A DNA stretch of 47,036 nt from IMG/VR virus record IMGVR_UViG_3300035010_000008, positions 1-47,036 of that record; one strand, written 5' to 3'. Of this stretch, positions 1 to 47,036 are shown piece after piece. Numbering within the stretch: the stretch's first letter is position 1; each line of letters starts with the position of its first letter. Source of the stretch: a virus. The notes below the pieces were generated by a model. That model did no database searches and had not been told where the DNA came from. It saw only the letters and a program-made list of their open reading frames with translations. The position numbers and the translations under genes were made by a program.

Positions 1-1164
1 TCACCGCTTTTTCCCTTCGCAGAAGTTGGCCCAATCCTCCATCATCACGCGGCGCTTTTCGAGCAGATTGCCGCGGCGGTAGGCGGCCTCCGTCTTGTTC
101 GCGACCGTGTGGGCGAGGGCTGCTTCGGCGACATCGCTTTGATGATCGGTTTCTTCGCTCACCCAATCGCGGAATGATGAACGGAATCCGTGCGCCGTAA
201 ACGGCTCCCCCAACTCTTTGACCAGCTTCGAAAGCGTCATGTCGGACAGCGCCCGGTTTCTGCGGATGCCGGGGAATACCAACTCGCAGCCCGCGATACG
301 GAGCCGCGCGCAGCGCTGAACGATGCGGAGCGGGCGACGGCTGAGCGGGACGACATGCTCGCGGAAGGCCTTCATGCGATCCTTCGATAGCGTCCACAGG
401 CCTTTCTCAAGGTCGAACTCATCCCAAGTCGCGCCGCGCACTTCGCCGGATCGTGCAGCAGTGAAGATCGCGAACTCCAGCGCCAGCCGACTGAAAGATT
501 CCTTCTCGCGCAGCGTCTGGACGAACGCTGGCACGTCTTCATAGGGCATGGCGGCAAAATGATTGTCGCGGCGTGGCTGGCGCGGCAATCCCTTTGTGAT
601 CGCTCGCATGGGCGCTTCGGTGTCGCGGTAACCCGACGCATAAGCCCAATCGAGAACGGCGCCGACCCGCTGCCGCACGCGGCGTGCCGTCTCTGGCTTC
701 TCAAGCCAGATTTCTTCAAGCAGGTCGCGGATCATCGGACCTGTGATCTGATCGACCCGGAACTTCCCGATGTGCGGGAAAGCGTAAAGCTCAAGCGTCC
801 GGGTCCATTGCGCATGGTGCTTGCCGTTGCGCCACGTTTTCGAATGGACCTCGTAGACCCTCGCTGCCGCGTCCTTGAAGGTCGGCACCGCCTGCCGCTT
901 GCGCCGTTCGAATTGCGGATCGATCCCCAACTCGATCTGGCTGCGAATTTCGCGTGCCAGCTCGCGCGCTTGCGCCAAGCTCACCTTCTGACAGCTACCC
1001 AGGCCGAAGTCGCGGCGGTTGCCGTGCTTCTGCACCCGGCACACCCAACTGCTTGTGCCTCCCGGCCGATCCAATCGGACGAGCCCGTCACCGTAGCTAA
1101 CCCGGCTCGACTTGCCCTTGGACTTCGCAGCCTCGTTTTGAGCATTTTTCATCGTGGTAATCAT
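1..1164 (-). CDS. int: Tyrosine integrase, probably of a neighbouring element
   Basis: Site-specific tyrosine recombinase of the P4/DUF4102 type, about 387 residues. An N-terminal arm-binding domain is followed by a core-binding domain and a catalytic domain. Visible catalytic residues are Arg near 238 (ARSGEVRG), the HxxR box near 325-328 (HGFRSS), a second His near 352 and the nucleophile Tyr near 362 (AAYRRG). The start at 1164 is chosen because GGACGG lies about eight bases upstream; another Met follows four codons later. The gene lies outside the tRNA-like fragment at 1296 and points away from it, as the prophage's own integrase does from the right edge. I therefore infer that it belongs to a second element in the same tRNA site. 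It could instead be a second integrase of this phage. Confidence 0.88.
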   Translation of the reverse strand: MITTMKNAQNEAAKSKGKSSRVSYGDGLVRLDRPGGTSSWVCRVQKHGNRRDFGLGSCQKVSLAQARELAREIRSQIELGIDPQFERRKRQAVPTFKDAAARVYEVHSKTWRNGKHHAQWTRTLELYAFPHIGKFRVDQITGPMIRDLLEEIWLEKPETARRVRQRVGAVLDWAYASGYRDTEAPMRAITKGLPRQPRRDNHFAAMPYEDVPAFVQTLREKESFSRLALEFAIFTAARSGEVRGATWDEFDLEKGLWTLSKDRMKAFREHVVPLSRRPLRIVQRCARLRIAGCELVFPGIRRNRALSDMTLSKLVKELGEPFTAHGFRSSFRDWVSEETDHQSDVAEAALAHTVANKTEAAYRRGNLLEKRRVMMEDWANFCEGKKR

Positions 1165-1172
1165 AATTTTCC

Positions 1173-1288
1173 GTCCCACATTGGCAAAAATGTCGGGCTG
1201 GATCCTGTGGGACACACAGGGACCCGAATCGTCTCTCAAACCCGCAGCAAAGCTGGGATGTGAAAAACGGATCGGGAGAATGTGGGAT
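1173..1288. repeat. Three TGTGGGA repeats upstream of the left integrase
   Basis: TGTGGGAC at 1206-1213 and TGTGGGAT at 1281-1288 are direct repeats, and GTCCCACA at 1173-1180 is the inverted copy. All lie between the integrase start and the putative attachment core. This spacing suits integrase arm-type or excisionase sites, but no function is shown. Confidence 0.35.
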
Positions 1289-1295
1289 TAGAACT

Positions 1296-1309
1296 TGGCG
1301 GAGCGGGTG
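1296..1309 (-). other. Putative attachment core: tRNA-Ser 3' end fragment
   Basis: Read on the minus strand the bases are CACCCGCTCCGCCA, which match the acceptor arm and CCA end of a bacterial tRNA-Ser. The match stops at once upstream, where no T-loop follows, so this is a fragment and not a gene. Such fragments mark the far junction of an element integrated into a tRNA 3' end. The orientation predicts an intact tRNA-Ser on the minus strand to the right of the window, beside the right-hand integrase. Confidence 0.5.
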
Positions 1310-1369
1310 CCTGTTGAATTGGACCCCTTCGCACCTTGAAAAATAACGATTAAATTTCCGCGCTTCTGG

Positions 1370-1399
1370 ATTATACCATGGATTATACCATGGCGTTAA
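1370..1399 (-). promoter_or_regulatory. Leftward promoter candidate with doubled -10 box
   Basis: A 12-base unit, GGATTATACCAT, occurs twice in tandem at 1368-1379 and 1380-1391, so the minus strand has two exact TATAAT boxes (1370-1375 and 1382-1387). TTAACG at 1394-1399 lies 18 bases upstream of the left box and could be its -35. Transcription would run left through the attachment fragment toward the integrase at 1164. The rest of 1165-1537 shows no gene. Confidence 0.4.
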
Positions 1400-1500
1400 T
1401 TTCTGCCCCCTGATTGGCGCGTCCGACGCCCTTGCGATACCATATCCAGCCGCGCCGCAAAACGATTTGGCTCCCGATCTATCGGCGAGCTGAACCCGCC

Positions 1501-1529
1501 TTGCGCGCTTGTTCTCATAATGTTCTAAT
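1501..1529 (+). promoter_or_regulatory. Promoter for the left-end cargo genes
   Basis: TTGCGC at 1501-1506, a 17-base spacer and TCTAAT at 1524-1529 (five of six consensus bases). The predicted start of transcription, about 1536, almost coincides with the ATG at 1538, so the message would be leaderless or nearly so. No ribosome binding site is visible before that ATG. Confidence 0.45.
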
Positions 1530-1537
1530 ACGGCGCG

Positions 1538-1885
1538 ATGCGAATCGGGAAGGATCAGCTGATCGTAAAAGCGCTTCATGCCATCGAGGATGTTTGCTGG
1601 GCAGCGCAGAGCGGGCCGGTGGCGCCGACCTATGCGCTGCGCTTCGTCCTGGCCTTCCTGTTCGAGCATGGCGACGGCCGGCGAGAGGCGTTCGACGAGT
1701 TTTGGCGCGTCGTGACCGACGCCGTTGATCGTCCGCACACCAGCGAAAGCATTGCCAACACCGTCCGCGGGAACAATGCCAACCGGGAAGCATATCGGAT
1801 TTACCGGGCCGTCGGCGTCAATCGATCGACCGAAATGATGTTCTTCCCCGCCGTGCGCGGGAAGCTGGGAGCGAAGAAGCAATGA
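1538..1885 (+). CDS. Hypothetical protein, left-end cargo gene
   Basis: A 115-residue protein that I do not recognise. It is soluble, mixed alpha-helical in appearance, with a basic C-terminus and no signal peptide or membrane segment. It is transcribed against the late operon, sits next to the attachment junction and overlaps the next gene by ATGA, all typical of a prophage cargo (moron) gene expressed in the lysogen. The ATG directly follows a good -10 box, which suggests a leaderless start. Confidence 0.6.
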   Translation: MRIGKDQLIVKALHAIEDVCWAAQSGPVAPTYALRFVLAFLFEHGDGRREAFDEFWRVVTDAVDRPHTSESIANTVRGNNANREAYRIYRAVGVNRSTEMMFFPAVRGKLGAKKQ

Positions 1886-2103
1886 ACCGAGAGCCGATCC
1901 GGTGGCAGCGTCGCAACGCGCTCGAATATCGCTGGCGGTGCGGCTTGCGCTCCGGAAACTGGCGCGCGACCCATGCCGAGGCCGGGGAGGCGGCGGTGCG
2001 CGCCGGACTGGCGAGCTGGGAAGGCAAAACGCTCTTTCTGGGGCCGCTTGTCGAGATCGAGACCCGGCGCGCGCGGAACACAAAAAAAGCGGGGCAGGCC
2101 TAG
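1882..2103 (+). CDS. Small hypothetical protein, second cargo gene
   Basis: A 73-residue basic protein rich in Arg and Trp at its N-terminus, of unknown function. Its start overlaps the stop of the preceding gene (ATGA). Its own TAG stop at 2101-2103 lies inside the terminator hairpin that ends the opposing late operon, so the two transcription units converge on one stem-loop. Confidence 0.5.
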   Translation: MNREPIRWQRRNALEYRWRCGLRSGNWRATHAEAGEAAVRAGLASWEGKTLFLGPLVEIETRRARNTKKAGQA

Positions 2104-2116
2104 GCCCACCCCGCTT
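2082..2116 (-). terminator. Intrinsic terminator of the late operon
   Basis: On the minus strand AAGCGGGG (2109-2116) pairs with CCCCGCTT (2087-2094) around a self-complementary GGCCTAGGCC core, and the 3' arm runs into seven T residues (2082-2088). It lies just downstream of the last late gene. It may act in both directions, because the rightward cargo operon ends here too. Confidence 0.8.
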
Positions 2117-2142
2117 CCAGTCACCCCCACGGTGAGACGGTG

Positions 2143-2376
2143 TCAGTCGCCGCGCAGCCCCGCGATCGTGTCGTCGAAATGCTCGAGGATCTTGGCGCGG
2201 ATCGCTTCGCGGGTTTCGGCGCTTGCGGACTGGTCGCCGGGCGTGCCGATATCCTTGGCCGCGTCGAGCGCGTCGACAATGCCCTTGCCGATCTGGATTG
2301 CCACGGCGGCGCCGGGGACGATCGCGGGCAGGATTGACTTGCCCGCCTCGATCAGAAGTTTGAGGGTATCGTTCAT
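2143..2376 (-). CDS. Small hypothetical protein, last late gene
   Basis: A 77-residue protein with a hydrophobic Ala/Ile/Gly-rich stretch near residues 12-40, then an acidic helical tail. The hydrophobic part could be one weak membrane segment. It lies three bases downstream of a lipoprotein gene and just before the terminator, so it is probably an accessory of the lysis region. No family is recognised. Confidence 0.6.
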   Translation of the reverse strand: MNDTLKLLIEAGKSILPAIVPGAAVAIQIGKGIVDALDAAKDIGTPGDQSASAETREAIRAKILEHFDDTIAGLRGD

Positions 2377-2379
2377 GGC

Positions 2380-2775
2380 CTAGCGCTCCAATGCTTTGAG
2401 AATGAGGGAATAGGCGGCCGCTGCCTTGTTGTACGCGCCGTCGGCCTTCAGCACATCGCCCGCGCGCTGCGCCGTGTCGGCGACGACAAGCCAGCCCTTC
2501 AGCTTCTCGGCGGCGTCGGCCAGGGCGATGGCCTTGGGGCTGCCGTCGGTGATCCAGCCAACCGACCGCATGAAGTCGACGACGTAGAGCGCCGCGTCGG
2601 ACGCCGCGAAGGCGAGATCGATCGCCTCGGCCGTGACGTGGTTCCCGGCAAGCGGTGCGAGGATCGGCGCGAGTTGCTCGATCGGGCTGGGCGGGGCAGG
2701 CGGTTTGCCGGTGCCGCTCGTGGCGCACGCGGACAGGCAGAGCGCCGCGAGCGCGGCGATCATCATCTTACGCAT
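2380..2775 (-). CDS. Phage lipoprotein, lysis region
   Basis: About 131 residues with a lipoprotein signal: a basic start, a hydrophobic stretch and the lipobox LSAC, so it should be lipid-anchored in the envelope. The remainder is helical and Ala-rich. A Met two codons earlier (2781) is possible, but the ATG at 2775 sits seven bases after AAAGGAG and is preferred. It overlaps the preceding gene. Its place in the lysis cassette suggests a spanin-like or envelope role, which is inference. Confidence 0.75.
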   Translation of the reverse strand: MRKMMIAALAALCLSACATSGTGKPPAPPSPIEQLAPILAPLAGNHVTAEAIDLAFAASDAALYVVDFMRSVGWITDGSPKAIALADAAEKLKGWLVVADTAQRAGDVLKADGAYNKAAAAYSLILKALER

Positions 2776-3148
2776 CTTCATTCTCCTTTTGGGGGACGGG
2801 TGGCATTACGCTGAAGTCGAGCGAGCAGGTGCTTTCGCCGCACCATACTGAAATGATCCGGGCCAACCGGCCGTGCGGCTTTTCGGTCCAACCCTGCTCG
2901 CGATGGCAGCGGCCGGTGATGCCGCAGATGACGCCCTGCAAGATCGTCATCAAGCGGTCCGGATCGGCGACGTTGTGCTCGCGCCATGGGATGGCGACCA
3001 GATCTACGTCGCGATTGAGGGAGCCGTGCACCGTGATGGCGTACCCGACGTCCTTGGCCGCGATGCGCATCGGTTCGAGGATCATATCGAGCAACGCGCG
3101 GTTGTAGGCGCCCTGCACGATGTCATCTGCGGCGGTGCGCTCGCGCAT
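2768..3148 (-). CDS. Nucleotidyltransferase-like small protein
   Basis: A 126-residue protein with the motif VHGSLNRDVDLVAIPW near residues 40-55. This resembles the GS...DxD signature of minimal nucleotidyltransferase folds, where the two Asp residues bind metal. The rest (KPHGR, the DFSVMPP ending) matches a recurrent but uncharacterised phage protein type. It overlaps both neighbours in the lysis cassette. Only the fold motif is supported; substrate and role are unknown. Confidence 0.65.
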   Translation of the reverse strand: MRERTAADDIVQGAYNRALLDMILEPMRIAAKDVGYAITVHGSLNRDVDLVAIPWREHNVADPDRLMTILQGVICGITGRCHREQGWTEKPHGRLARIISVWCGESTCSLDFSVMPPVPQKENEDA

Positions 3149-3414
3149 CAGTGCTGCTCTTCGACAGGCACGGCCGCCCCGGCCGGCTGCTGGATCTCCA
3201 CCGGCACCGGCCGATCTTCCCCGGCGCTCTTGCCGAAGTAGAATCCGACCACGAGGCCCGCGAGCGTGTTCACGCCGCCGACGAGCTGGATGATGGCGTC
3301 GCGGTTCACATCGGGCACGACAATGAACGTCAGGACAACAATCGACCCGCCGAACAGGGCGAGGATCAGCAGCGCCACGAGGAACCGCTGCAGGTCGCGC
3401 GACAGCCAGGTCAT
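3148..3414 (-). CDS. Holin-like membrane protein, two helices
   Basis: 88 residues with two hydrophobic segments (about 10-33 and 41-62) and a charged, Pro-rich tail of about 25 residues. The start at 3414 is fixed by the ATGA overlap with the amidase stop; an upstream extension in the same frame lacks such a signal. Position next to the endolysin, size and topology fit a class II-like holin. The other small membrane proteins of the cassette are competing candidates. Confidence 0.65.
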   Translation of the reverse strand: MTWLSRDLQRFLVALLILALFGGSIVVLTFIVVPDVNRDAIIQLVGGVNTLAGLVVGFYFGKSAGEDRPVPVEIQQPAGAAVPVEEQH

Positions 3415-4013
3415 TTCACGCCAGTCCACCACGAGGCAACGTCGAAGCACGGGCAGTCTTTCAGCCATTCGTGCTTTTCGACGACGCCGTCGCCGTCTTT
3501 GTCCGGGCTCGCATCGCGGTGCCCCATGAACCGAGGCTGCTTATATGCGGCGTCGAGCGCACGGCAGAGCCGCGCCATGGATGCCTTCTGCGCCTCGGTT
3601 CGCGTGTCTTTGGGTTTGCCCTGGGCATCGAGGCCGCCGACATAGACCACGCCGATCGATCCGGTGTTGAAACCGGCAACGTGACTGCCGACGACATGCT
3701 CGGCCCGGCCGGTCTCGATCGTGCCGTCGATCCGGATCACGAAATGATAGCCGATATCTTTCCAGCCCTGCGCGAGGTGCCATTTCTTGATGGTCGCGGC
3801 GTCTATGTCCTGCCCCTCGCGCGTCGCTGAGCAATGCAGGAACACCCGCTTGATGTTGACCCCGGTGCCTTTCACGAGCGAGCCGGATTCGGCCGGGAGC
3901 GGCGACAGGCCGAGCAGGGCGAGCAGCTTGTCGGCCGTGGCGTTGCCATAAATCCCATCTTGTGCGGCGCCGACCTTGGCCTGGATCATCTTCGTCTTTT
4001 CGAGGAGGTTCAT
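3411..4013 (-). CDS. Endolysin, N-acetylmuramoyl-L-alanine amidase
   Basis: A 200-residue amidase of the T7-lysozyme/PGRP (Amidase_2) family that cleaves the bond between N-acetylmuramate and L-alanine in peptidoglycan. His60 (FLHCSATR), His165 (MGHRDAS) and Cys189 (DCPCF) fit the zinc ligands, and Tyr89 (IGYHFVI) fits the catalytic Tyr. Residues 1-40 resemble a short wall-binding helical region. A DKDGDG loop near 171-176 looks like a calcium-binding loop. No signal peptide is seen, so release should depend on a holin. It overlaps the genes on both sides. Confidence 0.92.
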   Translation of the reverse strand: MNLLEKTKMIQAKVGAAQDGIYGNATADKLLALLGLSPLPAESGSLVKGTGVNIKRVFLHCSATREGQDIDAATIKKWHLAQGWKDIGYHFVIRIDGTIETGRAEHVVGSHVAGFNTGSIGVVYVGGLDAQGKPKDTRTEAQKASMARLCRALDAAYKQPRFMGHRDASPDKDGDGVVEKHEWLKDCPCFDVASWWTGVK

Positions 4014-4204
4014 CGTTTCGTTTCCTTCCGGCTCAATCTGATCAGGCTGCGCAGCAGCCGGGGCGGGACGCGCTCGCCGAGCAGCTGCGCGGTGGGCAGG
4101 GCGATCGACATTTCCAGCGGCCCGACGATCTCGGTGCAGGCCAGCGTCAGTTGTGACGCGGCGCGTTGCACGGCTAGGATCGCTTCGAGGTTGGGGGCGG
4201 TCAT
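4010..4204 (-). CDS. Small hypothetical protein, lysis cassette
   Basis: 64 residues beginning MTAPNLEA, with an amphipathic helical centre and a basic C-terminus. Both ends overlap neighbours (ATGA with the gene before it, four bases with the amidase), so it is translated in the lysis cassette. No family is recognised. A much longer frame-mate upstream is only read-through of another gene. Confidence 0.6.
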   Translation of the reverse strand: MTAPNLEAILAVQRAASQLTLACTEIVGPLEMSIALPTAQLLGERVPPRLLRSLIRLSRKETKR

Positions 4205-4404
4205 GTCAGCCGCCGGTCGATATGTTGAATTGTGACGGTCAACGCGGTCAGCGCCTTGGCGAGCTCGATGTCGCTCGCGGCGCGGGCCCGCTCCAGCTCG
4301 CCGCGCTTTTCCGCGCCGACCTTCTCGCGCCAGACCAGATATCCGATCATGAGGCCGAGCGGCCCGAAACTCTGGCCCAAGGCAACAAACTGATCGAGCG
4401 TCAT
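4201..4404 (-). CDS. Membrane-anchored coiled-coil protein, lysis cassette
   Basis: 67 residues. One hydrophobic segment near 8-25 is followed by a charged helix of about 40 residues that could form a coiled coil. This topology resembles XhlA-like or inner-membrane spanin-like proteins. It starts in a TGATG overlap with the tiny gene before it and ends in an ATGA overlap. Its exact job in lysis is inferred from context only. Confidence 0.6.
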   Translation of the reverse strand: MTLDQFVALGQSFGPLGLMIGYLVWREKVGAEKRGELERARAASDIELAKALTALTVTIQHIDRRLT

Positions 4405-4514
4405 CAGCGAGCTCCCCGATTATCGAACCACGCGAAGAGCGCGATCGCGCCCATGAGGAGAAAGGCCAGGGCGGCAAGAATGCCGCCCACGACCTCTTGC
4501 GCCGCTTCGTCCAC
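4404..4514 (-). CDS. 36-residue membrane protein with GTG start
   Basis: A small frame beginning GTG GAC GAA and ending at the TGA that overlaps the next ATG. The product has an acidic start, about 20 hydrophobic residues (GGILAALAFLLMGAIALF) and a short basic tail, so it is a single-pass membrane peptide. It fills the only gap in the lysis cassette. It may be a holin, pinholin or antiholin. The ribosome binding site is poor, so coupled translation is likely. Confidence 0.5.
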   Translation of the reverse strand: MDEAAQEVVGGILAALAFLLMGAIALFAWFDNRGAR

Positions 4515-4516
4515 CG

Positions 4517-4681
4517 CTAGTCGGCGACAGGAACGCAATCACCCGCCTGCGTCTCATATTTGCAGTCGGGGTTGGTGCCGGGATGGTCAGGATTGACCGG
4601 AACCGGCTGCGCGGGCTTGTCGGTGCAGGCCGTGAGCGCACACGCGCTGACGGCGAGCGCAAGGGCTAGACGCTTCATCAT
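4517..4681 (-). CDS. Small lipoprotein
   Basis: About 54 residues starting MMKRLALAL, with lipobox LTAC followed by a short Pro-rich mature part with two Cys. An AGGAGAGAAG site precedes the two adjacent ATGs (4681 and 4678). Size and Pro content resemble o-spanin (Rz1-like) lipoproteins that fuse with the outer membrane in the last step of lysis. No embedded i-spanin partner is obvious, although the coiled-coil protein nearby is a candidate. Confidence 0.65.
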   Translation of the reverse strand: MMKRLALALAVSACALTACTDKPAQPVPVNPDHPGTNPDCKYETQAGDCVPVAD

Positions 4682-4709
4682 CACTTCTCTCCTTCGGGTT
4701 AAACGGGGT

Positions 4710-5249
4710 TCAGATCGGCCAGGCGACGGCCGCGATGTCTTCGGCGGTCTCGGCAGCATCGATCGCGGTCTTCAGCGCCGTGGCCTCGTCGTGCACCGCA
4801 GAAACGTGCGCCAGCACGGCCAGCCCCATGCCGATCGTCGACGGCGCATCGAGCGCGACCGTGCTGTTGTCGGCGAGGGTCCAATTGATCTCGAACGGAG
4901 CGGCTGCGGCCTGCGCGATCATCGCGGCGGTTGCGGCGCCGGTGACATTGGCGCGGCTCGCCGGGTCGCTGTCGACGCGGCCAATTGCAGTGTCGCAGCC
5001 AGCATCCTTACGCGCCTCGCGCTCGGTGTTGATCCGCTGACGTGCGCGGGCTCGCAGCAAGTCGAGCGGGGGCTGCAACTGGCCATCGCTATAGTTGAGC
5101 GGAAAACCTTGCTCGGCCAGCTCGAGCGCAATCCCGTCAAGCTCGACCAGCTCACAACCAGCAAGGTCGTAGTGCTCAGCATCGGCGCTATTGATGCAAT
5201 TTAGGATGACTTCGCCATCAGAAGTCCGGACGATCGCGACCTTCGTCAC
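4710..5249 (-). CDS. DUF4376 tail-fibre-associated protein
   Basis: 179 residues. The C-terminal part (about 85-179) matches DUF4376, a domain common in proteins encoded just after tail fibre genes. The N-terminal part includes a short beta-rich lead (VAIVRTSDGEVI). The GTG start at 5249 is set by the GTGA overlap with the stop of the tail fibre gene. A longer upstream frame is the fibre gene's shadow. It is probably a tail-fibre accessory or assembly protein, by context. Confidence 0.75.
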   Translation of the reverse strand: MTKVAIVRTSDGEVILNCINSADAEHYDLAGCELVELDGIALELAEQGFPLNYSDGQLQPPLDLLRARARQRINTEREARKDAGCDTAIGRVDSDPASRANVTGAATAAMIAQAAAAPFEINWTLADNSTVALDAPSTIGMGLAVLAHVSAVHDEATALKTAIDAAETAEDIAAVAWPI

Positions 5250-8200
5250 AGCTGGTTCACCGTGAGCGTGCCGAAAATATAATCGAGCGCGGTCCCGCTG
5301 CCGCTGCTCTTCACGATTGCGCAGCCGACCTCGTAGTTGGTGTTTGCGGACAAGCCCGTCTGGCTCTGGCTGATGTTGAGCTGGCCCTCGACCTTGTTCA
5401 ACTCGCCGTCGGGAATGGTCCATGTGGCGCCGGACGATCCCCCGGTCACGACGCCCCCGGAAAAGGTGCTCCACGATCCTCCGCTGCCCGCCAGCCGATA
5501 GAACAGTTGCCCCTTCATGGTGACAGTACGGCCAGCGGAATAAGCCGCCTCCGTGACCTGATAGCGCGACGCCAGAACGCCTTGCAGCGAACCCGACGCG
5601 TCCGTCCCCATCGTCACCACGTTGCTGGTGGGCGCCGTCGGCATCGTCGTCGTGCCGATATTCCCGCCGATGTTGCTCGTCGTGATCGATGTACCCGATT
5701 GGGGCGGCGCAGTGTCTTTGACGATTTCGACGGCTATGCGCTTGGTGATGGGCGTGCCGCTATAAGTGCCGGTGACGTCGACGTAACCGTTGCCCGCCAC
5801 CGCGGTGATCGTCACCAGCCCGCTTGAGCCGATGGAGGATGTCGTATTGTTATCGGTCTTGCCCCAAGTCGTGGTGGCCGAGACGTCGGTCCCGCCATCG
5901 GTGAAGGTGGCCTTGCAGGTGACCGGAAGCTGACCCGCTTTGATCGTGCCGTCATAGTCGGCGAGGATTTGCAGGACGGGTTTGGCGATGTCGAGCGAGC
6001 GGCCGTTGACGCCGTCCGCTCCAGGATTTCCGTCGGTCCCGGCCGGGCCGACCGCGGTGAATGCTAGGATCTTGCCGAACTGCACACCGCTGGTCAGGAA
6101 ACTGGTGTCGAGGAACAGCACCAGGTCGGCCGGCACCGCGACCGCGCTAGTGTAAAAGATGGTGCCGTTCTTCGAATAAGTGACCGATTTGCCGTTATAG
6201 GTGACCGCGAACCGATCGTTGAGCGCGACGAACCCGAACAGGCTGTGCGACAGCCCGCCGCTTTCATAAACCTGCAGCGTGGTCCCAGCGATGTAGATCG
6301 CGAAATCCATGCTGAGATAGCTGGCATCGGTCGTCGGGTCGGTGTTGAGGCCGACCATGAAGCTATGCGGGCCGCTGTCCACGACGAAGCTGACCGTCGC
6401 GCCGCCCTTGTAGCTCTCGGTCGAATGGATGCTGGCGTTCCACGACGAACCGCCCGCGACCTTGATCAGTTTGTTGGCCGCGACGATCGCGTTGCTGTTG
6501 AGTGCGGTGAGACCGAAATTCGGGGGGCCGACATAGGGCGACCAGACATAATCAGCGGGGTTGGTGCTTTCCGTTGCGGTCGTTTTGCCCGTGGCGACGC
6601 CTTGATAGACCCGAGTGCCGGGGCTGCCGGTCGTGAAGTTGAAGGTGCCGTCCGGCGCGTCGGCATAGGCGTACCAGGTGTAATAGGTGACACCGGGAGC
6701 GCCGGGAGCGCCGGGAGCGCCAGCCGTGCCTGGCGCGCCTGGCGCTCCGTCGTTGCCTGCGGTGCCCGCGGCGGTGAATGACAGGATGCGGCCAAAGGGA
6801 ACGCTGGGCTTGTTAATAAAGGACGAATCGAGAAAGAGCGCCAGATCCGGCGCAGGCGAATTGTTGGTGAAGAAGGGAGCGCCATTTTTCGAATAGACGA
6901 CTGTCTTATTGTTGTAGGTTAAGGTGAAGACATCGCCGACCGCCGCGGCGGGATAGACTCCGCCGACATTCGCGCCATTCTCGAAAACGAGAACACTTGA
7001 CCCGCCTTGCACATAAATTGCAAAATCCAACGACGTGTAGTTCGCATCGGTCGTCGGATCGGTGTTGAGCCCGACCATGAAAACATCGATATAATCAACG
7101 ACAAAGCTGACCGAGGCGCCGCCGGTATAGCTCTCGGTAGAATGGATCGATGCATCCCATAGACCAGGTGTCCCGCCCGTCTTCTGGATCTTTGCTCCCG
7201 CCAGCTGCGTGTTTATCGCTGCAAGCCCAAAATTTGGCGGCCCCGCATACTGCGACCAGGCATAATCGGCGGGGTTGGTGCTTTCGGTCGCCGTCGTCTT
7301 ACCTGTCGCGATGCCCTGATAGACGCGATTGCCCGGATTGCCGGTGGTGAAGTTGAATGTGCCGTCTGGCGCGTCGGCATAGGCGTACCAGGTGTACAGC
7401 GTGACCCCGTCGATTCCGTCCGTGCCGTCCGTGCCGGGCGCACCATCGGCGCCGTTGGCGATCGTCAGCACCGGCTCCGACCATGCCCCGAAATCGGCGC
7501 TGCCGCCCATGCCCGGCTTGAATGCGATCGCGGTGGCGGAATAGGCCGGATCTGACCCGGCCGGAATCGTCGCGCTCCACCCGGCCGGCGGCGTCGTGAC
7601 CTGCGTGGTAAAGTCGAAGCTGCCCCCGGTCGGTGTTGCTGGCGCCGCCGCGCTCCGCTTCCAGATCGTCTTTTCGATGATCGAGGAGCCTTCGAACGGG
7701 TCGGCTAGCGGCGTCGCCTGCGAAAGGCCCTCGACGGTCAGCAATAGCGTGCTGACATTCTCGCCGACCTCGATGCTGAAATCCTTGAAGAAACCGTAGA
7801 GCGTCAGGCTGTCGGTGCCGTCGTCGGCGATCCAGAGCGACGGCACGGCGCGCACCGATGCGATGCGGTTCGCGACGTCGTCAAGCGCCTCGGTGCGGAT
7901 CAGCGCGCGGGTGCTCATGCGCTTCGCCCAGGCGCGCGGCACGACGGTCACCTCGCCGAATTCGTCGACATCCTTGCGGCTGAAATCATCGATGCTGGCC
8001 GTGGGCGATTCCCCGGTGACGCCCAGAGTGACCAGCGTGCCGACCAGCAAGGTGCCGACCGATACCGGACCGGATCCGCTCACCGTGACCGTGATGTTGC
8101 CGCCCGTCCCGGGCAGGTCCAGGAAGGTGATTGGCCCGGGTCCGACCGCGACCATTTCGTCATAGCCCGTGGCTTGCACCCGTACCGTGGAGCCGATCAC

Positions 8201-8932
8201 GTCGAGCAGCGCGACCGAATCGACCGCGCCCGGATTGATGGTCACCGCCATCCCGTCATTGCGCGTGGTTACCGTGCCGAGCGCCTGGTCGAACATGGCC
8301 CAGCGGTTGGTCGGGCCGACATCGATCCAGCGCCCAGACGTGCCGGCGGGATCATCGGCGATGTTGCCCTCGACCGCGCTTTCATAGATCCGGTGCGTCG
8401 CGGCTTTGATCACGCGTCCGCCAAGAGGGTAGGACGTGGCGCCCGACCATTCCGGATAGTCGGTTTCAGGGACGTTGTGCGCCACCAGCATCGCGGTGGT
8501 GACCGCCACGGGCTGCACCAGCAGCAGCGTCGACGCGCCCCCGTTCGGCGCCGGATCGGTACCGCTGTCCGTCCCGGCCTCGGTCTCGGCCAGCCCTTCG
8601 ACGGTCAGGGTGCAATAGCTGATCGGCGGCACCGCAAGATCGATGCTGAAATCCTTGTAAAACCCCTCGAAGTTCAGCCAGGTAAAGTCTTCATCCGCGA
8701 CCCATTGCGCCGGAACGGCGCGCAGGTCGGCAAGGGCGCGCTGCAGCGCATCGACATCCTCGAAGGGCAGGGCGAGCCGCACAGACATGCGCCGCGCGAA
8801 ACTGCGAGGCACCACCGTCGTCACGCCGAAATCATCGGTAACGCGGCGGCTGTAATCGATGATGCCGATCGACGGCGCGGCCTCGAGCGTCCCCAGTTCG
8901 ATCTCGATGTCGCCCGGCGCAATTACCTTCAT
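5246..8932 (-). CDS. Modular tail tip/fibre protein with internal duplications
   Basis: 1228 residues, probably the distal receptor-binding part of the tail. Residues 1-118 and about 314-400 are diverged copies of one domain (TVVPR.(F/W)A(R/K)RMS ... GF(Y/F)KDFSI ... LTVEGL). Two further near-identical modules start near 512 and 747 with YTWYAYADAPDGTFNFTTG. The second is preceded by a collagen-like GAPGAPG run (about 724-747). A bacterial-Ig-like domain follows near 980-1070, and the C-terminus is Gly/Ser-rich. It overlaps the tape measure gene by ATGA. No separate tail-tip hub or NlpC/P60 gene lies between them, which is unusual. Confidence 0.8.
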   Translation of the reverse strand: MKVIAPGDIEIELGTLEAAPSIGIIDYSRRVTDDFGVTTVVPRSFARRMSVRLALPFEDVDALQRALADLRAVPAQWVADEDFTWLNFEGFYKDFSIDLAVPPISYCTLTVEGLAETEAGTDSGTDPAPNGGASTLLLVQPVAVTTAMLVAHNVPETDYPEWSGATSYPLGGRVIKAATHRIYESAVEGNIADDPAGTSGRWIDVGPTNRWAMFDQALGTVTTRNDGMAVTINPGAVDSVALLDVIGSTVRVQATGYDEMVAVGPGPITFLDLPGTGGNITVTVSGSGPVSVGTLLVGTLVTLGVTGESPTASIDDFSRKDVDEFGEVTVVPRAWAKRMSTRALIRTEALDDVANRIASVRAVPSLWIADDGTDSLTLYGFFKDFSIEVGENVSTLLLTVEGLSQATPLADPFEGSSIIEKTIWKRSAAAPATPTGGSFDFTTQVTTPPAGWSATIPAGSDPAYSATAIAFKPGMGGSADFGAWSEPVLTIANGADGAPGTDGTDGIDGVTLYTWYAYADAPDGTFNFTTGNPGNRVYQGIATGKTTATESTNPADYAWSQYAGPPNFGLAAINTQLAGAKIQKTGGTPGLWDASIHSTESYTGGASVSFVVDYIDVFMVGLNTDPTTDANYTSLDFAIYVQGGSSVLVFENGANVGGVYPAAAVGDVFTLTYNNKTVVYSKNGAPFFTNNSPAPDLALFLDSSFINKPSVPFGRILSFTAAGTAGNDGAPGAPGTAGAPGAPGAPGVTYYTWYAYADAPDGTFNFTTGSPGTRVYQGVATGKTTATESTNPADYVWSPYVGPPNFGLTALNSNAIVAANKLIKVAGGSSWNASIHSTESYKGGATVSFVVDSGPHSFMVGLNTDPTTDASYLSMDFAIYIAGTTLQVYESGGLSHSLFGFVALNDRFAVTYNGKSVTYSKNGTIFYTSAVAVPADLVLFLDTSFLTSGVQFGKILAFTAVGPAGTDGNPGADGVNGRSLDIAKPVLQILADYDGTIKAGQLPVTCKATFTDGGTDVSATTTWGKTDNNTTSSIGSSGLVTITAVAGNGYVDVTGTYSGTPITKRIAVEIVKDTAPPQSGTSITTSNIGGNIGTTTMPTAPTSNVVTMGTDASGSLQGVLASRYQVTEAAYSAGRTVTMKGQLFYRLAGSGGSWSTFSGGVVTGGSSGATWTIPDGELNKVEGQLNISQSQTGLSANTNYEVGCAIVKSSGSGTALDYIFGTLTVNQL

Positions 8933-11900
8933 GCCGCGGCGCTCACCGTAGCGATCGCGTCGCCGCCGGACTGGCTGGTGACGTCATCCATCTTTTTCGC
9001 CACGCGCCCCGTGTTGGCCGCGATCGTCGCCAGCGCGGCGGTCAGGTCGCGGCGCATCTGCTCCGTTTCCGCGCGCAGATCCTCGAACCGGGCCGCGGCC
9101 TCGGCGTTATTGTCATTCACGGCGAGGGTTTCGGGCTGGCTGTTGGCGCCGGCATTCAGCAGCGCGGCGTTGGTCGCGGCAGGGCTGCCGCTGATCGCGC
9201 CGATCAGACCGTTCGTGGCTTCAAGGCTGGCCGCTATCTGCGCCCGGATCCGGTCGAGCTCCTGTCGGCTGGTCGCAGCGGCCGACGCGGCATCGAGCAG
9301 GGCTTTCGACAGGCCGGGCAGGCTCTTCGCCGCGTCCATATCACCGCCGCGCGCCGCGTCAGTCGCGGCGTTGAACTGACCCTGCAGCTGGGCGAAGCTG
9401 TTGCCGCCCCCCGCATCGGAGAGACCGCGGATCCGGCGAACTTCATCCATAATCGAATCGCCCACCGACGCCCACGCCTTGCGCAGCTCGTCGGCGGCCT
9501 TGGCCGCGGCCTGCGCGTCCTGAATGGCCCAGATCTCTTGCTGCAGGGCGCGGTTACTCGCGTCGAGCTTGGCGAGCTGCAGCGCGCGCAGCGCCGCGGT
9601 GTCGCCGCGCAGCTCGAGCAGCTGGCGTTCGAGATCCTGTCGCTCGGTCGCGATATCGGCCGCGCTCTTCGCGCCCGACATCGCGGCCTGCAATTCGGCG
9701 AAGGCCGGGGCGAGCTGGAGCAGGGTGGCATAGGCCGCTTGGCCCGCCGCAGTGTTGAGGTTCTGCGCCTCGACCAGCTGGCGGAACCCGGCCAGCGTCG
9801 TGGGCATCGTCAGGTTAAGGCTCTGAAACACCGAAGCCATCTGGGCGGTGCGCGCCGCGGCCTGCTCCTCGCGGGTGTAAAACGCCGAGAAATAGCTATC
9901 GACCGCGTTCGACAGGTCCGAAATGCTATCGAACTGATCCGCCAGCGCGACCTTGGCGTCGAGGCTCATGCCCGTCGCGGCCTGGCCGAGCAGCGTGAAC
10001 GCCGCGGTCACCGATTCGGCCACCGACGCCACGCGCACGATGGTTTCGAACAGGCCTTCGCCGGCGCGCTGGAAGCGCTCCATGCCGGGGAAGGCGGCGC
10101 GCGCCATGTTGTCGGCCGCCGCGCCGAAGACCGCGGTCAGCTTCTCCTCGATCTCGGCGCCGGTCAGGCCCTTCAGATCGATCTTGCCCAGGTTGACGAC
10201 GAAACCGTTCAGACGCTGCTGGATATCGGTCGTCGCCGCGCCGAGTGGCCCGGCGGCCGCAACGATCGCGTTGTTGAACTCGCGCAGGATCAGGGCGAAC
10301 TGGTTTTCGAGCGTTGGATCGGCGGCGGAGAAGGTGGTCGACGTCTTGTTGCTGGTCGTGAAGCCAAGGAACTTCTTCTTTTTCTGGACCGTGGAAAATA
10401 GCTCGGCTTGGAAGCCGCTGGTGAGAATGTCGCCCAGCGTCTGCGCCCCTGCCGACAGGCCGCTGCCGAGCAGCGTCGTCTTCGTCCCGAACAGGCCGCC
10501 CAGGATACCACCGATTAGCGGGATCTTGCTCAGTACCGAACCGATGCCGGATGTCTTGAAGCCTTCGGCGATGCCGCCGCCGTCGGTGATCCCGCCTGCG
10601 TCGCGCACGATCAGGCTGGCAAAGCCGCCGATCTGGCTTTCGATGCTGCGCAGCGACGCCGCCATCTGGCGGGAATAGTTCAGCATCAGCGTGTCGACCT
10701 CTTTCAGAGCGTCGATGCTGTTCTTGATGCTCTCGCTCTGCGCGGAGCTGTCGCCCAGCACGGTGCCGGTCCCGGCGTTGGTCTGCGGCGCGGTACCGCT
10801 ACCGCCGCCCGACCCGCCCAGGAGCGCGATGCCGGCGGCGACAAGCGCGGCACCCGTCGCGGCCATCGCAGCGATGTTGTAGGGGAAGGGCAGCTTTGCC
10901 TGGGCGGCGATGCCCTCGGCCCCGGCAGCGGTGGCGCGCGCCGCGCTGTTCGATACCGACGATACCGTCTCGGCGATATCCTGCACGATCGCCTTCACCG
11001 ACATGGCGAACTCGAAGGCGCGGAACACCTTCTCGGCCGTCATCAGGGCTTTGTAGCCCGCGCTCTTTTCCTTGAAGAAGCCCTTCGCCGCCGACGCCAT
11101 ATCGCCGTACAGCCCGACCTGCGCCGTTGACGTCGCGAGCTGGAATTTGGCGATTTCGCGCTGGCGGCCCGCGTCGCTTGTCTGCGCCGCCATATTGGCG
11201 CGGTGGATCTCGGCTGCGCGCTCTTCCTGCGCCCGGAAATTGGCATAGATGGCGGTGACGTCGCCCAGCGCCGCCCCGACGTCGCCGAACGCGTCAGACA
11301 GCCCAGAGGCGGCGTTCTGGACGTTCTGCGCGATCAAGTCCCATTTGTCGGCCGTGAAGCTGAGAGCGTCGTTCAGATCGCGCTGCGCCGCGGCGCTCGC
11401 CTCGGTCGCGGCGGCGATTTCGATCTGCTGCGCAATATAGGCTTCGCGGCGCGACGGGTCGCTGAACTTGGCCTCGGCTTCCTGCGTCGCCTTCAGCAGC
11501 GCCAGCGCCTCGACGCGCTCCGCATTGGTCGCGCCGATCAGGCGCAGTTCCTCGCGCAGCTCGGCAAGGCGGTTCGCGCCCGCGCCGGTGTCGCGGTTGA
11601 ATTGAGCGGCTTCCTCGGCCTGCCGCATGCGCTCGCGCTCCGCCTGCTGGTCGGCAAGAGCGTCCATGGCCTTGCGAGCCTCCTCGGCCAGCCCACGCTG
11701 CTGCGCGGCCTGTGCGGCGGCGAGGAGGGGTAGGTCGGCGATCTGATCCTTGACCAGTTCGGCGGCGCGCTCGGCCGTCACGTTCCCCGCTGCGACCAGC
11801 GCGTTCGCCTCTTCCTGGATCGCGGCCTGCTCGCGCATCGCGGCGGTCGACTTGGCAGCGCTCGACACGCGCTCGGCGATCGCCAGGCGCACCTGCCGGT

Positions 11901-13803
11901 TGACCATTTCCTCGATGTCGCCGCGTTTCTTGATCGCGTCCGATTCCGCCTTCACGCGCGCCTCGGCGATCAGCGCCGCAGCGCCCGACACCTTGTAGGC
12001 ATCGGCCAGCGCGTAGAGGTTGCGAATCTGTGCCTCGACGGCCTCGGCTTCGCGCGCGAGACGCGCTGCGCGATCGTTCCCGGCATTCGAGCCGCTTTCG
12101 GGATCGAGATAGCCCTTTTCCTCGGCCTGCGCGCGGATGCGATCGCGGGCGTTCTGAGCGGCCTGGTCACTGATCGCACCCCCGATGCGACCGAGATAGT
12201 CGACCCCCATCGCCTTGTTCATCTGGGCGCGCGCAGTTTTGCCGAATTTGGCGTAGGCGCCGGCGTACTGATTATTGACCTGCGAGATTTGCGGCGCGTC
12301 GAGCTGCGGGATCTGCAGCGCCTCGGGCAGGATGCGGTTCGCCTGCGACGCGACATAGTTCATGCCCTCGATTGCCTTGGCGATCAGCTGGTTGATGGCG
12401 GTGATCGCCGAATTCACCGCGCTAAAGAACACGTCGCCGATCGCGGCGGGGAATGCCTCCCACTGTTTCGTGATGACGTTATACGCCCCGACGAAGCCGC
12501 CGATCATGAAGTTGACCGCGCCCTTCACCCCGGTGAAGATCCAGCTCGTCCATTCTTTCATCACCGACCAGACGCTCGAAACCGACGGCCCGATCGAATC
12601 CCAGATCGCGCGGCCCGCGACCTGAAACACGGCCTTCGCCGTATCGCCCCAGGTGACCGTCACATTTTCGAGGTTTCGGATTTCCTTGGCGGTCAGGCCC
12701 AGCGAGCGAGCATATTCTTCCATATCAGCGCTGCTGTTCGCCGCGTTCTGGAGGAGCTTCACCGCGCCGGCAAAGGTGCCGATGACAGCAGCGATGCCAA
12801 GGATGATCGGATTCGTGGCCGCAGCGACCAATATGTCGCGCGACATCGCGAGGAACGCCGCGCCGACGGCGCGGATCCCGACTCCGGCCTGCGCCATGAT
12901 GCCTTGGATCTGCGCGCCCTGCTGCATCAACGCCATGAAGGTCATTTTCAGCGGCGCCGAACTCCCGGCGGCGGCGACCATCTGGACGCCAAGATCCTGA
13001 AACTGGAACGCAAGGTTCTGCATGTGATGCCCGGCGAGGCGGCCTGTCGCTCCCGCGGTGCCCATGCTGCGGTTCACGACGGCGTGCTGCTGCTCGACGT
13101 CGCGCAGACGCCCGACCAGCACTTCCTGCTGCCGCGCATATTCCGCCGGTGCCGTGGCGCCGACCTGATAAAGCCGCGTGCTCTCGGCGATTTCTGCGTT
13201 CAAGCGGCTGGTCGCGGCATAGAGCGGGTCGGTCGACATGCGCAGCCGCTCGGCGGCGGCAGCGTCGGCCTCCATCGCGGCCTGCGACCCGCGCACGCGG
13301 GCAGCTAGCTCTGCATGCTCGCGCGCCGCGCGCGCCGTGGCGCTGGCCTCGGCGTTCATCGCGGCAGCGGTTTGCTGCGCAGCGGCCTGCAAAGCGGCTT
13401 CCTGCGCGCGCAGGCGGCCCGACAGTTCGGTAAGGCCCTGTTGCTCCGCAGCCAGCGCTGCGGCGTCGACCTTCATCGCGCGGATCTCGGCCCGCGTCTT
13501 GCCCATGGTCGATGCATCGCGCTCGAGCTGGCGCGACAGCGCCTCGCCAGCTCGCTCGACCCGGTTGAGCTCGCGCGCCGCGAGCTGCGCCTCACGCGTC
13601 GCTGCGCTGCCGAAGCTGCGCATCGACGCCGTGGCGCCGCCCAGATCCAGCATGCCCGACGTCGCGCGCTCGATCGCTGCGGCATCGCGGACGATTTGAG
13701 CCTCGGTCGAATCCATGATCTTCTGAAGCTCGAGCAGCGCGTCGTAGGAGCTGCCGGTGTCGATCGCGAAACCGACCTCAAGGGTAGGCGTGCCGTCGTT
13801 CAT
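8929..13803 (-). CDS. Tape measure protein
   Basis: 1624 residues, Ala-rich, with long helices and heptad-like stretches over the first 250 and the central 580-850 residues. Hydrophobic segments lie near 325-350 and 975-1000. This is the pattern of tail tape measure proteins, which set tail length and line the tail tube. By the usual rule of about 1.5 angstrom per residue the tail would be roughly 240 nm, so the virion is a long-tailed siphovirus. It directly follows the tail chaperone frames, as expected. Confidence 0.93.
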   Translation of the reverse strand: MNDGTPTLEVGFAIDTGSSYDALLELQKIMDSTEAQIVRDAAAIERATSGMLDLGGATASMRSFGSAATREAQLAARELNRVERAGEALSRQLERDASTMGKTRAEIRAMKVDAAALAAEQQGLTELSGRLRAQEAALQAAAQQTAAAMNAEASATARAAREHAELAARVRGSQAAMEADAAAAERLRMSTDPLYAATSRLNAEIAESTRLYQVGATAPAEYARQQEVLVGRLRDVEQQHAVVNRSMGTAGATGRLAGHHMQNLAFQFQDLGVQMVAAAGSSAPLKMTFMALMQQGAQIQGIMAQAGVGIRAVGAAFLAMSRDILVAAATNPIILGIAAVIGTFAGAVKLLQNAANSSADMEEYARSLGLTAKEIRNLENVTVTWGDTAKAVFQVAGRAIWDSIGPSVSSVWSVMKEWTSWIFTGVKGAVNFMIGGFVGAYNVITKQWEAFPAAIGDVFFSAVNSAITAINQLIAKAIEGMNYVASQANRILPEALQIPQLDAPQISQVNNQYAGAYAKFGKTARAQMNKAMGVDYLGRIGGAISDQAAQNARDRIRAQAEEKGYLDPESGSNAGNDRAARLAREAEAVEAQIRNLYALADAYKVSGAAALIAEARVKAESDAIKKRGDIEEMVNRQVRLAIAERVSSAAKSTAAMREQAAIQEEANALVAAGNVTAERAAELVKDQIADLPLLAAAQAAQQRGLAEEARKAMDALADQQAERERMRQAEEAAQFNRDTGAGANRLAELREELRLIGATNAERVEALALLKATQEAEAKFSDPSRREAYIAQQIEIAAATEASAAAQRDLNDALSFTADKWDLIAQNVQNAASGLSDAFGDVGAALGDVTAIYANFRAQEERAAEIHRANMAAQTSDAGRQREIAKFQLATSTAQVGLYGDMASAAKGFFKEKSAGYKALMTAEKVFRAFEFAMSVKAIVQDIAETVSSVSNSAARATAAGAEGIAAQAKLPFPYNIAAMAATGAALVAAGIALLGGSGGGSGTAPQTNAGTGTVLGDSSAQSESIKNSIDALKEVDTLMLNYSRQMAASLRSIESQIGGFASLIVRDAGGITDGGGIAEGFKTSGIGSVLSKIPLIGGILGGLFGTKTTLLGSGLSAGAQTLGDILTSGFQAELFSTVQKKKKFLGFTTSNKTSTTFSAADPTLENQFALILREFNNAIVAAAGPLGAATTDIQQRLNGFVVNLGKIDLKGLTGAEIEEKLTAVFGAAADNMARAAFPGMERFQRAGEGLFETIVRVASVAESVTAAFTLLGQAATGMSLDAKVALADQFDSISDLSNAVDSYFSAFYTREEQAAARTAQMASVFQSLNLTMPTTLAGFRQLVEAQNLNTAAGQAAYATLLQLAPAFAELQAAMSGAKSAADIATERQDLERQLLELRGDTAALRALQLAKLDASNRALQQEIWAIQDAQAAAKAADELRKAWASVGDSIMDEVRRIRGLSDAGGGNSFAQLQGQFNAATDAARGGDMDAAKSLPGLSKALLDAASAAATSRQELDRIRAQIAASLEATNGLIGAISGSPAATNAALLNAGANSQPETLAVNDNNAEAAARFEDLRAETEQMRRDLTAALATIAANTGRVAKKMDDVTSQSGGDAIATVSAAA

Positions 13804-13815
13804 CGAAACGCCCCT

Positions 13816-14274
13816 CTATCCCAGAACCATCCGGAGCCGCGCATTCGCGGCGTCGATCTCGCGCTGCGACGCCTTGGCATGCCAGGGTGCAGGGCAATTC
13901 TCGCTCTCGGCCTTGGCCGACTCGCTCATGTAGGCAACGGAGAGCTTACGGATCACTCCGGCCTCCCACGGCGACAGCTCGATGGCTGTGCTGCGCTGCC
14001 AGGCGTCGATTTCGCGCCATGACAGCGGCGCCGGGCCCATTCCGGTCGCTTCGGTGATCCCCATGTCGATCAGCCATTCGACGACATGAGGCAGCGGGTT
14101 GGACGGCATCGCAGGTTCGATGCCGTCCTTTTTCATTCGATCCCGCCGCGAGATCTGCGGCACCTCGACCTTCGCCTCGGCCCGCTTCGATCCCTTCGCC
14201 GGCTTCGGCACGGCATAGAGCCACGCCATCTGCCGGATGTAGAGGGTCAGCTCACCGACGACCCGGGCCGAAAG
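13816..14274 (-). CDS. Tail assembly chaperone, T part reached by -1 frameshift
   Basis: This frame has an ATG at 14229 but is open upstream through the end of the preceding gene. From the slippery site it reads KLSARVVGELTLYIRQMAWLYAVP, which looks fully coding. I therefore annotate it as the C-terminal half of a G-T-type fusion: 127 residues of the first frame plus 152 of this one, about 279 in all. The T part recruits tail tube subunits to the tape measure protein, and the short G product is made in excess. Independent start at 14229 is the alternative. Confidence 0.75.
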   Translation of the reverse strand, partial: LSARVVGELTLYIRQMAWLYAVPKPAKGSKRAEAKVEVPQISRRDRMKKDGIEPAMPSNPLPHVVEWLIDMGITEATGMGPAPLSWREIDAWQRSTAIELSPWEAGVIRKLSVAYMSESAKAESENCPAPWHAKASQREIDAANARLRMVLG

Positions 14275-14654
14275 TTTCCCCAGTCGGCCAGATGCTTCGT
14301 GACCTGGTTGGTGATGTAGCCCAGCTCGGGATCGGCGTAGAACGCCTCAAACAGCTCGGCGCCGACCTTGTCCCCATAGGTCAGGTTTTCGAACGCGATC
14401 GTCACCAGTGCCAGATCCTCGGCGACCTCGAGCCGCGCTTCGTCGGCCGTCGGGGCGGTGATCTTGCCCTCGTTTTCGTTCATGCGCTTGAGCGCGCGCG
14501 CCGTCTGCCGCGACTTCACCGTGCCAAAGGCCCGGCTGCCGGGGCTGTGCACGATGATGCGGACCGGCTTGTCGCCGTCGAACAGGGGTTCGCCCGAGGC
14601 GTTCTTGACGTGGATGGCGCCGGTTGCGGCAGCCTTCAATGCAGTTGCGTCCAT
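14247..14654 (-). CDS. Tail assembly chaperone, G part
   Basis: 135 residues ending ...NFRPGSSVS. It lies between the major tail protein and the tape measure gene, the fixed place of the lambda G-like chaperone that binds the tape measure protein. The start at 14654 (MDATALKAA) has GAAAGG upstream; a Met ten codons earlier lies before that site. The slippery heptamer GGGAAAC is at codons 125-127, nine codons before the stop. Confidence 0.8.
   Translation of the reverse strand: MDATALKAAATGAIHVKNASGEPLFDGDKPVRIIVHSPGSRAFGTVKSRQTARALKRMNENEGKITAPTADEARLEVAEDLALVTIAFENLTYGDKVGAELFEAFYADPELGYITNQVTKHLADWGNFRPGSSVS
14274..14280 (-). promoter_or_regulatory. Slippery heptamer GGGAAAC for -1 frameshifting
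   Basis: On the minus strand the zero-frame codons are G GGA AAC, the classical X XXY YYZ layout. A one-base slip to GGG AAA joins the G frame to the T frame, which has no stop in between. Lambda uses the related GGGAAAG at the same point. A GC-rich stretch follows and could form a stimulatory structure. Confidence 0.75.
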
Positions 14655-14687
14655 GATATTTGACCTTTCGCGGTAAGGATGCACCGA

Positions 14688-14717
14688 CCCGCCCGCGCGA
14701 CCGCGACGGCGGGCGGG
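14688..14717 (-). terminator. Hairpin after the major tail protein gene
   Basis: CCCGCCCGC and GCGGGCGGG form a perfect nine-base stem with a 12-base loop between the tail tube gene and the G chaperone gene. No T-run follows, so it is more likely an attenuator or message-stabilising structure than a full terminator. Lower expression of the genes behind an abundant structural protein would fit. Confidence 0.5.
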
Positions 14718-14752
14718 CCGATGCCAGGGAACCGGCTCACGCCGGGAGGTGG

Positions 14753-15202
14753 TTAGGGTGCAGCGACCTTGACGACGGCGGTGTCGATTTCGATCGTCGG
14801 CGTCGCCATCAGGATGGTGTCGGCGCCGTCGACGCTCTCCGGATAACCGAAGACGCGGCCCTCAAAATAACGCTTCGCGCCATCGGCGAGGGTGACCTCG
14901 AACGAATAGAGCGTCGAGGTGGCGTCGGCGCCGGCGGTGCGGAGCAGGGTCTGACCCGCGTCTTCATCGTCATGCGCCATGGTCGGCTGCAGCGAGCCAT
15001 AGTCGACCGAACCCTTATGCTTCTGTTTCGGACCCTTCAGCGGGGTGAATTCCACCTTGTTGAAGGTCGCACCGAAAGCGCCGATCTTCTCGATCTGACC
15101 GATCTCGGTATAGGTCAGTGCTTCATAGCCAGCCTCATTCTGGGTTGCAGGATGGGCAGCCGAAATGGCGAGCGTCGAGCCCGCCGCGGTAGTCGAAGTC
15201 AT
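14753..15202 (-). CDS. Major tail tube protein
   Basis: 149 residues, beta-rich, with no membrane segment. The motif VEFTPLKGPKQKHKGSVDYG and its position (after the neck genes, before the tail chaperones) identify the tail tube subunit that stacks into the siphovirus tail. A hairpin directly follows the stop, as often seen behind a strongly expressed structural gene. Assignment rests on synteny and general appearance. Confidence 0.8.
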   Translation of the reverse strand: MTSTTAAGSTLAISAAHPATQNEAGYEALTYTEIGQIEKIGAFGATFNKVEFTPLKGPKQKHKGSVDYGSLQPTMAHDDEDAGQTLLRTAGADATSTLYSFEVTLADGAKRYFEGRVFGYPESVDGADTILMATPTIEIDTAVVKVAAP

Positions 15203-15269
15203 GTCATTTTCTCCATGAGGCGAGCCGGACGGTGCCGGCGGTTATTCGGCCCGGACGGGCGGAATGGGG

Positions 15270-15467
15270 TTAAGCGGCGGGCTTGCTCGCATCGGCTGCG
15301 TCAGCCTTGCCCTTCGCAGCGGGGCGATCGCCGATCAGGCCGGCGGCCAGATAGTTCTGATACGCGCCGGGATCGAACGAATGTTCCTTGCCGCCCTCGA
15401 AGATCTCGCCGGTGCCGGCATCCTTGAAGCGCGTCGGCACAAAGCCTTTCTTCTTTTCGTCACTCAC
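15270..15467 (-). CDS. Small neck/tail-region hypothetical protein
   Basis: 65 residues from a GTG at 15467, which has AGGAGA seven bases upstream. The ATG-started longer version runs through the neighbouring gene and is rejected. The charged sequence includes FKDAGTGEIFEGG, then an Ala/Lys-rich tail. It lies between the tail terminator and the tail tube gene, where small accessory genes are common. Function unknown. Confidence 0.6.
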   Translation of the reverse strand: MSDEKKKGFVPTRFKDAGTGEIFEGGKEHSFDPGAYQNYLAAGLIGDRPAAKGKADAADASKPAA

Positions 15468-15481
15468 TGCTTTTCTCCTGA

Positions 15482-15883
15482 TTATGCGTCGTAACTGACG
15501 CGGAAATCTTGCGTCGCCTCGAAGCTGTTGCCCGGGCCGCGCAGATCGGGCCCGGTGCCCGCGTCGAGGATCGACACCCGCAGGCCTCCGCCGATGTCGC
15601 CGGTCTTCCCGGTGCAAAAGGCCTCGACCATCGTGATGATGTCGTCCTGGTCGCGGTAATTCCCCGCCCGCACCGTCACCGATATCCGCTCAACCCGGCG
15701 GGCCGTGGCGCCTGGCTTCAACGGCGCGTTCGTGCGCCTCTTGCTGATGCGCCTGATCAGTAGGGCGGGAAGGTCCGCATCGTCGGGCAGGGCGCCGGGT
15801 TTGATGTTCGGAACCGGCACCTTCGCGACCAGGTCTGGATAATCTCGGAGCAGCGCGCCGATGATCTTTGCGCCCGTGATCAT
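15482..15883 (-). CDS. Tail terminator/completion protein
   Basis: 133 residues, soluble, starting MITGAKIIGALL. Gene order (connector, head closure, gp10-like, this gene, tail tube) matches the tail terminator, which caps the tail tube and joins it to the head. The motif SVTVRAGNYRDQDDIITMVEAF is consistent with that alpha/beta fold. The start at 15883 overlaps the preceding gene by ATGA. A DUF3168-like affiliation is likely but not proven. Confidence 0.72.
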   Translation of the reverse strand: MITGAKIIGALLRDYPDLVAKVPVPNIKPGALPDDADLPALLIRRISKRRTNAPLKPGATARRVERISVTVRAGNYRDQDDIITMVEAFCTGKTGDIGGGLRVSILDAGTGPDLRGPGNSFEATQDFRVSYDA

Positions 15884-16416
15884 TCGGCATCTCCTCCCGG
15901 GCCGCCAATGATGCCGGCACGGGTCACGCGGGTGTTGATGTACGCCTGCGCCGCGGCGATCGCCTCGGCTTCCTTGACGTCGAGCGCGGGCCGCAGGAAC
16001 GGATGCGGTCGCGCGCCGGGGTGCCATACAGTCGATCCGACGAAGGTGCCGCCGATTACCAGCGACCGATTGCCACCTTGCTCGGCGACCTGGCGGTTGA
16101 TGCGCGAAACACTGCGCCCGCCGCGCTGGCTTTCGTCAACGCTGATGAAGTGCGGCGCCGTGCCATACTCTGCCCAGGGCGCCAGATACGCTCCGCGGCC
16201 CACGACCTGCACCTTCGCGATCATCCGACCGTCTTCGCGCTTCGTGGCGACCTTGATCGCGCCGCGGATCTCGCTCGAGTTCGTTCGGTCTTTCGCTTCT
16301 TCGGCAACGACGGTCGCAGCGGCGCGCGCCGCGCCTCGCAGAACCTTGGTTTCCATCTCGGCCGGGATGCCGGCGATGAACTGTCTCACCGCCTGCTTGC
16401 CGCGGACCGTGGGCAT
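15880..16416 (-). CDS. HK97 gp10-like neck protein
   Basis: 178 residues. The sequence VVAEEAKDRTNSSEIRGAIKV, the aromatic APWAEYGTAPHF stretch and the HPGARPHPFLRPAL box are hallmarks of the HK97 gp10 family, found between head closure and tail completion genes. The start at 16416 shares a base with the preceding stop (TGATG). A longer upstream frame is the shadow of the head closure gene. Confidence 0.85.
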   Translation of the reverse strand: MPTVRGKQAVRQFIAGIPAEMETKVLRGAARAAATVVAEEAKDRTNSSEIRGAIKVATKREDGRMIAKVQVVGRGAYLAPWAEYGTAPHFISVDESQRGGRSVSRINRQVAEQGGNRSLVIGGTFVGSTVWHPGARPHPFLRPALDVKEAEAIAAAQAYINTRVTRAGIIGGPGGDAE

Positions 16417-16802
16417 CAGGCCGTATTTCCGGCCGTGCTGTAATTCTCGACCATGAACTCCAGCGCCTCGCGCCCCAGCTTGGCCGGCCGGGTAACGATC
16501 TGCAGGATCCGGCCGTCCATATCGTTGCCGTTTCCGTCGGACAGGATCTCGACCACGCGCATGCTCGACGTGATGTCGGTGCGGTACCTGACGCGCACGC
16601 GGGCTGGCCCGGCGGTGACGTTGATGCCGTTCGCGATGCGCTCGCCCCGGCTGGGCAGCATATCCTCGATCTCGGCTGCGACCCCGTCCTGCACCAGCTC
16701 CCACGCGCCGGAACCGGCGCCGTCGAGGCTGTCGTCTGCTACGGGCCGCTCTATGCGGATCCGGTCTCTAAGGCGGCTCGCCAGCGAGCGGGTGTCCTTC
16801 AT
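16416..16802 (-). CDS. Head-tail joining (head closure) protein
   Basis: 128 residues starting MKDTRSLASRLRDRIRIERP, the typical start of the phage head-tail joining family (SPP1 gp16/HK97 gp9-like), with a small beta-barrel pattern (AEIEDMLPSRGERIANG ... VRVRYRTDI). It closes the portal channel after DNA packaging. The start at 16802 overlaps the preceding stop by ATGA; an earlier ATG at 16835 would lie inside the upstream gene. Confidence 0.85.
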   Translation of the reverse strand: MKDTRSLASRLRDRIRIERPVADDSLDGAGSGAWELVQDGVAAEIEDMLPSRGERIANGINVTAGPARVRVRYRTDITSSMRVVEILSDGNGNDMDGRILQIVTRPAKLGREALEFMVENYSTAGNTA

Positions 16803-17395
16803 AGCGTGCGCCGGCGGTGGTTGCCGCGGTTGCACAGCGCCATGGCGGCCTTTTCAGAGGCTGCGAACATCTCGCCGCCCTCGCGATCCTCATAGAAGGC
16901 GGTCAGCATGGTCAGCATGGCGCGCTTCAGGATCATCGGCACGTCGGCCGGATTGGCAAAGCCCGCGGTAAGGGTGACCTCGATGTCGCCGAACACGGTA
17001 TGAGGCGATGGCCAGCGGGCAGCGGCAGCGGGATAGATTCGCGCAGGACGGCTCGCCGCGCTCATCTGCGCGTCGGCAATAGCCTGCGTGACGCCCGCGG
17101 TGTCGCGATAGACCAGCGTCAGCGGCTGGCCCGCAGCGATCGGCCAGGCGCGCAGCTTGGTATGGTCGGCGAAGGCGCTGATCCGCTCGGTGACGACGCG
17201 GCGCGTCAGCAGCAGCCCGGTATAGCCCTCCACCCACTCGCGTGACGACACGATCGCGTCTTCGATCAGCGCGTTGTCGGCGCTGGAATCGACGCGCAGG
17301 TGCTTCTTCGCTTCGGCGAGCGTGATCGGTTCGACCGATGGTCCGGGGTCGACTTCGGGCGCGGCAAGGATCGTCGCGAGGTAGAGTGCGATCAT
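16799..17395 (-). CDS. Head-tail connector protein (gp6/gp8-like)
   Basis: 198 residues. PITLAEAKKHLRVDSSADNALIEDAI is the characteristic opening of the HK97 gp6/phiE125 gp8 connector family, which forms the ring beneath the portal. The C-terminal helices (ILKRAMLTMLTAFYEDREG) are also typical. The ATG at 17395 is preferred over 17440 because GGAG lies six bases upstream. It begins the neck operon segment behind two inserted esterase-like genes. Confidence 0.88.
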   Translation of the reverse strand: MIALYLATILAAPEVDPGPSVEPITLAEAKKHLRVDSSADNALIEDAIVSSREWVEGYTGLLLTRRVVTERISAFADHTKLRAWPIAAGQPLTLVYRDTAGVTQAIADAQMSAASRPARIYPAAAARWPSPHTVFGDIEVTLTAGFANPADVPMILKRAMLTMLTAFYEDREGGEMFAASEKAAMALCNRGNHRRRTL

Positions 17396-17461
17396 CGCTA
17401 ACTCCCATCGGAAGGCCGGAGCAGCGTCCGGGTGGAACAATCAGCTGGGAAGCGAGGGGCA

Positions 17462-17478
17462 CCGGCGCCAAGCGCCGG
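17462..17478 (-). terminator. Short hairpin after the esterase gene
   Basis: CCGGCGC and GCGCCGG form a perfect seven-base stem with a CAA loop, four bases beyond the esterase stop and 66 bases before the connector start. No T-run follows. It probably reduces read-through or marks a message end. The rest of 17396-17482 holds only the connector's ribosome binding site. Confidence 0.4.
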
Positions 17479-17482
17479 ACAC

Positions 17483-18238
17483 CTATCGAAGTATGGGCGC
17501 GGCCGCGGCGGCAATCTGCCGTGCCAGCACTTCCTGACCTTCGGCAGTCAGATGGCATTTGTCGCGCTGGCGCAGGGGCAGCGGCAACAGGTCAAGGTCC
17601 GGCCCTATCGTGACATTGGGATTTTCGGCAGCTAGTTGATCTCGGGCTTCATCGAGCGGCTTCCACTTTGTCTGCTTTCCATAGCAGACGCTCTCGCGCA
17701 TGATCAGCCAGCGGTGCTTCGGCGCGGTCGCAAATAGCTTGGTCAGCTCTGCATGGTACGTCGTGGTATCGGTCGATTTTGCAGCATCTGTTTCGCCCTG
17801 CATCCAAATGATCAGGGGGTCAGGAAAGCCCGATCGGTCCAAATCGGTGATAGCTTGCCGAATTTTCGCGCGCTGAGTGTCTGCGGTCCACTGGGATATA
17901 GCCGAGCCAGAAATTGCGAGGTTCGAAATAACGACTGGTTTGCGCAAAAACTCGGCGAACTTGGGCCATATCGATCCCCCTTCGCCAGCGGTGCCTGGCA
18001 TGGGATCGCGGAGATAATAGCACGCGCCGCCGTCAAAAGAATATGATCGAGACCATGAAATATGACGTTTCGGCCCGGTGTTTGACGCGTGAGACTGGCC
18101 GATCACCAGAATTGCATCGGTGCCTTCGGGGCATTTCGCTTCGATTTGAGGAAGCGCAGTGACCGTATGTTCCCATCCCCGCACCGAGATCAGCGCGAAC
18201 ACCAGCAGCGCGGCCGTGAGAATGATTGTTCGCTTCAT
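17483..18238 (-). CDS. Secreted SGNH/sialate-O-acetylesterase-like hydrolase
   Basis: 251 residues with an N-terminal hydrophobic segment (about 4-20) that is a signal peptide or anchor. The body fits the SASA/SGNH family: a nucleophile block VIGQSHASN, a middle IIWMQGETDA box and a C-terminal CHLTAEGQ with the expected His. Such enzymes remove O-acetyl groups from sugars. It lies inside the virion gene block, not among cargo genes. The signal sequence is odd for a virion protein and suggests action in the envelope, for instance altering surface polysaccharide. Substrate unknown. Confidence 0.75.
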   Translation of the reverse strand: MKRTIILTAALLVFALISVRGWEHTVTALPQIEAKCPEGTDAILVIGQSHASNTGPKRHISWSRSYSFDGGACYYLRDPMPGTAGEGGSIWPKFAEFLRKPVVISNLAISGSAISQWTADTQRAKIRQAITDLDRSGFPDPLIIWMQGETDAAKSTDTTTYHAELTKLFATAPKHRWLIMRESVCYGKQTKWKPLDEARDQLAAENPNVTIGPDLDLLPLPLRQRDKCHLTAEGQEVLARQIAAAAAPILR

Positions 18239-18283
18239 CCCGTTCGAATATCAACGCCGGTGCGATGCATCAACATCTGGCGG

Positions 18284-18343
18284 CTAGAGCACCGCCAGCA
18301 CCGCGACCAACCCCCACGCCATCAAGGCAGCGCGCCACTGCAT
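18284..18343 (-). CDS. Possible 19-residue membrane peptide
   Basis: ATG at 18343 overlaps the stop of the large esterase-like gene (TGATG) and opens a 19-codon frame ending in TAG. The product, MQWRAALMAWGLVAVLAVL, would be a single hydrophobic helix. The overlap is the only support, so this may be chance. Confidence 0.25.
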   Translation of the reverse strand: MQWRAALMAWGLVAVLAVL

Positions 18344-20595
18344 CAAACGGCCGTCACAGACGACAGGATTTGCAGCGAGCCGATGTAACTGTCATCGGCG
18401 TAAAGACCGTGCACCCACGAAGATGCGTTCGGCAAATCGCCCGACAGATTGCGGATTTTCACGGTGCCGGTGAAGCCAGCAGCGGATGACAGATGCACCT
18501 TGTTGCCGACAATCTGCGCGCCCGTGAGCGTGATCGATGTTGCAAAATTGTCGTTCGACGCTTCCCACGATGTCAGCGCGTTGCCATCGGCTGCTGACGT
18601 ATAATCGCCGCCGTTGCGAGCGACCAGCGACGACGCGCCATTGAGATCATAATCGACCTCGATCAGGCTGGCGCTGACCTTGGTCGCGCCGGTTACGAAC
18701 GGCCCTTTACCGATCAGCGCCGTGCCGTTGAAGTAGCCGAGGATCGACTTTTCGATCCGGCGGACCATTTCGCCATAGCCGTTGGTGATCGATTTCTCGT
18801 AGTGGACCTCGTCCCCCGACGCCCGCTTGCACCCGAGGGTGTTGAACGCCAGATGCACATTGGCCTGTGATTGAAGGTTCTCTTGACTGGCATAAAGCGC
18901 GCGTTGCGATGCGGCCCAACCGGGCTCTGCACTGCCAGAAGATCGATAACCGGTGATCCCGTAGAATACTGGAATTACCGTGCCGGGGGGCTGCCCGTGC
19001 ATGTAGGGCGCCTGATATTCGGCAAGATTGACGATCCATCGATCATCCCACAGGTCGCCCCCGGAAACGTGCTCGTTTTCACCCTGAAAGAGAATGAGGA
19101 GATCGTAGGCACCACCGGCATAGGCGTGATGATTCTGGATATAGGTCCAGTCTTCGCTCGTCGGGCCAAGCGCCGCGGCGCCGCGCGCTGCAATCGCCAG
19201 TACCTCAAACGAAACCGGAATGTCCCAATATGCCGACAACGCATCGCCAAGCCGGGCGATGCAGCGAGCGACTGTGCTTTCGCTCGTGCTGTTCCAGTAC
19301 CCCGTGGTTTCGTTGAAGAAAGTCGAAGTCGGCGGCATGGCGGGCGGATCAGCTTTTTCGTATACGATTGAGCCTTCGAAGTCCGGCCAGTCGCCGCTCA
19401 ATGCCGACAGCACCATTCCGCCCGAATTGCTCTGACCGATTAGACCAGCGTTGAGCGACACATAGAAATGCTTGATGCTGCAAACCGACGCACCAAGGTT
19501 CGCTTTGCCATCCGCTCCGGCTGGCACCAGCCTGATGCCGTAGGCTTTTCGGCCAGCCAAACCGATCGGAACATCAACAGTGATAGTGCCGACACCTCCG
19601 CCAATAGTCTGATCGGCTAAGGCAACGCGCGCCAATGCCTTGACCTCGGCACCTGTTTCGGTGTTGACCAAGCCCCAGAACATGCGCGTGGGTGCAGCAC
19701 CGAGGTAGCTGAACGCAAAGGTAATGCGAGCGCTGCCGGTGTTGATCGCGGCCCCGGCGGAAGCGCGCTTCTTGGGGTAGAAGCCCTTGATAGCCGTTTC
19801 ATCGACGATGATCGTGGTCGAAACAGGACCGACTTCGATAGATGAAACCGGATTGAAATTGGCGTCATAATTCGGGACACCAAAATTCGTCCCGCCTGGG
19901 TCCGTAAAGACGACACCAAGCGGGTCACCGATAGGAAATCCCAGACCTCGCCGCTGAAAAGCCCTTTTGTTGCCGCCGTCCGTCACAACAATCGTCGTGA
20001 ACCGACTGTCGTTAGCATCGCGAAATAGCTTGGGTGTGCCGTTAAATTGCCCGCCCAGCTTTCGCGATGTTGCACCGGCTGCAACGCTGATAACATTGGT
20101 TGATGAACCGCTGACCACCCGCTTCAGCGTGATCGAAGCTCCGTTATTATTCAGCAGCGCCAGTCGATTGAGATAGTTTACCCCAAGAAGGCAGACCTCC
20201 GCGCGCGTGTTCGACGCAACCGGCAGGTCGGCGGTGATGTATTGGTCACCAGATTGAGTTCCCGGCGAAAGCAGGAAGGAATTGGCTTCGCTGTCGCCCC
20301 AGTAATTTGCCGTGCGCGATCTGATCGCTCCGTCGTGAACAATGGCGTTGAACCTGCCCGGGTTTACTGTGCCGGTTCCCAATGCAGACCAGCCCAAATG
20401 GCCGGGGTTTCCGGTGCCGAGCCCATAATTGGCGCTTGGGTCGCCGGGGCCGAACAGGCGGGTCCCGTTGGCAATGGCGTTGAAGTTTTCCGAATATGTC
20501 GGGGCGATAAATTCTATGGGCGGCTCGGAGGTGCCGCCAGTGGCAACCCGCCGCCCGCCACGAGTGATCAAAGACTGTCCAGGCAGCGCGAACAT
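18343..20595 (-). CDS. Large structural protein with SGNH/SASA esterase domain
   Basis: 750 residues. The first 370 or so are beta-rich and probably bind carbohydrate or the particle. The middle carries an acetylesterase-like domain: LIGQSNSGG (nucleophile block) near 392, LLILFQGENEH near 500 and DEVHY near 600. The last 100 residues form a beta domain (VSASLIEVDYD ... VKIRNLSGDL). No signal peptide is seen, so a virion-borne depolymerase or deacetylase attached to the particle is plausible. It precedes the smaller esterase gene. Confidence 0.72.
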   Translation of the reverse strand: MFALPGQSLITRGGRRVATGGTSEPPIEFIAPTYSENFNAIANGTRLFGPGDPSANYGLGTGNPGHLGWSALGTGTVNPGRFNAIVHDGAIRSRTANYWGDSEANSFLLSPGTQSGDQYITADLPVASNTRAEVCLLGVNYLNRLALLNNNGASITLKRVVSGSSTNVISVAAGATSRKLGGQFNGTPKLFRDANDSRFTTIVVTDGGNKRAFQRRGLGFPIGDPLGVVFTDPGGTNFGVPNYDANFNPVSSIEVGPVSTTIIVDETAIKGFYPKKRASAGAAINTGSARITFAFSYLGAAPTRMFWGLVNTETGAEVKALARVALADQTIGGGVGTITVDVPIGLAGRKAYGIRLVPAGADGKANLGASVCSIKHFYVSLNAGLIGQSNSGGMVLSALSGDWPDFEGSIVYEKADPPAMPPTSTFFNETTGYWNSTSESTVARCIARLGDALSAYWDIPVSFEVLAIAARGAAALGPTSEDWTYIQNHHAYAGGAYDLLILFQGENEHVSGGDLWDDRWIVNLAEYQAPYMHGQPPGTVIPVFYGITGYRSSGSAEPGWAASQRALYASQENLQSQANVHLAFNTLGCKRASGDEVHYEKSITNGYGEMVRRIEKSILGYFNGTALIGKGPFVTGATKVSASLIEVDYDLNGASSLVARNGGDYTSAADGNALTSWEASNDNFATSITLTGAQIVGNKVHLSSAAGFTGTVKIRNLSGDLPNASSWVHGLYADDSYIGSLQILSSVTAV

Positions 20596-20596
20596 C

Positions 20597-21445
20597 TTAC
20601 CAGCTCACCACCGTCAGATCGCCAGCAGAGGCGCCGACCGCTCGGATGCCGCCGACGGGCCGATATGGCGATTCCCATTGCCCCGGCACGCCGGACGCTG
20701 CCGCAGGGACATAATCCGACCCGCCGCCACTCGGGGGCGTCCCAGCGGTGCCCGGCGCCAGGTAAACCGGCGCCGCGGTGAAATTCAGGATCCGGCAGCC
20801 GACGCGGTTCGCATCGGCCGTAAGGATTGTTTGAGCGGTCGCGGCGACAAGCGTCTTGGTCTCATGCGTCGGCGCGCTCTGCGCGCTCGTGACGGTCGCG
20901 GTGATATTTTCCAGCGCGGCGAGGGTGCTGGGGCCTAGTTCCGAAGTGGCAAGCGCAGCAACGGTGGCTGCGCCGAGCTCGACCGCGCCGCTCAGCACGG
21001 CCGTGATGCTCTCGAGCGCAGCGAGGCTGGCAGCGCCGAGCTCCGTCGTCTCAAGGGCTGCGAGCGACGTCGCGCCCAGCTCCACCGTGCCGGTCATGCC
21101 GATATTCTCCAGCGCGGCAAGCGTGGCGGCGCCGAGTTCGGTTGTTTCGAGCGCGGTCAGTGTCGCGCTGCTCAAGCTGACTTCGCCGTCGACCGTGATG
21201 GTTGCGATCAGGGCAGCGAGAAGATTTGCGAGGATAGCGGTCTGCTCGTCCTGATTGGCAGCCGTGGCATCGCCGCCACCGGCGCCGGCACCGATGATCT
21301 CGACGGGAAGGGGAGCGGCATCCGACACGTCGGTCGCCACGCCATTGGCGCCAAAGACGACCTTGCTGCGGGGATAGTGAATGCCGCCGATGTCGTCGGT
21401 GGCAAGAGATACGCCCGTCGCAGGCGCTACAATGTTATCGGCCAT
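20597..21445 (-). CDS. Repeat-rich structural protein, head region
   Basis: 282 residues. The N-terminus begins MADNIVAPATGVSLATDD. Residues about 95-190 contain six copies of an ELGAATLAALE-type unit alternating with short spacers, then a beta-rich C-terminus ending PVGGIRAVGASAGDLTV. The regular repeat suggests a coiled or solenoid shaft, as in fibres or head decorations. It lies two bases upstream of the large esterase-like gene, so both may belong to one head-attached fibre. Function is inferred. Confidence 0.65.
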   Translation of the reverse strand: MADNIVAPATGVSLATDDIGGIHYPRSKVVFGANGVATDVSDAAPLPVEIIGAGAGGGDATAANQDEQTAILANLLAALIATITVDGEVSLSSATLTALETTELGAATLAALENIGMTGTVELGATSLAALETTELGAASLAALESITAVLSGAVELGAATVAALATSELGPSTLAALENITATVTSAQSAPTHETKTLVAATAQTILTADANRVGCRILNFTAAPVYLAPGTAGTPPSGGGSDYVPAAASGVPGQWESPYRPVGGIRAVGASAGDLTVVSW

Positions 21446-21477
21446 CGGGCGCTATCCTTCGAATATGCGGGAATGAA

Positions 21478-21506
21478 TGGCGCCGGCGAGGGGACCGCCG
21501 GCGCCA
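21478..21506 (-). terminator. Strong GC hairpin between head genes
   Basis: TGGCGCCGGCG and CGCCGGCGCCA form a perfect eleven-base stem with a seven-base loop, directly after the stop of the 110-residue head gene. No T-run follows. It is probably a partial terminator or 3' stabiliser that lowers expression of the fibre-like genes relative to capsid. Confidence 0.55.
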
Positions 21507-21512
21507 GCCAGG

Positions 21513-21845
21513 TCAGTCGGCCTTTTTCTCGGCCGCTTGGAGGTTCCTCTGAACAAGGTTCTGCTCGACCTGCTCGGACAGGGTCAGCGTCGGATCGTTG
21601 AAATCGATCTGATTGCTTTCGACGCTGGCGCCCTTGCGGGGCTCGTTGTCGACAGCGGGATGCGACGTGTCGATGCGATCGACGATCGTCGGCTCGATCA
21701 ATGCACCCGACGCGGCGACATAGGTCGCGGGTTCGAGGTTGTCGGCAGTGATGCCCGCGGTGTCGGGCTTGCCCGGGACGTCCGAAAGCGGAACCTTGGT
21801 GGTGTCGACGGTCTTCGCACCGCCAGTATTCTTCGAAACAGCCAT
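21513..21845 (-). CDS. Small head-region hypothetical protein
   Basis: 110 residues, polar, acidic and Thr-rich, with no membrane segment. It lies directly after the major capsid gene between two hairpins. Its place suggests a head decoration or head-completion protein, but no family is recognised. A ribosome binding site, GGAGGCC, precedes the ATG. Confidence 0.6.
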   Translation of the reverse strand: MAVSKNTGGAKTVDTTKVPLSDVPGKPDTAGITADNLEPATYVAASGALIEPTIVDRIDTSHPAVDNEPRKGASVESNQIDFNDPTLTLSEQVEQNLVQRNLQAAEKKAD

Positions 21846-21861
21846 GTTGGCCTCCTATGTT

Positions 21862-21884
21862 GGCCCAGGCGTGTTGCCCGGGCC
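21862..21884 (-). terminator. Hairpin after the major capsid gene
   Basis: In the leftward transcript GGCCCGGGC pairs with GCCUGGGCC over nine positions, one a G-U pair, with a five-base loop. It sits eight bases past the capsid stop. Without a T-run it is more likely an attenuator that separates capsid output from later genes. Confidence 0.5.
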
Positions 21885-21892
21885 GTGGTTGA

Positions 21893-23143
21893 TCACGCCT
21901 GCTTGATGAAGCGCATATATTCGGGGTTCTGGACGCCGCCGCCGACGCGCTTCGTGGTGTAGAAGTGCACGAAGGGCTTGTTGGTGAAGGGGTCGCGCAG
22001 CACGCGGATGCCCACGCGATCGATCACCAGGTAGCTTGCGGCCATGTCGCCGAACAGGATCGACACGAGACCGGTCGTCATGTTCGGCATGCCCGGAACC
22101 TCGACGACAGGGTAACCCTGCAGCGTCGACGGCTGACCGGCGACATAGGTCGGCTGCCAGATATAGTTGCCCTGGCCATCCTTGAGCTTGCGAACCTTAC
22201 CGAGGCTGGTGCGATTGAGGTAGAACTTGGCGTTCGCCACGCGCTCGCTCGGGATCGAATAGACTAGGTCGACAATTTCGTCCGTCGTCACCGCGGCGGC
22301 GCCGGCAACGGTGGTGCCGATGATTGCGCCGAACGGATGCTTCGCGGCGTTTGCAGCGCCGGTCACATAGGTCAGGATCCCGTGCGGCTTGTTGGTTCCG
22401 TTGCCGCTGAGAAACGCCACGTTTTCCTGAATGGCGAATTCGCCTTCGACTTCGTTGGCGAGCCATTCCTCAAGATCGATCGCGACGTCGTCGAGCGCGA
22501 TCTGCGTGATCGCCGGGTTCGCGTACAGCTCGCCCGTTTCGAAGGCGAGCGAAGTCAGCCCCGGCGTGCTGGTCGCCGGTCGCGCCGCGGTTTCCCCGAC
22601 CCAGCCGGATCCGATTACGCCATCGTTATAGACCCGGCTGAAGCCGTTCCCGCTGATCGTGATCACCTGTGCATTCTCGCGGATCGGCGAGCGCTGCTTG
22701 AGCTTGTTGGTGATCGTTCGATCCCACTCGACCGGTGCAAGATAGCCGCCCTCAGCGGCGGTGCCGACCGACATGGCGGCCGAAACGTCGCCGCGGCGCA
22801 TGTGAGCCTTGAAATCGGCCACATATTCCGGGTTCGTCGGATCCATATCGCCGGGGGTGTTGCCGCCGAGGCGGGCCGCGGCGATCAGCTTGGCCTGTTC
22901 GTCGAGCGAAGCTTCGAGCGTCGACATCGTCGCATTGAGCGCGGTCAGCTTTTCGTTGAACAGCACGTCGTCGACCTTGGCCGAGACCTGCGTCTCGTGG
23001 GTCTTCTTGAATTCTTCAAAGGCAGCGTTGAGCTGTGCGATCAGCGCCTTAGGGTCGCTGGCGTCGGCGCGAACGCTGACAACAGCGCGCGGGCGCACGA
23101 GGGCGGTTGCCGCGGCGAACGCGGCAGGCTTGAGCATGTTCAT
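21893..23143 (-). CDS. Major capsid protein, HK97 fold
   Basis: 416 residues. Residues about 25-100 form a charged coiled coil, the scaffold-like delta domain normally cut off by the prohead protease. The HK97-type shell domain follows from about 120 (GGYLAPVEWDRTITNKL ... NGFSRVYNDGVIGSGWVGE ... GTNKPHGILTYVTG ... GYPVVEVPGMPN ... FGDMAASYLVIDR). It lies directly after the protease gene, which fits maturation by cleavage. Length is typical for the family. Confidence 0.95.
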   Translation of the reverse strand: MNMLKPAAFAAATALVRPRAVVSVRADASDPKALIAQLNAAFEEFKKTHETQVSAKVDDVLFNEKLTALNATMSTLEASLDEQAKLIAAARLGGNTPGDMDPTNPEYVADFKAHMRRGDVSAAMSVGTAAEGGYLAPVEWDRTITNKLKQRSPIRENAQVITISGNGFSRVYNDGVIGSGWVGETAARPATSTPGLTSLAFETGELYANPAITQIALDDVAIDLEEWLANEVEGEFAIQENVAFLSGNGTNKPHGILTYVTGAANAAKHPFGAIIGTTVAGAAAVTTDEIVDLVYSIPSERVANAKFYLNRTSLGKVRKLKDGQGNYIWQPTYVAGQPSTLQGYPVVEVPGMPNMTTGLVSILFGDMAASYLVIDRVGIRVLRDPFTNKPFVHFYTTKRVGGGVQNPEYMRFIKQA

Positions 23144-23153
23144 TCTGGATTCC

Positions 23154-24038
23154 TTAGGCTTGGATGGTGTTGAGAAGGCCGGCCATCAGGCCCGCCAGTT
23201 CGGTGTCACCAGCGCCCGGCGTGGTGTCGTCATCGGCAGCGCCTGGCGTGCCTTTGATCTTATTGATGCGGGCGCGCGCCTCGGTGCGCGAATGGCCCGC
23301 ATGGACAAGCGCGAGTTCCATGGCTCGCACCTCATTGACCTGCTTGTCAGATGCCTTTGCATCCTCGTCGACCGTGACCTCGTCGGCGGCGAGCAAGGCG
23401 TCGGCGAACCCGCGATCGACGGCCGTACTGCCCGACATGTAAGTTTCGGCATCCATCCACCGGGCGATCGCCTTGGCGTCCTGACCGGTCCGAGCTGCGT
23501 AAACGTCCGTCATGGCGCTATCGAACGGCTCCAGCCATTCCGCCGTTTCGGCCATGTCATGGCGGTTGCCGATCGCCACGACCCAGCAATTGTGTATCAT
23601 GATGAAGGACGCGGTCCCGATCTCGATGCGGTCGCCAGCCATCGCAATAATCGATGCCGCCGACGCTGCCATGCCCATGATCTTAACCGTCACTGTCTGG
23701 GAATGCTCGCGCAGGACATTGTAAATCGCGATGCCCTCGAACATGTCGCCGCCGGGCGAATTGATCTGCACCTCGACTTCGCGGTCACCGATCGCGCGCA
23801 GCTGCGCCGCAACCTTTTTCGCCGTGATGCCACCGCCTGACCAGAAATCCTCGCCGATGATGTCGAACATCGTGATTACATTGTCGCCGGTGGCGAGCGC
23901 GCGCACGCCTGCGGCTTCATCGCTCCAGCGATCCAGTACGTCGCCTTTCGTGAACGCAGAAACGCGGTTTTCAGCGGGCAGGGGCAGCGCCGCAGGACGA
24001 GCCATAGCGTTCACGCGAATGTCGGGTTTACGCACCAT
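23154..24038 (-). CDS. ClpP-like prohead protease
   Basis: 294 residues. A Ser protease of the ClpP/crotonase fold used by many HK97-like phages to trim scaffold and capsid. Key parts are INSPGGDMFEG near 92-102, the nucleophile Ser in MGMAASAAS near 125 and the His in FIMIHN near 148. The C-terminal third is charged and may act as scaffold. The ATG at 24038 overlaps the portal stop by 11 bases and is preferred to the longer frame, which is portal shadow. Confidence 0.9.
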   Translation of the reverse strand: MVRKPDIRVNAMARPAALPLPAENRVSAFTKGDVLDRWSDEAAGVRALATGDNVITMFDIIGEDFWSGGGITAKKVAAQLRAIGDREVEVQINSPGGDMFEGIAIYNVLREHSQTVTVKIMGMAASAASIIAMAGDRIEIGTASFIMIHNCWVVAIGNRHDMAETAEWLEPFDSAMTDVYAARTGQDAKAIARWMDAETYMSGSTAVDRGFADALLAADEVTVDEDAKASDKQVNEVRAMELALVHAGHSRTEARARINKIKGTPGAADDDTTPGAGDTELAGLMAGLLNTIQA

Positions 24039-25335
24039 TTTCGGAGCCTTCCTTGTCATCAGGCTTGTCGGCCTGCGCGATCGCCGCGGCGGTGGTGCCG
24101 GAGCGGGGCAGGCCTTCGCCACCCTCGATCGGATTGCGGTCGAAACTTTCGCGGACTTCGTTCGGCTCGAGCCAGGCGCCATTCGGGCCGAGCGCTGCCT
24201 TGAAGAAATCCGCCTGATCTTTGAGCGAACCGCGCAGCAGCGCGCCCTCATTGAACTTGGCGTAAAAGGTTTTTTGCTCTTCAGGGGTCAGCAGCCACAT
24301 CCAAATGGCCTCTTCCCAGATGACGAACCAATCCATCAGGCAATAGGTGACCAGAAACAGGCCAAGCTCACGCACGCCGCTGCCCCAGCTGGTTTCGTCG
24401 AACATGAGCAGCGGCCGCGGCGCGCCGGTGAAGCGCGAAACTTCCTCGGCCTCCCTCTTCATCAGCTCAATCAGCTGCGAATCCTTGGCGTTGTAGCCAA
24501 ACGCATTCGCTTTCAGGCCCTCCTCGAGGATCAGCCAGTCGTGTTCGGCATTGGCACCGGCATAACCTTCGGCGAGGCTTTGCTTCAGATGCGCGATCGC
24601 CTCTTCGCCGAGCGTCGCCTCGGTTTGAAGCGCACCGCGCGCCATAGTCCCCTTCGTGAGCAGACGAGCGGCCGCTTGCTGCGCCTTGATGGTCAGGCCG
24701 AGCGTGTCGGCGGCGACATCGAGGAGCGACACCCCATTCAGGCCATCAAGCGACAGCGGCGTGCTGAAGTGAAACACATCGTCGGCCTGCAAGGTGACGA
24801 CGGTGCCGTTCGGACGGGTATATCGAAACGTCAGAACAAAGTCGTCGGACAGCTGCGGCTTAACTGAACGGCGGGCGAGGGGGATGAGCTGGCGCACCGC
24901 GCCCCGAGACTTGATCTTGAGCGCGTAGGCTGAGCCATCGAGCAGCGCCGCCAGCTGCATATAACTTTTGAACCGGCTGGCGGTCTGATAATCGTTAGGC
25001 TTTCGGTGCAAGACGTTGAAAAGCGGGTGTTCCGATGCCTTTTCGGTGAGCTTCCCGTTGCGGCGCATTAGATGGATCGGAAGCTTCCCGATCGAACCGG
25101 CAATGAGATTCATGGCGCGAAAAAAGGTGCTGTTTCGGAGCGCCTGGCGCTCATTTACCGACAGTCCAGAAACGCCAATTCGCCCGTCGCGCATCATTTC
25201 GAGCAAGCCCGGGTCGCTTAGATCGAGGGCGTTATAGGCCATGATCGGGCCGACCGGCGCCGGACGGGAAGCGATTGGCGGTGCGGACGCCGAGGCGATG
25301 CCTATCGCTTCGAGAAGGCGGACGAAAATGCTCAT
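24028..25335 (-). CDS. Portal protein, HK97 family
   Basis: 435 residues. RNSTFFRAMNLIAGSIGKLPIHLMRR near the start and FTGAPRPLLMFDETSWGSGVRELGLFLVTYCL later are hallmarks of the HK97-family portal, the dodecameric ring through which DNA enters the head. The N-terminus is short and basic-poor; the C-terminal end is charged. It lies between terminase and protease in the standard order. Confidence 0.94.
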   Translation of the reverse strand: MSIFVRLLEAIGIASASAPPIASRPAPVGPIMAYNALDLSDPGLLEMMRDGRIGVSGLSVNERQALRNSTFFRAMNLIAGSIGKLPIHLMRRNGKLTEKASEHPLFNVLHRKPNDYQTASRFKSYMQLAALLDGSAYALKIKSRGAVRQLIPLARRSVKPQLSDDFVLTFRYTRPNGTVVTLQADDVFHFSTPLSLDGLNGVSLLDVAADTLGLTIKAQQAAARLLTKGTMARGALQTEATLGEEAIAHLKQSLAEGYAGANAEHDWLILEEGLKANAFGYNAKDSQLIELMKREAEEVSRFTGAPRPLLMFDETSWGSGVRELGLFLVTYCLMDWFVIWEEAIWMWLLTPEEQKTFYAKFNEGALLRGSLKDQADFFKAALGPNGAWLEPNEVRESFDRNPIEGGEGLPRSGTTAAAIAQADKPDDKEGSENGA

Positions 25336-25345
25336 GCGCCCTCCC

Positions 25346-27157
25346 TCAGAGCCGGATCACGCCGCGCGACGCATAGACCGACTTCTTTTTCGGCTTTTCG
25401 TTGGCAGTAGCGCCGCCGACCGCCATCGTGGCCGTAACCATGCCGTCGATGCGACCGCGCGACCGTTTCTTGTTGAACATGCGGTTCCCGAGCCCGTCGG
25501 CCTCGACAACAGCGTTCGCCGCGCAGCTGTATGTCACGGGTGACGCGTCGATCACGATGCGCTCTTCGAGGATCCGGTCTTCGATGCGCGTGATCGAATG
25601 CGGCATGCACAATTGCTTGTCTTCGAACACGATGCGCTGCCCCTGCGCGTGCTTGATGATCTTGAGCCCGCGGCCGTCCGGCTTTCCCGGGCCGTCGTAG
25701 ATCCAGTATTGCAGCCCGACCTGGTCGCACGCGTCCGTGAACGCTGTCAGGAAGGCGGCGTCGACCAGCAGCGCCTCGACTTCCTGGTCGGAACAGAATT
25801 CGAGCAGCCACTGCGCGACATAGGTGTAATCGATCGTCGGTCCCGGCGTGGCGGTCAGGTAACCGTCTTCGACCCAGTCCAGATATGGCGCCTTGTCAGT
25901 GTCGGCCCGATCCTCGAGCCCTTCGCGCGCGGTCCAATACCAAGTTTTGACCGCGAGCAGCTCGTCGGCGAGATCCCAAGCGGCCGACGCCGCGGTAAGG
26001 TCATTCTTCTGCGAAAGATCGAGCGAAACCCAGCATTTGCGGCCCTTCATGGCGCGACTGTCGACCGCGCCCTGCACCGCTGACCACTTGTCTTCGTTGA
26101 TCCAGAAGTCGGCGGATGCGGTGTCGATGCCGAAATAGAGCCGCTTCACGCTCGATTTCGTCGACGGCCGCAGCTTCGCGGAGTTCACGGTCTCCCGGAT
26201 ATTCTCGATCGGGAAGGTTTCGCCGAGGGCGGGCAGGGATTTCTGCCAGCACTTTTCGTTCTCAAAGACGGTTTCGCGGTCGGCGCGGTCGATCCGCGCC
26301 ACAAAAGCGAAGGCCGTGTCGTCGCGCGCCTCGCCCTTGGCGATCGACTGGTACATCTCCGAATAGGAATTGCCGACATGCTGCGTCTTCGCCGGCGTGT
26401 TCGTGCCGAGGAGCATCATGGCGTTGCCGGCGACCTTGTCGATCGCGGCTTTCCACGTCAGCAGCGACGACTCCGATTTGAATTCGTGGATCTCGTCGCC
26501 CGCCACATAGGAGGGGCGCGGACCGGACTGCGATTCTCCGCTGGCGATCGGCATGAAGAACGAACCGCTGTCCGGGTGCTCGATCTTCCACGCGTTTTCC
26601 AGCTCGCCGCGGATGATGACTTCGCCCAGGCCTTCGAGGCTTTCGCCTTCGTCCATGCCCGGTACGTCGGCGCGGCACATGGCCGCCGCGTCACGGAACA
26701 GGACGTTCGCCGTCGCCTTGTCTTCCCCGATCGCATAGCATTGCGCGCGCGGGATATCCGACCAGCCCATGATATAGACGCCGATCGCGCCCATGAGCGG
26801 CGATTTCGCTTGCCCCTTGCCGGTTTCCAGCCAGCCAGAGCGGAAGCGCCAGCGATTGTTGGCGGTGCGCCAGCCGAATAGGCTTCCGCCAACGAACGTG
26901 TGCCACTCCAGCGGATAAAACGGCTCGCCGGCGGCGGGGCCGTCGGTCACCTGAAACACCGCGGGCAGGAAATTCAGGAAATGCGCCGCCGATTCCGGAC
27001 GCCAAAAAATCCCACGCCGCTCGCCGTCCTTCAGATCGCGTAGATGCCGCTCGGCCGCGTGCCGCACGAGCTCGCCGACGGTGAACAATTTGCCATCCAC
27101 CGCGGCCTTCGCCCAGGCGGTCGTCGGATCCGGGTCCGACAGGAATCGGTTAGCCAC
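25346..27157 (-). CDS. terL: Terminase large subunit
   Basis: 603 residues. The packaging motor combines an N-terminal ATPase with a C-terminal nuclease. Walker A is LETGKGQAKS near 111-120 and Walker B is GDEIHEF near 219-225. The nuclease acidic residues are likely in WVSLDLSQKNDL (near 377), LLVDAAFL (near 468) and VVEADGLGN (near 555). It overlaps the small subunit gene by eight bases. The HNH gene close upstream points to a cos-type packaging strategy, as in HK97. Confidence 0.95.
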   Translation of the reverse strand: MANRFLSDPDPTTAWAKAAVDGKLFTVGELVRHAAERHLRDLKDGERRGIFWRPESAAHFLNFLPAVFQVTDGPAAGEPFYPLEWHTFVGGSLFGWRTANNRWRFRSGWLETGKGQAKSPLMGAIGVYIMGWSDIPRAQCYAIGEDKATANVLFRDAAAMCRADVPGMDEGESLEGLGEVIIRGELENAWKIEHPDSGSFFMPIASGESQSGPRPSYVAGDEIHEFKSESSLLTWKAAIDKVAGNAMMLLGTNTPAKTQHVGNSYSEMYQSIAKGEARDDTAFAFVARIDRADRETVFENEKCWQKSLPALGETFPIENIRETVNSAKLRPSTKSSVKRLYFGIDTASADFWINEDKWSAVQGAVDSRAMKGRKCWVSLDLSQKNDLTAASAAWDLADELLAVKTWYWTAREGLEDRADTDKAPYLDWVEDGYLTATPGPTIDYTYVAQWLLEFCSDQEVEALLVDAAFLTAFTDACDQVGLQYWIYDGPGKPDGRGLKIIKHAQGQRIVFEDKQLCMPHSITRIEDRILEERIVIDASPVTYSCAANAVVEADGLGNRMFNKKRSRGRIDGMVTATMAVGGATANEKPKKKSVYASRGVIRL

Positions 27158-27584
27158 CGCGCTTTTTCAGATAGTTGTCGGCGCCGGTGCGCCGCGTTGA
27201 TTTCTTCTCGATCTTCGCACCATTGCCTCGCTCGCGCGGGCTGATGCAAAGTTCCTTCTCGATCGCCTGCGCCTGGCTGGCGGCGTTCGACATCGTGGTC
27301 CACCACGGATTGTATGTCGGCACCTTCGTTTTCTTCGCCAGGATCACCGGCCCGGACTTAAGCACCTCCCGCGCGCTGATGTCGTATGTGACATATGCGA
27401 CGACAAGCCGAACGATGGCGTGGGAATTCGCGACGGCAAGCTTCTCGGCAGCGCGCATCTCGGAAATGATGCTGCGCCAATAAGCGGCAGCGGCTTCGCG
27501 ATCAGCCGCACGCCCGAAGGTCTTTCGCCAATTGGGTTCGGGCGGAACTCCTTCGCCGCCTTGGATTTCAACCAAGTCGGCCAT
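27150..27584 (-). CDS. terS: Terminase small subunit, P27 family
   Basis: 144 residues. The pattern of helices, the AVANSHAIVRLVVAYVTYDISAREVLKSGPVI stretch and the PTYNPWWTTMSNAASQAQAIEKEL box identify a P27-family small terminase, which recognises phage DNA and loads the large subunit. Position immediately before terL agrees. The ATG at 27584 is the first in frame. Confidence 0.88.
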   Translation of the reverse strand: MADLVEIQGGEGVPPEPNWRKTFGRAADREAAAAYWRSIISEMRAAEKLAVANSHAIVRLVVAYVTYDISAREVLKSGPVILAKKTKVPTYNPWWTTMSNAASQAQAIEKELCISPRERGNGAKIEKKSTRRTGADNYLKKRGG

Positions 27585-27855
27585 TTGTGGATCTCCAGCG
27601 GGGGCGGCGGAAACCCTCCCCCCTCAAAAACTGCTCTCAGTGCGCATGCATGGGCCGATGGGTGTCCGCTGGCGCGGCCGTTCAGACTTTCGACCGGGGG
27701 GGTGGCCTTCGCCGCTGCCCGTGCGGCAGCGCGTCGCCGCTGCCTCGTCATGGATCCGGGCGGCAAAGGCCGCGTGGAAGCGCCACTCAAAAGGCCTCTA
27801 TACTCGACGCCCGGTAGACCGAACAGGAACTCGGCGTAGTCCTGATCATCCATGC
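27585..27855 (-). other. Non-coding gap before terS, possible cos region
   Basis: These 271 bases between the HNH gene and terS carry no convincing gene. A leftward frame from 27871 starts well (MDDQDYAEFLFGLPGVEYRG) but then turns low-complexity and runs out of frame into terS. A shifted reading, RPFEWRFHAAFAARIHDEAAA, follows at about 27798, so a broken small gene is possible. A CGCTGCC/GGCAGCG hairpin lies at 27713-27731. Cos sites of HNH-linked phages usually lie here; no cohesive-end sequence can be assigned by eye. Confidence 0.4.
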
Positions 27856-28158
27856 TCAGCCGCGGTTCCATGGATGGTCGGGGCTGGTCGGCCTGCCATC
27901 ACGACCGACGCCGCGCGCTTTGATCGGTGCGGCATGGTTGAATTGCTCCGCGGTCACCTCGGCGTGGCACTCGTCGCATAGGTTGCGGGTGTTGCTGTCG
28001 ACATCCTCGCCGTCGAGGGCGAGCGGCTTGATGTGGTCGACCTTGGTGGCGAGGCGAACGATGTCACGATCGAGGCAGTGTTCGCAAAGCCCGTCGGTGC
28101 GGGCGAGGCGACGGGCTCGCATCTTCTGGCCTGCTCGGCCCCGAACGCGCTCACCCAT
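27856..28158 (-). CDS. HNH endonuclease beside terminase
   Basis: 100 residues. An HNH domain with a zinc pair: Cys25 and Cys28 (LCEHCL), Asp41-His42 (VDHIKPL), Asn56 or Asn59, and Cys61-x2-Cys64-His65. Free-standing HNH proteins next to terminase, such as HK97 gp74, help terminase cut at cos, so this is a packaging nuclease. The context fits exactly: it is the first gene before terS. Confidence 0.9.
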   Translation of the reverse strand: MGERVRGRAGQKMRARRLARTDGLCEHCLDRDIVRLATKVDHIKPLALDGEDVDSNTRNLCDECHAEVTAEQFNHAAPIKARGVGRDGRPTSPDHPWNRG

Positions 28159-28276
28159 GATATGCTGAATTGCGTTGCACCCCGACGAAAGCAGAGCTTC
28201 CTGCGTGTGGTGCGAGGGCGCCGATGCGGCGTGTCCAATGATCTCGCGAGCTGCTCTGGCAGCGACGCAGGGAAGG

Positions 28277-28332
28277 GGTCGCGACCTCCCCCGCTAGGCT
28301 ACCCATATGACATGACCGATTCGCGCACGCAA
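28277..28332 (-). promoter_or_regulatory. Possible late control region after the NusG-like gene
   Basis: The 177-base gap 28159-28335 separates the NusG-like gene from the packaging genes. A weak leftward promoter, TTGCGT (28327-28332), 17 bases, CATATG (28304-28309), and a perfect palindrome GGTCGCGACC (28277-28286) lie here. The palindrome is inside a G-rich/C-rich stretch able to fold. A late promoter or antiterminator loading site is a natural guess, but the motifs are weak. Confidence 0.35.
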
Positions 28333-28335
28333 GAG

Positions 28336-28890
28336 TCATGCAGCGATACCAACGGATTGCGCCTGCGCTTCCTCCATCAGCAGCATGCTGGTGAACCGGA
28401 TCGGCTGCGAGAAGCCCGGGATATCGACCCATACGTAACGCCCGCGGCCTGTCTTCACGATGCCAGGCAGGCCAGCCCACGCGCCATCGAGCACGCGCAC
28501 AGGATCGCCCTTCTCGTACTGCCGAGCCTTCTTGGGTGGAATGGCGCGCCGCTCCTCGACGCGCAGCGCATCGAGCTGCCGATCGGATATGGTTGGGATC
28601 TTGCCCGCCCAGCGCGCGATTGTGAAATTGGGATGATCCGTTGCCGGGTTCGATGCCTCGGAGAATAGCGCCGGCAGCTGATCAGCACGGGCAAAGACAT
28701 ATGAAGGCATGATCGGCACGGTGATCTCGCGGTGCAGCTTTGACCGAGGCCGGCGGCGCTTCACTGTGGCGACCGGCGTCCACACATGGAAGCCCGACTT
28801 TGCCAAGCTTTCGGCCAGCGCGATCGTCCGCTGGCTGCCCACGCGCAGGATGCACCAAAGATCGCTGTTCGTGCCCATGCCCGACCTCAT
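28336..28890 (-). CDS. NusG/RfaH-like transcription factor
   Basis: 184 residues. Residues about 10-110 fit the NusG N-terminal domain (LWCILRVGSQRTIALAESL, HVWTPV, then IMPSYVFARAD), and about 130-165 a KOW domain (EKGDPVRVLDGAWAGLPGIV ... VWVDI). NusG proteins bind elongating RNA polymerase; specialised paralogues such as RfaH act on chosen operons. Encoded directly ahead of the packaging and virion genes, it could act as the late-gene processivity factor in place of a lambda Q-like protein. The ATG at 28890 overlaps the preceding stop by ATGA; Met at 28878 is an alternative. Confidence 0.85.
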   Translation of the reverse strand: MRSGMGTNSDLWCILRVGSQRTIALAESLAKSGFHVWTPVATVKRRRPRSKLHREITVPIMPSYVFARADQLPALFSEASNPATDHPNFTIARWAGKIPTISDRQLDALRVEERRAIPPKKARQYEKGDPVRVLDGAWAGLPGIVKTGRGRYVWVDIPGFSQPIRFTSMLLMEEAQAQSVGIAA

Positions 28891-29555
28891 ACCACCTGCG
28901 CCATGTTCTCGGAATCACCTTTTGTTCCACATGGAACGGGACGCGCCCGATAGACGCCATCATCGTGAAGCCGCAAAAAGCCGCGTTCCGCAGCGATCGA
29001 ACGGATATTCGCCGTCAGGGCATCGATAGCGGCCTGATCGAATTCGCGCTGCTCGAGCGTCCGCATGATGTCGTCAAAGCGCGCGCGCCGCTCGGCCCGC
29101 GCCAAGTTCGCGGCAGAGGCCCGGCGCTGCACCGCGCCGTCATCCCGCTTCCATCGTTCGAGGATCGCTTTGCACTGCGCGATGGTCGGAAACCAATCGA
29201 GCTCGTCGAGCACGGTCGACACCATGAACTGCAACGCCTCTTTCGAATAGCCGCCGAGCTTCCGGTGATAGATGCTGACCCGCAGCTTTCCGGTCACGTC
29301 ATCATCGGATCGCCGAGGAAGAGTGGTCAGCGCGCGGATCAGCTCGACGAAGTCGCCATCAGGGCAGGGCAGCAGGGGCGGCAAGGGCGCGTTGGCTATC
29401 TCCTCGACCTTCGCCAGCGCCTGATCGTCCAGGCGCACCGCCGCGAGCGCGCTCGATCTGCTCGTCGAGCGCTCTGGCAAGTCCGTCCCGATTGTCACGC
29501 CCGCCAGCAGATCGCCGCTGAGTGCTTCGCTGATTGCCACCGTTCCCATTCGCAT
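28887..29555 (-). CDS. Hypothetical protein, replication region
   Basis: Up to 222 residues, helical and charged, with KLRVSIYHRKLGGYSKEALQFMVSTVLDELDWFPTIAQCKAILERW in the centre. The family is not recognised. Its place after the origin-bearing replication gene resembles that of a lambda P-type helicase loader, but no ATPase motif is present. The start is uncertain: the ATG at 29555 overlaps the upstream gene by 197 bases, while a GTG at 29438 (before RLDDQALAKVEE) gives less overlap. Confidence 0.6.
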   Translation of the reverse strand: MRMGTVAISEALSGDLLAGVTIGTDLPERSTSRSSALAAVRLDDQALAKVEEIANAPLPPLLPCPDGDFVELIRALTTLPRRSDDDVTGKLRVSIYHRKLGGYSKEALQFMVSTVLDELDWFPTIAQCKAILERWKRDDGAVQRRASAANLARAERRARFDDIMRTLEQREFDQAAIDALTANIRSIAAERGFLRLHDDGVYRARPVPCGTKGDSENMAQVV

Positions 29556-30135
29556 TGATCGCCGCCTTCATTTCGTCGGTTTCGTAAATCGCGCCCCAAT
29601 TCTTTTCGACGCATGCCCGGAAGATCTCGCCCGGTGGCCAGCCGGAGCGGGCGGCCAGTGCGGCGACGTCGCGCAGCAGCTTGTCATGGGCCGCCTTCGT
29701 GCTCGGCAGATCCTTGCGCTTCCGGTTCGTCAGGAAATCGGCCCATAGCTCGTCGGTGGCCCAATGCGGTCGAGGGAACGGGTGCTTGACCCGCCAGCCC
29801 CACCACGCCGCAACATGGGCCTCGGCCTTCGCGCGGGGAGAATTAACCCGGGTAGGGGTATGGGGGTTTGAGTTATTATCTTTGGGGGAAAGGGGAAGGG
29901 GCGTCCCGTTACGCTTTTCGTCACATGTGACGTTATCAGCGTCACCCGTTACCGTTTGTGACGATTTGTGACGCTCGCGGTAACGTGCCTGCCGCTCCGC
30001 TCCCTTCGAGCGCCGCGGCTCTACAGGCTGCGCCAAGGGCAAAGCGGCTTCCATCTCGGCGACCGCGTCGACGATCGCCTCTGCCGACATCCCGGCCGCG
30101 AGCATGTGCTTCAAGGCGGTGGCGATGACGGTCAC
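29359..30135 (-). CDS. Phage replication initiator-like protein with internal origin
   Basis: 258 residues. A short N-terminal helical part ends in a basic RYRERHKSS stretch. A low-complexity linker of about 50 residues follows, then a domain WWGWRVKHPFPRPHW ... RKDLPSTKAAHDKLLRDVAALAARSGW ... ACVEKNWGAIYE. The last part resembles the C-terminal module of many phage replication proteins. The linker is encoded by the iteron cluster at 29919-29973, the arrangement of lambda O and its ori. The GTG start at 30135 overlaps the preceding stop (GTGA). Initiator function is inferred from this layout. Confidence 0.6.
   Translation of the reverse strand: MTVIATALKHMLAAGMSAEAIVDAVAEMEAALPLAQPVEPRRSKGAERQARYRERHKSSQTVTGDADNVTCDEKRNGTPLPLSPKDNNSNPHTPTRVNSPRAKAEAHVAAWWGWRVKHPFPRPHWATDELWADFLTNRKRKDLPSTKAAHDKLLRDVAALAARSGWPPGEIFRACVEKNWGAIYETDEMKAAINANGNGGNQRSTQRRSAGGRDNRDGLARALDEQIERARGGAPGRSGAGEGRGDSQRALAAPAALP
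29919..29973. other. Putative replication origin with five GTGACG iterons
   Basis: Within 55 bases GTGACG or its complement occurs five times: 29919-29924, 29927-29932, 29940-29945, 29958-29963 and 29968-29973. The first two make a perfect 14-base palindrome, CGTCACATGTGACG. The last two are TTTGTGACG direct repeats exactly ten bases apart, one helical turn. A less GC-rich, purine-skewed stretch (about 29865-29903) adjoins and could melt. The cluster lies in the linker-coding part of a replication gene, as lambda ori does. Confidence 0.55.
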
Positions 30136-30410
30136 CGCAGCGGGTCTGCCAGGTCCGGGCGCCCGATCTTCTCGGCCAGCGCAATGGTGGCGGCGCGGAT
30201 CTTGGCGCGCTCGCGGTCGTGGCGCACGATATTTCCGCTCCGGCCGGCTTCGGCGCAGGTGACGGGCGCCGACGCGCTCCATGCAGCGGCCAAGCCCTGC
30301 GCAACACCGTCAGGCACGGCGTCGGACGTCACGAGCGCAAAGCGACCGTGGCCGATAGGCTGGATCGTGAATACCGGCTCGCGGCGGCGGAACAGGGCGC
30401 GCAGGTTCAT
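30132..30410 (-). CDS. Small hypothetical protein, early operon
   Basis: 92 residues starting MNLRALFRRREPVF. The first half is a beta-rich FTIQPIGHGRFALVTSD stretch; the second is helical and basic. It overlaps both neighbours by ATGA and GTGA. The long upstream frame extension is shadow. No family is recognised; it may assist replication. Confidence 0.6.
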   Translation of the reverse strand: MNLRALFRRREPVFTIQPIGHGRFALVTSDAVPDGVAQGLAAAWSASAPVTCAEAGRSGNIVRHDRERAKIRAATIALAEKIGRPDLADPLR

Positions 30411-30748
30411 AGCGATATCTCCCGGCTGCGTTGAAACTGGGGCGGCACGCCCGTCGCGACTTTCCGCCCGGCGCCAGCCGCGATCTCGCGTTCTGTGATG
30501 GCGCGCGCCTCGGCGGCGGGAAGGCGCTTGACGCGGGTCAGGTGAAAATAGCCGTCGTGATGCTCGGCGGGGCACCATGCGAGATGCGTGCGAGCGGTGT
30601 AGGCGCGCATGCTCGCGGCGCGCTTGGCCAGCGCTTCGGGCGCGTTCCCGAGATCGCGGGCGTGGCGGCGGCATAGGCCGCTGACGTTCCGGCCGCGGCG
30701 GTCGAGGGGCTGGGCGCAGCCGGGGGCGGTGCAGGTTGTGGGCGTCAC
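30407..30748 (-). CDS. Small Cys/His protein, early operon
   Basis: 113 residues. The N-terminus carries Cys6, Cys11, Cys25 and His29 (CTAPGC ... GLCRRHARDLG), a likely zinc-binding knuckle. A second Cys/His patch, WCPAEHHDGYFHL, follows near 58-70. Overlaps with both neighbours show it is part of the early leftward operon. DNA or RNA binding is possible but not shown. Confidence 0.6.
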   Translation of the reverse strand: MTPTTCTAPGCAQPLDRRGRNVSGLCRRHARDLGNAPEALAKRAASMRAYTARTHLAWCPAEHHDGYFHLTRVKRLPAAEARAITEREIAAGAGRKVATGVPPQFQRSREISL

Positions 30749-31590
30749 GCTGACAATCTCCGCCGCGCTTTGCCCGCTTGATGCCGCAGCTTCGCCTGGG
30801 CGAGCACGAGCGGTTTCAACTCGTCTGCGGCGTCTTCGAATGCAAGGCGGCGAGGAGTGCGGCGACCGTTGAGGATCGGTAGCAGCCCGCGCTCAACGGC
30901 TTCCCAGTTCGCCGGGTCGCAGTTCTCTTTGTTATCGGAGAGGCATTTCAGCACCATCCCGCTGGGCAGTGGGCCGTTGGCCTGTTCCCAGAGCACGCGA
31001 TGCTTGAAGACATATCGTCGCGGCGCGCCGGTATAGGGGTTACGCTCCGCAACCATGATTTCGACATAGCCATCGGAGCGAACGCGCTCGTCGCCAATAT
31101 CGTGGGCGTTCGGCGCGGCCTGACCCTTTTTGAACTGTGTGCGGCGCGCATTCGGGTGGCGACCACTGACGCCCTCGGGGCACGGCCTGCCTTTGTTCGG
31201 CGACACGTGGCCCTGTTCGAACTGACCGGTGCGGCCGGTGCGGAACTTGTGGCGCTTCCGCAGGCCATGCAGCGCGCCAGCCGTGACGTCGGTGCGATCG
31301 AAGGCTTCGCAGAACCTGCGGTGGTAATCGGCTATGGGTAGTGCACGATTTTCCTCGAGCCACGCCATCTCTGCGGCGGTGTATTTGCGCAGGCGGCCGA
31401 CGTACCGGCCCGGTGCGCGGCCAACCTTCCAGCCTTTGCGCTTCCGCAGGGAGTGGAGATTGACCAGCGCGACGTCTGTCCGGCCGAAGGCGTCGACGAA
31501 CGCGCGGTGATAGTCGGAAATGACCAACGTCCTGTTCGCTTCGAGCCACGCCATCTCGTCGGCACTGTAGGATATCGCGCGGCCCTTCAT
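30745..31590 (-). CDS. HNH-type protein with duplicated N-terminal module
   Basis: 281 residues. Two copies of a module of about 50-60 residues open the protein (YSADEMAWLEANR ... RAF and YTAAEMAWLEENR ... RRF, each ending in LRKR). They look like repeated DNA-binding helices. The C-terminal part (FKHRVLWEQANGPLPSGMVLK ... NCDPANWEAV) is an HNH_3-like fold in which the usual central catalytic His is Lys. It may be a homing-type nuclease or a nuclease-dead DNA-binding protein. The start at 31590 is fixed by ATGA overlap; the longer frame is shadow. Confidence 0.75.
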   Translation of the reverse strand: MKGRAISYSADEMAWLEANRTLVISDYHRAFVDAFGRTDVALVNLHSLRKRKGWKVGRAPGRYVGRLRKYTAAEMAWLEENRALPIADYHRRFCEAFDRTDVTAGALHGLRKRHKFRTGRTGQFEQGHVSPNKGRPCPEGVSGRHPNARRTQFKKGQAAPNAHDIGDERVRSDGYVEIMVAERNPYTGAPRRYVFKHRVLWEQANGPLPSGMVLKCLSDNKENCDPANWEAVERGLLPILNGRRTPRRLAFEDAADELKPLVLAQAKLRHQAGKARRRLSA

Positions 31591-31829
31591 TCCGCGGGCG
31601 CCTCGATCATGGGCAGCGACTTTTTGAATCGGTCGCCGTGGTTGGCGATCAGCGTTGCGGCTTTGAGGTGGAAATTGGCATTGCCGAGGATCTGGTCGGA
31701 CACCGCGACGATCGCGTCGGTGCGCTTTACCTCCGCCTCGATCTGTTCCGGCGTCAGCTCCTCGTCTGACAACCGCTCGATCTGGGCGAACAGGTGGTCG
31801 TTGAGATCCTTCAATCGATTCTTGGTCAT
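31587..31829 (-). CDS. Small conserved phage hypothetical protein
   Basis: 80 residues, helical and acidic: LNDHLFAQIERLSDEELTPEQIEAEVKR, then ILGNANFHLKAATLIANHGD. This type is common in proteobacterial phages, but its role is unknown. It overlaps both the methyltransferase gene and the HNH gene by ATGA, so translation is coupled. Confidence 0.75.
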   Translation of the reverse strand: MTKNRLKDLNDHLFAQIERLSDEELTPEQIEAEVKRTDAIVAVSDQILGNANFHLKAATLIANHGDRFKKSLPMIEAPAE

Positions 31830-34441
31830 GCTGCCTTCTCCAGCTCGAGCAGGTCGAAGAGCGAGGGCACCGCGATCTCGCGCTCGGCTTCACCCAGATA
31901 AATGCAGCTGTGCCGGAAATAGTCCGGGTTAAGTTCACTGCCCCGGCCGCGCCGCCCTTTCATGATCGCGCGCATCGGAACGGTGCCAAGCCCGCAGAAG
32001 GGATCATAGACAAGGTCGCCCTTCATGCTGAACCGCTCGATCAGTCGGTCAACGATATCGAACTGGAGCGGGCAGACGTGCTTCTCGCGGCCCTTCTGCA
32101 CTTGGTCGGCGTTCAGCGTCCGCATGCGCGCGACATCGTCCCACACATCGGGGTGATGGCTCCCAGGGGCAAGCGACATGAAGGTGCGCGGCAAGTGGCC
32201 GCGGCCGTCATTCTGGGCCCGTGCCTCGATCGTCTCGCCGATGGCGACATGCGCGGAGGCGTCATAGATCAGGTCGCGGCTCTCGGTGGTGAACGTCTTG
32301 ACCAGCGGCCCGACGCCCATTTCCGCGAAGCGGGGCGCGACTTCGCCCAGCTCGGCAGGGTTGAGCATCCGGTCCCCCGACGATCGCCAGAAGGCGTGCG
32401 CGTCGATCTGCCACTGCGCCAGGCTGTAATCCGTCGCGCTCTTCGCAACGGGTGTGTCGGCATAGCCGCGGCTGCGGTCGCTCTGGGGCTTGCGCATCAG
32501 CAGGATGTACTCGGGGCTCCCGGCGCCCATCTTGGTGCCGTCCTTCAACATCTCCGAGTAGCTGAGGCGGTAAGTCTGGTTATTCTCCCGCACGACGTCG
32601 GTGATGACGGTGATCATCCCCATGAACTGGAAACCGTGCTGCTGATAATGGAACAGCGTCTTGGCATGGAAGGGGTTGACCGTCGGCACACCCTCGCCGG
32701 TGACCGCGCCGAACAGGATCCGGTCCTTCACATGGATGCAGGCGAGGCGACCGGGTTTGAGCGCGCGGTAAAGCTCGGGTGTGAGGTAATCCATCTGCGC
32801 GAAGAAATGCGCGTCGTCGTCGGTGTGGCCGAAATCGTTATAGCTCGGCGTATATTCGTAGTGGTTGCTGAAGGGGATCGACGTCACGATCAGGTCGAGG
32901 CTGTCGCTTTCGAGGATACGGGCCTCTTCGACGCAGTCGTTATGCGCCAGCATCCAGCCCTGGCCGCTCTGCTCGGCCCGCTCGCAACCGATGCTGCGAC
33001 TGGCAATGTCGGCCGCGGCGGCGTGGTTGAGGCCGTATTTGCGGATGATCGCGCTCATCTTGGCGGTCAGCTCTTCGTGCAGCGCCCACTTTTCGAGCAG
33101 GACGCGGCGGACCTCCTCTTCGGTTTCGGCATAGATCGCGTCGATGATCACCGGCTCGGTCTGGCCGAAGCGCTGCACGCGGAAGATCGCCTGAATGAAG
33201 TCGTTGAACTTGTGCCCGATGCCCGCGAAGATTTCGCGGTGGCAGTGGCGTTGCAGGTTGGTGCCGGAGCCGAGCATCACCGGCTTCGCCGCCAGATCCT
33301 TGATCCGGCCGTCGCTGAAATCGCCGACGATGGTTTCGCGCGCGTCCAGATCCTGCGATCCGAACACGGCGGCGATGCGGTCCCGGCCGGGAATGTCGAG
33401 CGCTTCAATGGCGCGGCGCTCGTCTTCGAGATCGTGCCAGATCAGGAAGTGGTCATCAGGATCGGCCGCCATGATGTCAGCGACCTTGGCGATGCGGGCG
33501 TCAAGGGTGCGCCGCTTCTCCCGGCTGGCCTCGACTATGCCGACCGCATTGTCGCGGATCAGGCGGCCTTGCCCATTGCTTTCGGCGCCTGCGTCGCTGA
33601 TGTCGGTCTCGACGCAGTGCCAGCGAACCTCGATCGGCGGCAGGTCATAGCCCTCGTCGCTGAAACCCAGATCCGACGGCCGCTGCAGGAAGACGGCCCA
33701 GCTGTTGAGCCACAGCCAGAATTCCTCCTCCTTGTGCGGGTACAGCTTCAGGTCGTTGGCCTGCTCCGGGTTGCGCTGGAAAAAGCGAGTCAGCGCCTGG
33801 CCGGTGTCCATGACGCCGAGGAAGCCGGCGTAGTGGATCAGTTCCTTGTACCGGTTCGGTGAGGGGGTGGCAGTTGCGACGAAGCGATAGGGCACTGCCT
33901 CGAACAGGGGCAGAAACTCCTGAAACGTCTTGCTGCCATAACTGCGCAGCACGCTGGCTTCATCGAGGCAAGCGACGTTGAACCGGCTGACGTCGACCTT
34001 GCCCTCGCGGACGCTCTCGTAATTGGTCAGGTGGATGGCGCAGTAATCGGCCTTGGCGTCGATCTCGGCGTCGCTGCGCACGAAATGGACGGTGATGCCC
34101 AGCTTGGCTGCGTCGGCCATGAATTCGCGGCGCACGCCGAGCGGGCAGACGATCAGGCCCATGTTTGGCGCGCCCGGTACCCGGCCGGGGTCTGCCTCGA
34201 GCTTGTCGAGGATGATATTGGCGATCAGCAGCTGCTGGATCGATTTGCCCAGGCCGAACGCCTCGAACATGGCACGGCGCCCCCCCTCGACCGCCCAGCG
34301 CACGATATGGCGCTGGTGATCCTTCAGCGGCCGGCCGTCGCGCAGATGCGTCGGGATCTCGTCGAGGGTGCAGGGCAGGCCGGCGAGCGGAGCGGCGGGC
34401 ATCTTGGCTTCAAGGAAGCTGCGGTAGTTCTCGGCGGTCAT
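31826..34441 (-). CDS. SNF2-like helicase fused to DNA methyltransferase
   Basis: 871 residues. The N-terminal half is an SF2/SNF2-like translocase: motif I EAFGLGKS near 62, motif II LDEAS near 159, motif III TATPSP near 191 and motif VI RVQRFGQ near 424. The C-terminal half is a beta-class N4/N6 methyltransferase, with catalytic-type motif TSIPFSN near 518 placed before the AdoMet-binding DPFCGLGT near 814. The first Pro of the usual SPPY/F motif is Ile. No nuclease domain is seen. It may protect phage DNA from restriction or mark replicating DNA. Start at 34441; an in-frame extension lies over the GapR gene. Confidence 0.9.
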   Translation of the reverse strand: MTAENYRSFLEAKMPAAPLAGLPCTLDEIPTHLRDGRPLKDHQRHIVRWAVEGGRRAMFEAFGLGKSIQQLLIANIILDKLEADPGRVPGAPNMGLIVCPLGVRREFMADAAKLGITVHFVRSDAEIDAKADYCAIHLTNYESVREGKVDVSRFNVACLDEASVLRSYGSKTFQEFLPLFEAVPYRFVATATPSPNRYKELIHYAGFLGVMDTGQALTRFFQRNPEQANDLKLYPHKEEEFWLWLNSWAVFLQRPSDLGFSDEGYDLPPIEVRWHCVETDISDAGAESNGQGRLIRDNAVGIVEASREKRRTLDARIAKVADIMAADPDDHFLIWHDLEDERRAIEALDIPGRDRIAAVFGSQDLDARETIVGDFSDGRIKDLAAKPVMLGSGTNLQRHCHREIFAGIGHKFNDFIQAIFRVQRFGQTEPVIIDAIYAETEEEVRRVLLEKWALHEELTAKMSAIIRKYGLNHAAAADIASRSIGCERAEQSGQGWMLAHNDCVEEARILESDSLDLIVTSIPFSNHYEYTPSYNDFGHTDDDAHFFAQMDYLTPELYRALKPGRLACIHVKDRILFGAVTGEGVPTVNPFHAKTLFHYQQHGFQFMGMITVITDVVRENNQTYRLSYSEMLKDGTKMGAGSPEYILLMRKPQSDRSRGYADTPVAKSATDYSLAQWQIDAHAFWRSSGDRMLNPAELGEVAPRFAEMGVGPLVKTFTTESRDLIYDASAHVAIGETIEARAQNDGRGHLPRTFMSLAPGSHHPDVWDDVARMRTLNADQVQKGREKHVCPLQFDIVDRLIERFSMKGDLVYDPFCGLGTVPMRAIMKGRRGRGSELNPDYFRHSCIYLGEAEREIAVPSLFDLLELEKAA

Positions 34442-34443
34442 GA

Positions 34444-34713
34444 TCAAGCCGCCAAGGCGAGCGGAAGATCGAGCTGCAGCCCGACGGCATCGCAATAGAC
34501 CGACAGCACCGCCTCAATCTCGGCCCGGTCATGCGGCGCCATCTTGCGCAGCTTCAGCAGCTTTTTGACGATCTTGGGATCATATCCCTGCGACTTCATT
34601 TCGTTGAATGTGTCGCGGATGTCGTCGCTGATGCCCTTCTTCTCCTCTTCGAGGCGCTCCACGCGCTCGACAAAAAGGCGCAGTTGTTCGTCCGAAACCG
34701 TGGCTTCGCTCAT
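34444..34713 (-). CDS. gapR: GapR-like (DUF2312) DNA-binding protein
   Basis: 89 residues. EQLRLFVERVERLEEEKKGISDDI ... GYDPKIVKKLLKLRK is the signature of DUF2312/GapR. In Caulobacter this protein encircles overtwisted AT-rich DNA ahead of replication forks and stimulates topoisomerases. A phage copy next to the helicase-methyltransferase and replication genes suggests support of phage DNA replication or silencing of AT-rich DNA. An AAGGAG site precedes the ATG, and a GCCCCGCGGGGC palindrome (34733-34744) lies just upstream. Confidence 0.9.
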   Translation of the reverse strand: MSEATVSDEQLRLFVERVERLEEEKKGISDDIRDTFNEMKSQGYDPKIVKKLLKLRKMAPHDRAEIEAVLSVYCDAVGLQLDLPLALAA

Positions 34714-34767
34714 AGCTTTCGCTCCTTAGGCTGCCCCGCGGGGCTGAATGATTGGGGATTGGCGCCG

Positions 34768-35241
34768 CTATCGGGGCGTTGTTCCGGCCCCCACGACGGA
34801 ATGGATGCTGGACATTTCGGTAAGGATCACGTCGACAATGCCGCCCAGCTCGGTGTGGCTGACGTGGCCGTCTTCGTTGGCGTCAGCGACGACCGCGGCG
34901 ATTCGGGCGGCGGCAGCCCCGGCGCGGCGCACCGATGCGGCCTCGTCGACCTCCATCGGCGCCACGCTGAACCCCATGCGGGTCGCGACGCGCTGGAAAG
35001 CTTGCGGGGGCAGGGCGGTGAACACGCGCAGGAAGACGTCGAGCGGCATCGCCGACCCGTCGGCCTCGACATAGCTGCGCAGGCGGCGCTCCCATGTTTG
35101 GAGCGCGCCGGGATCATCGCACGTCGCAGCGGCCAGCTCCGGCCAGGTGAAGCGCTTGCCGTACCCGCCGACGTACATGCGCAGCGTGTCGCCGATCAGC
35201 ATTTTTACAGCCGGAGCGGAAAACTGCCCTGCTATTTCCAT
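34768..35241 (-). CDS. Early regulator-like protein with EF-hand-like loop
   Basis: 157 residues. The N-terminal 95 residues (SAPAVKMLIGDTLRMYVGGYGKRFTWPELA ... TWERRLRSYVEADG) look like a helical DNA-binding domain. The C-terminal part carries DANEDGHVSHTEL, which fits the twelve-residue calcium loop of an EF-hand, followed by a helix. As the second gene from the early promoter it occupies the place of a CII-like regulator. That role is inference. Confidence 0.6.
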   Translation of the reverse strand: MEIAGQFSAPAVKMLIGDTLRMYVGGYGKRFTWPELAAATCDDPGALQTWERRLRSYVEADGSAMPLDVFLRVFTALPPQAFQRVATRMGFSVAPMEVDEAASVRRAGAAAARIAAVVADANEDGHVSHTELGGIVDVILTEMSSIHSVVGAGTTPR

Positions 35242-35307
35242 GGGTTAGCCCTCGCAGTTGACGCATTGATGCGGTGTTGAACAGGAGAATTCGAGATGAA
35301 GAACATG

Positions 35308-35616
35308 TTACGCCGCCTCGCGCTGGCGCAGGCCGCAGTCGCTGCGGATGCAGCTGGCGCATTCCGGATCCTCGGAGCGTCGGTCGCAGACCCCGCACGA
35401 CGCGACGAACTCGGTAATGAAGCCGCGCGCCTTGGCCTCGGTGGTCGGCCAGATGCGGCGACCGTTCTTGAGGTCGCGCACGAAATGAGGGTCGCCCATC
35501 GCCTTCCGGCCGAATGTGATCTCAGACATGTCGGCATCACTGACAAAGTCTTCGATCGCTTTGATCAGGTCGGCGTGGGGCGGGTCGGCGTCCGCTTCGG
35601 GAGGGGATTGCGTCAT
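35308..35616 (-). CDS. Cro-like small DNA-binding protein
   Basis: 102 residues. AIEDFVSDADMSEITFGRKAMGDPHFVRDLKNGRRI resembles a helix-turn-helix family frequent in alphaproteobacteria and their phages. The C-terminus has four Cys (CGVCDRRSEDPECASC), a likely zinc site. It is the first gene leftward of the operator-bearing promoter and divergent from the repressor, the place of Cro. The ATG at 35616 falls a few bases from the predicted transcription start, with no ribosome site, so a leaderless message is likely. A longer frame would include the operators. Confidence 0.7.
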   Translation of the reverse strand: MTQSPPEADADPPHADLIKAIEDFVSDADMSEITFGRKAMGDPHFVRDLKNGRRIWPTTEAKARGFITEFVASCGVCDRRSEDPECASCIRSDCGLRQREAA

Positions 35617-35625
35617 GCTTGAGGC

Positions 35626-35654
35626 AACTAGCGTAGGAATGATCCTACCGTCAA
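35626..35654 (-). promoter_or_regulatory. Early leftward promoter PL with operator O1
   Basis: TTGACG (minus strand, 35649-35654) is followed at once by the perfect palindrome GTAGGA-ATGA-TCCTAC at 35633-35648, which fills the spacer to a weak -10 (about 35626-35631). Repressor bound here would block polymerase. The layout mirrors the rightward promoter at 37271. Confidence 0.65.
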
Positions 35655-35663
35655 CTAGAAAAA

Positions 35664-35679
35664 GTAGGACACGTCCTAG
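35664..35679. promoter_or_regulatory. Repressor operator O2
   Basis: GTAGGA-CACG-TCCTAG, a near-perfect copy of the operator half-sites, centred 31 bases from O1. It lies between PL and the repressor gene and could control both directions. Confidence 0.65.
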
Positions 35680-35700
35680 CATGGCGCGCGCGTCGGTGTT

Positions 35701-35716
35701 GTGGGAAGCGTCCCAC
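35701..35716. promoter_or_regulatory. Repressor operator O3 overlapping the repressor ribosome site
   Basis: GTGGGA-AGCG-TCCCAC is a perfect palindrome with the same length and spacing as O1 and O2 and an A-to-G change in each arm. It covers the ribosome binding site of the repressor and ends at its ATG, so it could give autorepression by roadblock. Confidence 0.55.
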
Positions 35717-36409
35717 ATGGATAGCGCATTGCAACGATTCATCCGCAAAGCGGTCGAACTGGGCGGAAAAGCCCGCGATCACTATGACAAGGAAATCCAG
35801 AGGGCCGCCGGCACCACCGGAAAGGTGCTCTACGATATTGATCGCGGGAAGAGCAAAAATCCGAACACGACGACGCTGCACGCGATCGCCAAGGCGCTCG
35901 GCCAGCCGTTTGATTTGCTCCAGCGCGCGGTCGCCGGAGAAGAGGTGGTGCCGGTCGAGCCTGGCAGCGAGCCCAGCGCCGCGGTTCCTGCGACGACGAA
36001 CACGGCCGATGTCGTGGTGCTCGATTTGACGCTCTCCATGGGTGCGGGCACCAACATCGACGAGTATATCGAAGAAACCACCTATCAGTTCGACGTCGAT
36101 TTCATCCGGTCGTTTACCCGCACGGCGCCGCACCGGCTGCGCATTGCGACCGGCATCGGCGACAGCATGTTTCCAACGCTGATGCCGTCCGATGCGGTGT
36201 GGTTCGACACGACGCAGACGATGCTGAAGCTGCAGGACAAGATCTGGGCCTGCTCGATTCGCGGCGGCGGAGCGATCAAGCGCCTGCGCATCGGCGACAA
36301 CCGAAAGATCATTGTGCTTTCGGATAACCCTGCGGTACCAGACGACATCGTCGACGAAGAGGATGTTCGGATCTTCGGCCGCGTCCTTCGATTGATGCGT
36401 GACCTATAG
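35717..36409 (+). CDS. CI/LexA-type prophage repressor
   Basis: 230 residues. A helix-turn-helix lies near 30-65 (TTGKVLYDIDRGKSKNPNTTTLHAIAKALG). An S24 peptidase domain follows, with the catalytic Ser in GDSMFPTLMPSD near 148 and the Lys in GAIKRL near 187. Such repressors cut themselves when RecA is activated, giving SOS induction. The ATG at 35717 is preferred (GGGAAG upstream); a Met at 35681 would add twelve residues with no ribosome site. Five operator palindromes surround the gene and its downstream partners. Confidence 0.9.
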   Translation: MDSALQRFIRKAVELGGKARDHYDKEIQRAAGTTGKVLYDIDRGKSKNPNTTTLHAIAKALGQPFDLLQRAVAGEEVVPVEPGSEPSAAVPATTNTADVVVLDLTLSMGAGTNIDEYIEETTYQFDVDFIRSFTRTAPHRLRIATGIGDSMFPTLMPSDAVWFDTTQTMLKLQDKIWACSIRGGGAIKRLRIGDNRKIIVLSDNPAVPDDIVDEEDVRIFGRVLRLMRDL

Positions 36410-36418
36410 GGGGCGTGA

Positions 36419-36841
36419 ATGAGCGACCTGATTTGGTTCATCGTTCTGGGGCTAGGGGCGCTCGGCGGCTTCATATTTTACCTGATCCAGGACGCCAAGA
36501 AGTCGCAGGAACTCGCCGGGATGCATCAGCCTGCCCAGCCGCTTGAGCAGACCGGACAAGCCGGAGTTACAGCACCAGGCGTTGCCGGCGGAGGTTGGCT
36601 CGTCGCGGGGTGGGTGCTGGCAGCTGCGGGGGTGATCGGGCTGGTAGTGGGGCTTTTGCTCGACACGTCGGTCGCTGCATACAGCCCGACGATGTTTGGC
36701 GGGCCGACCGAGGTCGTCAACCTCGACCTGCTTTTTCGGAAGGGCGTTGTCGTGGCTTGCGGCATCGCTGCAATCGCCGCCGGCATCTTCTGTCTCGCTG
36801 TGGCCGCAATCCTTCGGGCGATTCATTCCCGCGCTGCCTGA
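36419..36841 (+). CDS. Three-helix membrane protein of the lysogenic operon
   Basis: 140 residues with hydrophobic segments near 3-22, 58-82 and 107-133, and a Gln/Gly-rich cytoplasmic or periplasmic loop between the first two. It starts nine bases after the repressor with a GGGGG ribosome site, so it should be expressed in the lysogen. Membrane proteins in this position often block superinfection by related phages. No family is recognised. Confidence 0.7.
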   Translation: MSDLIWFIVLGLGALGGFIFYLIQDAKKSQELAGMHQPAQPLEQTGQAGVTAPGVAGGGWLVAGWVLAAAGVIGLVVGLLLDTSVAAYSPTMFGGPTEVVNLDLLFRKGVVVACGIAAIAAGIFCLAVAAILRAIHSRAA

Positions 36842-37233
36842 TGCCAGCTCAGATCACCTTGCCGATCGTCGGCGTCGACTATCCCAACAAGCGCGGCGTG
36901 ACGCGCCGCTTTGCGGTCGATCTGCTTGCGCCTGGCGATCCCGTCGAGCTGCGGGCCGAGCCCCAGAACCCAGCCGATGAAAACGCGGTGGCGGTATATT
37001 CGATCGAGGGCGTGCAGATGGGATACATTCCAGCGCAGCGGGCGCCCTATGTCGGGAAACATATGAAAAATGGCGACGTGACGGCTATTTTTCAGGGGAA
37101 GGGCGGGCGAGGGGCCTTCATCCGGATCGCCTTTGGCGACGAAGAGCCGGTGCTGCCGCCACCTCCGGAAAAGAACGGGTCCGAGCCCGATTGGTGGCCG
37201 GACGACGCGCCCGAAGACGATTGGGCGCAATAG
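36841..37233 (+). CDS. HIRAN-domain protein of the lysogenic operon
   Basis: 130 residues. Residues about 5-95 form a HIRAN domain (PIVGVDYPNKRGVTRRF ... AEPQNPADENAVAVY ... QMGYIPAQRAPYVG), a fold known to bind 3' ends of single-stranded DNA at damaged or stalled forks. The tail is acidic and Pro/Trp-rich. It overlaps the membrane protein gene by TGATG, so repressor, membrane protein and HIRAN protein form one operon. It may sense DNA damage or act against incoming phage; this is inference. Confidence 0.8.
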   Translation: MPAQITLPIVGVDYPNKRGVTRRFAVDLLAPGDPVELRAEPQNPADENAVAVYSIEGVQMGYIPAQRAPYVGKHMKNGDVTAIFQGKGGRGAFIRIAFGDEEPVLPPPPEKNGSEPDWWPDDAPEDDWAQ

Positions 37234-37242
37234 CCGCGACGC

Positions 37243-37268
37243 GAAAAGTAGGAACTATCCCACTTTTC
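37243..37268 (+). terminator. Operator O4 within a terminator-like hairpin
   Basis: GAAAAGTAGGA and TCCCACTTTTC pair at ten of eleven positions around an ACTA loop, directly after the HIRAN gene and followed by a T-rich stretch. The inner 16 bases (37248-37263), GTAGGA-ACTA-TCCCAC, are a variant repressor operator. The element could both end the lysogenic transcript and bind repressor. Confidence 0.6.
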
Positions 37269-37270
37269 AT

Positions 37271-37299
37271 TTGACAGCGTAGGAATGGTCCTACATATC
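37271..37299 (+). promoter_or_regulatory. Early rightward promoter PR with operator O5
   Basis: An exact -35, TTGACA (37271-37276), is followed by GTAGGA-ATGG-TCCTAC at 37279-37294 and a -10 near 37294-37299 (CATATC). The operator lies wholly in the spacer, so repressor binding would occlude the promoter. It drives the 8-kb right operon that starts at 37328. Confidence 0.75.
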
Positions 37300-37327
37300 C
37301 GGGTCCGTCACCAAGACGGAGCCCCTG

Positions 37328-37453
37328 ATGATCCCCGCCCACGAACATCCCGACACCGCTGAAACCGTCATCGACACGGTGTTCGCGCGCATTGCCGTGG
37401 CATTCGCAGCTCTGACGATAATCGTTCCCGCTATCGTGGCGGTGGTCCGGTGA
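37328..37453 (+). CDS. 41-residue membrane protein, first gene of the right operon
   Basis: A short frame from ATG 37328, with GGAG seven bases upstream, to the TGA that overlaps the next GTG. The product has a polar start (MIPAHEHPDTAETVIDTVF), then about 20 hydrophobic residues ending in Arg. It is probably a single-pass inner membrane peptide, expressed first after induction. Function unknown; small early membrane proteins can affect host energy or exclusion. Confidence 0.6.
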   Translation: MIPAHEHPDTAETVIDTVFARIAVAFAALTIIVPAIVAVVR

Positions 37454-37788
37454 GCGGCTCGGCGACCAATCTCAACGCCAACGCGATTGCACTGTTGCGC
37501 GGCGCGCAACAGCTGATCGACGAGCCGAACCGGTGGACCCAAGCCGTGATGGCGCGCGATCAATTTGGCGAACCCGTTTCTCCCCGCAGCGTCGATGCCC
37601 GATGCTTCTGCATTATCGGTGCGCTGGAGGCTGTGGCACCGTCGTGTCGAATATCCCTGGAGGGAGAGCTCCAGAAAGATTTGCCCAAAGGCGCGCAGTA
37701 CGTCCCCGTGTTCAACGATTCCTGCGGGCACGCGGACGTCATGGCGCTTTTCGATCGCACAGTCGCAAGACTGGAGAGCGCGCGGTGA
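37450..37788 (+). CDS. DUF6197-like protein
   Basis: 112 residues with GTG start in a GTGA overlap. ALLRGAQQLI, RWTQAVMARDQFGEPV, DARCFCIIGALEAV and VFNDSCGHADVMALFDRTV match DUF6197, a domain of unknown function spread among phages and actinobacteria. No catalytic role is known. Confidence 0.75.
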   Translation: MSGSATNLNANAIALLRGAQQLIDEPNRWTQAVMARDQFGEPVSPRSVDARCFCIIGALEAVAPSCRISLEGELQKDLPKGAQYVPVFNDSCGHADVMALFDRTVARLESAR

Positions 37789-38078
37789 CATTCAACCTTT
37801 CCCCAGATCCGGTGCACCCCCCCGTGCCGGATGCCCCGACCGCTACCGCCCCTCTTGGCGGTCGGGGCACCTATCATTTTGAGCGCGGTCGCTATGTTTC
37901 GCCGATCCCGGCGAAGATCCTGATCGATTATCGCGACCGGCTGCGCGGCCCGTTCGAGCAGCGCATGCACCTGTTCCCCAAGCCAAATGGCAGCAGCCTG
38001 CCGTGCAACCCGTCCATGTGCCGCGAATGCTGGCGCGAGGAGCATTGGCGCGAGCACGGCGCAGGGGATGCGTCATGA
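37785..38078 (+). CDS. Small hypothetical protein with Cys motif
   Basis: 97 residues from a GTG in a GTGA overlap. A Pro-rich start is followed by GTYHFERGRYVSPIPAKILIDYRDRLRG and a C-terminal Cys pair (CNPSMCREC). It ends in an ATGA overlap with the winged-helix gene. The family is not recognised. Confidence 0.6.
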   Translation: MTFNLSPDPVHPPVPDAPTATAPLGGRGTYHFERGRYVSPIPAKILIDYRDRLRGPFEQRMHLFPKPNGSSLPCNPSMCRECWREEHWREHGAGDAS

Positions 38079-38353
38079 CGCTCGCCGAGATCCGCGCCCT
38101 CGACTTCATCCGCGCCCGCATCGTTGCGACGCAGACCGCGCCGACCCTGTCGGAGCTTTGTGCCGGGATGGGCTGGGCCAGCCGCAGCACCGCGCACCGC
38201 GTCGTCACGTCGCTGGTGCGGCAGGGCGCGCTGACCCGCAAGCCCGGGTCGCTGCGCGGCCTCGCTCTCGCCGACGCGCCGTTACTGACCGTCGTGCCCA
38301 CCGCTGACCTGCGGGCCGAGCTGGCGCGGCGCGGGCAGGGGGCTGTGCAGTGA
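38075..38353 (+). CDS. LexA-type winged-helix regulator without protease domain
   Basis: 92 residues. LDFIRARIVATQTAPTLSELCAGMGW and STAHRVVTSLVRQGALTRKPG match the LexA N-terminal DNA-binding fold, and LRGLAL completes the wing. There is no S24 domain, so it is not self-cleaving. The start at 38075 is fixed by ATGA. It may regulate the right operon. Confidence 0.8.
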   Translation: MTLAEIRALDFIRARIVATQTAPTLSELCAGMGWASRSTAHRVVTSLVRQGALTRKPGSLRGLALADAPLLTVVPTADLRAELARRGQGAVQ

Positions 38354-38586
38354 TTGGAACCGACACCCTCGCGATCAGCGCGCGCACCTGGGCGGCCTGC
38401 GTCGCATCCGCCGAGCACGAGCGGGGCGAGGTGGCCTTCGATCTTTCGCACCTGACCGGAGAAACCATCATGGCAGTCGAGCAGCACCCTCACGGCTGGC
38501 GCCTGCGCTGCGGCAGCGGCGCGAGCGTCGTCGTCGAGCGCGGCCACACCTTCGACAGTGCGGGCCTTGCGGTGATCGAGCCATGA
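38350..38586 (+). CDS. Small hypothetical protein
   Basis: 78 residues, GTG start in a GTGA overlap. A helical first half is followed by beta-rich EQHPHGWRLRCGSGASVVVE. No motif or family is recognised; translation is coupled to both neighbours. Confidence 0.6.
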   Translation: MIGTDTLAISARTWAACVASAEHERGEVAFDLSHLTGETIMAVEQHPHGWRLRCGSGASVVVERGHTFDSAGLAVIEP

Positions 38587-38909
38587 GCGCCGCCAACCGC
38601 CTCTACGCGATCGACCTGCTCAACCGCGCGGGCATCGAGCTTACGCCGCGGGCGATCGCGGACGCCGCGGCCATCGTGCCGCTGCTCGAGCATGACGTGC
38701 TCGAAGCGGTCGGCGAGCCGGTCGACGGCGTTTTCTTCACCGCGCAGGCCATCGTCCGCGCCCGCATCGCCGAGGGCCGCCACCGGCCGTCGGGCGCGGC
38801 GGAAACCAATACTCCCGGGTTCCTTGCGCCCCCGCAGCCGGGAGATCCTGCCGCCGCCTCTTTGCCCATCGGAGGGGCGGCGGCCTTTCTTGAAAGCACC
38901 GCCGAATGA
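38583..38909 (+). CDS. Small hypothetical protein
   Basis: 108 residues. The first 60 are helical and Ala-rich (MSAANRLYAIDLLNRAGIEL), and the tail is Pro/Gly/Ala-rich and probably disordered. Overlaps with both neighbours show it is translated in the operon. Function unknown. Confidence 0.6.
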   Translation: MSAANRLYAIDLLNRAGIELTPRAIADAAAIVPLLEHDVLEAVGEPVDGVFFTAQAIVRARIAEGRHRPSGAAETNTPGFLAPPQPGDPAAASLPIGGAAAFLESTAE

Positions 38910-39484
38910 CCCAAGCGTTTCCCCTGCAATGGCCGGACGGAATGCCGCGCACGCAGCGCCATCAGGCGTCGACCTTTCGCTCGACCCTCGCCAGCGCGCT
39001 GAAAAACGTGCGCACGTCGATCATCGCCTTTGGCCGCGACAGCGGCAAGCAGGTGACCGACGTCATCATATCGTCGAACGTGTCGCTCGGCATGGAGCGC
39101 CCCGCAGATCCCGGCGTCTCGCTCTGGTTTACATGGGACGATTCCCAGCGCTGCATCGCCGTCGATCGCTATCCGAAGCCCGAAGACAATTTGCAGGCCA
39201 TCCACCACATCCTTGAAGCGCGTCGTACCGAGGTGCGGCACGGCGGGCTCCATATCGTGCGGCAGACCTTCAAGGGCTTCCTCGCGCTGCCGTCTCCTGA
39301 TGCGGTCGACTGGCGCGCGGTGCTTGGTTTCAAACCCGGCGAGCTGGTGACTCCGGCCGCGATCGACGTTGCCTATCGCGATCGCGCGAAAGACGCCCAC
39401 CCCGACAAGCAGGGTGGTGACGAAAACGCCATGGCTATCCTGAATTTGGCGCGGGCCGCGGCGAAGGAGGCGGTGACCGCATGA
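38906..39484 (+). CDS. J-domain protein
   Basis: 192 residues. The last 55 form a compact J domain: VTPAAIDVAYRDRAKDAHPDKQGG with the HPD tripeptide near 165, then a final helix. J domains recruit and activate DnaK. The first 135 residues hold a separate alpha/beta domain (DVIISSNVSLG ... VSLWFTWDDSQRCIAVDRYP ... LHIVRQTFKGFLALP) of unknown fold. It is likely to direct host DnaK to a phage target, for example in replication as lambda P/DnaJ do; this is inference. Confidence 0.85.
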   Translation: MTQAFPLQWPDGMPRTQRHQASTFRSTLASALKNVRTSIIAFGRDSGKQVTDVIISSNVSLGMERPADPGVSLWFTWDDSQRCIAVDRYPKPEDNLQAIHHILEARRTEVRHGGLHIVRQTFKGFLALPSPDAVDWRAVLGFKPGELVTPAAIDVAYRDRAKDAHPDKQGGDENAMAILNLARAAAKEAVTA

Positions 39485-41004
39485 TAATCGAAAATTCAAC
39501 GAAGAGGAGGGCGTCCGTGCCGAAGAAAATATACAGACTCGTGGAGCATCCGGAGCACGAAGCGCGCCTCCCGGAGTGGCGTGACCGCTGGATCGCGAAC
39601 GCCATGTCGACAGCCGCGATGACCGAAGATGATCGGCAGGCCTGCATTGCGGCTGTGAACGGCATGTACGCTGCGGCCAAACTGCCGCCGCCGAAGCATA
39701 TCGTTTTCGTGCCGTCGCCGTTCGTGCTGTCATTTGCGGCGGGCTTCGCGGCGTCGATCTGGTACCGTAGCAAAAATCCGGATTTCAGGCCTGCGGCGAC
39801 CCGTGCGGCGACCTATGCGGCGACCGATGCGGTGACCGATGCGGTGACCGATGCGGCGACCCGTGCGGCGACCGATGCGGCGACCCGTGCGGCGACCGAT
39901 GCGGCGACCGATGCGGCGACCGATGCGGCGACCCGTGCGGCGACCTATGCGGCGACCGGTGCGGTGACCGATGCGGTGACCGATGCGGTGACCGGTGCGG
40001 TGACCGATGCGGCGACCGATGCGGCGACCGATGCGGCGACCGGTGCGGTGACCCGTGCGGCGACCTATGCGGCGACCGATGCGGCGACCGATGCGGCGAC
40101 CGATGCGGCGACCCGTGCGGTGACCCGTGCGGTGACCTATGCGGCGACCGATGCGGCGACCGATGCGGCGACCCGTGCGGTGACCGATGCGGTGACCGAT
40201 GCGGCGACCCGTGCGGCGACCCGTGCGGCGACCCGTGCGGCGACCCGTGCGGCGACCGATCTCTCTAAATGGTATGTTGTCCCAGCGGACATGCGCCGCA
40301 TCGCCGACGATCTGGGTGTCGGTGACTTCGGGCTGCGCTGCGCTGCCATGGCGTGGCAGATGTACTCCGGGGGCAATCAGTGGTCGGCTTACGACAGCTA
40401 CCTGACATTCTTTCAGGACGTGGCCGAGCTGCCGCTCGATTACACCGCCTATAATCACTGGCGTACCCTCGCCGAGCGCAGCGGCCCGCGAATGATGCAT
40501 CCGGATTTCTGCATGATCTCCGACCGGCCGGAACTGCTGACTGTCGATGACAACGACCAGCCGCACGGCGAAGACGGGCCGTTCTGTCGCTGGCGTGACG
40601 GATCGGCGCTTTATTCGTGGCATGGCGCGCGCGTACCGGCTCGTTGGATCGAAGATCGCGCCACGCTCGACCCCGCCGAAGTGATCTGCGCCGAGAATGT
40701 CGAACACCGGGCAGCCGGGGCAAGCATTGTCGGCTGGCCGCGCATGTTGTCCGTTCTGAAAAGCCGCGTGATCGACGACAGCGGGTCAGCGGATATTGGC
40801 GAGCTGATCGAGCTTGAACTGCCCGGCCTCCCACGGCCCGGCCGGTTTCTCAAGGCCGCATGCCCTCGAAACGGCATTATCGTCGAAGGCGTCCCTTACG
40901 TCTCTGACATCGACAATCTCCCGATCGACACCGCGCTTGCCGCGCAGGCCTGGCGGATCGGCGACCCTCAATCAGAATATGCGCACCCGTCGGTGCGCAC
41001 CTGA
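39481..41004 (+). CDS. DUF6745 protein with 39-copy AATD repeat domain
   Basis: 507 residues. Residues 1-104 are a helical lead with one hydrophobic stretch ([15 protein letters not shown]). Residues 105-260 are 39 tandem tetrapeptides of the form Ala-(Ala/Val)-Thr-(Asp/Arg/Tyr/Gly). Residues 261-507 carry a DUF6745-like domain ([28 protein letters not shown]). The start overlaps the J-domain gene by ATGA. The repeat is in frame throughout, with no stop, so the whole is coding. Copy number probably varies between strains. Function unknown. Confidence 0.85.
39793..40260 (+). repeat. 39 tandem 12-bp repeats within the DUF6745 gene
   Basis: 468 bases made of exactly 39 units GCG-G(C/T)G-ACC-NNT. 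Only two places vary: the second codon (GCG or GTG) and the fourth codon (GAT, CGT, TAT or GGT). Because the unit is twelve bases, gain or loss keeps the frame. Third-codon bases are invariant, a sign of recent expansion or gene-conversion-like homogenisation. Confidence 0.97.
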
Positions 41005-41029
41005 TGCTGCAGCAAGAAAAGGAACCGAC

Positions 41030-41377
41030 ATGAAGAAAATTATCGGCGCCCAGGGCGAGATCACGATCATCCGGATCGATGCACTCCCCGAGGGCATGGA
41101 AACAGTCCCGGCCGAGCGTGTCGCGAAGGGCTGGATCGTCAGCCACAGCGAAAGCGGCAATCACCACCTGCTGACCGGCGGCACCGTCATGGAACGCACC
41201 GACAATCTGCCCGAAGGGATGCGCAAGCTTTATGCGCTGCTCGACGAGCCTGCATCGCTGATTCAGGACGCGGCGACACCGCACGGCAGTTTTGACCTCG
41301 AACCGGGCGCCTATGAGTTCCGGATCAGCCGGGAATATGACCCCTTCGCCGAACAGGCGCGGCAGGTCGCGGATTGA
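41030..41377 (+). CDS. Hypothetical protein, right operon
   Basis: 115 residues with a good ribosome site (AAAAGGA, seven bases upstream). Beta-rich opening KIIGAQGEITIIRIDALPEGMETV and a later FDLEPGAYEFRISREYDPF. The repeated (D/A)(A/N)LPEGM phrase (about 13-18 and 58-63) may reflect an internal duplication. The family is not recognised. The stop is followed after five bases by the next GTG. Confidence 0.65.
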   Translation: MKKIIGAQGEITIIRIDALPEGMETVPAERVAKGWIVSHSESGNHHLLTGGTVMERTDNLPEGMRKLYALLDEPASLIQDAATPHGSFDLEPGAYEFRISREYDPFAEQARQVAD

Positions 41378-41381
41378 TCCG

Positions 41382-42173
41382 GTGAGCAGGAACTCGGGAA
41401 CATTTGCCACTGAGGCGGATCTCGTTGCCGAGTTCCTGCGCCGCCTCGCCGTCATGGACCCCAGCCAGAAATGGAAGGTCTATCCGGAAAGTTGCGGTTG
41501 GGATCTGCTGCTTGTGCATGAGGCCGGTTACCAGCTTGGTATCGAGGCGAAGCTGCTGCTCAACCCGAAGGTTATCGACCAAGCGCTGGTCGGCGCGTTC
41601 ATCACCCGTCCGGCGTGGGACGGTCCGGATTATCGCGCCGTGCTGGTGCCGTCCGAGGGGCGGCAGCAGCACCTGGCCAATATCTGCAAGGCGATCGGGG
41701 TCGGGGTCATTACGGTCCGCCCCGAGGGTGATGGTGGATTCCACTGGTTCGACCTGCCCAGCAACAGCGAATATTGTACCTGGCCGAACTGGGGGCCGGT
41801 GCACCGCTGTCCGGTGCCGGATTATGTCCCGCGTGTCGCTGCGGGCGTGAAATCGCCTACACTGCTCTCCGATTGGAAGGTCCGGGCGATCAAGCTGTTG
41901 ATCGTGATGGAGCGCAAGGGCTGGATCGACCGCGGCGACTTGAAGGTCCTCGGCCTCAGTCCGACCCGCTGGACCTGCCACTATAACGGATTTCTGACCC
42001 GCGTTGCTGGCAAGCCGGTGCGGTACGTCGCCGGGCCACTGACCCCGGACTATCGGGCGCAGATGCCTGAAAACTTCGCCGAGATCGAGGCGGATATCTC
42101 CGCCTGGGCAATCGAACATTACAAAGAGCGGCCCGACTGGCTCGGCACCGCTGAAACGGAAAAGGCCGCATGA
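41382..42173 (+). CDS. Probable PD-(D/E)XK nuclease-fold protein
   Basis: 263 residues from GTG 41382. YPESCGWDLLLVHEAGYQLGIEAKL gives the Asp and Glu-x-Lys of a PD-(D/E)XK nuclease core near residues 40-65. A helical part follows (DQALVGAFI ... LANICKAIGVGVITVRPE). The C-terminal half (SDWKVRAIKLLIVMERKGW ... LGLSPTRWTCHYNGFLTRV) looks like a winged-helix DNA-binding module. It might be a recombination or anti-host nuclease. The ATG-started longer frame overlaps the preceding gene and is rejected. Confidence 0.65.
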   Translation: MSRNSGTFATEADLVAEFLRRLAVMDPSQKWKVYPESCGWDLLLVHEAGYQLGIEAKLLLNPKVIDQALVGAFITRPAWDGPDYRAVLVPSEGRQQHLANICKAIGVGVITVRPEGDGGFHWFDLPSNSEYCTWPNWGPVHRCPVPDYVPRVAAGVKSPTLLSDWKVRAIKLLIVMERKGWIDRGDLKVLGLSPTRWTCHYNGFLTRVAGKPVRYVAGPLTPDYRAQMPENFAEIEADISAWAIEHYKERPDWLGTAETEKAA

Positions 42174-42382
42174 CCGTCATCCCCCTCCCGATACGCCGCC
42201 GGGCCCCCAGCAAACCCGACCCCGGCGACTGCGTCCTCTGCGACGGCCCGCTCGTGCCCGTGCCGATGCTCGGCAGCATGGGCTGCGCCGACTGCGGCTC
42301 GACCTTCACCCTCGATGGTTTGGCCGCGCAACGACGCCGCCAGAACGCCGCCCCACCACCCGAAACCAAGGAACCGACATGA
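42170..42382 (+). CDS. Zinc-ribbon mini-protein
   Basis: 70 residues. Two Cys pairs, CVLCDG and CADCGS, 17 residues apart, form a zinc ribbon between a basic N-terminus and a disordered tail. It overlaps both neighbours by ATGA. Possibly nucleic-acid binding. Confidence 0.65.
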   Translation: MTVIPLPIRRRAPSKPDPGDCVLCDGPLVPVPMLGSMGCADCGSTFTLDGLAAQRRRQNAAPPPETKEPT

Positions 42383-42579
42383 CGCCCCCCGCCAACGACC
42401 GCCTGATCGCGCTGCCCGAGGTGAAGGACATCGTCGGGCTGGGCAAGACGATGATCTACCGCCTCGAGAAAGAGGGGAAGTTCCCGCCGCATTGCAAGCC
42501 GGGCGGCCACGCTACGCGCTGGAGCGAGGCCGAGGTGCGCGCCTGGCAGGAAGAGCAGAAAGCGAAGAGGGCGGCATAA
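42379..42579 (+). CDS. AlpA-like helix-turn-helix regulator/excisionase
   Basis: 66 residues. RLIALPEVKDIVGLGKTMIYRLEKEGKFPPHCKPG, then WSEAEVRAWQ, is a clear AlpA-family winged helix. AlpA proteins activate integrase genes or act as excisionases. In a phage with a tyrosine integrase this is the best candidate for Xis. It overlaps both neighbours. Confidence 0.88.
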   Translation: MTPPANDRLIALPEVKDIVGLGKTMIYRLEKEGKFPPHCKPGGHATRWSEAEVRAWQEEQKAKRAA

Positions 42580-42773
42580 TGGCTGACGCAGTGGATTTCG
42601 CGACCGACCTGGTCGCCGAGAAGCTCGATCAACAGATCCGCACCGCGCGGGCGCCGATTCCGGTCGGCGTGGCGGGCGAGTGCGAAGGTTGCTTCGAGCA
42701 GATGCCGCGCCTGGTCAACGGCAGGTGCGGGTACTGCCGCGACGGGCGCGGGCCGCGGGGGATTCGGTCGTGA
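42579..42773 (+). CDS. DksA/TraR-type zinc finger protein
   Basis: 64 residues. Residues 1-25 form a helix (DFATDLVAEKLDQQIRTARA). A C4 finger follows, CEGC ... CGYC, with the spacing of DksA/TraR proteins. Short TraR-like proteins bind the secondary channel of RNA polymerase and mimic DksA with ppGpp. It may retune host transcription early in infection. Confidence 0.8.
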   Translation: MADAVDFATDLVAEKLDQQIRTARAPIPVGVAGECEGCFEQMPRLVNGRCGYCRDGRGPRGIRS

Positions 42774-43108
42774 GCGCCTGGGACACATACGCCGTCTGCC
42801 CCGGCTGCGACCGCAAGTATATCGCACCGTTCGGCAACAGCTTTCATCTACCCTTCGAGATCTGCCCGCACTGCGGCGAGGGCAACGCTCGGCGCTCGGG
42901 ATTTGCCGCGGGGTCCGGTTGGCGGGTCGCGGCGTTCCGCGTGATCGGTGGCCGCTATTTCGAGCGCGGCGTCGCGACGCCTGACGAAATCGCCGCTGCG
43001 GAGCAAATGGAAGCGGCGAGGTCGCGCCGCGGCTGTTTGATCAGCCTCGCCACTGTTGCCGCCATCATCGCTGCCGTCCTTTGGGGCGGCTTGGATTTCA
43101 CGCTGTGA
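42770..43108 (+). CDS. Zinc-ribbon protein with C-terminal membrane anchor
   Basis: 112 residues, GTG start in a GTGA overlap. Cys pairs CPGC and CPHC make a zinc ribbon near residues 9-35. A single hydrophobic helix (LISLATVAAIIAAVLWGG) ends the protein, so it is tail-anchored in the membrane. Function unknown. Confidence 0.65.
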   Translation: MSAWDTYAVCPGCDRKYIAPFGNSFHLPFEICPHCGEGNARRSGFAAGSGWRVAAFRVIGGRYFERGVATPDEIAAAEQMEAARSRRGCLISLATVAAIIAAVLWGGLDFTL

Positions 43109-43395
43109 CGGTCGGCCTCGAAGACCCGCCGGCGGATTTCACCTGTGCGATCTGCGAACGGGAAGCGTCGAACCGATTTCACTGGTCGCCGCGCGATTAT
43201 GAGCGGCCGCCCGTCTGCAAATCTTGCGAGAGTTTGACAGGTTACAGTTGGACCGGCGCTGCGCGGCGGCGCACGGCGCCTACCGGCGGGACCGCTCGCG
43301 ACAAACGAGATGCCATGCGCATCGGCGCGCTGGCAGACGCGATCGGCCAATTGGCTGCGCGACAACAGTGGGAGGTGCAGCATGGCATCACGTGA
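43105..43395 (+). CDS. Zinc-binding mini-protein
   Basis: 96 residues from GTG in a GTGA overlap. CAIC and CKSC, 24 residues apart, form a likely zinc site. The C-terminal half is basic, then helical (RIGALADAIGQLAARQQW). No family is recognised. Confidence 0.6.
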   Translation: MTVGLEDPPADFTCAICEREASNRFHWSPRDYERPPVCKSCESLTGYSWTGAARRRTAPTGGTARDKRDAMRIGALADAIGQLAARQQWEVQHGIT

Positions 43396-43630
43396 TTACA
43401 CTTCGGCGCCAATATCCGACCAGCTGGGTATTCCGACGATCATTTCGGGCCTTTGCGCGGATCTCGAGCAGCTCCGCAAGGGCGAGATTAGCGTAAACGA
43501 TGCGATGGCCCGGTCGATGCTAGCCAAGCAAATCTTCAATGGCGTTCGCCTCTACATGAACGGCACCAAGATCCTCGCTGACAGCGCGCGGCCCACGATC
43601 GCGATTGAAGGAGAGCAGGCAGGTGGCTGA
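43382..43630 (+). CDS. Small helical hypothetical protein
   Basis: 82 residues starting MASRDYTSAPISDQLG, placed where GGAGG lies six bases upstream. Helices LCADLEQLRKGEISVNDAMARSMLAKQIFNGVRLY dominate. This resembles small phage proteins of unknown function found beside helix-turn-helix regulators. It overlaps both neighbours. Confidence 0.65.
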   Translation: MASRDYTSAPISDQLGIPTIISGLCADLEQLRKGEISVNDAMARSMLAKQIFNGVRLYMNGTKILADSARPTIAIEGEQAGG

Positions 43631-43910
43631 TTGGTCGGCCCTTTCCGCTCCGCAGATCCGCTGCATCGCCGCGCTCGATTTCGCCGTGCCGCTGCATCAC
43701 TCGCACCTGACCCGCCGACACGACGTGCGCGGGCCGACCATCGTCTCGCTCGTGCATCGCGGCCTCGTGCGCCGCGCCTCGCTATTCGAGGAGGGTTCGA
43801 CGATCCCGATGCCGTTCTACACCCTGACGCAGGCTGGGCTGGCCTATAAGCGCGATTGGCGAGGGTGGAACGCGGCGGTCGCGCGTAAGCTGGGCGAGTT
43901 GCTAGCATGA
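43623..43910 (+). CDS. Winged-helix-like small protein
   Basis: 95 residues from GTG 43623. SALSAPQIRCIAALDFAVPL, GPTIVSLVHRGLVRRASL and FYTLTQAGLAYKRDW read as a winged helix-turn-helix with its wing. A regulator within the right operon is likely. It overlaps the previous gene by eight bases. Confidence 0.6.
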   Translation: MADWSALSAPQIRCIAALDFAVPLHHSHLTRRHDVRGPTIVSLVHRGLVRRASLFEEGSTIPMPFYTLTQAGLAYKRDWRGWNAAVARKLGELLA

Positions 43911-44146
43911 CAAAAGCTGTCACCCCCACCGATGATGTCTTCGACGAATACGACGAATACGACTGTTGGAACTGCGGCGGCGAGGGCTTTGTCTACGGCT
44001 GCTCGTGGGATTGGCAGTGCGACACTTGGGACGGCGATAGCTGCCTTTGCCCCCGACCCTGCCACATTTGCCACCCCCCGAAAGACGATCCGGGAATGCG
44101 CAAGATCATGGCAGAATCCCTCGACGCACAACAGCCCTCAGCATGA
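43907..44146 (+). CDS. Cys-rich acidic mini-protein
   Basis: 79 residues with ten Cys or His-Cys positions (CWNCGG, YGCSWDWQC, CLCPRPCHICHP), so one or two zinc sites. The N-terminus is very acidic (DDVFDEYDEYD). Starts and ends in ATGA overlaps. The start codon lies in the palindrome TGACAAAAGCTGTCA. Confidence 0.6.
   Translation: MTKAVTPTDDVFDEYDEYDCWNCGGEGFVYGCSWDWQCDTWDGDSCLCPRPCHICHPPKDDPGMRKIMAESLDAQQPSA
43908..43922. repeat. 15-base palindrome at a gene start, copy 1
   Basis: TGACAAAAGCTGTCA has five-base inverted arms and overlaps the ATG of the Cys-rich mini-protein. A near-identical copy overlaps another ATG 236 bases downstream. Confidence 0.6.
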
Positions 44147-44355
44147 CAAAAGTTGTCACCCTCAGCCTGAGGATCGAGATCGACGTATCGGAGCGGGTCA
44201 CGGTCTCCGAAGCGAAGCGGCGCATCGCTGCACGCCTGCACGGCGCGCCAGAAGCGATTGAATGGCAGAAGGGGTTGTTGCCAGATCCCGAGACCATTTA
44301 CCGCGGCGTCATCTTCTGGGATTCGATCGCCGTGAAACAAAAGCGCGCTCGGTGA
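44143..44355 (+). CDS. Small hypothetical protein
   Basis: 70 residues: MTKVVTLSLRIEIDVSERVTVSEAKRRIAARL, then WQKGLLPDPETIYRGVIFWDSIAV. The pattern is an alpha/beta domain with no known family. It overlaps both neighbours by ATGA and GTGA. Its first six codons match those of the gene before it almost exactly. Confidence 0.6.
   Translation: MTKVVTLSLRIEIDVSERVTVSEAKRRIAARLHGAPEAIEWQKGLLPDPETIYRGVIFWDSIAVKQKRAR
44144..44158. repeat. 15-base palindrome at a gene start, copy 2
   Basis: TGACAAAAGTTGTCA differs by one base from copy 1 at 43908 and likewise covers the start codon. The pair could be a translational or transcriptional operator inside the operon. Confidence 0.6.
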
Positions 44356-44540
44356 CCGGCGTCATCGGCTATTGCGAATGCGGCAACACGCCCTGCGACG
44401 GGCTCGACTGCGGCGTTTATCTCCCAGGGCGCGCGCCGCGGAAAAAGACCGCGCCGAAGCCGCCGGCCGTCGTGCGCGAAATGAAGTTGCGCGGCTGGGC
44501 CACGAGGCGCGCGAAATATGGACCGCGAGGGCATCGCTGA
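44352..44540 (+). CDS. Small Cys-containing basic protein
   Basis: 62 residues from a GTG in a GTGA overlap. CECGNTPCDGLDCG near the start has four Cys, and a strongly basic tail follows. Translation is coupled to both neighbours. Function unknown. Confidence 0.55.
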   Translation: MTGVIGYCECGNTPCDGLDCGVYLPGRAPRKKTAPKPPAVVREMKLRGWATRRAKYGPRGHR

Positions 44541-44824
44541 TGGGGTGCGAGCACGTCACCCTCCCGGGCGGCGGGACCGCGATCATATGCGGACCGCGTC
44601 AGCCGCACCAGAAATGTCCGTGCGGGCGGCGCGCGACGTTGCTTTGCGACTGGAAGATGGCCGAACCCATCACGTTCCGGAAAAGCCAGACCTGCGACAA
44701 GCCATTATGCGACCGCTGCACGTCGTCACCCGCCCCGGGGAAGGATCTATGTTCGAAGCATGCGGCGGAATGGGCGGCAAAGCTGGCCGCGCGGGATGAA
44801 ACGCAAAAAGGCCCCGCCGCATAG
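44540..44824 (+). CDS. Cys-rich zinc-finger protein
   Basis: 94 residues starting in a TGATG overlap. Cys and His lie in three clusters: CEHV, KCPCGRRATLLCDW and CDKPLCDRCTSSPAPGKDLCSKH. This suggests one or two zinc knuckles. The type is frequent in alphaproteobacterial prophages, role unknown. About 106 bases without a gene follow, with no clear promoter or terminator. Confidence 0.65.
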   Translation: MGCEHVTLPGGGTAIICGPRQPHQKCPCGRRATLLCDWKMAEPITFRKSQTCDKPLCDRCTSSPAPGKDLCSKHAAEWAAKLAARDETQKGPAA

Positions 44825-44930
44825 CGACGAAGCCTTTCGCTCAAGCCCGGCCTCAAAGCGGGCGCCACTGGACTAGCGCATCGGTCGCGTGCACAAAAGC
44901 GCAATTGCACCCATTTTGAATGGAACCACG

Positions 44931-45089
44931 ATGCCGACCTATGAAGTTCACGGCCCAGATCCCGACGGCGATTTCTTCATCGTCCGCATCGAGACAAAGG
45001 GCGAGGCGCACAGCGAAACCTCGCTCGACGAGGTTTACGTGACCCGCGAAGCTGCCCAGGCGGCGGCAGACAAGTTGAACGGCAAATGA
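44931..45089 (+). CDS. Small hypothetical protein
   Basis: 52 residues: MPTYEVHGPDPDGDFFIVRI, then SLDEVYVTREAAQAAADKLNGK, a small beta-beta-alpha domain. The ATG at 44931 is preferred; a GTG at 44889 would add fourteen unconserved-looking residues. It overlaps the next gene by ATGA. Confidence 0.6.
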   Translation: MPTYEVHGPDPDGDFFIVRIETKGEAHSETSLDEVYVTREAAQAAADKLNGK

Positions 45090-45277
45090 CCGACGAAGAC
45101 CGAGCGCAGGTTCTGGCTCTAGCCGATGCCGTCGAAGACGCGGAGGCGACGGCGAGTGCAGTTCGCCAGCTTTTCGGCCACTATTTCGGTTTGAACGAAG
45201 ACTTCGACGCAATCGAGGTGGATGGCCTCGTGTCGGGCTTCGCTCGTCTGCGCTCTCTCGCGGACCGGCCGCAGTGA
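45086..45277 (+). CDS. Small acidic hypothetical protein
   Basis: 63 residues, helical and acidic (RAQVLALADAVEDAEATASAVRQLFGHYF). It overlaps both neighbours by ATGA and GTGA. The family is not recognised. Confidence 0.6.
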   Translation: MTDEDRAQVLALADAVEDAEATASAVRQLFGHYFGLNEDFDAIEVDGLVSGFARLRSLADRPQ

Positions 45278-45579
45278 CGCCGCTCGAACGCGTGGCTCGC
45301 GCAATAGTGGACGCCGAACGCGAGTTCCGAGGTAGCGACCCGATCGGGGATGACGAGTGGCATAACTATTGGTCGCCAGGCGGGCCTACTGCGATGCCGT
45401 CCCTGATCGCGATGCGCGCGAAAGCTGCGCTGTTGGCTATCAGCGAGGCTTTGGATGAAAGCGGCATGGTCGAGGGCGCTCGGCAGGCAGCGGAGATCGA
45501 CGGCAGCGAGGCCGCCACCCAAGCTTCGCGCACCTTTTTTGACGTTATCATTTGGCTCGAAGAACAGGTGCCCGAATAA
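45274..45579 (+). CDS. Small hypothetical protein, last gene of right operon
   Basis: 101 residues from GTG in a GTGA overlap: MTPLERVARAIVDAEREF, DDEWHNYW, then MRAKAALLAISEALDESG. The opening resembles short phage proteins of unknown role. It ends five bases before the stop of the opposing integrase gene, with no terminator visible, so the two transcripts must overlap. Confidence 0.65.
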   Translation: MTPLERVARAIVDAEREFRGSDPIGDDEWHNYWSPGGPTAMPSLIAMRAKAALLAISEALDESGMVEGARQAAEIDGSEAATQASRTFFDVIIWLEEQVPE

Positions 45580-45584
45580 CCGGC

Positions 45585-47036
45585 CTATTCAGCCGCTGCC
45601 CGCGCCCTCGGCCCCTTCGGCGCCTTATCCGCGTTCCGCATCGGCAGCCCCAGAAATTCCACCGGATCCGGCATCCCGTCGAGCAACATGTCGGCCCATT
45701 CCTGCGCCAGCTCGCGCCGCCGCGGCATGTACGAGGCGCGGTTATAGGCGCCCTCAACCTTGTCCTTGGGGACGTGCGCCAGCATCAGATCGATCACCGC
45801 CCGATCGCCGTCGGCCCGGTCCGGCCGTTCGTTCATGATGGTGCTGAAGGTCGCGCGAAACCCGTGCGGGACGTGCTTTTGATAATATCCGGCGCGGATC
45901 AGCACGGCGCGGATCGTATTTTCGCTGATCGGGCGGTGCGAATGCCGCTCGCTGGGGAACAGCAGGGGGAGGTGGCCGCTGATCTGGCGAAGCGCGCGCA
46001 GGATCTCGACCGACTGACGAGCCAGCGGCACCAGGTGATCCCCGGCCTCCTCGAGCTTGCGCTCCGCGTCGCCCTTCATGCGCGCCGCGGGGATGCGCCA
46101 TAGCGGCTCGGTCCCGTCCAGATCCTCGAACTCGGCCCAGCGCGCGCCGCCCAGCTCTCCCGGCCGCACCGCGGTCAACGCGAGCAGTCGCAGCGCGAAC
46201 TTGGTCCCGGCCCGGGTCCGCTCCGCCTCGCAATCCTTGACTAGCTGGCGCGCTAGGCGCAGCCGCTCGTCATTGTCATGCACCCGGTCGATGATCGCGG
46301 CCTGTTTCTTGGCGGGCGGGACGCGGGGCAGGGCTTTCGACATGCTCGCCGCGGGGTTGTGGCGCGCGAGCCCGGCCGGGATGGCGTAGATGTAAACATC
46401 GCTGATCCGCTGGCAGACCCGGTGCGCCGTCTCGATCGCGCCGCGCTGCACGATGATATTGAGCACGTCGAGCACCTTGGGGCTTTCGATGCCGGTGATC
46501 GGCAGATCTCCAATTTCAGGGAAGACGTCGCGCTCGAGCGATCGCAGCACGTCACCGGCATGGATCGGCGACCAGCCCGCGCGCGGCCGATCGACCCAAT
46601 GGCTGGCATCGCGCGGCGACCAGGCGCCCTCGCGCGAATCCCGCCAGGCGCGGAACTTCGCCACGGACCAGCCCGATTTGAGCTCGAACCACTTAATCGC
46701 GACGGCTTCGAAGGTGTTGGCATTGTCGAGCGCCTTGGCGCGCGCCGCGACGCGCTTCTCGACCGCGGGATCCTGATCCGCGCGCAGCGTCGCCTTCGCC
46801 GCGTCGCGACGGGCGCGCGCATCGAGCAGGGTGACCGCGGGGTAGGAACCGAGCGCGAGCGTCTTCTGCGCGGGCTTCCCCTTGGCGTTGCGGCCATAGG
46901 TATAATTCATCCGCCAGTGCTTTCCGCCGGCGGTCGTGACGAACAAATAAAGCTGTTCCGCGTCGGCGAGCTTGTACGCCGAGTCCCGGGGCTTCGCTGC
47001 CTTGATTTTCGCATCGTTCAGCATCGCTCGCCCCAT
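45585..47036 (-). CDS. int: Phage integrase, P4-type tyrosine recombinase
   Basis: 483 residues (479 if Met at 47024 is used). An N-terminal DUF4102 arm-binding domain (DAKIKAAKPRDSAYKLADAEQLYLFV) is followed by a core-binding domain and a catalytic domain. The catalytic set is visible: Arg in LTAVRPGELGG, the HxxR box in PHGFRATF, His in LAHVP and Tyr in EGAYNRAS. It is longer than most of the family because of an extra stretch near 130-170 (GAWSPRDASHWVDRPRAGW). It lies at the prophage edge, facing in, and should recombine at the tRNA site beyond the window. Confidence 0.93.
   Translation of the reverse strand: MGRAMLNDAKIKAAKPRDSAYKLADAEQLYLFVTTAGGKHWRMNYTYGRNAKGKPAQKTLALGSYPAVTLLDARARRDAAKATLRADQDPAVEKRVAARAKALDNANTFEAVAIKWFELKSGWSVAKFRAWRDSREGAWSPRDASHWVDRPRAGWSPIHAGDVLRSLERDVFPEIGDLPITGIESPKVLDVLNIIVQRGAIETAHRVCQRISDVYIYAIPAGLARHNPAASMSKALPRVPPAKKQAAIIDRVHDNDERLRLARQLVKDCEAERTRAGTKFALRLLALTAVRPGELGGARWAEFEDLDGTEPLWRIPAARMKGDAERKLEEAGDHLVPLARQSVEILRALRQISGHLPLLFPSERHSHRPISENTIRAVLIRAGYYQKHVPHGFRATFSTIMNERPDRADGDRAVIDLMLAHVPKDKVEGAYNRASYMPRRRELAQEWADMLLDGMPDPVEFLGLPMRNADKAPKGPRARAAAE

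Follow-up and report, generated by a model that had tools for sequence, protein, structure and literature searches.

Five conserved operator-like sites bracket the repressor operon of a temperate phage in a putative lambda-type switch

In phage lambda, 2.3 kb separate the operator clusters OL and OR, with the cI, rexA, and rexB genes in between, and looping has been shown for this arrangement (PMC3708714, PMC5880393). The rexA and rexB genes are expressed together with cI from the same promoter (PMC11077077). The locus described here, in the IMG/VR record IMGVR_UViG_3300035010_000008 (the window, 47,036 bp in total), resembles lambda in combining a repressor composed of helix-turn-helix (HTH) and S24 domains with a divergently oriented Cro-like gene and with operators placed in the early promoters. 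Two operator clusters bracket the repressor operon in both cases, and additional lysogenic genes follow the repressor. The initial annotation had set the locus apart from lambda by the distance between the clusters and by the genes they enclose, a contrast that does not hold given the dimensions and gene content of the OL-OR interval. The differences lie elsewhere: lambda has 3 + 3 operators and this locus 3 + 2, so that three per cluster are found on one side only; the sites follow each other at 31 and 37 bp, fill the whole -35/-10 spacers, and share the sequence GTRGGA-N4-TCCYAC; the third operator directly adjoins the repressor start codon; and the position of rexAB is taken by a cargo slot whose genes differ between phages. 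As judged from sequence, the locus would work like the lambda switch, yet it is not the lambda arrangement itself.

The record is a viral contig with portal, terminase, and major head genes on its leftward side, and both of its ends carry an integrase. Together, the head and packaging genes and the integrases identify the element as a temperate phage. The two integrases (positions 4-1239 and 45588-47036, both on the minus strand) are different proteins, one of which may come from a neighbouring element. The plus strand also holds an open reading frame with a long run of short repeats (39481-41004).

The repressor (35717-36409, plus strand; 230 aa) has an N-terminal HTH and a C-terminal Peptidase_S24 domain with Ser150 and Lys188, and matches Pfam PF00717 (E=6e-11) and PHROG 4 (E=5e-27); its HTH is of the Cro/C1 type, with a weak Pfam match. 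A search of the repressor profile against solved structures by sequence returned no matches, but its AlphaFold (AF2) model (pLDDT 79) matches the folds of 186 CI, LexA, and lambda CI in a fold search. The best of these matches is phage 186 CI, at only 13-15% sequence identity. With LexA and other self-cleaving S24 repressors, the protein shares the Peptidase_S24 domain and its Ser and Lys dyad, and this dyad is invariant in the repressor alignment. Unlike LexA, it carries a Cro/C1-type HTH rather than the LexA DNA-binding domain, and its relatives do not keep the Ala-Gly or Cys-Gly bond at which SOS-inducible repressors are canonically cleaved: an AG pair is present at residues 110-111, where relatives have PG, DG, or EG. 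A nearly invariant pair, Met108-Gly109, is located about 42 residues before the serine.

The five 16-bp sites reported in the initial annotation were all recovered by motif search, each at its position. None is assigned a strand. Three form the left cluster, namely O1 (35633-35648; GTAGGAATGATCCTAC), O2 (35664-35679; GTAGGACACGTCCTAG), and O3 (35701-35716; GTGGGAAGCGTCCCAC), and two form the right cluster, O4 (37248-37263) and O5 (37279-37294). Four sites match GTRGGA-N4-TCCYAC exactly, while O2 has one mismatch, its final G; O4 fits the degenerate pattern with unequal arms (GTAGGA and TCCCAC). Both of these irregularities had been described correctly. When one mismatch was allowed, the window contained these five sites and no others, compared with 0.10 expected from dinucleotide shuffles of the record, and none of 100 shuffles reached five sites; a separate set of 200 shuffles gave a mean of 0.125 and a maximum of two matches. 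At up to three mismatches, the record held 34 matches against 33.5 expected, and only tight matches are therefore meaningful. The earlier impression that the set is specific, gained without finding further copies, is thus borne out for the record, and the proposed search of related prophages extended it to lysogens, as follows.

A similar pattern, searched against 84,980 bacterial and archaeal species, matched four sphingomonads and one Microbacterium. The latter match consists of only two GC-rich sites and was taken as chance. The four prophages with the arrangement belong to Sphingomonas oleivorans, Novosphingobium indicum, and two other Sphingomonas; in one prophage, the right-hand sites are spaced at 33. 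In all four lysogen chromosomes (3.9-5.0 Mb), every exact copy of the motif lies inside the prophage switch. The repressor type itself was found in four of 401 genomes of the host family, one of the four being marginal.

Among viral sequences, a single-protein search with the repressor returned no relatives in viral_contigs, and relatives were found instead through the operator-pair pattern and through the neighbouring helicase and Cro-like genes. The pattern of two sites separated by 15 bases occurred in six stretches on five contigs among 2.9 million viral contigs. Seven IMG/VR phages carry the 3 + 2 arrangement, with five sites per contig and seven in one contig. In one phage (IMGVR_UViG_3300017692_000062), the right operator pair and its promoter are duplicated 3.9 kb further on, with the pairs at reverse-strand positions 5893-5939 and 9781-9827. 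The phage record collection contained distant repressors only, all below 60% identity and the best listed at 27-35%, as well as one distant Cro-like relative from an Agrobacterium phage. Several of the relatives recovered through the helicase-methyltransferase (L007-L022) have a quite different repressor HTH and different operators combined with a similar S24 domain, a pattern that reads as mosaic immunity. No published account of this five-operator switch was found in the literature searched, most subscription papers being outside its reach.

Independent geometric evidence comes from a set of 25 phages, including the window, that was drawn by the Cro-like gene alone and not by the motif and whose operators are of the GTAGGA or GTAGGG type (GTAGGR phages). 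All 25 have an O1-O2 distance of 31 bp, an O2-O3 distance of 37 bp, and a gap of zero between O3 and the repressor ATG; all 25 also have a downstream operator adjoining TTGAC with a partner 30-33 bp upstream. Among relatives, this right pair is located 0.7-3.3 kb downstream, at a TTGAC promoter. A second, non-redundant set of 26 phages was used for base-level comparisons; the left-hand spacings were imposed on its selection, and the independent evidence on spacing is that of the 25-phage set. Phages with GTGTGA, GTGGGA, GCGGGT, or GTTGGA operators follow the same plan but differ in their inner spacings, with 23 bp frequent in the left cluster, although some of their O2 and O3 calls are uncertain and a few loci have no right cluster within the stretch examined. 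That the palindromes could be chance or repeat-derived sequences with no regulatory role draws on their short length and on nothing else; the count in the record, the confinement of exact copies to the switch in lysogens, and above all a geometry conserved across otherwise divergent sequence refute this explanation and leave it a negligible probability. The five palindromes are real. Their coordinates and the two-cluster layout in relatives also uphold the earlier statement that they bracket the repressor operon, and their behaviour across relatives favours reading them as operators of a lysis-lysogeny switch.

The sites overlap both putative early promoters as well as a putative repressor promoter, as assigned from sequence and conservation. 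In the leftward promoter PL (35625-35654, minus strand), O1 directly follows the -35 element TTGACG (35654-35649) and fills the spacer up to a -10 element read as CTAGTT or TAGTTG (35631-35625). In the rightward promoter PR (37271-37300, plus strand), O5 follows TTGACA (37271-37276) and fills the spacer up to CATATC or ATATCC (37294-37300). The initial annotation had likewise placed two sites in the spacers of oppositely directed promoters. A generic sigma-70 scan of the region found no promoters, and the promoter assignments therefore rest on conservation: the TTGAC beside O1 is retained at each position in at least 90% of relatives, and the one beside O5 in the 25 relatives with a right cluster, which were partly scored on TTGAC. 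Only a few bases separate the inferred PL start from the downstream ATG of the Cro-like gene (35616, minus strand), apparently in relatives as well, which suggests a near-leaderless mRNA. In both clusters of the record, the promoter-filling site has a partner at 31 bp, a shared spacing that had escaped the initial annotation. This distance corresponds to about three helical turns and would thus place the paired dimers on the same face of the DNA, whereas the 37 bp between O2 and O3, about three and a half turns, would place O3 off that face.

The deviating base of O2 is itself conserved. Across the 26 non-redundant phages, O2 terminates in G, A, or T and never in C, whereas O1 and O3 invariably terminate in C. 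A hexamer starting at the 14th base of O2 (TAGCAT in the record; 35677-35682, plus strand) has A in its second and T in its sixth position in all 26. These two are the most conserved bases of the -10 box. We attribute the conserved mismatch to the position of this base within the -10-like element of the repressor promoter, an explanation that the initial annotation had lacked, and the overlap of O2 with that promoter implies autorepression through O2. The promoter has no recognisable -35 element and may need an activator. The centre of O1 lies at about -48 relative to the inferred start of the repressor transcript; in lambda, the activating site is centred at about -42. O3 appears to be constrained in a different manner, since its left arm is GTGGGA in 25 of the 26 phages, even where the other operators are GTAGGG, while the left arm of O1 is GTAGGA or GTAGGG in all 26. 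This pattern hints at a second constraint at O3, perhaps ribosome binding.

A rival reading is that the palindromes act mainly in RNA, with the repressor start codon covered by an O3 hairpin and O4 serving as a terminator. For O4, RNA folding does predict a hairpin (-10.1 kcal/mol, z -4.25), in keeping with the earlier placement of one site in a hairpin after the operon, and the invariable contact of O3 with the ATG in GTAGGR phages would also suit a role in the transcript. However, the leader with O3 shows no unusual stability (z -1.2), and the arms of O3 are mismatched in GTAGGG phages. As a terminator, O4 was rejected: its AAAA and TTTT flanks are not retained in the relatives read, and it is absent from the terminator scan. 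Furthermore, O1 and O5 have the same sequence and lie in promoter spacers, upstream of the transcripts concerned. A predominantly RNA-based role is highly improbable. We read O4 instead as the probable upstream operator of the rightward promoter.

A separate RNA feature was found downstream of PR. The transcript would begin with a 5' hairpin (37301-37324, plus strand) that takes up, in its 3' arm, GGAG (37318-37321), the ribosome site of the first rightward open reading frame (37328-37453, plus strand; 41 aa, no family match). A hairpin of this type, with the first gene's ribosome site in its 3' arm, is present in 39 of 41 PR leaders (mean z -3.4), compared with 68 of 230 control starts (mean z -0.1) that were not matched for promoter distance. 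The leader sequences differ between phages, so that the structure is kept more than the sequence. Such a hairpin might serve to delay translation or to protect the 5' end. Searches against Rfam yielded nothing above the gathering threshold in the region.

The first gene of the leftward operon encodes the Cro-like HTH protein (35308-35616, minus strand; 102 aa), a partner of the repressor that the initial annotation had overlooked. It is followed by a 157-aa gene (34768-35241, minus strand) with a very weak CII-like match (phrog_101, E=0.013) and, further along the leftward side, by a helicase-methyltransferase gene. The structural model of the Cro-like protein contains HTH-like helices at residues 15-27, 32-39, 45-50, and 57-74; its fold match is weak (best E 0.6), with HTH regulators making up most of the top matches. 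One might therefore suppose that the operators serve the repressor only and that this protein is not a Cro and regulates something else, given that its operator binding is deduced from sequence. Yet its residues change with the operator. Mutual information with operator type, calculated without regard to kinship, peaks at residues 43, 33, 37, 48, and 44, all in or beside helices 2-3 of the HTH, and is near zero for residues 53-72. The combination DPHFV accompanies GTAGG operators, DRHFV GTGTG, DWRLI GCGGG, and DKPFV GTTGG; one locus (L120) was misassigned to another operator in this run, which if anything lowers the signal. In addition, the gene is divergent from the repressor and has O1 in its promoter in GTAGGR phages. 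A repressor-only role of the operators is thus unlikely. This covariation of recognition-helix residues is the best evidence in the present analysis for a sharing of the operators by the repressor and the Cro-like protein. A parallel comparison of the repressor HTH with GTAGGA versus GTAGGG operators singled out no residue, as the two groups resemble separate clades.

Taken together, the five sites are very probably the operators of a lambda-type switch common to a CI-like repressor and a divergently encoded Cro-like protein. From the computed site positions, specificity, geometry, repressor family, and covariation, we infer how binding, order of occupancy, autoregulation, and induction would proceed. 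Repressor dimers on O1 and O5 would block the two early promoters, PL and PR, by occupying their -35/-10 spacers, aided by cooperative binding to the helper site 31 bp upstream of each on the same face of the DNA. At high concentration, the repressor would stop its own synthesis through O2, which covers the -10 element of its promoter, and through O3, in the leader at the ATG. Upon loss of the repressor, both early operons would start, and the leftward operon would produce the Cro-like protein, which, in line with the covariation, would bind the same sites and keep the repressor promoter off.

In addition, a loop formed by the repressor, as happens in lambda, might join the two clusters and be essential. 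Relatives have similar sites in two clusters 0.7-3.3 kb apart, which would be compatible with this analogy, lambda looping over 2.3 kb; but the need to repress PR fully explains the second cluster as well, and the distance between clusters varies fourfold. This spread neither supports nor excludes looping, and we regard an essential loop as conceivable, with the balance tipping slightly against it.

Along with the repressor, the operon would express lysogenic cargo and a HIRAN gene, as lambda expresses cI-rexA-rexB. The cargo gene (36419-36841, plus strand; 140 aa) has hydrophobic stretches and likely encodes a membrane protein, and the gene at this place varies between phages. The HIRAN-domain protein (36841-37233, plus strand; 130 aa) matches PF08797 (E=1e-11) and phrog_27141 (E=6e-27) and is a common last gene of the operon. 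The two span a hypervariable slot (36419-37233) that was compared over the same interval in 28 relatives. A HIRAN gene lies between the repressor stop codon and the right cluster in 17 of the 28, while most of the other slot genes, called by a simple composition rule, fall into no shared cluster; examples include a KilA-N protein, an acyltransferase, a TM2 protein, and several DUFs. In three phages, the interval leaves hardly any space for cargo. By analogy, the slot likely holds genes for lysogenic exclusion or conversion.

More broadly, the locus may represent a modular cassette carried by prophages of sphingomonads and perhaps of other alphaproteobacteria. Such a cassette would set several operator specificities on a near-constant frame together with a hypervariable lysogenic slot and an RNA layer, namely the 5' hairpin on the rightward ribosome site and the contact of an operator with the repressor start codon. 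We advance this reading tentatively, at somewhat less than even confidence; if it is true, clearing of the promoters would not suffice for induction, owing to the RNA elements. The switch family combines a fixed layout, with the exact spacing kept in more than two dozen sphingomonad viruses, with several natural repressor-Cro-operator specificities. It thereby offers a test set for the evolution of operator spacing and specificity, as well as switches for alphaproteobacteria that are independent of one another, and the variable gene between the clusters marks where accessory genes expressed in the lysogen, possibly exclusion genes, may be found.
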